From an uncultured Flavobacteriales bacterium (lineage in GTDB: Bacteria > Bacteroidota > Bacteroidia > Flavobacteriales_D > CAJJDF01), in the NCBI GenBank assembly GCA_905182785.1, contig CAJJDF010000055.1, forward strand, positions 1-36,390: DNA of 36,390 nt, given 5' to 3'. The position numbers were made by a program, and so were the translations under genes. Of this stretch, positions 1 through 36,390 are shown in pieces; within the stretch, counting starts at the first letter, position 1, and each line of letters starts with the position of its first letter. The notes below the pieces were generated by a model that saw nothing but the letters and a program-made list of their open reading frames with translations, did no database searches and was not told where the DNA came from.

Positions 1-2925
1 AGTATCGTTATGAAAATCTACATACACTGAATCCGTAAATGTACACCCAAATGAACTTGTTACATCTACGTAATAATACATCGAGATTGTTGGTGTTACC
101 GTTGGACTTGAGGTTGTTCCGTTTGCCAATCCTAATGCTGGATACCAATTGTAAGCTACTCCTCCACTTGCTGTTAATAGTAAACTTGTTCCTGCACAAA
201 TTGTTGTATCTGGACTTATAGTCACATTATTTGTATCTACTTTAACAGTTAAGTAAACAGAATCGACATTACAATAATATTCTGAAACCAATTTATAGGT
301 GGTAGTAGTATTTGGAAAAGTTATTGGATTTGAAATAGTATCATTTGACAATAAAACAGAAGGTGTCCATTTATATGATTGACCATTATATGCATTTAAT
401 TGCACAGAATCACCTCGACATAATACTGAAACAGTATCGATTGTTAAAGCTTTTGGCCTATAGGCTAAAACAACTGTATATCCAGTATCAGGAGGCACAC
501 AACCCGAAGAGTCAGAAACAATTAGAGTTACATTATAAACTCCAGTATCTGGATAAACATGAATTGGCTGATACAAAAAAGAAGAATCTCCATCTCCAAA
601 ATACCATTTATAAGTATTTCCTCCACTACTATTATTTATGAAATTAACTGAATCTGGTAAACAAATAAAAGGTGCTGGTGTACTTGCAATAGATTGAATA
701 AAAGCTACATTCATTTTAATTACTCCTACGTTACAATTTGTACTGTTATTCGTGTTGGACCAAGCTCCGGGTGTTGTTGGTAAATCACTATGTCCTCCAC
801 AACCTGAACATATCGCTTGATAAACATTTCCTTTTTTATCAAACCTACTTGTTCCTCCGTCTACATGTTCATGGCTAATAGCACCTCCATAATAAGTTCC
901 ATATCTTAATGCTGTAGCATCTTTATCCAACACCATTAAATAAAAATCACTGCCATCTGTTGTAGATTGAAAAGCATCACTTGTGATTGGCAGGCCAGAC
1001 GTGCTACTTCCACTAGCTCTATAATACCTATTGGTAACTCCTCCCCACCCAGATAAATAAACCAACCCACAATCATTCACCAAAAATGCTGAGGGAGAGA
1101 TATCTACGGTCCCTCTTCCTGAACCGATTACTGTACTCCAATAAGAGGAATCTAAATTATTTGAAAATTTATGAAATATTTGAGAGGAACCTGGATTACT
1201 ATACACACCTAAAGAAACAGGATAATTACCTAATGATTGACCTGCAATATAAACATCATCATTTATATCTACTTGAACCATATAAGATTGATCATATCCG
1301 CTTGTCCCTATATAAGTTGAAGCTATTAATAAATTAGAGGTCGTGTTATATTTAGTAATAAAACCATCTTCATTTCCATTGTAACTTCTGTCATAAGCTG
1401 TAGCAGAAGTAACTAAATTTGAACTCTTTGTTCCTCCCGTCATGAAATAATTATCGTAAGAATCAAACTGAACTCCATAACCAGCATCCTGTGCTGATCC
1501 TCCGTAATAGGTAGACCAAGTTAAGTTCTGAAGATTTGAATCTAAAACAAAAAGACAAGCATCTGAGAAACCACCTCCAAAAGTAGTTTGGGGAGCTCCA
1601 ACTGTTGTAGGAAAATTTGTAGAGTTTGTTGTAGAAGCTACAATTGCATTTCCAGAAGAATCAATTGTAATCTCTCCTCTAAATGCATCTCCATAATTAT
1701 AAGCTAAGGAAGCATCAGTATTTACTCCATCATTTCCTGTTCCTCCTATAAAAGTTGACCCTAAAATAGCCGTTCCTGAGACATTAAATTTTGTTACAAA
1801 TAAATCACACCCATGTAAATAATAAACTCCAGAATATATAGGCCTTACATCTACTCCTCCAGAAAAAGTTCCATCATAAGCGTTATTAGAAGTTGGAAAA
1901 TTACTTGATCCAGTAGTACCCATTACAAATAATTCATCTTTATTATTCACAGATATACTATGAGGTGCTTCACTTCGTGAACCTCCCAAATAAGTAGAAT
2001 AAATTAAAGCAGACCCATTCTTATTGAATTTACTAATCGCAATATCTATGTAATATGAGGCTGAAGTATTGAATGAGGTTTGGTGAGCTCCAATTGTTGT
2101 TGGATAAACACCTCCTCCATAAACTATTCCTCCTGCATAAGTATTTTCATCTTTATCGTAAGTAGCGGTAAACCCAAAATTATCAGCTGTTGAACCAGAG
2201 TAAGTAGAAAAAACAATAATTGGATCAATTATTAACTCTTGAGATTTATCATAACCATTAGGAAATATAAACGATAATACTGTCCCGTTTAAAACATATC
2301 GACAAGGAACTTCAACTCTTTTCCCTTTTATTAATTGATACGAAAATGGTTTTGCTTCCTCAATGTCATTGATAGTATTTACTATTATTAATTTTTCATC
2401 TTGTAAATAAATATCATCTGCACCCAAATAATCAATTTGAATATTAGACTCTTCAGCTCCAGGCTTAACAATGAAATCGTATTTAGTAGAACCAAATTCT
2501 GTATAAATTGATAAATCAATTTTCCTGTATAGTTCTTGGTAAGTTACTTTGGAAGTAGACCTAACTTTAGATTGCCATTTAGATTTGTCGTTCCCTAAGA
2601 AATAATTATAGTAAAATGAAGATTCATTTTCCTTTCTTAAAGAAACCAAAGGGTTAAAATTAATAAACTTGGTTTTTACGACATGTGATTTTATTGAATC
2701 TGGTGCAGGAGTTTTCTTGTCTTGGTGAAGATTTTGAATATATGACTTCTCAAACAAAGAATAAGTAAAACCATCTTTCTCTAAAAATAAATTCCCATCA
2801 GGCAATATCTGATTATATAAAATCCTTGAGTCCCATTGTCCTTTGTTTTCAATAAAAACTTTATCGGATTGTGCAGAACCCAAAAATGATAGAAAGGTAA
2901 ATAATATGAATAATTTTTTTTTCAA
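1..2925 (-). CDS. Large secreted SBBP/PKD-repeat surface protein, probable T9SS cargo (3' end beyond window)
   Basis: The frame is open from 2925 to the left edge, giving 975 visible residues. It starts with TTG at 2923-2925: an in-frame stop lies six codons upstream and no in-frame ATG is near, while the TTG opens a clean signal peptide (residues 1-19, ending GSAQ). Next is a DUF7948-like N-terminal domain with the ENKGQW motif near residues 26-31 (about 24-225). About 500 residues of SBBP-type beta-propeller repeats follow (STYLGG, STYYGGS, FDKKGNVY motifs), then a PKD domain (FGDGDSSF, about residues 735-830) and an Ig-like segment (SPDTTICAGTS). This architecture is typical of flavobacterial exported adhesins that end in a T9SS sorting domain; the sorting domain itself would lie outside the window, so export by T9SS is inference. 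No PorP/SprF gene is visible beside it on this side. Confidence 0.85.
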   Translation of the reverse strand, partial: MKKKLFILFTFLSFLGSAQSDKVFIENKGQWDSRILYNQILPDGNLFLEKDGFTYSLFEKSYIQNLHQDKKTPAPDSIKSHVVKTKFINFNPLVSLRKENESSFYYNYFLGNDKSKWQSKVRSTSKVTYQELYRKIDLSIYTEFGSTKYDFIVKPGAEESNIQIDYLGADDIYLQDEKLIIVNTINDIEEAKPFSYQLIKGKRVEVPCRYVLNGTVLSFIFPNGYDKSQELIIDPIIVFSTYSGSTADNFGFTATYDKDENTYAGGIVYGGGVYPTTIGAHQTSFNTSASYYIDIAISKFNKNGSALIYSTYLGGSRSEAPHSISVNNKDELFVMGTTGSSNFPTSNNAYDGTFSGGVDVRPIYSGVYYLHGCDLFVTKFNVSGTAILGSTFIGGTGNDGVNTDASLAYNYGDAFRGEITIDSSGNAIVASTTNSTNFPTTVGAPQTTFGGGFSDACLFVLDSNLQNLTWSTYYGGSAQDAGYGVQFDSYDNYFMTGGTKSSNLVTSATAYDRSYNGNEDGFITKYNTTSNLLIASTYIGTSGYDQSYMVQVDINDDVYIAGQSLGNYPVSLGVYSNPGSSQIFHKFSNNLDSSYWSTVIGSGRGTVDISPSAFLVNDCGLVYLSGWGGVTNRYYRASGSSTSGLPITSDAFQSTTDGSDFYLMVLDKDATALRYGTYYGGAISHEHVDGGTSRFDKKGNVYQAICSGCGGHSDLPTTPGAWSNTNNSTNCNVGVIKMNVAFIQSIASTPAPFICLPDSVNFINNSSGGNTYKWYFGDGDSSFLYQPIHVYPDTGVYNVTLIVSDSSGCVPPDTGYTVVLAYRPKALTIDTVSVLCRGDSVQLNAYNGQSYKWTPSVLLSNDTISNPITFPNTTTTYKLVSEYYCNVDSVYLTVKVDTNNVTISPDTTICAGTSLLLTASGGVAYNWYPALGLANGTTSSPTVTPTISMYYYVDVTSSFGCTFTDSVYVDFHNDT

Positions 2926-3005
2926 TTCGACCGTTTTGGTCTAATAGGTTACGGCAACTATTAAAAAAAGTTTTTGAAAATTTATTTTTTTTAACAATGG
3001 ATTGT

Positions 3006-4085
3006 TTATTTTTTTAAAATCCAAAGAGAGTTTTCGTAAGTTTTTTTTATTTCTTTAAGAAAAGACCTAGCTTCTTTTCTTGTCGCAAAACTCTGTATAG
3101 CAACCCTGTAGAAACTCCCTTTTGTATCTGCAATACTTGACTGGTTTCCTTTATCAATCCAAGAATTAACTAAATTATCGGCATTTTCTTTTACACTAAA
3201 ACATCCCGCAATTACATGATATTTTAATTCTTGAGGGACTTTATTAACAACATTTAATGTAGAATCTATTATTGCAGGTATCATTTTAGTCTGCTTTTCT
3301 AAATTATCTATTAGTAGTATTTCATTCTCAACGCATACAGTTTCATTTACAATATTCTCTTCTGTAAGCGCACTATTTTCTGTCAAAAATATTTTCCCAT
3401 TTCTTGGGATATACTCTTCCACATTGACAGAATAAAATGGATTGAAACTAGAAATATTAATCTTGTTTTCGCCAATAACACCTTGTTGATTCCCAATAAA
3501 AAGTCCACCCATAATTAGTGGAATTAATAACAATGGGAGCAATACAGCTCTTCTATTTTTAGATCCTTGTTTAACTGGTTTTGTAACTACAATAGCTTTT
3601 CTATCCACTTTTACTTCTTCCTTCCTAACAATTGCAACAAATTTCGCAGCTGGTTTAACTGCTGCTTCTTTTACTTTATCTAACGATAAGGCTGATAAAC
3701 CAAATGATTCTTTTAGAAAATTAGTGCTTGACTGCTGAAATTGAATATTTTTCTCTTTGTCAAAAAACAAAACTCCAACTTTTTCAATCACTACTCTACC
3801 CTCTTCATTTAAACTCAAAAAACAATCGTCCTTAAACTGAATAAGCAATTGATTTGCTTCTTCTACAGACATAGATTTCTTCTCTGCAACCTGCGTAGCA
3901 AGTAATCCGTCATTAAAAACTAAATGTTTGTTAAATAGAATTTTCTTCTTGGCTGGATGAAATACAGAGGTAAACTTGTTATAGAACGCAGGCATCTTGC
4001 TGGTAATAAAACCACCAAAACTTGGCAAAATTACACAATCGTGATTGTGCAATAACTCTTCTATATGTTTATCTAATTTTTTCAC
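3006..4085 (-). CDS. HU-CCDC81 and SPOR domain inner-membrane protein
   Basis: 359 residues, GTG start at 4083-4085. Residues 1 to about 130 match the paired HU-like domains of the Bacteroidota HU-CCDC81 family (LLHNHDCVILPSFGGFI at the start; VFNDGLLATQVA in the middle). One membrane segment follows (about 180-198, VLLPLLLIPLIMGGLFIG), preceded by the basic stretch SKNRRA. The C-terminus (287-359) is a SPOR domain (YHVIAGCFSVKENADNLV, then FYRVAIQSFATRKEA). SPOR domains bind denuded peptidoglycan glycan strands at division sites. The basic residues before the membrane segment and the SPOR domain after it suggest an N-in/C-out topology with the HU-like part in the cytoplasm; DNA or protein binding by that part is unproven. 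It lies 60 bases downstream of kdsB on the same strand and may have its own promoter (TAACTTTG at 4099-4106). Confidence 0.9.
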   Translation of the reverse strand: MKKLDKHIEELLHNHDCVILPSFGGFITSKMPAFYNKFTSVFHPAKKKILFNKHLVFNDGLLATQVAEKKSMSVEEANQLLIQFKDDCFLSLNEEGRVVIEKVGVLFFDKEKNIQFQQSSTNFLKESFGLSALSLDKVKEAAVKPAAKFVAIVRKEEVKVDRKAIVVTKPVKQGSKNRRAVLLPLLLIPLIMGGLFIGNQQGVIGENKINISSFNPFYSVNVEEYIPRNGKIFLTENSALTEENIVNETVCVENEILLIDNLEKQTKMIPAIIDSTLNVVNKVPQELKYHVIAGCFSVKENADNLVNSWIDKGNQSSIADTKGSFYRVAIQSFATRKEARSFLKEIKKTYENSLWILKK

Positions 4086-4098
4086 TGTGTTATATTAA

Positions 4099-4106
4099 CA
4101 AAGTTA
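4099..4106 (-). promoter_or_regulatory. Possible -7 element upstream of the HU-SPOR gene
   Basis: TAACTTTG on the minus strand matches the Bacteroidetes -7 consensus TAnnTTTG. I find no TTG/TTTG at the expected 17-23 base spacing, and the element is only 14 bases from the GTG start, so it would give a very short leader. Weak. Confidence 0.25.
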
Positions 4107-4145
4107 AGTATTATCATCTAATTGATATCACTTTTGTTAAAAAAT

Positions 4146-4913
4146 TCAATTAAAATTAATTTTATTCAAATCTTCGGGAGTATCTATCCCTATAGTATCT
4201 TCTTTAATTTCAGCTATTTGTATTGTAAAATGATGAGAAAGCCACCTTAAATTTTCCAGACTTTCTGCATCCTCAAGCATAGATTTTTCTATTTCTTGAA
4301 TTTCATAGAACTCATCAATATTAAAAGCATAAATTCCTATGTGCTTGTAATAATTCGCATTAGCCAACCATTCGCTCTGTTTCTTTCCCCTCATAAATGG
4401 AATAGGATGTCTGCTAAAGTACAGTGCATCTCTTGGCTCTTCATCTTCCGATTCTTCTGTCATTACTACTTTTACAACATTCTCATTGAACAACTCTTCT
4501 TCTGTAGTAATTTTCTTTGCCAATGAACCTATCTCTGCTTGGTCGTCATTTAATAAAATATCACATACTTTATTAATATGAGCTGGTGAAATAAATGGTT
4601 CGTCTCCTTGAATGTTAACCACAATATCAAAAAATTCTTCTTTGTCCTCTAGTTTCTCTATCACTTCTCCGCATCTTTCTGTACCAGACTTATGAGTATC
4701 TGCTGTCATCATAGCGTTCCCACCAAATTCCAACACATGATCATAAATCCTTTTGTCATCTGTAGCAACAATCACTTTATCAAGTTTTTCAGCTTTTTGG
4801 CATTGCTCCACTACTCTTCTTATCATAGATTTTCCATTGATATCTACTAAGGGTTTTCCAGGAAATCTTGTAGAGGCATATCTTGATGGGATTACTCCAA
4901 GTACTTTTTTCAT
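4146..4913 (-). CDS. kdsB: 3-deoxy-manno-octulosonate cytidylyltransferase (CMP-KDO synthetase)
   Basis: 255 residues, the usual KdsB length. It activates KDO with CTP to CMP-KDO, the donor for the inner core of lipopolysaccharide, in the cytoplasm. Motifs: the N-terminal nucleotide-binding loop IPSRYASTRFPGKPL (residues 8-22), ATDD, THKSGTERC, the metal-binding NIQGDEPFI, YFSRHPIPF and KHIGIYAF. The ATG at 4911-4913 overlaps the TGA of pdxJ as ATGA, so the two genes are transcribed together and probably translationally coupled. The likely promoter is the one upstream of pdxJ. Confidence 0.96.
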   Translation of the reverse strand: MKKVLGVIPSRYASTRFPGKPLVDINGKSMIRRVVEQCQKAEKLDKVIVATDDKRIYDHVLEFGGNAMMTADTHKSGTERCGEVIEKLEDKEEFFDIVVNIQGDEPFISPAHINKVCDILLNDDQAEIGSLAKKITTEEELFNENVVKVVMTEESEDEEPRDALYFSRHPIPFMRGKKQSEWLANANYYKHIGIYAFNIDEFYEIQEIEKSMLEDAESLENLRWLSHHFTIQIAEIKEDTIGIDTPEDLNKINFN

Positions 4914-5620
4914 TCTAATTCTTTTAAGTATAATTCAATTGTTTTTTCTAATCCAAAATAAAGTGAATCCGAAATTAACGCGTGACCAATTGAAACTTCC
5001 AATAAATTTGGAATATTTTGTTTAAAATACGCCAAATTATCTAAACTTAAATCATGTCCTGCATTTATTCCTACTCCCAATTTTGAGGCAATAAGAGCCG
5101 ATTCGATAAATGGTTTTATGGCATTTTCTTTATTTGCATAATTTGAAGCATAAGCTTCTGTGTACAGTTCTATTCTGTCTACATTAACAAACTCAACTTG
5201 TTCAACATCAAAAACTAAGGGCTCCATAAATAAAGCCGTTCTTATTCCTGCTTTAGAAAACTCAGCTAACACTTCGTTCAACAATTCTTTATTTTCCTTT
5301 ATTTTCCATCCTGCGTTAGATGTCAATACATGAGGTGGGTCTGGAACTAAAGTTACTTGATGAGGCTTTACCTCTAATACTAAATCTATGAACTTTTGGT
5401 TTGGATATCCTTCAATATTAAATTCAGTTGTTATTCGTTTTGATAAATCATATACATCCGAATACCTGATGTGTCTTTCGTCTGGTCTCGGATGAACTGT
5501 GATACCTTCAGCTCCAAATTTTTCAATATCCAATGCAACATTCAATAAATTAGGAACGTTATTTCCTCTAGCGTTCCTTATAGTTGCAATTTTATTAACG
5601 TTTACACTTAATTTTATCAT
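4910..5620 (-). CDS. pdxJ: Pyridoxine 5'-phosphate synthase
   Basis: 236 residues. PdxJ condenses 1-deoxyxylulose 5-phosphate with 3-amino-2-oxopropyl phosphate in the DXP-dependent vitamin B6 pathway. It carries the N-terminal SVNVNKIATIRNARG, the phosphate/active-site segment TVHPRPDERHI (His43, Arg45, His50), Glu70 in FNIEGYPN, and the C-terminal GVGINAGHDLSLDNL with His189; these correspond to the catalytic His/Glu set known in the family. It is first in a two-gene unit with kdsB and has a well-matched Bacteroidetes promoter at 5674-5702. Confidence 0.97.
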   Translation of the reverse strand: MIKLSVNVNKIATIRNARGNNVPNLLNVALDIEKFGAEGITVHPRPDERHIRYSDVYDLSKRITTEFNIEGYPNQKFIDLVLEVKPHQVTLVPDPPHVLTSNAGWKIKENKELLNEVLAEFSKAGIRTALFMEPLVFDVEQVEFVNVDRIELYTEAYASNYANKENAIKPFIESALIASKLGVGINAGHDLSLDNLAYFKQNIPNLLEVSIGHALISDSLYFGLEKTIELYLKELE

Positions 5621-5673
5621 ATTTTTGTAATATTGTTGGTCTTAATTAAAAGAAAAAATAAATTCTTACAGTA

Positions 5674-5702
5674 CAAAGGTAGCCAACAATTAACTATACA
5701 AA
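5674..5702 (-). promoter_or_regulatory. Bacteroidetes-type promoter of pdxJ-kdsB
   Basis: On the minus strand TTTG (5699-5702) is followed after 17 bases by TACCTTTG (5674-5681), matching the -33/-7 pattern of the primary sigma factor in Bacteroidetes. It lies about 54 bases before the pdxJ ATG, leaving a leader of roughly 45 bases. Best promoter match in this intergenic region. Confidence 0.65.
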
Positions 5703-5738
5703 AATACCAATCAATAAAAACTCGTTTTTTTTATATAA

Positions 5739-6401
5739 ATGACAGCATCACAACTCATAATAGAAAGCTTACCACCTATTAAGCTTAATGAAAAATGCAG
5801 TAAAGCAGTTTCTTGGATGAGTGAATTTAAAATTTCTCATTTACCTGTTGTTAACGACAATACATTTGAGGGGATTATATCTGAGGAAAGTTTACTCGAT
5901 TTTAATTATAAGAATGAGACAATAGCTGAAAGTAATATCCAGTTAATGCATGTATTTACATATGAATATCAGCACATTTTTGAGGCTATGAAACAGATGT
6001 CGGATAATCATTTAACTATTTTACCTATTCTAGACAGAAATGATAATTACATTGGTTCCACAACTCTTTCGCATCTTATGACGTTAACTACAAACACAAC
6101 CTCTGTAAAAGAACCGGGTGGCGTGATTGTATTAAGTGTAAACTCTAAGGATTATTCTTTGGCACAAATTGCACAAATAGTAGAGAGTAATAATGCAAGA
6201 ATTCTTAGTTCGTTCATTACTTCTTCCCCTGAAACAACAGAAATGGAGGTGACTATAAAAATAAATAAAAAAGATTTAGGAGCAATCCTTCAAACTTTTA
6301 ATAGGTATGATTACACTGTGATAGAAAGCTACCAAAAAGAGCAAAATCATGATGAAATGAAAGACCGATTTGATTACCTAATGAAAAGATTAGATTTATA
6401 A
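5739..6401 (+). CDS. CBS-domain pair protein with ACT-like C-terminus
   Basis: 220 residues. Two CBS motifs fill residues about 1-125 (ISHLPVVNDNTFEGIISEES and HLTILPILDRNDNYIGSTT), the usual adenosyl-ligand-binding Bateman module. Residues about 140-215 look ACT-like (VIVLSVNSKDYSLAQIAQIV), giving an AcuB-like layout with no catalytic domain. It is presumably a cytoplasmic sensor of adenine nucleotides or similar ligands; the target is unknown. It is divergent from pdxJ. A TATTTTTG on the plus strand at 5620-5627 could be a distant -7 element, but no -33 is clear. Only 11 bases separate its stop from the next gene, so the secreted cargo downstream may share its transcript. Confidence 0.88.
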   Translation: MTASQLIIESLPPIKLNEKCSKAVSWMSEFKISHLPVVNDNTFEGIISEESLLDFNYKNETIAESNIQLMHVFTYEYQHIFEAMKQMSDNHLTILPILDRNDNYIGSTTLSHLMTLTTNTTSVKEPGGVIVLSVNSKDYSLAQIAQIVESNNARILSSFITSSPETTEMEVTIKINKKDLGAILQTFNRYDYTVIESYQKEQNHDEMKDRFDYLMKRLDL

Positions 6402-6412
6402 AAAAAACAAAA

Positions 6413-7687
6413 ATGAAACACCTTTTATTAACCTTATTAGCATTTACTAGTTTTTTAACTTCTTATGCTCAGCCAAGTAATGACAACTGTACAGGAGCGA
6501 CAACCATTTGTATAGGAAACAACAAAACTGGAAACACAGATGGTGCAACTGCACAAGTTTGTGCAACTTGTGCAGACGGACCAACCGTAGTTGGATCGGC
6601 ATGTTTTGATATGGAAAAAACAATTTGGTATCAATTTACAACCAATGCGACTGGAGGAAATGCAGACATAGCTATTTCTGCAATAAGTTGTTCTATTGGA
6701 TCTGGCGGAATAAGCGGAACTGTTTATGGAGCTCCTACTCCTTGTAATTCTGCAACATACACTTCTGTATCGAACTGTGTTGTAAATTCTACTGCAAATT
6801 TTACGCTTAATGCTATTGGATTGGCTGCTAATACAACTTATTATATTTTGGTTGCAAGTGAATCAGCAAGCTCTTGTGGTTTTTCCATCTCAATATCTGG
6901 GCCAGCAGTTGTTTTACCTCCAGGCTTAATTTCAATATCAAATAATGCTGGTTCTACGACTATTTGTCCAGAAGATGTTGTCAAATTCACAGCATCCACT
7001 ATGAATTGTACAAACCCTCGTGTAAAATGGTTTATTGACGGAGGCCAAGCAGAAGAAACTACAAATGGAGACGCTTGGAGCAGAAACTATTTTACTGATG
7101 GAAATGTTGTAACAGCAGAACTTTGGTGTGATTGCGGAGCTGTGTCAAACTCTAATGCATTAATTATTAATGTTCATCCATTCATAACAATAGATGCTGG
7201 TCCTTATGTAAACATTCCTTTTGGAGGTTCTACTCAACTTAATGGAACTGGTGGAGTTACTTACTCATGGGCTCCAGGAAGTACATTAGACAATCCAAAT
7301 ATTGCAAATCCTATAGCTACACCTCTTAGTACTACAAATTATATATTAACAGCCACATCAACTGAGGGATGTCGTTTTTTTGCTGATGTCATTGTTAATA
7401 TTTTGGATTCTATTTATATCCCAAATACTTTTACACCTAACTCGGATGGAGTAAATGACACTTGGCAAATTATGCTAATTGACAACTTCCCAAAAGCGGA
7501 GGTTACCGTGTTTGACAGATGGGGACAAATCGTTTTTAAAACAATTGGCTACCCTACTTCTGCAAGATGGAATGGAACACGAAATGGAAAAGCTTTACCT
7601 GCTTCTACTTATTACTATACGATAAGTTTAAGTATTGACTCCAAAGAAGAAAGAGTTAAAACTGGATCAATAACAATTATCTACTAA
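6413..7687 (+). CDS. Secreted cysteine-rich protein with T9SS type B sorting domain
   Basis: 424 residues. Signal peptide 1-19 (ending SYAQ). Residues about 22-165 form a cysteine-containing beta-sandwich of the kind starting NDNCTGA and containing TIWYQFT, common in secreted Bacteroidota proteins. Ig/PKD-like domains follow (about 170-255 and 256-330, including GGVTYSWAPG). Residues 332-424 are a type B C-terminal domain (gliding motility-associated/CHU_C family): YIPNTFTPNSDGVNDTW, VFDRWGQIVF, WNGTRNGKALPASTYYY. Such domains direct export through T9SS. The PorP/SprF gene immediately downstream is the expected partner. Function of the mature protein is unknown; surface adhesin is a guess. 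Confidence 0.9.
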   Translation: MKHLLLTLLAFTSFLTSYAQPSNDNCTGATTICIGNNKTGNTDGATAQVCATCADGPTVVGSACFDMEKTIWYQFTTNATGGNADIAISAISCSIGSGGISGTVYGAPTPCNSATYTSVSNCVVNSTANFTLNAIGLAANTTYYILVASESASSCGFSISISGPAVVLPPGLISISNNAGSTTICPEDVVKFTASTMNCTNPRVKWFIDGGQAEETTNGDAWSRNYFTDGNVVTAELWCDCGAVSNSNALIINVHPFITIDAGPYVNIPFGGSTQLNGTGGVTYSWAPGSTLDNPNIANPIATPLSTTNYILTATSTEGCRFFADVIVNILDSIYIPNTFTPNSDGVNDTWQIMLIDNFPKAEVTVFDRWGQIVFKTIGYPTSARWNGTRNGKALPASTYYYTISLSIDSKEERVKTGSITIIY

Positions 7688-7717
7688 GTCCATAACGGGC
7701 AATTAATTATTGAAAAC

Positions 7718-7746
7718 CAACTGCCATAAAAAAAGTGGCTCAGTTG
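7718..7746 (+). other. Hairpin between cargo and SprF-like gene
   Basis: CAACTG-CCA, a 9-base A-rich loop, then TGG-CT-CAGTTG: nine pairs with a 2-base bulge. No T-run follows on the plus strand, so it is not a standard terminator. It could attenuate or stabilise the transcript between cargo and partner. Confidence 0.35.
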
Positions 7747-7771
7747 CAAACTAACTAACAATTTGATACAG

Positions 7772-8704
7772 ATGAGAAAAATAATTTTAATTAGTTTATT
7801 AATAAGTACCTCTTCGCTATTTGCACAACAAATTCCGCAATACACGAATTATTTATTAAATCAATTTGCTTACAATCCTGCTGTTGCCGGAAGTAAAGGT
7901 TGTTTAGATCTAACACTCGGACACAGAACTCAATGGAGTGGATTTGAAGGAGCGCCAGTTACAACTTACGGAAGTTTTAATACTACTCTAAAACAAGATA
8001 AATTTGGATTGGGATATAAACATGCCATGGGATTAGTTGTATTGCAAGATTCTTATGGGCCATTTACAAGAACCAAACTTAAAGGTGCCTACTCTTATCA
8101 TTTCCCAGTATCAAAAAAAGTATTACTTTCTATGGGAATGTTTTTTGGTGTAGAACAAATAAAATTTGATGCAAGTGAAGTGACACTTATCAATAATAAT
8201 GATGCTGCGGTAAATAACTCTAAAAGATCGACTATTTTCCCTGAAATTACACCTGGTATTTTTCTACAATCGGATAAATGGTTTATGGGAGCAACCTTAC
8301 AACAAACACTTGGAAACGAACAAAAATCAGTTGGAACGAAAGACACCAGACTCAATAGACACGGTACTTTACTAGGAGGATTAAACATTAAACTAACAGA
8401 CGATTGGTCGGTTATTCCTTCTACTTTATTTAAGTTTTCTAAGGCTGCTCCATGGGCAATTGATATAAATACGATGGTAGATTATAAAAATAAATTTTCT
8501 ATAGGTGTATCCTACAGAAATATAGATGCTGTTGCTGGATTAATTAATTTCAATTTATTGAATTATTTTAAAGTGGGGTATTCTTATGACTACAGTTTAT
8601 CAAAAATTCAATTTGGAAGCTCCAACTCCCACGAAGTGACACTGAGTATAAATCCTTGTGGATTTAGAGAAGATAGTCCTTACGGGTGCCCTACCTTTAA
8701 TTAA
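7772..8704 (+). CDS. PorP/SprF family T9SS outer-membrane protein
   Basis: About 310 residues from the ATG at 7772; an in-frame TTG nine bases earlier is less likely because the ATG directly opens the signal peptide (MRKIILISLLISTSSLFAQQ). The mature N-terminus PQYTNYLLNQFAYNPAVAGS and the later TQWSGFEGAPVT are signatures of PorP/SprF. The rest alternates like an outer-membrane beta-barrel and ends with cysteines (NPCGFRED, YGCPTF). In Flavobacterium johnsoniae, SprF-like proteins are needed for secretion of proteins carrying type B sorting domains, and they are usually encoded next to their cargo, as here. Confidence 0.94.
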   Translation: MRKIILISLLISTSSLFAQQIPQYTNYLLNQFAYNPAVAGSKGCLDLTLGHRTQWSGFEGAPVTTYGSFNTTLKQDKFGLGYKHAMGLVVLQDSYGPFTRTKLKGAYSYHFPVSKKVLLSMGMFFGVEQIKFDASEVTLINNNDAAVNNSKRSTIFPEITPGIFLQSDKWFMGATLQQTLGNEQKSVGTKDTRLNRHGTLLGGLNIKLTDDWSVIPSTLFKFSKAAPWAIDINTMVDYKNKFSIGVSYRNIDAVAGLINFNLLNYFKVGYSYDYSLSKIQFGSSNSHEVTLSINPCGFREDSPYGCPTFN

Positions 8705-8783
8705 GGTTATCTGACAACCTATATTTATAGAAATAATAAATATTTACTTATATTTAACCTTATTCATTGATTAAAAAACTAAA

Positions 8784-11207
8784 ATGAAAAAAGGAATATT
8801 ATTATTATCGTCACTTATTTTTCCCTTCTTATTTCTAAGTCAAACCACCCAAACAGTAAGAGGTAAAATAGTAGATAAAGAAACTTTCTCTCCCATAATA
8901 GGAGCTACAATACTTGTTACAACTGAAACATCTAAAATACTTGGCGCATCCACAGATCTTGATGGAAACTACCGAATAGAAGGAGTTTCACTTGGAAGGC
9001 ATAGTATAAGGATTACGTATATAGGTTATTACAACAAAAATGTTCCAGTAATAATTAATTCAGGAAAAGAATTGATTTTAAATATAGGGTTAGAGGAGTC
9101 TTTTAAGACATTGAAAACAATAGAGATTTCTGGAGATGAAAATGATGGAGTAAAAAACGACATGGCTCTAGCAAGTGTAACCAGTTTTTCGGTAGAAGAA
9201 ACAAAAAAATACGCAGGAAGCAGAGACGACCCTGCTCGAATGGCTGCAAATTTTGCAGGAGTGCAAGGTGCAGATGATTCTAGAAATGACATTGTAGTTA
9301 GAGGAAATTCACCACTTGGGGTTTTGTGGAGAGTAGAAGGAATTGACATTCCAAACCCAAATCATTTTTCTATTGCGGGTTCTTCTGGAGGCCCAGTTTC
9401 TATCTTGAATAATAAACTGATGGCAAATTCAGATTTTTTTACTGCCGCTTTCCCAGCCGAATATGGAAATAGTATAGCTGGAGTTTTTGATTTGAAACTA
9501 AGGAATGGAAACAATCAAAAACATGAATTCTCGGGACAATTTGGTTTTTTGGGAACAGAAATAATAGCCGAAGGACCCTTGAATAAAAAAACAGGCTCTT
9601 CCTATTTAATAGCTTATCGCTATTCTACATTATCCCTTTTCGAAAGCCTAAATATAAAAGTAGGTACTGATGCTATTCCTAGTTATCAAGATTTATCCTT
9701 TAAATTAAACTTCCCACAAAAAAAAGGAGGAACACTTTCTTTGTTTGCTATTTCTGGACTTAGTAATATAGATATTATGTTTAGTGACGAAGAAAAACCC
9801 AATGAAGATCTTAACATTTATGGAGAGAATGACAGGGATCAACATTTTTCAACAGCAATGGGAGTAATGGGAGTGACTTATCTTAAGCCACTGAAAAAAA
9901 AGGCCTTTTGGAAAACTACTATAGCGGGCTCTGTAGAGCAGCAAAAAGCTACTCATGATTATTTTACAAGAACACTTAAGCCTGATGGATTGTATCAGTT
10001 AGATGACATGTATACTATTCTAAATTATAGATTTAGGCAATATAAATTTTCTGCTGCTACCTACATTAATAAAAAATTGAGCAATAAATCAATCTTAAAG
10101 TATGGAGTGAATACTGATTTCTTTATTTATGATTTTCACGACAGTGTATTTAGAGATAATACTACGCCAATTGGTGATATAGCCAACTACTGGGATTTGA
10201 GATGGGACTATAAGGGAACTGCTGCTTTAATTCAACCTTATGCTCAACTAAAACATAAGTTTTCGGAAAGATTTGTGATGAATTTTGGTCTTCATGCACA
10301 AGCATTTACTCAATCAGAAAGTATTTCATTGATAGAGCCAAGAGTGAGTATGAGATGGAACCTGGACGAGAAACAAGTTCTTTCTTCTGGAATTGGATTG
10401 CACAGCCAAATTCAACCGTCTTACACCTACTTTTATCAAATCCCAACTGGTAATGGAAGCGAAGAAAGCCAACACAATAACAAAATGGATTTCTCCAAAA
10501 GTTTTCATTCTGTGATTGGTTATAGCAATGCTATTTCTAAAAAGACATCTTTGAAAGCAGAAATCTATTATCAATATCTGTATAATATTCCTGTAGAAGT
10601 TAAACCATCGTCTTTCTCTATGGTAAATCAAGGGTCTGGTTTTTCAAGGCTTTTTCCTGATTCACTTCAAAACACTGGAACTGGAAACAACTATGGATTG
10701 GAATTAACTGTGAAACATAATTTTGATGCTACTTTCTACGTTATGTTTACTGGAGCAATTTATGATAGTAAATATAGAGGAAGTGATGGGATAGAAAGAA
10801 ATACAGACTTTAACGGAAACTTTGCTGCAAATTTTTTAATTGGAAAAGAGTTTAAACTTGGAAAAAGAGGAACTGCACTAATTGGAGCAAACATTTCCTG
10901 GGCTGGCGGAAAAAGATATGGATTGGTTGATACCACTGCATCTGCAATAGCTAGAGAAGTAATTTTCTTGGATGACCAATACAATGAAAAACAATTTAAA
11001 GACTATTTTAGAGCAGACTTGAAAGTGAATTATAAATTAAACACGAGTAAGTTAACACACGAATTTGGATTGGATTTAGTAAATGTATTTGGCATAGAAA
11101 ATATTCTTGCTTTAACTTATGCTCCCACACCACAAGATCCTTCAAGGATTACAAAAACTCCACAACTTGGATTTTTACCCTTGTTTTATTACCGAATTGA
11201 TTTTTAA
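8784..11207 (+). CDS. TonB-dependent receptor with carboxypeptidase-regulatory-like N-terminus
   Basis: 807 residues. Signal peptide 1 to about 20; CarboxypepD_reg-like domain about 22-110 (VRGKIVDKETFSPIIGATI, STDLDGNYRIEGV); plug domain about 125-240 (NDIVVRGNSPLGVLWRVEGI, AAFPAEYGNSIAGVFDLKL); then a 22-strand type barrel to the C-terminus, which ends in an aromatic-rich strand (FLPLFYYRIDF). It would import a ligand too large for porins, powered by TonB-ExbBD. It is not SusC-sized (about 1000 residues) and no SusD follows, so the substrate cannot be named. The stop overlaps the ATG of the next gene by one base (TAATG), indicating translational coupling. Confidence 0.93.
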   Translation: MKKGILLLSSLIFPFLFLSQTTQTVRGKIVDKETFSPIIGATILVTTETSKILGASTDLDGNYRIEGVSLGRHSIRITYIGYYNKNVPVIINSGKELILNIGLEESFKTLKTIEISGDENDGVKNDMALASVTSFSVEETKKYAGSRDDPARMAANFAGVQGADDSRNDIVVRGNSPLGVLWRVEGIDIPNPNHFSIAGSSGGPVSILNNKLMANSDFFTAAFPAEYGNSIAGVFDLKLRNGNNQKHEFSGQFGFLGTEIIAEGPLNKKTGSSYLIAYRYSTLSLFESLNIKVGTDAIPSYQDLSFKLNFPQKKGGTLSLFAISGLSNIDIMFSDEEKPNEDLNIYGENDRDQHFSTAMGVMGVTYLKPLKKKAFWKTTIAGSVEQQKATHDYFTRTLKPDGLYQLDDMYTILNYRFRQYKFSAATYINKKLSNKSILKYGVNTDFFIYDFHDSVFRDNTTPIGDIANYWDLRWDYKGTAALIQPYAQLKHKFSERFVMNFGLHAQAFTQSESISLIEPRVSMRWNLDEKQVLSSGIGLHSQIQPSYTYFYQIPTGNGSEESQHNNKMDFSKSFHSVIGYSNAISKKTSLKAEIYYQYLYNIPVEVKPSSFSMVNQGSGFSRLFPDSLQNTGTGNNYGLELTVKHNFDATFYVMFTGAIYDSKYRGSDGIERNTDFNGNFAANFLIGKEFKLGKRGTALIGANISWAGGKRYGLVDTTASAIAREVIFLDDQYNEKQFKDYFRADLKVNYKLNTSKLTHEFGLDLVNVFGIENILALTYAPTPQDPSRITKTPQLGFLPLFYYRIDF

Positions 11208-11638
11208 TGGCAGAAACAGTAAAATTTAAACCGCTTGTTTACCCAGCTAAAATATTATTAGCTTGGGGCGAAGCTATTGGTGGCAACAAAAAAATAAGAG
11301 ATTGGCTAGGTAAAAATGGTTATCCAGAGCTGTATACATTTGTATTCGCACTCAACTTAAAAGATGATGCTCGTGAATGGTTAATGAAGAATAAATACCC
11401 TCATTTACTGGCTTTAATTCAAGGTGTGGAAAGAAACAAAAAAGCGTTAGAGTGGCTTAAGAAAAATGAATTTGAAGTTCTTTGGAGAATGGCACTTGCA
11501 GGAGATGGAGACGAAGATTCTCTTACTTGGTTATTATTAAAACACCGCGATTTTGCCCATCTAGCTATAAAAATCAAGAAAGTAAAAGACGGGATTCAAG
11601 ATGATAATGACGATCCTCACAGGATAAGTAGAGTGTAA
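11207..11638 (+). CDS. Small tandem helical-repeat protein of unknown function
   Basis: 143 residues, not recognised. There is no signal peptide or membrane segment, so it is probably cytoplasmic. Residues 30-55, 56-80, 81-105 and 106-130 are four tandem units of 25-26 residues following the pattern [IRL]xWLxKNxYPxLxxxxxGxxxxxxA (IRDWLGKNGYP, REWLMKNKYPH, LEWLKKNEFEV, LTWLLLKHRDF). Residues about 12-29 (YPAKILLAWGEAIGGNKK) look like the end of a degenerate unit at the front. Each unit would fold as two short helices, so a small alpha-solenoid binding protein is plausible. The tail is acidic (QDDNDDP). It starts at the stop of the TonB receptor gene (TAATG) and ends 3 bases from the convergent sugar operon. 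Confidence 0.8.
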   Translation: MAETVKFKPLVYPAKILLAWGEAIGGNKKIRDWLGKNGYPELYTFVFALNLKDDAREWLMKNKYPHLLALIQGVERNKKALEWLKKNEFEVLWRMALAGDGDEDSLTWLLLKHRDFAHLAIKIKKVKDGIQDDNDDPHRISRV

Positions 11639-11641
11639 CCT

Positions 11642-12934
11642 TTACAAACTCCAGTACTCAATGTTAGTAATCTTATCTTTCATTATTCCTTTTACATCAA
11701 CAAAAACTCCCTTGCCTGTATGTAAGAAACTTTGGAAGTAGGATTCATCTAACTTTACATATTCTTCGTGATTTACTGCCAAAATAATTGCGTCATATTT
11801 TCCTATAGGTTCTACAACCAATCCAAATCCATATTCATGCATCAATTCTTCCGAACTTGCATGTGCATCTACTACCTCAACATTACAAGAAAATGATTCT
11901 AATTCACGAATTACATCTACCACTTTAGAGTTTCTGATATCACTTACATTCTCTTTGAAAGTAGCCCCCATTACAAGAACTCTCGCATCCATAATGTTAG
12001 TTCCTTGCGATAGAATTTTCTTTACAGTTTGTTTTCCAATGTAAAACCCCATAGAATCATTCACGTATCTTCCTGAATTAATTACTTTGGCATGGTATCC
12101 TGTTTTTCTAGCTTTGTGAGTTAAGTAATAAGGATCTACTCCTATACAATGTCCTCCCACAAGTCCTGGTTTGAAATTTAAGAAATTCCATTTTGTTCCA
12201 GCAGCTTCCAATACATCATACGTATTTATTCCTATTCTATTAAATATAATGGACAACTCATTAATCAAAGCAATATTTACATCTCTTTGCGTGTTTTCAA
12301 TAATTTTTGCAGCTTCTGCTACTTTTATTGAGGCTGCTCTGTGAACTCCAGCATCTACAACTAATTCGTATGTTTGAGCCACTTCTTCAAGCGATTCTGC
12401 ATCACAAGCTGAGGCTACTTTTACAATTGTACTCAAAGTATGAACTTTGTCTCCCGGATTTATTCTTTCTGGTGAATACCCAACTTTAAAATCTTCGATA
12501 AATTTAAGTCCTGAAACTTCTTCTAGAACAGGAACACAATCGTCTTCTGTACAACCTGGATAAACTGTCGATTCATACACTACATAATCTCCTTTAGACA
12601 TCACCTTAGCAACTGATCTACTTGCTCCAAGTAATGGGCCTAAATCTGGTAAATTACTTTCATCAATTGGTGTTGGTACAGCAATTACATAAAACGAAGC
12701 CGCTTTCAAATCCTCTAAATTTGCTGTAAAAGTAATGTCAGCTCCTTCAAAATCAGATGCTGTTAATTCTTTACTTGGATCAATGTTATTTTTCATCAAC
12801 TCTACTCTCTCAGCATTGATATCAAATCCTATTACCCTGATTTTTTTTGCAAATTCAAGCGCAATTGGTAATCCTACATATCCAAGTCCAATTACAGCTA
12901 ATGTTGCCTCTTTGTTTACTAGTTTATTGTACAT
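11642..12934 (-). CDS. UDP-N-acetylhexosamine 6-dehydrogenase (WbpA/WbpO/TviB family)
   Basis: 430 residues. NAD-binding motif VIGLGYVGLPIALEFA (residues 14-29); the catalytic Cys263 in GLVGGHCIGVDPYYLTHKA; SPERINPGDK (about 154-163), which is typical of the TviB/WbpO/CapL branch. These enzymes oxidise C6 of UDP-GlcNAc or UDP-GalNAc to the uronic acid with two NAD. With wbpB, wbpD and wbpE in the same operon the likely substrate is UDP-GlcNAc (the WbpA role), though sequence alone cannot separate it from GalNAc. It is last in the operon, 54 bases after wbpB, and no promoter consensus is visible in that gap. It is clearly distinct from the UDP-glucose dehydrogenase at 18488-19804. Confidence 0.92.
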   Translation of the reverse strand: MYNKLVNKEATLAVIGLGYVGLPIALEFAKKIRVIGFDINAERVELMKNNIDPSKELTASDFEGADITFTANLEDLKAASFYVIAVPTPIDESNLPDLGPLLGASRSVAKVMSKGDYVVYESTVYPGCTEDDCVPVLEEVSGLKFIEDFKVGYSPERINPGDKVHTLSTIVKVASACDAESLEEVAQTYELVVDAGVHRAASIKVAEAAKIIENTQRDVNIALINELSIIFNRIGINTYDVLEAAGTKWNFLNFKPGLVGGHCIGVDPYYLTHKARKTGYHAKVINSGRYVNDSMGFYIGKQTVKKILSQGTNIMDARVLVMGATFKENVSDIRNSKVVDVIRELESFSCNVEVVDAHASSEELMHEYGFGLVVEPIGKYDAIILAVNHEEYVKLDESYFQSFLHTGKGVFVDVKGIMKDKITNIEYWSL

Positions 12935-12988
12935 AAAGTCAGTCTTTTTTAGTTTTATGGAAAACTAATAATTTATAATTACATCTTT

Positions 12989-14011
12989 TTAATACCCTTG
13001 CTCGTCTCTTACTTTGTATATTCTTTCAATAATATCAACCACTTTCATCCCCTCTAGCGCATTGGTAGTTGTTTTTGTTTTACCATTCAAAGTGTCTACT
13101 ACATTTTCAATAATATAATTGTGATTTGCCGCAGAGCCTTTGTAAGGTCCGTAATCATTTGCTGGGTTACTAGGTGGTAACACAGGCATTTCATATCCAT
13201 CAATGTGACAATATTCCACTTCGTTCATGTATTGTCCGCCTACTTTCACACTTCCTTTACTCCCAATAATTGTAAGGCTACTTTCTAGATTTTTATCCCA
13301 CACTGCCGTAGAATAATTCAAGCATCCCATTCCTCCTTTCAAGAAATCAAAAGTTACTAATCCTGAATCTTCAAAAGTTGTAGAATCCTTATGAGTAAAA
13401 TCTTTGAAATTTCCCTTTATGTTATCAATATCTCCACACAACCAATACATGATATCAATAAAATGAGAGAATTGAGTAAACAAAGTTCCTCCATCTAAAT
13501 CTGGAGTTCCTTTCCATCCCCCTTTTTTGTAGTAACGATCGTCACGATTCCAGTAGCAATTAAGCTGAACCATATGAATATTCCCTAGCAATTTTTTATC
13601 CATAATCTCCTTAAGCCAAGCTGATGGCGGAGAATATCTATTTTGCATCACACAAAATACTTGCTTATTATTTTGTAAAGCAAGGTGCATAATATCTTCA
13701 CAATCTGCTTTGTTAAGTCCCATTGGTTTTTCACATACAATGTGTTTTCCGGCTTCTATTGCTTTTAAACTATGCGAAGCATGAATTCCATTTGGCGTGC
13801 TTACTGTCAGTACATCAAACTCTACATCACTTGCCAATAAATCATCTATTGAATTGAAAAAGGGAGCGTCAAAATTTTCTATGCCTAGCTCATCTTTTGG
13901 CCTAACATCACACAAAGCAGCTAGTTCAGCCCCTTCGTTTCTTACTATCATTTCGGCATGTCGTTTTCCAATATGTCCGTTTCCTACAACTGCAAATTTT
14001 ATTTTATTCAT
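12989..14011 (-). CDS. wbpB: UDP-N-acetylglucosaminuronate 3-dehydrogenase, Gfo/Idh/MocA family (WbpB-like)
   Basis: 340 residues. Rossmann motif VVGNGHIGKRHAEMI (8-22), the catalytic EKP motif (CEKPMGLNKADCEDI), NRYSPPSAWLKE, and the substrate-side GGTLFTQFSHFIDIMYWL with its conserved His. In the Wbp pathway WbpB oxidises C3 of UDP-GlcNAcA to the 3-keto sugar, reoxidising its NADH with 2-oxoglutarate made by WbpE. Its place two bases after wbpD, in one operon with wbpE and a UDP-HexNAc dehydrogenase, supports this over a generic oxidoreductase. Confidence 0.9.
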   Translation of the reverse strand: MNKIKFAVVGNGHIGKRHAEMIVRNEGAELAALCDVRPKDELGIENFDAPFFNSIDDLLASDVEFDVLTVSTPNGIHASHSLKAIEAGKHIVCEKPMGLNKADCEDIMHLALQNNKQVFCVMQNRYSPPSAWLKEIMDKKLLGNIHMVQLNCYWNRDDRYYKKGGWKGTPDLDGGTLFTQFSHFIDIMYWLCGDIDNIKGNFKDFTHKDSTTFEDSGLVTFDFLKGGMGCLNYSTAVWDKNLESSLTIIGSKGSVKVGGQYMNEVEYCHIDGYEMPVLPPSNPANDYGPYKGSAANHNYIIENVVDTLNGKTKTTTNALEGMKVVDIIERIYKVRDEQGY

Positions 14012-14013
14012 TC

Positions 14014-14592
14014 TTATTGTTTTACAGGAATTACTATTCCATCCTCCAATTTATATTCTTGTTTTGATTCTTCACAAATTGCTTTGTTTTCAGAATCAAA
14101 ATTTAATCTATGTCCATATTCACTTACCCATCCTATTTGTTTTGCAGGATTCCCTACCCACAAACTATAAGGTGGAATTTCTTTTGTTACTACTGCTCCA
14201 GCTCCAATAAAAGCATATTCTCCAATGTCATTTCCGCATACAATTGTCGCGTTTGCACCAATAGAAGCCCCTTTTTTTACAATTGTCTGAAGGTATTCTT
14301 CTTTTCTAATAATTGCACTTCTTGGGTTTATCACATTCGTAAATACCATAGAAGGGCCCAAAAACACATCATCTTCGCACTTTACACCTGTATAAATAGA
14401 AACGTTATTTTGAACTTTTACGTTATTTCCCAACTCTACAGCAGGAGAAATAACTACATTTTGTCCAATATTGCATTTATCTCCAATTACTGCATTGCAC
14501 ATAATGTGAGAGAAATGCCAAATCTTGGTTTCATTACCAATTTGACAACCCTCATCAATGACGGCAGATTCATGTGCAAAATAATTTGACAT
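14014..14592 (-). CDS. wbpD: UDP-2-acetamido-3-amino-glucuronate N-acetyltransferase (WbpD-like)
   Basis: 192 residues, close to the length of Pseudomonas WbpD. Left-handed beta-helix hexapeptide repeats run through about residues 10-155 (IGNETKIWHFSHI, IGDKCNIGQNVVI, VKVQNNVSIYTGV), then GPSMVFTNVINPRS, VKKGASIGANATIVCG, EYAFIGAGAVVTKEIP and VGNPAKQIGWVSEYG, all strongly WbpD-like. It acetylates the 3-amino group using acetyl-CoA, giving UDP-GlcNAc(3NAc)A. It starts one base after the stop of the preceding T9SS cargo gene and ends two bases before wbpB. Confidence 0.93.
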   Translation of the reverse strand: MSNYFAHESAVIDEGCQIGNETKIWHFSHIMCNAVIGDKCNIGQNVVISPAVELGNNVKVQNNVSIYTGVKCEDDVFLGPSMVFTNVINPRSAIIRKEEYLQTIVKKGASIGANATIVCGNDIGEYAFIGAGAVVTKEIPPYSLWVGNPAKQIGWVSEYGHRLNFDSENKAICEESKQEYKLEDGIVIPVKQ

Positions 14593-14593
14593 T

Positions 14594-17485
14594 TTATTTT
14601 TTAATTAATCGTTCTATTGTTCTTTTTTCTCCTGACTGAATCAACACAAAATACAATCCAGAAGCACATTCAGTAATGTTTAAATCTAATGCATTCAATC
14701 CATCTATTTTCTGATCTAGTATTCTTTTTCCCAATTCATCATATAAAGTTAATGTCCCTTCTTTAATTGTTTCATTAAACTGAATTTTAGCTTGTCCCTC
14801 CGTAGGGTTTGGAAATACTTTAACTATTAATTTATCTTTCCTTTTTATTTTAATACTTGCCGATGGATTAAATCTCACAGTATATTGAAATTTATAAGTT
14901 TCAGTTGTATCGCCATTAGTTCCTACTGCAAATACTTTGAAAAATATTTTTGTTCCTACAGGGTAAACAGGGATTGGTACATAAGTTGAATAAGTACTAT
15001 CTGTTGTATTTCTCATTCCCATCAAATTATTGAAAATTGGTGTGCCAATGGAATACTTCGCATAAACAGAAGTTAAAGTTCCACTGTAAGAAACTCTTGA
15101 AGTAATATGCTCTAACCATCCTTCTTTTGGAGCAACATCTGTTGGTTTGTCATTCAGCCAAGTTTGAGTTATTGCTGGGTAATTTTGTCTTCCTACCAAA
15201 GTATATTCCCATAATCCTCTACCCCAAACTGCTGCTCTCAATGTGTTAGATCCATTCACAACTTCCAATTCTTTGATGGTAGAATTTGGTAATCCTGAGT
15301 TGTGAAGCACCCAAGTTGTACCATTCATTGGCTTAGTAAAAACACCAATTTCTGCAGCCAAATAAATATTAGAAGCATTTGTATGGTCAATTACAGCACC
15401 TCTAACTGGCATATCACCAAGATTATAAGTGATATTTGACCAAGTACTTCCTCCATCTCTCGTGATGAAAACTTTTTTTCCATCATTTTGATAACGGTTA
15501 TAAGTTAATATAAAAGTTTCGTCATCCTTTGGATCAAAAGCAATATCGGTAATAGTATAGGTAGGCAAAGGCATACTATAAATATTAGTATAGGTAACAC
15601 CTCCGTCACTGGATTTCATTATAGATGCTCCTCTAGCTACTAGAATTATATCCGAATTATTTTCTGCAATGGCAGCTTCTGAAATTGTATTATTAAAAGG
15701 ATCTCCTCTGTATTGCCATGCTCCACCAAATTGATCACTTACATACACATCTTTCGCAAAATTAAACACCTCCATTTGATCGTTAGGATTGTATGCAAGT
15801 GGCGCTTCCCAAGCTCCATTTCCAGAACCATTTTGACCTGAAGGAGAAACTCCACTTTGGGTTAATCCCCCATCTGTCGTTTTTCTTCTCGTTCCGTATT
15901 GCACACTTCCCATCATATAATCGTCATTTAATGGGTGAATAATAGCTTCCATTCCATCTGCTCCGTAAAACTCTATCCAACTATCTTTATGCTTAATACT
16001 TGTTCCATTATCTTGTGATCCACTTATTGACCTAAAATGATTAGATTGACTGGCTCCCAAACTATAATTTTCTCTTATTCCAAGTCCATCACTTATTACA
16101 ACCCAAGTTGCTCCATTATCTGCACTTTTTGCAAATAATCCATCTGTACCCACATAATAAACTCCGTTTATGCATTTTGCTGGGTGTAAATCTGCATGAA
16201 TATAACTTCCTCCAGAGTGTAATCTTTGGTCATAATTTCCAGCTCCGTGGTTAGAATTACCTAAACTCCACCAAGTAACTTGATTAGATGTTCTCCCTCC
16301 GTCAGATGAAGTCACAACATCCACATAACCATATACCATTTTTGAAGTATCTAAATCATTTACTGCAAAACCTAAACATGATTCTGGTGGATTACTCATG
16401 AATGTAAAGTTAACTGCTTTATCTTTTGAAGTCCATATTCCGTTAGATGATGCGAAGAAAACACAATCGTTACAATCATTACTAATCGAAAGATATCCTG
16501 TACTTCCATTATTTCCTAGAATAGTATTAGATCCAGTAAAAGTTAATCCATTATTTAACGAATAAAATACTCTATTTCTATTAGCTGTTGAATTCGTATT
16601 TGTAACATACATAATACTGTTATTCGTAGAATGAAAATCAATTTGCTGTATATTTCCAGAAGAAATCACTTTTGTCCAAGTAGTTAAATTATCCGTAGAT
16701 CTATACAAACCTGCTGTAGTTCCAATGTAAATTAAATTTGCAATTGTTGGATGGTAAGCAATTTTATATATTCTAAAATAATTTCCTAATCCTCCTAAAC
16801 CAACTGTTGTAGGATTAAAGTTGGATAATTTCCATGTGTTCCCTCCATCAATAGAACGATAAATTCCATGGGAATAATTATTCCCTCCATTTTGAACTCC
16901 GATCAAAATGGAATCTGCATTGGTTGGTGAGGCTGAAATTGTTCCCACACCACTTGCCATAAGTGTATCTGTTGATCCTCCTAGCCATGATGCTCCTCCG
17001 TTTGTAGATTTCCAAAAACCTCCACTACGAGATCCCACATACATAATTTGTGTATTTGTTTTATGAATGTAAGAGGTGACAATTCTTCCTAAACCAGCTG
17101 AATAATGTCCTGTAATACTATCTAGATCATATGGGCCTAAATCTACCCAATTTCCATTAAAAATATTTCTACTGGAATGATCAGTCGTGTTCTGGTTAGA
17201 CAAAAATTTCCTGTAAGCCTTAGCTACAAATCTAGGATCTACATTACTTCTTACTCCTGAAGGTGCAAATTTACTTTCATTTTCGTTTTTCCATCTTTGG
17301 TAACCTTTATAACCAGAGCCTTTACCCATTCCATTTTGAGTAAAGTGTTTGTCAGCTTCTTTACAGACTTCATAAAAATTATAGGAAGGATCTTGCATCA
17401 TTTCTTTGTATAATTTTTGAGCCGAAACTGATTCGGAAATAAAGAATGACACTAGAATTAAAGCTATAGTTTTAAATATTTTCAT
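14594..17485 (-). CDS. Secreted BNR/sortilin-like beta-propeller protein with T9SS type A sorting domain
   Basis: 963 residues. Signal peptide 1-22 (SESVSAQ). The N-terminal region (MMQDPSYNFYEVCKEAD, GSGYKGYQRW) is one seen before this propeller type in Bacteroidota. Residues about 110-770 carry many Asp-box/BNR motifs (GGFWKSTNGGASW, GIYRSIDGGNTW, VFITRDGGSTW), as in VPS10/sortilin propellers. The last 80 residues are a type A T9SS domain: KVFPNPTEGQAKIQF, LYDELGKRIL, ASGLYFVLIQSGEK, ending ERLIKK. The mature protein would be attached to the cell surface or released. It is embedded in the sugar operon, 13 bases after the UDP-glucuronate decarboxylase gene and 1 base before wbpD, so it must share the transcript. 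Enzymatic activity is unknown; Asp-box propellers include sialidases but no catalytic set is evident. Confidence 0.92.
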   Translation of the reverse strand: MKIFKTIALILVSFFISESVSAQKLYKEMMQDPSYNFYEVCKEADKHFTQNGMGKGSGYKGYQRWKNENESKFAPSGVRSNVDPRFVAKAYRKFLSNQNTTDHSSRNIFNGNWVDLGPYDLDSITGHYSAGLGRIVTSYIHKTNTQIMYVGSRSGGFWKSTNGGASWLGGSTDTLMASGVGTISASPTNADSILIGVQNGGNNYSHGIYRSIDGGNTWKLSNFNPTTVGLGGLGNYFRIYKIAYHPTIANLIYIGTTAGLYRSTDNLTTWTKVISSGNIQQIDFHSTNNSIMYVTNTNSTANRNRVFYSLNNGLTFTGSNTILGNNGSTGYLSISNDCNDCVFFASSNGIWTSKDKAVNFTFMSNPPESCLGFAVNDLDTSKMVYGYVDVVTSSDGGRTSNQVTWWSLGNSNHGAGNYDQRLHSGGSYIHADLHPAKCINGVYYVGTDGLFAKSADNGATWVVISDGLGIRENYSLGASQSNHFRSISGSQDNGTSIKHKDSWIEFYGADGMEAIIHPLNDDYMMGSVQYGTRRKTTDGGLTQSGVSPSGQNGSGNGAWEAPLAYNPNDQMEVFNFAKDVYVSDQFGGAWQYRGDPFNNTISEAAIAENNSDIILVARGASIMKSSDGGVTYTNIYSMPLPTYTITDIAFDPKDDETFILTYNRYQNDGKKVFITRDGGSTWSNITYNLGDMPVRGAVIDHTNASNIYLAAEIGVFTKPMNGTTWVLHNSGLPNSTIKELEVVNGSNTLRAAVWGRGLWEYTLVGRQNYPAITQTWLNDKPTDVAPKEGWLEHITSRVSYSGTLTSVYAKYSIGTPIFNNLMGMRNTTDSTYSTYVPIPVYPVGTKIFFKVFAVGTNGDTTETYKFQYTVRFNPSASIKIKRKDKLIVKVFPNPTEGQAKIQFNETIKEGTLTLYDELGKRILDQKIDGLNALDLNITECASGLYFVLIQSGEKRTIERLIKK

Positions 17486-17498
17486 TTGTGTGGATTAA

Positions 17499-18482
17499 TT
17501 ATTTAATAAATTTATCGAAGTTATAGTGATCTACTTCCGACAACTCTTTATTAGATAATGATTTAAAAAAGTCGTATGTTATTTTCAATCCTTCTTGTCT
17601 ACTCACCTTTGGTTCCCAACCTAAGATTGATTTTGCTTTTGTAATGTCTGGTCTTCTTTTTTTAGGGTCATCCATTGGCAATTCTTTATAAATTACTTTC
17701 TGAGTCGTTCCTGTTAATTTAATTATCTCTTCTGCAAAATCGCCAATTGTGATTTCATCAGGATTTCCAATATTCACAGGCTCTGCATAATCTGATTGTA
17801 ACAGCCTACAAATACCTTCCACCAAATCATCTACATAACAAAAAGACCTTGTTTGTGATCCATCTCCAAAAACAGTTAAATCTTCTCCTCTTAATGCCTG
17901 GCCAATAAATGCTGGTAAAACTCTTCCATCATTCAGCCTCATTCTTGGTCCGTATGTATTAAAAATTCTAATTATTCTTGTCTCCACATTATGAAATCTG
18001 TGATAAGCCATTGTAATTGCCTCTTGAAATCGTTTAGCTTCGTCATATACACCTCTTAGTCCTATGGGATTTACATTCCCCCAATATTCTTCCGTTTGAG
18101 GGTGAATTTCTGGGTCTCCATAAACTTCTGATGTACTTGCAATAAGCATTCTAGCATTTTTTGCTTTTGCTAAACCTAATAAATTATGAGTTCCTAATGA
18201 ACCTACTTTTAATGTTTGAATAGGAATTTTTAGGTAATCGATTGGGCTAGCTGGAGATGCAAAATGCAAAATATAATCCAGTTCTCCTGATACATGAACA
18301 TAATTTGAAATATCGTGATTATGAAATTCAAAATTTTCTAATGGGAAAAGGTGCTCTATATTTTTTAATCTTCCGGTAATAAGATTATCCATAGCGATTA
18401 CGTGATACCCATCTTTAATGAATCTATCGCATAAATGCGAACCTAAAAATCCTGCCGCTCCTGTTATTAGTACTTTTTTCAT
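17499..18482 (-). CDS. uxs: UDP-glucuronate decarboxylase (UDP-xylose synthase)
   Basis: 327 residues, extended short-chain dehydrogenase. NAD motif [10 protein letters not shown] (8-17), [13 protein letters not shown], catalytic STSEVYGD with Glu119, YDEAK with Tyr146 and Lys150, [10 protein letters not shown], and RRPDITKAK with the conserved Arg. The SEVYGD/PASP combination marks UXS rather than a 4-epimerase. It converts UDP-GlcA to UDP-xylose plus CO2. It lies five bases after ugd, which makes its substrate, so ugd-uxs is a complete UDP-glucose to UDP-xylose module within the larger operon. Confidence 0.94.
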
Positions 18483-18487
18483 GTTGG

Positions 18488-19804
18488 TTATTCGTTTATT
18501 GTTTCTCTACCAATACTTTGATATCTCATTCCTAATTTTTTCATGTCTTCTAAGTCATAAAGATTTCTTCCATCAAAAATTACATTATCAGTCAATAATT
18601 CTTTCACTTTATTGAAATCTGGAGTTCTAAATACCTGCCACTCTGTAGCAATAATTAAGAAGTCTGAACCTTCTAGTGCTTCATATTGGTTCTCACAGAA
18701 AGTAATCTTATTTCCGTAAATAGACTCTACGTTTTCCATAGCTTCTGGATCAAAAGCTTTTATTTTACAACCTAATTCTAATAACGCGTCAATGATATAC
18801 AAAGCTGGTGCCTCTCTAATGTCATCTGTATCGGGTTTAAATGCTAATCCCCAAAGTGCAATTGATTTGCCATTTAAACTCTCTCCATAAAAACTTTTTA
18901 TCTTATCTACAATAATAAGTTTTTGTCTCTCATTCACCTCCATTACAGAATTAATAATCTTAAAATCAAATCCGTGATCGCTTCCTGACTTAACTAAAGC
19001 TTGCACATCTTTTGGAAAACAACTTCCTCCATAACCAATTCCAGGGAACAAAAATCTATTCCCAATTCTTGCATCAGAACCTATTCCTTTTCTCACCATA
19101 TCAACATCTGCACCTACTTTTTCACAGAAATTAGCTATTTCGTTCATGAAAGTAATCTTAGTAGCTAGAAATGAATTAGCTGCATATTTCGTTAACTCAG
19201 CTGATTTTTCATCCATAAAATATATCGGATTTCCTTGGCGTACAAATGGCTTGTATAATTCTTCAAGAATTTTTCTTGCCTTTGCAGATTCGGTTCCAAT
19301 AACAACTCTATCTGGTTTTAAGAAATCTGAAACTGCATACCCTTCTCTCAAAAACTCAGGGTTTGAAACTACATCAAATCCTATTTGAGTATTTTTTGAA
19401 ATGGCGTTTTTAACTTTCTCTGCTGTACCAACAGGCACAGTACTTTTATCAATAATTACTTTGTAATCTTTTATTATTTTCCCCAATTGATCTGCCACAC
19501 CTAAGATATAAGACAAATCTGCTGAACCATCCTCTCCTGGAGGAGTTGGTAATGCTAGAAAAATAATTTCTGCATCCGCAACAGCTGTTTCCAAGTTAGT
19601 AGAAAATTTTAATCTCCCTTGCTTTTTATTTCTTTCAAAAAGAACATCTAGCTGAGGTTCGTAAATGGGAACTTCTCCATTTTGCATTCTTTCTACTTTG
19701 TTTGCATCAATATCCACACAAACTACGTTATTACCGGTTTCTGCAAAACAAGTTCCTGTTACCAATCCTACATATCCAGTTCCAATTACTGCTATATTCT
19801 TCAT
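18488..19804 (-). CDS. ugd: UDP-glucose 6-dehydrogenase
   Basis: 438 residues. N-terminal NAD motif [62 protein letters not shown], and the catalytic Cys262 in [17 protein letters not shown]-terminal domain with [16 protein letters not shown]. Typical Ugd/TuaD, oxidising UDP-glucose to UDP-glucuronate. It starts 7 bases after wbpE and is followed directly by the UDP-glucuronate decarboxylase that uses its product. Confidence 0.95.
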
Positions 19805-19811
19805 CTTTTTT

Positions 19812-20936
19812 CTATTTAAATTTTTTAATTGTCGAAATGATTTTATCCAATTGCTCCTGATCTAACTCAGTGTGCATTGGAAGAGAAATTACACTTTCGC
19901 TTAAGCTCATTGTTGTTTCAAAACTTTGTTCCCTTGAGTTTAAATAATCATAAGCTTTCTGCTTATGCACAGGAACTGGGTAATAAACCATTGCTGGAAC
20001 GTCATTTTCTTTAAGAAAGTCTCTTACCTCATCTCTATTTATCTCTTTTGTTTTCAAAGTATATTGATGAAATACATGGGTAGAGTTACTATTCCTAAAT
20101 GGAATTTCTAACCAATCTACATCATTAAAAGCCTCATCATAAACTGATGCTACCCAATTTCTGTGTTTTATGTATTCATCCAAATATGGTAATTTACACC
20201 TCAAAATGGCTGCTTGTATACTATCTAATCTTGAATTCACTCCTATTTTATCGTGGTAATATTGTTTACTTTGACCATGATTCGCAATCATTCTTGCTTT
20301 CATTGCCAAGTCATCATTGTTAGTGAATAGTGCACCTCCATCTCCAAAGCATCCTAAGTTTTTTGAAGGAAAAAATGAAGTTGTACCAAAATCACCTACC
20401 GTTCCTGTTTTTACTGTTTTTCCATCAGAAAAAGTATAACAAGATCCAATTGCTTGTGCAGTATCTTCTATTACATAAAGATTATGCTCTTTTGCTATTT
20501 TCATCACCTCCTCCATTTCACTAGATTGTCCAAATAAATGTACAGGGACAATTGCTTTTGTTTTTGGTGTTATTGCCTTTTTTATTGACTCTATATCAAG
20601 GTTAAATGTTTTAGAATCTACTTCTACTAAAACCGGAGTAAGCTTTAATAGCCCAATCACTTCAACAGTTGCAACATAAGTAAAACTAGCAGTTATAACT
20701 TCATCACCGGGTTTCAAGTCCAAAGCCATCATTGCAATTTGTAAAGCATCAGTTCCATTTGCACAAGGAATAACATGTTTTACATCTAGGTATTCCTCTA
20801 ATTCCTTCTGAAAAAACTTTACCTCTGGGCCATTAATATATTGTGAAGACCTAACAACATCAATTATTGATTTGTCAACCTGTTCTTGTATTTTATTATA
20901 TTGACCAATTAAGTCAACCATTTGTATTTTTCCCAT
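19812..20936 (-). CDS. wbpE: PLP aminotransferase, DegT/DnrJ/EryC1 family (WbpE-like, 3-keto-UDP-GlcNAcA aminotransferase)
   Basis: 374 residues. Motifs: IPCANGTDALQIAMMAL, GDEVITASFTYVATVE, VHLFGQS, VIEDTAQAIGS (Asp158) and the PLP-binding Lys192 in TTSFFPSKNLGCFGDGGA. The phrase FFPSKNLGCFGDGGA is characteristic of WbpE and of the Porphyromonas PorR group. It transfers an amino group from glutamate to the 3-keto sugar formed by WbpB. First gene of the operon; a -7 element (TATATTTG, 20956-20963) lies 20 bases before its ATG. Confidence 0.92.
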   Translation of the reverse strand: MGKIQMVDLIGQYNKIQEQVDKSIIDVVRSSQYINGPEVKFFQKELEEYLDVKHVIPCANGTDALQIAMMALDLKPGDEVITASFTYVATVEVIGLLKLTPVLVEVDSKTFNLDIESIKKAITPKTKAIVPVHLFGQSSEMEEVMKIAKEHNLYVIEDTAQAIGSCYTFSDGKTVKTGTVGDFGTTSFFPSKNLGCFGDGGALFTNNDDLAMKARMIANHGQSKQYYHDKIGVNSRLDSIQAAILRCKLPYLDEYIKHRNWVASVYDEAFNDVDWLEIPFRNSNSTHVFHQYTLKTKEINRDEVRDFLKENDVPAMVYYPVPVHKQKAYDYLNSREQSFETTMSLSESVISLPMHTELDQEQLDKIISTIKKFK

Positions 20937-20955
20937 CCGTATAATTATAAGTGTA

Positions 20956-20963
20956 CAAATATA
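20956..20963 (-). promoter_or_regulatory. Probable -7 element of the wbpE-to-wbpA operon
   Basis: TATATTTG on the minus strand fits TAnnTTTG and sits 20 bases from the wbpE ATG, a distance like that of the porP and lpdA promoters in this window. No TTG is present 17-23 bases upstream, so the -33 element is missing or divergent. Confidence 0.45.
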
Positions 20964-21075
20964 ATGAATTATATAATACTAATTCTAGATAGAAATACAG
21001 ATAAAATCATTTTATGAACATCAATAGATTAGAAATCTCTATTAATAATATTTTAGATGAAAAATTAAATAAAAA

Positions 21076-21501
21076 CTACTTAACTACCTTGAATCCCGAC
21101 TTTTCCCATGCAGAAAAGCCTCCTAGCATATTATACATAATAGAAAAATCATTTCCTTTTAACTTATTCATTGCAGCAGAAGATCTACCTCCAGAAGCAC
21201 AATGAATAAGTAATGTTTTTGATTTATCCAGTTTAGAAACTTGAGTGATAAAATCATTGTCAAAATAATTAATATTAATTGCATTCTCCAAATGACCTGC
21301 ATTAAATTCAACTGGTCTTCTTACATCTAATATTATTGAACCAAAATTAATTAATTCTTTAAATTCACTTACGTTAATATCTTTAGCTGTTTCTGTAATT
21401 TGATTTAAGTTTTTTACATTTTCATTTATTATTGATGATTCACATGAAAATGAAAAAAGAATTATAAATGAAACTAAGGTAATTAATTGTACTATTTTCA
21501 T
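21076..21501 (-). CDS. Rhodanese-like lipoprotein
   Basis: 141 residues. Lipoprotein signal with the lipobox FSFSC (Cys20), so anchored in a membrane facing the periplasm. The rhodanese domain covers about 40-141: LDVRRPVEFNAGHLENAINI and the active loop HCASGGRS with catalytic Cys101. The loop would allow sulfur transfer or thiol chemistry; the physiological donor is unknown. Its ATG overlaps the TAA of the DUF983 gene by one base (TAATG), so the two are coupled. Its stop is 139 bases from wbpE, whose own -7 element lies in that gap. Confidence 0.9.
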   Translation of the reverse strand: MKIVQLITLVSFIILFSFSCESSIINENVKNLNQITETAKDINVSEFKELINFGSIILDVRRPVEFNAGHLENAININYFDNDFITQVSKLDKSKTLLIHCASGGRSSAAMNKLKGNDFSIMYNMLGGFSAWEKSGFKVVK

Positions 21502-21875
21502 TATTTTTTTTGTTTAAATGACATGAACATATTTGCCCATATAATTTTGGACAACTCATATAAAAAAGGTCCCAAAAATACCATTGCTATTGCAATAAGA
21601 GTAATATATGTAAATGCAGAAGAGTCAGGATAAATTAGATAAGTTAAAAGGAAAATTGAAACAAACATAGCTACACCTAAACCATAGGAAACATACATTG
21701 CACCATAATAGAATCCTGGTTCTTTAGAGAATGACTCATTACAATTACAACAACTATCGTGAATCTTACCAAGATTTTTTAAGTTATAGGGTTTAGATAT
21801 AAAGAAATCAGCTTCCTGACAAACAGGACATTTTCTCTTTAATATACTATATAATTTAGTGCCTTTCTTTAACAT
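21501..21875 (-). CDS. DUF983 family zinc-ribbon membrane protein
   Basis: 124 residues. N-terminal Cys pairs CPVC (16-19) and CCNC (42-45) form a probable zinc ribbon, followed by FSKEPGFYYGAMYVSYGLG, the family signature, and two membrane segments (about 57-80 and 88-110). The function of DUF983 is not established. It overlaps the rhodanese lipoprotein by one base, which suggests a shared task, possibly in redox or sulfur chemistry (inference). It starts 58 bases after mnmD. Confidence 0.88.
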   Translation of the reverse strand: MLKKGTKLYSILKRKCPVCQEADFFISKPYNLKNLGKIHDSCCNCNESFSKEPGFYYGAMYVSYGLGVAMFVSIFLLTYLIYPDSSAFTYITLIAIAMVFLGPFLYELSKIIWANMFMSFKQKK

Positions 21876-21933
21876 AATAGTGTAAATTTAATTAAATAAA
21901 AATGAATATATGTAACCTTAGTTACAAAGTAAA

Positions 21934-22605
21934 CTAGTTTTTAAAACCGATTGTCATTTCTCTTTTGCCGGGTGGCCCAGGAACGCATTCTACGACAAAC
22001 CCACAAGATTTTAAGTCCCTCTTAAATTGCCCCATAGCGCAATAAGTAACAAACTTACCTCCAATATTTAACATTTTAAAAAGTTTCTCAAACAAGTACT
22101 TTTCCCACATTTCTTTTTGTGCTCTTGGTCCAAAAGCATCATAATATATTATATCATATTTATCTTCTGTAATAAATTCTTGGAGCGTTTTATTTATTTT
22201 ATTCAAACCAAAATGAGAATCAATTATATTATTCTGATTCCAAATAGATTTATGTATTTTATTGAAAATAGCTAAATCAAAATCAGGGATTTCAGACCTG
22301 TAATTTAATTTATTAATAATTTCCTTTGGTAAAGGAAAAGATTCTAAGCCCGTATAGGAAATTTTTTTATTATATCTTTTCGCATAATCATGAGTTAAAA
22401 TAGCATTTAATCCGGTACCAAAACCAACCTCTAATACAGAAATTTCTTTAGAAAAGATAGAGTCTATTCCATTCTTAATAAAAACATGAATTGCCTCCTG
22501 AATTGCTCCATGAGAAGAATGATAGGTTTCGTCTAACTCTTTGTTGTAAAGAGTATGAGAACCGTCTTCGGTTTGTTTTATAGATATATTATTGTTATGA
22601 ATCAT
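21934..22605 (-). CDS. mnmD: tRNA (5-methylaminomethyl-2-thiouridine) methyltransferase MnmD
   Basis: 223 residues. N-terminal DGSHTLYNKELDETYHSSHGA and SAM-binding VLEVGFGTGLNAIL, then YYDAFGPRAQKEMW and the C-terminal VPGPPGKREMTIGF are diagnostic of the DUF752/MnmC methyltransferase domain. Here it stands alone, without the FAD oxidase domain fused in Escherichia coli MnmC. It methylates the wobble U34 modification in tRNAs. Its ATG lies 7 bases beyond the T-run of the terminator of the upstream ompA-like gene. Confidence 0.92.
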   Translation of the reverse strand: MIHNNNISIKQTEDGSHTLYNKELDETYHSSHGAIQEAIHVFIKNGIDSIFSKEISVLEVGFGTGLNAILTHDYAKRYNKKISYTGLESFPLPKEIINKLNYRSEIPDFDLAIFNKIHKSIWNQNNIIDSHFGLNKINKTLQEFITEDKYDIIYYDAFGPRAQKEMWEKYLFEKLFKMLNIGGKFVTYCAMGQFKRDLKSCGFVVECVPGPPGKREMTIGFKN

Positions 22606-22611
22606 TTATGC

Positions 22612-22646
22612 AAAAAAAAGCCCCAATAACATAAGTTATCAGGGCT
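22612..22646 (-). terminator. Rho-independent terminator of the porP-ompA operon
   Basis: On the minus strand the 12-base arm AGCCCTGATAAC, loop TTAT and arm GTTATTGGGGCT pair fully (two G-U wobbles), followed by eight T (22612-22619). It lies 35 bases after the OmpA-family stop. Strong, textbook structure. Confidence 0.9.
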
Positions 22647-22680
22647 TAACTATTTTAGTTATTCCTATTTTTTATCAAAA

Positions 22681-24963
22681 TTATTTGCTGCTGTTGTTTT
22701 TCACATCAGTTGCTCCAGATACAATTCTAAATTCTGTACGTCTGTTCGACTGGTGTAGCTCTTCTGAACAATCAGAATCATCAGTTGGTTCACAAGAACA
22801 GTCATTAAGAAGTTTTGATTCTCCATATCCTTTTCCACTGATTCTATTTGAAGCTATTCCTTTCTTAATTACATAAGCTCTTACTGCTTTTGCTCTTCTG
22901 TTTGATAATGCTAAGTTATAATCAACTGTTGCTCTACAATCGGTATGAGAACCAATTTCTATAATAAAGTTTGGATTGTCATTCATACACTGTACTAACT
23001 TATCTAATTCAACTGCAGCATCTGCTCTAATATTAGATTTATCTAAATCATAAAAAATTGTGTTAATTTGACAGAAGTTTCCAGCATCACTCATTGCTAT
23101 TGGTCCTCCTAAGAATAAACTTAAATCAACCGTTCCTGGATTGATCATTGCATGTTTGAAATCAATTGTTTTTGGAAAGTAACCACGTTTTTCAAGAGAT
23201 ATTTCATAATCAAGTAATCCTCCTGGACATGATATACCAGTTAAAGGATCGACAAACTGTCCTTTATCATCTGTAGCATACCTATTGACTTTTCCTGTTT
23301 TTTTATCTTTGATTATAACAGTAACACCTGATAAAGCCTCTCTATTTTCAGCATCAACAACTGCACCTAAAATGGTACAATCTGGAGCGTCTAAGTAAGT
23401 ATCTGCATTTTCAATATTAACTTGATCGTAATCTTTAGTCTTGAATTCAAAATCAGAAACTTTCTTCCACTCCGACTTACTTGCTTCAATTCTGTATTTT
23501 CCTTTTGGAATGTTTTCAAACTCATAACAACCAGAAGCAGATAATAATTTTGTTACTACTTTTCCAGTTTTAGTGTCAATTAACTCAACAGATGAATTTG
23601 CTATAACTTTTTCGGCTTGTGTTTTAGCACAACCTTTTACTGTGTAAAACTTAGGCTTGAAAGGAATTGCCATGTTAAATCTGTATATATCATCATCGCC
23701 TACTGCATCTAAACCATCTCTATTAGAAGAAAAATAACCTTGAGTTTGTGCTTGATTAATAATCAATCCAAAGTCATCATGGTTTGTATTCAATGGGTAC
23801 ATCATATTTTCTGGCTCATCAAACAATCCTTCTCCTGCTGCTGTAGCTCTGTAAATATCAAGACCTCCTAAACCTGCATATCCATCAGTTGAAAAATAAA
23901 GTGTCCCATCTTGTCCTACGAACGGAAACATTTCTCTTCCTTCTGTATTTAAATCAACCATATTTACTGGAATAGACCAACTAGTTCCAGTTTTCTTAGA
24001 CATCCAGATATCAGTCATTCCCTTTCCTCCTGGCATATCAGAAGAAAAATACATTGTTTTTCCGTCTTCAGTAACAGTAGCATGCCCTAAAGAATAAGAG
24101 TCACTGTTGTGTGAAAAACTAACTAAGTCACTCCAGTCTCCTTTAGAATTAACTGTAGCTATATATAATTTAATGTTGTTATGTCTTGAAGAATCTAGAC
24201 CCTTTTTCTTGTCTAAATAATTACTTCTAGTTAGATACATCACTGTACCATTGTTACTAAAAGAGACAGGACCTTCGTGGTATTTTGATTTAAATCCTCT
24301 ATTAAATCTTTTTACTCCTGTACTTTCTCCATCTACACCAATGCTAGATTCATAAGCATCAAGGAAATTTGAACCATCCCATTGAGACTCTTTGTTTACA
24401 AGAGATGTGTTAGAAACTCTTGCAGAAGCAAAAATCAAATGCGTCTCTCCGTCTTTAGTGTAATAATTTGGACCAAAATCTGACTTAATCGAATTTACGT
24501 TAAATGCTGCAATGTTATATTTATTAGGCATTGACTTTATCCTTGATAGATAATCAGGATTTTCAGCATGTTCTTTTGCTATAGAGTTTTCAGAATTTTT
24601 TGAACCAAAAGTAGCCATTGCCTTATCAGCTTCAGCATATTTTTCATTCATTTTAAGCATCTGAGCGTAGTTGTAAAAATCATCTGCTTTCACTCCCGTA
24701 TGTAAAACTAACTTTGAGTAATATTTTTCAGAATTTTTAGAGTCTCCTAAGAATCTAAAACATTCTGCTGCTCTTCTTATTTGCCTATCAGTTGCAGCAT
24801 CTTTATTTGCCAATTCTGAATACATTTCTGCAGCTTTGTAATATGCTAAAAGATCGTAGTTTTTGTCTGCCGCTCTTTCTTTCATTCCTTGGGATTGAGC
24901 TTGAAAACTTAAAAGTCCAGCAAATAAAACTAGAAATATTTTTTGAGTAATATTTTGTATCAT
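22681..24963 (-). CDS. PorE-like OmpA-family protein (TPR, PD40 propeller, regulatory-like domains, OmpA)
   Basis: 760 residues. Signal peptide 1-24 (ending FQAQSQ), with no lipobox cysteine. TPR-like helices about 28-120 (YYKAAEMYSELANKDA); WD40-like PD40 propeller about 150-430 (MYFSSDMPGGKGMTDIWMSK, LYFSTDGYAGLGGLDIYRA); two carboxypeptidase-regulatory-like domains about 435-620; and a peptidoglycan-binding OmpA domain 633-748 (INTIFYDLDKSNIRADA, SHTDCRATVDYNLALSNRRA with the binding Asp and Arg). This is the domain order of Porphyromonas PorE, which tethers T9SS components to peptidoglycan. It is the second gene after a PorP/SprF protein, as is common in T9SS bacteria. Confidence 0.9.
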   Translation of the reverse strand: MIQNITQKIFLVLFAGLLSFQAQSQGMKERAADKNYDLLAYYKAAEMYSELANKDAATDRQIRRAAECFRFLGDSKNSEKYYSKLVLHTGVKADDFYNYAQMLKMNEKYAEADKAMATFGSKNSENSIAKEHAENPDYLSRIKSMPNKYNIAAFNVNSIKSDFGPNYYTKDGETHLIFASARVSNTSLVNKESQWDGSNFLDAYESSIGVDGESTGVKRFNRGFKSKYHEGPVSFSNNGTVMYLTRSNYLDKKKGLDSSRHNNIKLYIATVNSKGDWSDLVSFSHNSDSYSLGHATVTEDGKTMYFSSDMPGGKGMTDIWMSKKTGTSWSIPVNMVDLNTEGREMFPFVGQDGTLYFSTDGYAGLGGLDIYRATAAGEGLFDEPENMMYPLNTNHDDFGLIINQAQTQGYFSSNRDGLDAVGDDDIYRFNMAIPFKPKFYTVKGCAKTQAEKVIANSSVELIDTKTGKVVTKLLSASGCYEFENIPKGKYRIEASKSEWKKVSDFEFKTKDYDQVNIENADTYLDAPDCTILGAVVDAENREALSGVTVIIKDKKTGKVNRYATDDKGQFVDPLTGISCPGGLLDYEISLEKRGYFPKTIDFKHAMINPGTVDLSLFLGGPIAMSDAGNFCQINTIFYDLDKSNIRADAAVELDKLVQCMNDNPNFIIEIGSHTDCRATVDYNLALSNRRAKAVRAYVIKKGIASNRISGKGYGESKLLNDCSCEPTDDSDCSEELHQSNRRTEFRIVSGATDVKNNSSK

Positions 24964-25013
24964 AACTTATGGAATTTATTCTTTAATTTAATAGTTTTTT
25001 TTTGAAGTTTTAT

Positions 25014-25964
25014 TTAAAACCTTCTTGGTGTTCTGAATCCTTTTCCTAAGAAATCTAAATCATAGTTGATCATGACTTCGTGAGTTCCTGTATTGTAGTC
25101 TCCTAATTGCGATAATGTGTAATCGTAAGCATAACCAGCTCTAAATTTTGGTGTAAAGTGGTATACTATATTAGCTATAAATGAATCATCAATTCTATAT
25201 CCTCCTCCTATCCACAATTTCTCGTAGAAGAAAAAGTTTACATTTACATCTGCTGACAAAGGTGCATCCTCAACTGCTTTCACCATAAATGATGGAATAA
25301 TTTCTACTACACTGTTCAAATCAAATGTGTATCCTGCTGTTAAGAAAAAGTGTCTATCTTGAATAGATTCTAATCCTCCACCTCCTTGAAGAGATCCTTT
25401 GTAAGTGTTTCTGATAACTTTTGGCGCTGACAATCCTACATAATATTTTTCTGAATGTAAGTAAGCTCCAAATCCAAAGTTTGGCATTAATTGATTCCTT
25501 ATTGCAGTTGTATATTGAATGTCATCTGCATTTGCAACTCTCAATTGCCCAAAATCTGCAGAGAACATATCTAACCCCCCTTTTAATCCAAAAGCTAGTC
25601 TGCTTTTTGATGAAACATCAAATCTATAAGCAACATCTCCGTAAAAAGACGTATTTTTTGTTGGTCCAATTTCATCTTGAATTATAGATAATCCTAAAGA
25701 AAAAGCTTCATTTCTTAAAGGAGAGTGTATTGATAAAGTTGCCGTAGATGGCGCTCCGTCAAACCCAACCCATTGTTTTCTTCCTATCATTGTTACACTT
25801 AATGCATCTCTAGTACCTGCGTAAGCTGAGTTTACAGTTAGTGGATTAAACATATACATGCTATACTGAGCATCTTGTTGTGCAAATGAAGTGTTTGTGT
25901 TTAAGAGTGTTAAAGCAAACAAACTTAAAGCAGCTAGTTTTATATTGAAAATAGTTTTTTTCAT
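25014..25964 (-). CDS. PorP/SprF family T9SS outer-membrane protein
   Basis: 316 residues. Signal peptide 1-28 (NTSFAQ), then the family opening QDAQYSMYMFNPLTVNSAYA and RKQWVGFDGAPSTATLSIHSP. Barrel-like alternation continues to DYTLSQLGDYNTGTHEVMINY and the C-terminal FRTPRRF. Together with the downstream PorE-like gene this resembles the PorP-PorE pair associated with the T9SS ring and motor. It has the clearest two-element promoter in this part of the window (25987-26018). Confidence 0.94.
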   Translation of the reverse strand: MKKTIFNIKLAALSLFALTLLNTNTSFAQQDAQYSMYMFNPLTVNSAYAGTRDALSVTMIGRKQWVGFDGAPSTATLSIHSPLRNEAFSLGLSIIQDEIGPTKNTSFYGDVAYRFDVSSKSRLAFGLKGGLDMFSADFGQLRVANADDIQYTTAIRNQLMPNFGFGAYLHSEKYYVGLSAPKVIRNTYKGSLQGGGGLESIQDRHFFLTAGYTFDLNSVVEIIPSFMVKAVEDAPLSADVNVNFFFYEKLWIGGGYRIDDSFIANIVYHFTPKFRAGYAYDYTLSQLGDYNTGTHEVMINYDLDFLGKGFRTPRRF

Positions 25965-25986
25965 AGTGTTTTGAAATTATATTGCG

Positions 25987-26018
25987 CAAATATAGACGTC
26001 CTAAATGGTTTTCACAAC
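25987..26018 (-). promoter_or_regulatory. Bacteroidetes-type promoter of the porP-ompA operon
   Basis: On the minus strand GTTG (26015-26018), counted from its TTG, is followed after 20 bases by TATATTTG (25987-25994), a full TAnnTTTG match. It ends 22 bases before the ATG of the PorP/SprF gene. Confidence 0.65.
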
Positions 26019-26042
26019 ATTTATTATCATTTTTTTTAATAG

Positions 26043-27179
26043 TTAATCTAATGCGGTCTTTAAGTCAGCTATCAAATCACTTACTTCTTCTATACCAACG
26101 CTTAATCTTATTAATGAATCAACCACACCTGCTTGGGTTCTGACTTCTCTAGGAATTGAAGCGTGAGTCATAGATGCAGGGTGTCCAATTAGTGACTCTA
26201 CGCCTCCTAGAGATTCTGCTAGTGAAAATAATTTTGTTTTTTCTAAGATAGAATATGCTGCGGCTGTCGTATCATTTTTTAAAGTAAAAGAAATCATTCC
26301 TCCGAAATTTCTCATTTGTTTTTTAGCAATTTCATGATTTGGATGACTTTCTATTCCCGGATAGTATATTTTATCAATCTTTTCATGTCCTTGTAAAAAC
26401 TCAACTACTTTTTTAGCATTGTAACAATGCCTGTCCATTCTTACGTGTAAAGTCTTTACACCTCTTAAGACTAGAAAGCTATCTTGTGGCCCACATATTG
26501 CTCCACTACTGTTTTGAATTCTGTATAATTCATTAGCTACAGTTTCATCATTTAACATTAAAGCACCCATTACAACATCCGAATGCCCTCCTATAAATTT
26601 TGTAACAGAATGCATAATTATGTCAGCTCCATAATCCATCGGGTTTTGTAGATATGGACTAGCAAATGTGTTATCTACTGCCAACCATATATTTTCATTC
26701 TTAATATTAGCTATTCCTTGAATATCTATTACGCTCATCATTGGGTTGGTAGGTGTTTCTACCCATATCAATTTAGTATTACCCGTTATGGCATTCTTTA
26801 TATTATTGACATTTGTCATATCGACAAAATTAAATTTGATACCGTACTTTTCAAAAATAGTAGTAAATATACGGTAAGACCCTCCGTACAAATCATTAGT
26901 TGAAATCACTTCATCTCCAGGATTCAACATTTTTATCACTGCATCAATTGCTGCCAATCCACTTCCAAAACACAATCCAAATTTCGCGTTTTCTATGGCT
27001 GCAAGATTTTTTTCTAAAGCATGCCTTGTAGGGTTTTGAGTTCTAGAATAAGCGTATCCCTTGTTTTTTCCTACTCCCTCTTGAACAAAAGTTGAAGTTT
27101 GGTAAATTGGAGTCATGATTGCTCCTGTTGTAGGATCTGGCTCTAAACCAGCATGCAATAATTTAGTTTCTATTTTCAT
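26043..27179 (-). CDS. PLP-dependent trans-sulfuration enzyme (cystathionine gamma-synthase/lyase family)
   Basis: 378 residues, the usual size. Motifs of the Cys/Met-metabolism PLP family: MTPIYQTSTF, YAYSRTQNPTRHALE, FGSGLAAIDAV, DLYGGSYRIF, VETPTNPMMSV, DNTFASPYLQNP (Asp169) and the PLP Lys194 in HSVTKFIGGHSDVVMG. It could make cystathionine from activated homoserine and cysteine, or cleave it; sequence reading does not separate synthase from gamma- or beta-lyase. It is last in a run with the DUF6265-like lipoprotein (5 bases upstream), the DUF349 protein and the crotonase enzyme. No other methionine or cysteine gene is beside it. Confidence 0.9.
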   Translation of the reverse strand: MKIETKLLHAGLEPDPTTGAIMTPIYQTSTFVQEGVGKNKGYAYSRTQNPTRHALEKNLAAIENAKFGLCFGSGLAAIDAVIKMLNPGDEVISTNDLYGGSYRIFTTIFEKYGIKFNFVDMTNVNNIKNAITGNTKLIWVETPTNPMMSVIDIQGIANIKNENIWLAVDNTFASPYLQNPMDYGADIIMHSVTKFIGGHSDVVMGALMLNDETVANELYRIQNSSGAICGPQDSFLVLRGVKTLHVRMDRHCYNAKKVVEFLQGHEKIDKIYYPGIESHPNHEIAKKQMRNFGGMISFTLKNDTTAAAYSILEKTKLFSLAESLGGVESLIGHPASMTHASIPREVRTQAGVVDSLIRLSVGIEEVSDLIADLKTALD

Positions 27180-27184
27180 TCAAT

Positions 27185-27685
27185 CTATTTTTTTAATGTA
27201 TTGAATTTTATAGCTCTTTGTTCCCCGTTCAGATTTCCTGATGCAGTTATTGTCAATTTATTATTGACATTCAGGTAATTGATATTATAAGGAAATTCAT
27301 CCTTGGTATTAGCAAATTCCAATTCACTTGAAGCTCCTTTTGTTTGAATAAAAATAGAGCTCTCGTTACCCTCAACTATTGTGTAATAAAACTTCCCTTC
27401 CGATTTATCAATCTTCAAATTTGTGGTATCTCCGTTATTCCCTCCTTTAATCGAATACTTCATACCCTTATAGCTATCCTTTTCTATAGCTCGCCAGACT
27501 TCTACATAAGTCTGATTTAGTATCTTAAAAGAGGTGGAGTCTATCCAAGTTCCTACTAACCAATCTAAATTAGTAGTAATTAATTTTTCTTCTTTTACGT
27601 TAACTGACTCATCCGTTACTTTTGCATTTTTACACGAAAAAAACAATAGCAACAAGAAAGTTAATGTAAAAAGTTTATTTAACAT
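27185..27685 (-). CDS. DUF6265-like lipoprotein
   Basis: About 166 residues from the ATG at 27683-27685; a GTG one codon earlier is possible but unnecessary. Lipobox LFFSC at the end of the hydrophobic leader. The motif LDWLVGTWID followed by YVEVWRAIEKDSYKGMKYSI matches the DUF6265 pattern of small beta-barrel, lipocalin-like proteins. Function unknown. Its first 11 bases overlap the end of the DUF349 gene, so the two are co-transcribed and probably coupled. Confidence 0.82.
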   Translation of the reverse strand: MLNKLFTLTFLLLLFFSCKNAKVTDESVNVKEEKLITTNLDWLVGTWIDSTSFKILNQTYVEVWRAIEKDSYKGMKYSIKGGNNGDTTNLKIDKSEGKFYYTIVEGNESSIFIQTKGASSELEFANTKDEFPYNINYLNVNNKLTITASGNLNGEQRAIKFNTLKK

Positions 27686-29381
27686 CACTTATCAATTTAA
27701 GTTTTTGTTTAATCGTTTCAATTTCCACTTTGTTTCTATCAATCTTTTTCTGGATATCGGCAATCATTTTATCTGCTCCTTTTGATGTTCCAAAGAAACC
27801 AATGTTATTTTCGTATTGACCAATTTCAGTACTTAAGTTATTCAGTTTTCGTTTCAAGAAATCTTTTTCCTTAGTAATTGTAATCGAATTTCCTTTTTTA
27901 ACCATTCCGTCTAATTTAGACTTATAGGTTAGGGTTGTCTTTTGCTTCCTATCTAGCTTTAATTTATCATACTGGAGATCTAATGCTGCTTTGTAAGCAT
28001 TATATACCACATCTTTTTCTTTAAAAGGAACATTACCAATTTCCAAAAACTCGGTAGAGAATTCTTTCAATTTTTGAATTGCTTCATTTGAATTGTCTGG
28101 CAATTTTACTTTAGTAATCTCTTCTATTACTCCTTTTTTCTTGGCTAAATTATCTGCTTCAATTGTTCCTCGATTGGCAAAGTATTCCTTTTTGTTTTTA
28201 AAGAAAAAATCGCAAGCCTCTCTAAATTGAGCCCAATATTTTTGCTCTCCTTTTCCTGAGTGCCCAATATTTTTCCAATTTTCTTGTAGCTTTTTAAGTT
28301 CAATTGTTGTGTTTTTCCAATCGTCAGAAAGTTTTATTTCTTGTGCTTTTGCTATTATATCTTTCTTTAAATTAAGGTTTTTTGAACTATCTTTTTTCAA
28401 GTCCTTGAAATAGTCATTCTTTTTTCCAAAAAACAAATCAAATTCTGCTCTAAATTCTTCCCAAATTTCTTTGTTTTTTTCTCTTGCTACTGGCCCTATT
28501 TTTTTCCATTCTTCTTGCAAGGACACCACTTTTTCTGTTTCAGAATTCCAATCCTTGATGGATGATAATGACAATTGAGAAAACTCTTTAGCTTTCAAAA
28601 CCAAGCCTTTTTTTAGTTCTAGGTTTAGATTCAGTTTTTCTGATTGCACTACATAAAAAGCTTTAATTTTATCTCTTAATTGATTTACATTTCCCCAGAA
28701 ATTTTCTTTCAACTCCTCCCATTTCTCTTGAAATGTTGGTCCTATTTCATCCCAATCTGTAATCAAAGTATTTAAACTCTTCTGTAAAGTTTTTATAGAT
28801 TTTTCATTGTGCAATTCTTTCAAATCAAAAATAATTTTATTCTTCAAAGAATAATTTCTTTTCAAATCGTGCTCTTGGATTTCTTTATAGATATTGATAT
28901 TGTAATTGAAAAAGTCATTCAATCTACTATATTCTGCTTGTATTCCTTCAAAACTAGATTGAGGAACATTCCCAATGTCTCTCCATCTCTCTTGAATTTC
29001 TTTCCTCTTAGCGAAAGCTGCTCCAATATTCTCCTCGTTTTCTACTAATTCTACAAACTCATTAAGAATTGCTTTTTTCGAAATTAAATTTACTTTTTCC
29101 TCTTCCTCTTTTTTCTTTTTGAAAGCTTTTCTTCTGTCTTTAAAGGTTACAATTAATTCTTCAATTCTGGTATCCATCTTACGGTTCTCCAAAATCAAAG
29201 ACAACTGTTCTTCAGTTTGTTCTAATTCAGTCGTTTCTTCTTCAACAGGTTTCTCCTTTAGTTTCTCCTCAGAAATTAAACTCTTGTAAGAGTTAATCTG
29301 TTCATTTACTTCTGCATTTATAGCATTAACATCTTTGTTTTGAAGTAATTCGGTTAATTTTAAAATAATCTCAGCTTTCAT
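27675..29381 (-). CDS. DUF349 five-repeat coiled protein
   Basis: 568 residues, highly charged and helical, with no signal peptide. Five DUF349 units can be seen from their cores: RWRDIGNVPQSSFEGIQAEY, DWDEIGPTFQEKWEELKENF, EWKKIGPVAREKNKEIWEEF, NWKNIGHSGKGEQKYWAQF and EFLEIGNVPFKEKDVVYNAY. A Glu-rich, coiled N-terminus precedes them (about 1-110) and a coiled tail follows. DUF349 proteins are common in Bacteroidota; their role is not established. It lies 19 bases after the crotonase gene and overlaps the lipoprotein gene by 11 bases. Confidence 0.92.
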   Translation of the reverse strand: MKAEIILKLTELLQNKDVNAINAEVNEQINSYKSLISEEKLKEKPVEEETTELEQTEEQLSLILENRKMDTRIEELIVTFKDRRKAFKKKKEEEEKVNLISKKAILNEFVELVENEENIGAAFAKRKEIQERWRDIGNVPQSSFEGIQAEYSRLNDFFNYNINIYKEIQEHDLKRNYSLKNKIIFDLKELHNEKSIKTLQKSLNTLITDWDEIGPTFQEKWEELKENFWGNVNQLRDKIKAFYVVQSEKLNLNLELKKGLVLKAKEFSQLSLSSIKDWNSETEKVVSLQEEWKKIGPVAREKNKEIWEEFRAEFDLFFGKKNDYFKDLKKDSSKNLNLKKDIIAKAQEIKLSDDWKNTTIELKKLQENWKNIGHSGKGEQKYWAQFREACDFFFKNKKEYFANRGTIEADNLAKKKGVIEEITKVKLPDNSNEAIQKLKEFSTEFLEIGNVPFKEKDVVYNAYKAALDLQYDKLKLDRKQKTTLTYKSKLDGMVKKGNSITITKEKDFLKRKLNNLSTEIGQYENNIGFFGTSKGADKMIADIQKKIDRNKVEIETIKQKLKLISDVK

Positions 29382-29400
29382 GGTAGTAGGAATTTGCGAA

Positions 29401-30171
29401 CTATTTGTTCTTAAATTTATTTATTGCATTTTTAGAAAATTCGGACAGCACCAGCTCTCCACTCATTGCAGCTCTTTGTTTTAGTAAATCGCTCCAATCT
29501 TCGGTTCCTTTCCAAAAAATTTGTTTTAGTAATCTCATTGCTTCTGGATTTGAATTATTTAGTTTATTTGCCAATTCATTCACAGCCTTATCCATTTCTT
29601 CTATCGTGTCGTAAACTTCTGTGTATAATCCTTTTTCTTTTGCCCATTGTGCAGATTGCCATTCAGTAGCATCTATTGCCAATTGACTCATTGCAGAAAC
29701 TCCAATTTTTCTCTCTACAGCTGGCCCCACCACAAACGGTCCAATTCCAACTGCTAATTCACTTAGTTTAACTGAAGCAAATTTTGTTGCCACACAATAA
29801 TCTACTGCACTTGCAACTCCTACTCCTCCCCCTACAGCTTTTCCTTGTACTCTTCCTATTATCAATTTTGGACAAGTTCGGCAAGCATTAATTACATTAG
29901 CAAATCCAGAAAAGAATATTTTACCTGTTTCAAGGTCATTGATATCAATCAGCTCATCAAAAGATGCTCCTGCACAAAATGCTCTTTCTCCTGCAGATTT
30001 TAATACAACAACTCTTACCGAGTCATTTTTACCAAGATCTGTGATAGTTTTTGCTAATTCATTCAGCAATTTTCCTGGAAGCGAATTACTTAAAGGATGG
30101 AAAAAAGTAACAGTTGCAATTCCATTTGCAATCGATTGATCTACTTTTCCTTGTTCTAATATATCTGCCAT
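29401..30171 (-). CDS. Enoyl-CoA hydratase/isomerase (crotonase) family protein
   Basis: 256 residues, the family's normal size. Oxyanion-hole and CoA motifs are visible: AFCAGASFDEL (65-74), VQGKAVGGGVGVASAVDY (108-125), LSELAVGIGPFVVGPAVERK (136-155). Compared with rat enoyl-CoA hydratase, the Glu164 equivalent is kept (Glu138) but the Glu144 equivalent is Gly118, twenty residues earlier as expected. The enzyme therefore has one of the two classic acid/base glutamates, as in some isomerases and related hydratases. A methylglutaconyl-CoA or similar short-chain acyl-CoA hydratase is plausible; the exact substrate is not assignable. It is first in the run leading to DUF349. Confidence 0.9.
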   Translation of the reverse strand: MADILEQGKVDQSIANGIATVTFFHPLSNSLPGKLLNELAKTITDLGKNDSVRVVVLKSAGERAFCAGASFDELIDINDLETGKIFFSGFANVINACRTCPKLIIGRVQGKAVGGGVGVASAVDYCVATKFASVKLSELAVGIGPFVVGPAVERKIGVSAMSQLAIDATEWQSAQWAKEKGLYTEVYDTIEEMDKAVNELANKLNNSNPEAMRLLKQIFWKGTEDWSDLLKQRAAMSGELVLSEFSKNAINKFKNK

Positions 30172-30349
30172 ATTCTTACTGTTCTCTTTCTTGGTTTACA
30201 ATTTTTTGTTTTAAAACTGTTTCCTCATTTTTCATCTGTTTTTACAAAAGAAAAAACTGGATAATGAGCAAATTGAATACTCGCCTCAAACATAAGCAAA
30301 AATATAATTTATTACCCACTTGACAAACTATTGAAGAAAGAGAATTACA

Positions 30350-30961
30350 TTATTCCTCAAAAATCTTATGTAAAGAAGTGTTATTATAAAAAATAGTTTG
30401 AATCTCAATCCTTTTAGCACTTTCTATATGTTGAATTGAATCATCAATAAAAAGTGTTTCTTCTCGATTTAATCCATTTTCGTTTATTATTTTTTCAAAA
30501 GCAACTGTATTTGGTTTTCTTTCTCCAAATTGATGCGAATAATAGGTTTTTTCAAAGATGGAATCAAAATCTGATTTTACTAACGTTTCAAATTTATTGT
30601 AATGCGTTTCATTCGTGTTACTGAATAAAAATAAGCGGTACTTATTTTTTAATTCTTTGAGTACACTAATTCTTTCTTGTGGCAAATCCAACAAAATAGC
30701 ATTCCATGCAAATTGATACTGAAAAAAAGAAAATTCTACTCCTGAAATCTTTTTTATTGATTCATAAAATTCTTGCTCGTTTATTTCTCCTTTTTCAAAT
30801 TTATCTGAAATTGTATTTTGGCTACTTTGAGAAAAAATAGTTTCAAAATTTAAAACTCCTAATTTTTCAAATTCATTAATCGTTTTTTGGTAATCGATAT
30901 TTAGGATTACTCCTCCCAAATCGAAAATAATATTTTTTATTCCTTTTAAATCTTCTGACAT
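30350..30961 (-). CDS. HAD-superfamily (subfamily IA) phosphatase, YihX-like
   Basis: 203 residues. HAD motif I is IIFDLGGVILNID with nucleophile Asp14; the +2 residue is Gly, as in the YihX group (DLGNV) rather than the usual second Asp. Motif II LFLFSNTNETH, motif III near GERKPNT, and motif IV LFIDDSIQHIESAK follow, with a helical cap about 25-95. YihX of Escherichia coli dephosphorylates alpha-glucose 1-phosphate; substrate here is unknown. It is 178 bases from the crotonase gene and may be a separate transcript. TACTTTTG at 30966-30973 lies too close to the ATG to be a convincing -7 element. Confidence 0.88.
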   Translation of the reverse strand: MSEDLKGIKNIIFDLGGVILNIDYQKTINEFEKLGVLNFETIFSQSSQNTISDKFEKGEINEQEFYESIKKISGVEFSFFQYQFAWNAILLDLPQERISVLKELKNKYRLFLFSNTNETHYNKFETLVKSDFDSIFEKTYYSHQFGERKPNTVAFEKIINENGLNREETLFIDDSIQHIESAKRIEIQTIFYNNTSLHKIFEE

Positions 30962-31114
30962 GAAACAAAAGTAATCGAATTTTTTTTAAATATGAATGGT
31001 GATTTAATACTGGTATATCTACCATTTTACTGTTACATTTCCTTGGAATAAACCGAACCTTTCGCAAGGAAAGTTGTTCTAACAAAAAACCAGCATACTA
31101 TTAATAAAAAAAAA

Positions 31115-31146
31115 TGAATTTCTATAAATTATAGATTTCAAATTCA
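31115..31146. repeat. Imperfect palindrome upstream of lpdA
   Basis: TGAATTT-CTATAA, one central A, TTATAG, five unpaired bases, AAATTCA. The arms of 7 and 6 bases match. It is centred about 160 bases before the lpdA ATG. Possible regulator site; AT-richness makes chance plausible. Confidence 0.3.
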
Positions 31147-31228
31147 ATGTGGAGAAATAAATTTCTTCTATTTATTTTTAATAAATCACTAACGAACAAA
31201 ATCGAGGAACAATTATAAATCTTTTTAC

Positions 31229-31259
31229 TTTCATATAGTTTATTAAATCCCTAATTTTG
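31229..31259 (+). promoter_or_regulatory. Bacteroidetes-type promoter of lpdA
   Basis: TTTC (31229-31232) is followed after 19 bases by TAATTTTG (31252-31259). The -7 is a full TAnnTTTG match; the -33 has one mismatch to TTTG. It ends 28 bases before the lpdA ATG. Confidence 0.6.
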
Positions 31260-31287
31260 TTTAACAATTTGATTAAAAAACAAAGTT

Positions 31288-32691
31288 ATGAGCAAATATG
31301 ATGTAGTAGTAATAGGATCAGGACCTGGTGGATATGTGGCGGCAATAAGATGCGCACAACTAGGAATGAAAACTGCACTTATAGAAAAGTACGACACTTT
31401 AGGTGGAACTTGTCTAAACGTAGGTTGTATTCCTTCTAAAGCTATGCTGGATTCTTCGCACCATTATCATGAAGCGACACATAATTTCGAAAAACACGGA
31501 ATTGATATAAAAGGAACTATTACGCCTAACATTAAACAAATGATAGCTCGTAAAAATGAAGTTGTTTCTCAAACTACAGGAGGTATTGATTTCTTAATGG
31601 ACAAAAACAAGATTGACGTCCTTCACGGAATGGGTTCTTTTGTGGATAAAAACACCATTAAAATAACGAAAGACAAAAAAGAAGAGATGATAACTGCTGA
31701 CAAAGTAATTATCGCTACCGGTTCTAAACCAAACTTCTTTCCAGGAATGGAGCCAGACAAAAAAAGAATCATTACTTCTACGGAAGCTTTGGAATTGAAA
31801 GAAATTCCTAAAAAAATGATTGTAATTGGGGGTGGAGTTATTGGATTGGAACTTGGACAAGTTTATGCAAGACTAGGATCTGAGGTACATGTAGTAGAAT
31901 TTATGGATTCTATTATCCCAACAATGGATAAATCGCTAGGAAAAGAATTGATGAGAGCTTTGAAAAAAGAAGGTTTCAAGTTTAACTTTAACCATAAAGT
32001 GAAAAATGTAACCAACAAAGGAAAAACAGTCGTGGTTACCGCTGACAATAAAAAAGGAGAAGAAGTAACATTTGAAGGAGATTATTGTTTAGTTTCTGTA
32101 GGAAGAAAAGCTTACACAGATCAACTAGGATTGGAGAATATAGGAATTACAACTGACAAAGCTGGTAGAATAGAAACTGACAAACAGTTACAAACCAATG
32201 TTGCTGGAATTTATGCAATTGGTGATGTGGTAAAAGGTGCAATGTTGGCACACAAAGCAAGTGAAGAAGGAGTTTTGGTAGCAGAAATAATGGCTGGACA
32301 AAAACCTCATATCAATTATAATTTGATTCCTGGTGTAGTTTACACTTGGCCAGAAGTAGCTGCTGTGGGACAAACAGAAGATCAATTGACGGAAGCTGGA
32401 GTAAATTTTAAAGTGGGTCAATTCCCAATGAAAGCATTAGGAAGAGCAAGAGCAAGTATGGATATTCAAGGATTTGTAAAAATCATTGCCGACAAAGAAA
32501 CGGACGAAGTATTGGGAGTTCACATGATTGGACCAAGAGTTGCCGATTTAATTGCAGAAGCAGTTGTTGCAATGGAATACAGAGCAAGTGCAGAAGATTT
32601 AGCTCGATTCTCTCACGCTCACCCAACCTATGCAGAAGCTGTAAAAGAAGCCGCCTTAGCCGCTACAGAAGATAGAGCTTTGCATATCTAA
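31288..32691 (+). CDS. lpdA: Dihydrolipoyl dehydrogenase (E3)
   Basis: 467 residues. FAD motif VVIGSGPGGYVAAIRCAQLG (7-26), the redox-active disulfide Cys42/Cys47 in GGTCLNVGCIPSKAML, NAD-binding VIGGGVIGLELGQVYARLG, the second FAD segment YAIGDVVKGAMLAHKASEEG, and the C-terminal catalytic His445-Glu450 in HAHPTYAEAVKEA. It reoxidises dihydrolipoyl groups of the pyruvate, 2-oxoglutarate or branched-chain dehydrogenase complexes, or of glycine cleavage. No E1 or E2 gene is adjacent; with its own promoter and terminator it appears monocistronic, so it may serve several complexes. Confidence 0.97.
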   Translation: MSKYDVVVIGSGPGGYVAAIRCAQLGMKTALIEKYDTLGGTCLNVGCIPSKAMLDSSHHYHEATHNFEKHGIDIKGTITPNIKQMIARKNEVVSQTTGGIDFLMDKNKIDVLHGMGSFVDKNTIKITKDKKEEMITADKVIIATGSKPNFFPGMEPDKKRIITSTEALELKEIPKKMIVIGGGVIGLELGQVYARLGSEVHVVEFMDSIIPTMDKSLGKELMRALKKEGFKFNFNHKVKNVTNKGKTVVVTADNKKGEEVTFEGDYCLVSVGRKAYTDQLGLENIGITTDKAGRIETDKQLQTNVAGIYAIGDVVKGAMLAHKASEEGVLVAEIMAGQKPHINYNLIPGVVYTWPEVAAVGQTEDQLTEAGVNFKVGQFPMKALGRARASMDIQGFVKIIADKETDEVLGVHMIGPRVADLIAEAVVAMEYRASAEDLARFSHAHPTYAEAVKEAALAATEDRALHI

Positions 32692-32712
32692 TAAATTAAA
32701 TAACAGTATTTT

Positions 32713-32749
32713 AAACTCCGATTCTATATTTTAGTTTCGGAGTTTTTTT
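32713..32749 (+). terminator. Rho-independent terminator of lpdA
   Basis: AAACTCCGA (32713-32721) pairs perfectly with TCGGAGTTT (32737-32745) across a 15-base loop, with T continuing to 32749. It begins 22 bases after the lpdA stop. Confidence 0.88.
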
Positions 32750-32773
32750 ATATTTAAAAACTAATTCACTCTT

Positions 32774-33166
32774 ATGAAAAAGATAATCCTGTTTACCCTA
32801 ACAATGTCACTTATAAGTTATTCTATTTTTAAGAAAAATGAATCTTCTAATTCTGTAACAATCTATAACGAAGAAGATGTTTTTACAGTAGTTGAAAATC
32901 CACCTACATTTCCAGGAGGACAAAGTGCATTAGATATATTTATTCAAGAAAATCTTATTATTTCTAGAAAATATAAAAAGGGAAACGTTTATACTTCATT
33001 TATTATTGAAAAAAACGGATCTATAACTGATGTGAAAATTTTGAGAGGCTTAACTCCTGCACAAGACAAGGAAGCAGTTCGATTAGTTTTATCTATGCAA
33101 AATTGGAACCCTGGAAAGCAAAGAGAAGAAGCAGTAAGAGTAAGAAATGTACTTCCCGTCAGTTAA
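32774..33166 (+). CDS. Stand-alone TonB C-terminal-domain protein
   Basis: 130 residues. An N-terminal hydrophobic leader (KKIILFTLTMSLISYSI) precedes a TonB_C-like domain: VENPPTFPGGQSALDIFI, GNVYTSFIIEKNGSITDVKI, and KEAVRLVLSMQNWNPGKQRE. In Bacteroidota this FPGG...W.PG pattern marks energy-transducer TonB domains. There is no proline-rich linker to cross the periplasm, and the domain stops at RNVLPVS, a little short of the usual final strand. It may therefore be a periplasmic or membrane-tethered TonB-like protein that does not energise receptors directly. It ends 2 bases from convergent dprA. Confidence 0.85.
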   Translation: MKKIILFTLTMSLISYSIFKKNESSNSVTIYNEEDVFTVVENPPTFPGGQSALDIFIQENLIISRKYKKGNVYTSFIIEKNGSITDVKILRGLTPAQDKEAVRLVLSMQNWNPGKQREEAVRVRNVLPVS

Positions 33167-33168
33167 AA

Positions 33169-34284
33169 CTAACTCAACCGAAACGAACTGCCCGGCAAAG
33201 CATTCACCAATCCTGCAAATTCTAATTGCAACAAACCAACTGACAATACACTTGTAGATAATTTTGTTTTCATACTCAATTCGTCCATTCCTATGGAATT
33301 TTCGGAATCTAGAGAATCGTAAATTAATTGTTGGACGGCAGGTAGTTCTAGGAACATTTTTTTTTGAATTGGTTTCGGCTTCCCTTCAACCAATTCCCAA
33401 TTCATGAGGTACACAATATCGGCTGCACTATTTAGTAAATGAGCTTTGTTTATTTTTATCAAATAATTACACCCTTCCGAATATTGGTCTGTAATTCTTC
33501 CGGGAATCGAAAAAACATCTCGGCTGTAACTATTTGCAATTTCGGCTGTAATTAATGAGCCTCCTCTTTTTGCTGATTCTATTACAATTGTGACGTCTGC
33601 TAAACCTGCAATTATTCTATTTCTGGTTGGGAAGTTTTGTCTGTCGGGATTTGTTCCACTCATAAATTCCGTGAGCAAACCTCCTGTTTTCATCATTTTA
33701 TCTGCCGTAGGTTTGTGTGTAGAAGGATACAATCTATCCAAGCCGTGGGCTAAAACTCCTACAGTTGCCATTTCGTTTTGAACACAACATTTGTGCGCAT
33801 GAATATCTACTCCGTAAGCCATTCCACTAATCACAAGAAGATTGTGTGGTTTCAAATCTTCCAATATCTTTGTGCAAATATCCTTTCCTCTTTGCGTTAC
33901 TTTTCTTGTTCCTACAACGCTTACAATTTTTGAGTTATTAAAATTAAAGTTTCCTTTACCATAAAGAACAATAGGCGAATCTTCGCATTGCTTTAGATTT
34001 ATTGGGTAATTTTTATCGGTATACAAAATAACTTGAACGTCATTATTCTCAATAAATTCAATCTCTTCTTCTACCCTATCCATTATCTTTTTCTCGGATA
34101 ATTGATTGAATATTTTCTGAACCAATACAGTTCCAATTCCAGGAATTTTTGACAATTTCACTTTATTGGAACTAAAAACTGAGGTAAAATCACCACAATA
34201 AGCCAATAATTTTTTGGCATTTATATTTCCTACTCCATCTATTAAAGTGAGTGCCATGGCATATTTGATTTCGGAGTTTAGCAT
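33169..34284 (-). CDS. dprA: DNA-processing protein DprA
   Basis: 371 residues. N-terminal helix-hairpin-helix part (about 1-70, LTLIDGVGNINAKKLLAY and KIPGIGTVLVQKIF); Rossmann-like core about 110-300 with VVGTRKVTQRGKDI, VISGMAYGVDIHAHKCC, VGVLAHGLDRLYPSTH, NFPTRNRIIAGLAD and ESAKRGGSLITAEIA; and a C-terminal winged-helix-like segment. DprA loads RecA onto incoming single-stranded DNA in natural transformation. No other competence gene is near. It is convergent with the TonB_C gene and divergent from the TonB receptor at the right edge. Confidence 0.96.
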   Translation of the reverse strand: MLNSEIKYAMALTLIDGVGNINAKKLLAYCGDFTSVFSSNKVKLSKIPGIGTVLVQKIFNQLSEKKIMDRVEEEIEFIENNDVQVILYTDKNYPINLKQCEDSPIVLYGKGNFNFNNSKIVSVVGTRKVTQRGKDICTKILEDLKPHNLLVISGMAYGVDIHAHKCCVQNEMATVGVLAHGLDRLYPSTHKPTADKMMKTGGLLTEFMSGTNPDRQNFPTRNRIIAGLADVTIVIESAKRGGSLITAEIANSYSRDVFSIPGRITDQYSEGCNYLIKINKAHLLNSAADIVYLMNWELVEGKPKPIQKKMFLELPAVQQLIYDSLDSENSIGMDELSMKTKLSTSVLSVGLLQLEFAGLVNALPGSSFRLS

Positions 34285-34398
34285 AAAAGACTGATATAAA
34301 TATTATTGAACCTTGAATTTAAGTATTTTATCTCAATTTATTTAAAATTCCTTACATTTAGATTCTAAATGAAATTAAAATTCCAAGCATCAAATTAT

Positions 34399-36390
34399 AT
34401 GAAGACATTTTTATTTGCCTTTTTCTTAAGTATTTCTTGTTTTGGATATTCTCAAACCGGAACAGGAGTTTTAAAAGGAACTGTTGTAGATGCCAAAACA
34501 AAGGAAGTTATTCCTTTTGTCTATGTTACAATAAATCAAAATGGAGAAATAAAAGGTTCTGCACAATCCGATACAGAAGGAAATTACATAATCAATTCAA
34601 TAATACCAAGTGAATATTCTATAGAAATAACAGCTATAGGTTATAGAAAATACACAAAAATAAGAAGTCTTAATTCCACTCGAATCATATTTCAAAACAT
34701 TGAACTCATACCAAAAGATGTACAGTTGAATGAATTCATAGTTGCAGCAAAAAAATACGAACAAAAAATTGCAGACGAAACCGTTTCTACACTAGTCATT
34801 GATAATACGCTAATAAAAGAAAAAGCAGCTACCAATGTACGGGATGTTATTACACAAGTTCCGGGATTACACATTCAGGAAGAACAGATTAGCATAAGAG
34901 GTGGCGCAGGGTTTAGTTATGGCGCAGGAAGTAGAGTGTTACTCCTAGTAGATGGAATCCCTATGTTATCGGGAGATGCTGGGGACATAAAATGGAATTA
35001 TTTACCGATAGAAAACATCAATCAAATAGAAATATTAAAAGGTGCTTCTTCAGTATTGTATGGTTCTTCGGCATTAAATGGGGCAATAAATATTAGAACA
35101 GAATACCCAACAGGAACTCCTAAAACAAGCATCAATTTAATTACAGGGATGTACGGGAAACCTTATGGAGAAAGAGACCTAAAATGGTGGGACGGTTACC
35201 GAGGAACGCAAGGGATGAACTTTTTTCATGCTAGGCAAGTGAACAAACATTTTGATTTGGTCGTGGGTGGAAATTTCTTTAACGACCAAAGTTTTAGAAT
35301 AGGAGAATCAGAAAAACGGGGAAGAATGAACATTAATACCCGTTTTTTGAGCAAGAAAAAAGCAGGTTTATATTATGGCGTAAACGCCAATGGACAATTA
35401 AGTGATGTGAATTTATTTTTTGTGTGGAAAGAAAAAGACAGTGTACTCACTCCTTCTCCAGGAACAAGTTCAATTTCTAAAAACAATAGGTTTAATGTAG
35501 ATCCTTACATAGAATATTTCACCAAAAAGGGGGACAAACACTCTTTAAAAACAAGGTGGTTTAATACGGACAACAATAGCCAAACTGATCCTACCCAGTC
35601 TTCTTCTTCTAATCTTTTATTTGGTGATTATCAGTTTAAGAAAAAGGTTGACTCCTCATTCAAAATTACTTCTGGAGTAACTTTCATTAGGACTTTTGTA
35701 AATTCCACTTTGTACAGCAATCACAAATCTAGCAATTTAGCTTTTTACTCGCAGCTGGATAAAATGTTCTTTAAAAAACTAAATGTATCTGCAGGAATAA
35801 GGGCTGAATCCTATTCTATAGATGGAAACAGAGAAAAGATAAGGCCCATTGTAAGAGCAGGAGTAAATTACCAAGTTGCAAAAGCTACATTTTTAAGAAG
35901 TTCTTTTGGGCAAGGTTATCGATTTGCTTCCATTGCCGAAAAATACGCCAGTACTTCTTTGGGAACTCTTAAGGTTTTTCCTAATCCTAGCTTACAATCG
36001 GAAAGTGGATGGAGTGCTGAGCTGGGAATAAAACAAGGAATAAAATTATGGGGATGGAAAGGATTTATAGATGTTGCGGGATTTGTGAACGAATACCAAA
36101 ACATGAACGAATACACGTTTGGCTTTTTTGACACGACTACTTTCGCTCAAAAGCAATCGGGAAGTTTGGCAGAATTTGGAGCTTCTTCAAGAAATGTGAC
36201 TAAAGCCAGAATACAAGGAATTGATGTTTCCTTGGTTGGAAAAGGTGAGGTGAGAAACACAGGAATTACGGTTTTGGCAGGATATACTTATATGAGTCCT
36301 AAGGCTGTGAACCCTGATTCACTTTACCTCAATTCTTTTTCTTCACTTACCAGTAATTACACCTATGACAGGTCGTTAGATTTAAACTCG
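34399..36390 (+). CDS. TonB-dependent receptor, partial (3' end beyond window)
   Basis: 664 residues are visible from the ATG at 34399; an in-frame ATG at 34369 would add 10 residues. I prefer the later start because it directly opens a signal peptide (MKTFLFAFFLSISCFGYSQ). A CarboxypepD_reg-like domain (LKGTVVDAKTKEVIPFVYV, SDTEGNYIINSI) is followed by a plug (NVRDVITQVPGLHIQ, VLLLVDGIPMLSGDAG, IEILKGASSVLYGSSALNGA) and the beginning of the barrel. The plug motifs resemble siderophore/vitamin-type receptors more than SusC, but the ligand is not identifiable. The frame is open to the last base of the window. Confidence 0.93.
   Translation, partial: MKTFLFAFFLSISCFGYSQTGTGVLKGTVVDAKTKEVIPFVYVTINQNGEIKGSAQSDTEGNYIINSIIPSEYSIEITAIGYRKYTKIRSLNSTRIIFQNIELIPKDVQLNEFIVAAKKYEQKIADETVSTLVIDNTLIKEKAATNVRDVITQVPGLHIQEEQISIRGGAGFSYGAGSRVLLLVDGIPMLSGDAGDIKWNYLPIENINQIEILKGASSVLYGSSALNGAINIRTEYPTGTPKTSINLITGMYGKPYGERDLKWWDGYRGTQGMNFFHARQVNKHFDLVVGGNFFNDQSFRIGESEKRGRMNINTRFLSKKKAGLYYGVNANGQLSDVNLFFVWKEKDSVLTPSPGTSSISKNNRFNVDPYIEYFTKKGDKHSLKTRWFNTDNNSQTDPTQSSSSNLLFGDYQFKKKVDSSFKITSGVTFIRTFVNSTLYSNHKSSNLAFYSQLDKMFFKKLNVSAGIRAESYSIDGNREKIRPIVRAGVNYQVAKATFLRSSFGQGYRFASIAEKYASTSLGTLKVFPNPSLQSESGWSAELGIKQGIKLWGWKGFIDVAGFVNEYQNMNEYTFGFFDTTTFAQKQSGSLAEFGASSRNVTKARIQGIDVSLVGKGEVRNTGITVLAGYTYMSPKAVNPDSLYLNSFSSLTSNYTYDRSLDLNS

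Follow-up and report, generated by a model that had tools for sequence, protein, structure and literature searches.

The window analysed here, 36,390 nucleotides of DNA from an uncultured Flavobacteriales bacterium, carries a gene for a short α-helical repeat protein that is a core, normally single-copy gene of one order of Bacteroidia, with relatives in other families of the class. The 25-residue repeat of the protein is not a product of chance, and its status as a core gene, together with an unassigned and unusually short solenoid unit, is a stronger finding than the partnership with a neighbouring TonB-type receptor on which a preliminary description, made from the sequence alone, had centred. 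Of that interpretation, the novel repeat protein stands and the receptor partner for the most part does not. By a little over an even chance, we favour the product of this core gene as a cytoplasmic, non-catalytic α-solenoid adaptor that docks one conserved protein partner.

The reading frame and its junction with the upstream receptor-type gene were found as first described: the ATG of the repeat gene and the stop codon of the receptor-type gene share one base pair (TAATG). Inspection by eye reveals no evident signal peptide in the 143-residue protein, as that description had held, and the protein is probably cytoplasmic. Between sister genomes the gene is under strong purifying selection (pN of 0.16–0.27 versus pS of 0.69–0.82, with synonymous sites near saturation).

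Autocorrelation of the window protein peaks at lags of 25 (z = 6.4) and 50 (z = 5.6) under permutation of positions, and the 58-member family gives z = 10.3 and 7.4 at the same lags; none of 2,000 permutations reached the observed values. AlphaFold2 (AF2), supplied with a 58-row alignment of the loci, predicts helices at residues 14–24, 28–36, 40–49, 53–61, 65–74, 78–86, 90–99, 103–112 and 114–135 with a pLDDT of 91.3 and a pTM of 0.83. The predicted solenoid consists of helices of 9–11 residues joined by turns of mostly 3 residues and ends in a 22-residue helix, into which the fourth repeat unit continues. A divergent clade, at about 20–35% identity to the window protein, yields the same helix pattern (pLDDT 91.9, pTM 0.84; mean pLDDT of the five models 90.8–91.9); no strand is present in the models of either clade, and hhalign matches one clade profile to the other across 131 columns (E = 3.5 × 10−39; a few members are common to both alignments). 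The helices and the autocorrelation together uphold the layout proposed earlier, a half-unit followed by four 25-residue units, and the confident models bear out its helical-repeat solenoid.

Table 1. Features of the repeat gene and the gene upstream of it, in window coordinates; residue numbers refer to the window protein and conservation to the core clade.
Feature	Position	Strand	Basis or conservation
TonB-receptor-type gene (CarbopepD_reg_2 + Plug)	8784..11207	+	Pfam
Short helical-repeat protein CDS (core single-copy family)	11207..11638	+	143 aa, ATG start
N-terminal half-unit, residues 12-27, YPAKILLAWGEAIGGN	11240..11287	+	Y12 100%; W20 97%; E22 89%
Repeat unit 1, residues 28-52	11288..11362	+	E41, L42 100%; L34, A48 97%
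Repeat unit 2, residues 53-77	11363..11437	+	W58, L59, A69 100%; E75 97%; H66 91%
Repeat unit 3, residues 78-102	11438..11512	+	A80, W83, L84 100%
Repeat unit 4, residues 103-127	11513..11587	+	K127 100%
C-terminal tail, core-clade motif N-N-D-x-H-x-I	11588..11635	+	DDNDDPHRIS in window; D136 100%, H138 97%

Homologues occur in 237 of 245 genomes in a larger sample of the window's order, spanning 59 of 60 genera and nearly always as one copy; a genome search of relatives found one, almost always single, in 58 of 60. Across the class, a profile search matched 95 of 295 genomes, with the matches clustering in certain families. In a phylum sample the only matches were the three genomes of the window's order; as the genomes listed were all of the same class, this sample says little about occurrence in other classes. 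Named records with a homologue are labelled Flavobacteriales, Cryomorphaceae, Bacteroidales and Lentimicrobiaceae. No relative was found among viral contigs, plasmids or phages, the viral-contig query being the single window protein because the family alignment was too variable. We infer vertical inheritance of the gene. A sixth genome of the window's own family had no detected homologue, and one family (f49; L140:4108-4938; G134, G168, G199 and G283) carries two to three copies, sometimes in tandem. Apparent N-terminal fusions of 250–650 residues in the genus g43 were rejected as read-through into open upstream frames in GC-rich DNA; by eye, the real start of these homologues lies at MRTEYPAK or its equivalent.

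Sequence searches agree with the initial impression of an unrecognised family, with no Pfam or NCBIfam match to the window protein above cut-off. In a Pfam search extended to E = 10 its only match was GST_C_3 (E = 0.039, below that model's cut-off), and scattered weak Pfam matches of single members to SAM_3, Ish1 and VMAP-M5, with the scores shown below cut-off, were set aside, as were the PDB sequence matches 2jrt, 9r2o and 3sja, which are weak helical look-alikes. PHROGs and PADLOC gave weak matches (best E = 0.0033) and no assignment, and a literature search found no 25-residue α-solenoid. A structure search had also been proposed in the preliminary description; Foldseek found no relative in the PDB, with nothing below E = 0.7 for the window model or 2.3 for the divergent-clade model. 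VIA-align, run on Foldseek's own PDB candidates, gave Z values of at most 4.7, which is background level, the matches including TPR- and PPR-containing chains; because of that restriction, the low values cannot establish that the fold is new.

The pattern of conservation suggests where such a solenoid might bind. Several polar residues of the core clade are 90–100% conserved, E41 and H66 fall at equivalent positions of successive repeats, and so do E75 and D100, and the conserved polar positions include several acidic ones, with no basic residue in register in every repeat. On the adaptor reading, the half-unit, the four two-helix repeats of 25 residues and the long C-terminal helix with its conserved N-D-x-H tail would form the fold, E22, E41, H66, E75 and D100 would line a partner-docking face along the stack, and K127, D136 and H138 of the tail would join in docking one cytoplasmic protein. 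Protein binding as the activity is suggested by analogy with α-solenoids in general and by the conserved polar positions, two pairs of them in register; the cytoplasmic location and the binding face itself are likewise putative. The adjacent receptor would not be required. The N-N-D-x-H-x-I tail is a core-clade signature that is mostly lost in the distant clade, so the role of the protein may not be common to both clades. No fixed gene partner emerged from the neighbourhoods, and no database match assigns the family any activity. The predicted pI of the window protein, 9.2, counts against a protein adaptor and makes nucleic-acid binding possible, although the family median is 6.4; the two receptor adjacencies described below also weigh against the adaptor reading.

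A first alternative concerns descent and is compatible with adaptor function: the protein could be a divergent ankyrin-repeat adaptor in which truncated units retain the helix pair and have lost the β-hairpin. Each unit does comprise two short helices, Pfam Ank_4 is weakly hit by 5 of the 58 members (best E = 1.9 × 10−4), the distant-clade profile touches a single PDB sequence, that of an ankyrin protein (E = 0.88), and W-L-x-x-N-G-Y may recall ankyrin helix 2. However, the window protein has no ankyrin match even at E = 10, the PDB fold matches listed, none of which rises above background, include no ankyrin protein, and the period is 25 rather than 33 residues, with the TPLH motif absent. 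We regard such an origin as unlikely.

It is rather improbable, in our assessment, that the solenoid binds nucleic acid, RNA or DNA, as other short helical-hairpin repeats do. PPR and PUF α-solenoids bind RNA (PMC11514114), the window protein is basic, and PPR or RNA-binding chains appear among its weak structural neighbours (Z of about 3, within background). Against this, many family members are acidic, consistent with the median pI given above, and the conserved polar set is itself partly acidic and offers no basic residue repeated throughout the stack.

The gene neighbourhoods bear on the proposal that a solenoid synthesised together with a TonB-type receptor serves the same pathway as a regulator or ligand handler. 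The receptor-type gene of the window scores well above the Pfam cut-off for CarbopepD_reg_2 and below it for Plug. This receptor lies directly upstream of the repeat gene in four of five genomes of the window's family, at gaps of −1, 47, 3 and 55 bp, and two genes intervene in the fifth; with the 1-bp overlap confined to the window, even this family does not keep the TAATG coupling. Among the other contexts examined, one distant clade (f18, f31, f32, f53 and f56) is alone in having a receptor within 8 genes; there the receptor c1, together with its partner c3, lies directly upstream of the repeat gene or one gene away. This second receptor excludes the idea that the adjacency is confined to one family. 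Two receptor contexts in about 30 counted by hand are somewhat more than the 0.3 or so expected if roughly 1% of genes encode such receptors, a rough and post hoc estimate.

The two receptors are not orthologous, however: the best match of c1 in the window genome is at contig C13:7763-10414 rather than the window receptor, whose own best matches elsewhere lie at other sites, away from the repeat gene. Their stable partners are other genes. At L170-L172 the repeat gene is missing, yet c1 still has its CarbopepD_reg partner c3. In f9 the orthologue of the window receptor (L176) follows CHU_C and PorP/SprF genes as in the window, with the repeat gene absent, so that the conserved association of this receptor appears to be the one with PorP/SprF. 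On the evidence of gene neighbourhoods and of reciprocal best matches, we reject a conserved receptor pairing. The survey found no adjacency to an orthologous receptor across lineages and did find two independent adjacencies; it is therefore not the case that homologues never occur near receptors, and a functional tie retains a slight probability. With varying neighbourhoods, non-orthologous receptors and a junction peculiar to the window, the functional tie first proposed is not borne out; a receptor next to the repeat gene is mostly a local accident, not a fixed partnership. We consider receptor-coupled function very unlikely, and the partnership should not count as established. The two genes run in the same transcriptional direction and may be co-transcribed in the window species.

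Elsewhere the neighbours of the repeat gene vary by lineage and include methylmalonyl-CoA mutase, RluD, a nucleoside gate protein, an M16 peptidase and an SDR, as well as a DNA methylase, Nramp, a sugar transferase and formate–THF ligase, among others. The mutase lies directly upstream in f3 and f12, and in f2 and f11 it is no more than about five genes away; a link through it was set aside, since 276 of the 295 class genomes carry it and its presence or absence is therefore uninformative. The small gene c0 was rejected as a partner: of 61 genomes 30 carry it, some with the repeat gene and some lacking it, and no copy was found in the window genome. The TfoX_N-like gene c2, whose occurrence is patchy, was rejected too.

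Several neighbouring loci are of interest in themselves. c0 (L133:4556-4780 and relatives) encodes a conserved 77-residue protein (MRIIxxIPHPxxxI..MNDKYxVKFEAGPMEQ) with no Pfam match; the 30 of 61 are class genomes, and in the distant clade the gene often directly follows the repeat gene. c1 (L133:1534-4068) is a CarbopepD_reg/Plug receptor of about 840–900 residues with orthologues in all 22 genomes searched, apparently one each, and c3 is a small CarbopepD_reg gene upstream of it in several genomes. Window positions 6413-11207 encode, in a row, a CHU_C protein (type IX secretion signal), a PorP/SprF membrane protein and the TonB-type receptor. On the minus strand, 11642-20936 appears by eye to be a sugar-nucleotide cluster (UDP-sugar dehydrogenases, an oxidoreductase, an acetyltransferase, an epimerase and an aminotransferase) resembling a di-N-acetyl-mannuronate pathway, the Pfam check having covered 11642-12934; a 963-residue gene at 14594-17485 with a C-terminal sorting-like tail interrupts it.

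That 97% of an order's sampled genomes retain a single copy of a gene matching no curated protein or domain family suggests a core function there that has yet to be studied. We raise only tentatively the broader prospect that the protein represents an undescribed α-solenoid class, built from a minimal, hairpin-free unit of 25 residues and serving as a core component of a whole bacterial order; were this so, a conserved process in the order would depend on it. The unit is shorter than the common α-solenoid repeats compared here. Searches with two separately predicted, confident models found no PDB relative, so an experimental structure might establish a new class of solenoid, and it could also yield a compact scaffold for design.

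Among known repeats, the leucine-rich repeat variant (LRV) has a unit of similar length, about 24 residues; it alternates α- and 3-10 helices, and its motif differs from that of the present family. The window protein matched no LRV profile up to E = 10, and its DSSP string, in a notation with no separate 3-10 symbol, assigns class H to both helices of the unit. TPR, Sel1, PPR, HEAT and ARM proteins resemble it in stacking helix-turn-helix units into an elongated array, but their units are longer (PPR 31–36, Sel1 36–44 and ARM 42 residues; PMC11514114). None of these families gave a Pfam match to the window protein up to E = 10 or a VIA-align match above background, and hhalign against profiles made from typed consensus units, a weak test, gave a probability of at most 0.5%. 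Ankyrin repeats share with the family their tandem pairs of short helices, a small, adaptor-sized protein and, in a few members, a weak contact with Ank_4. No Ank model matches the window protein above the Pfam gathering threshold and the ankyrin signature is missing; where an ankyrin unit has about 33 residues and a β-hairpin, the strand-free models described here repeat every 25 residues, with three-residue turns in the hairpin's place.
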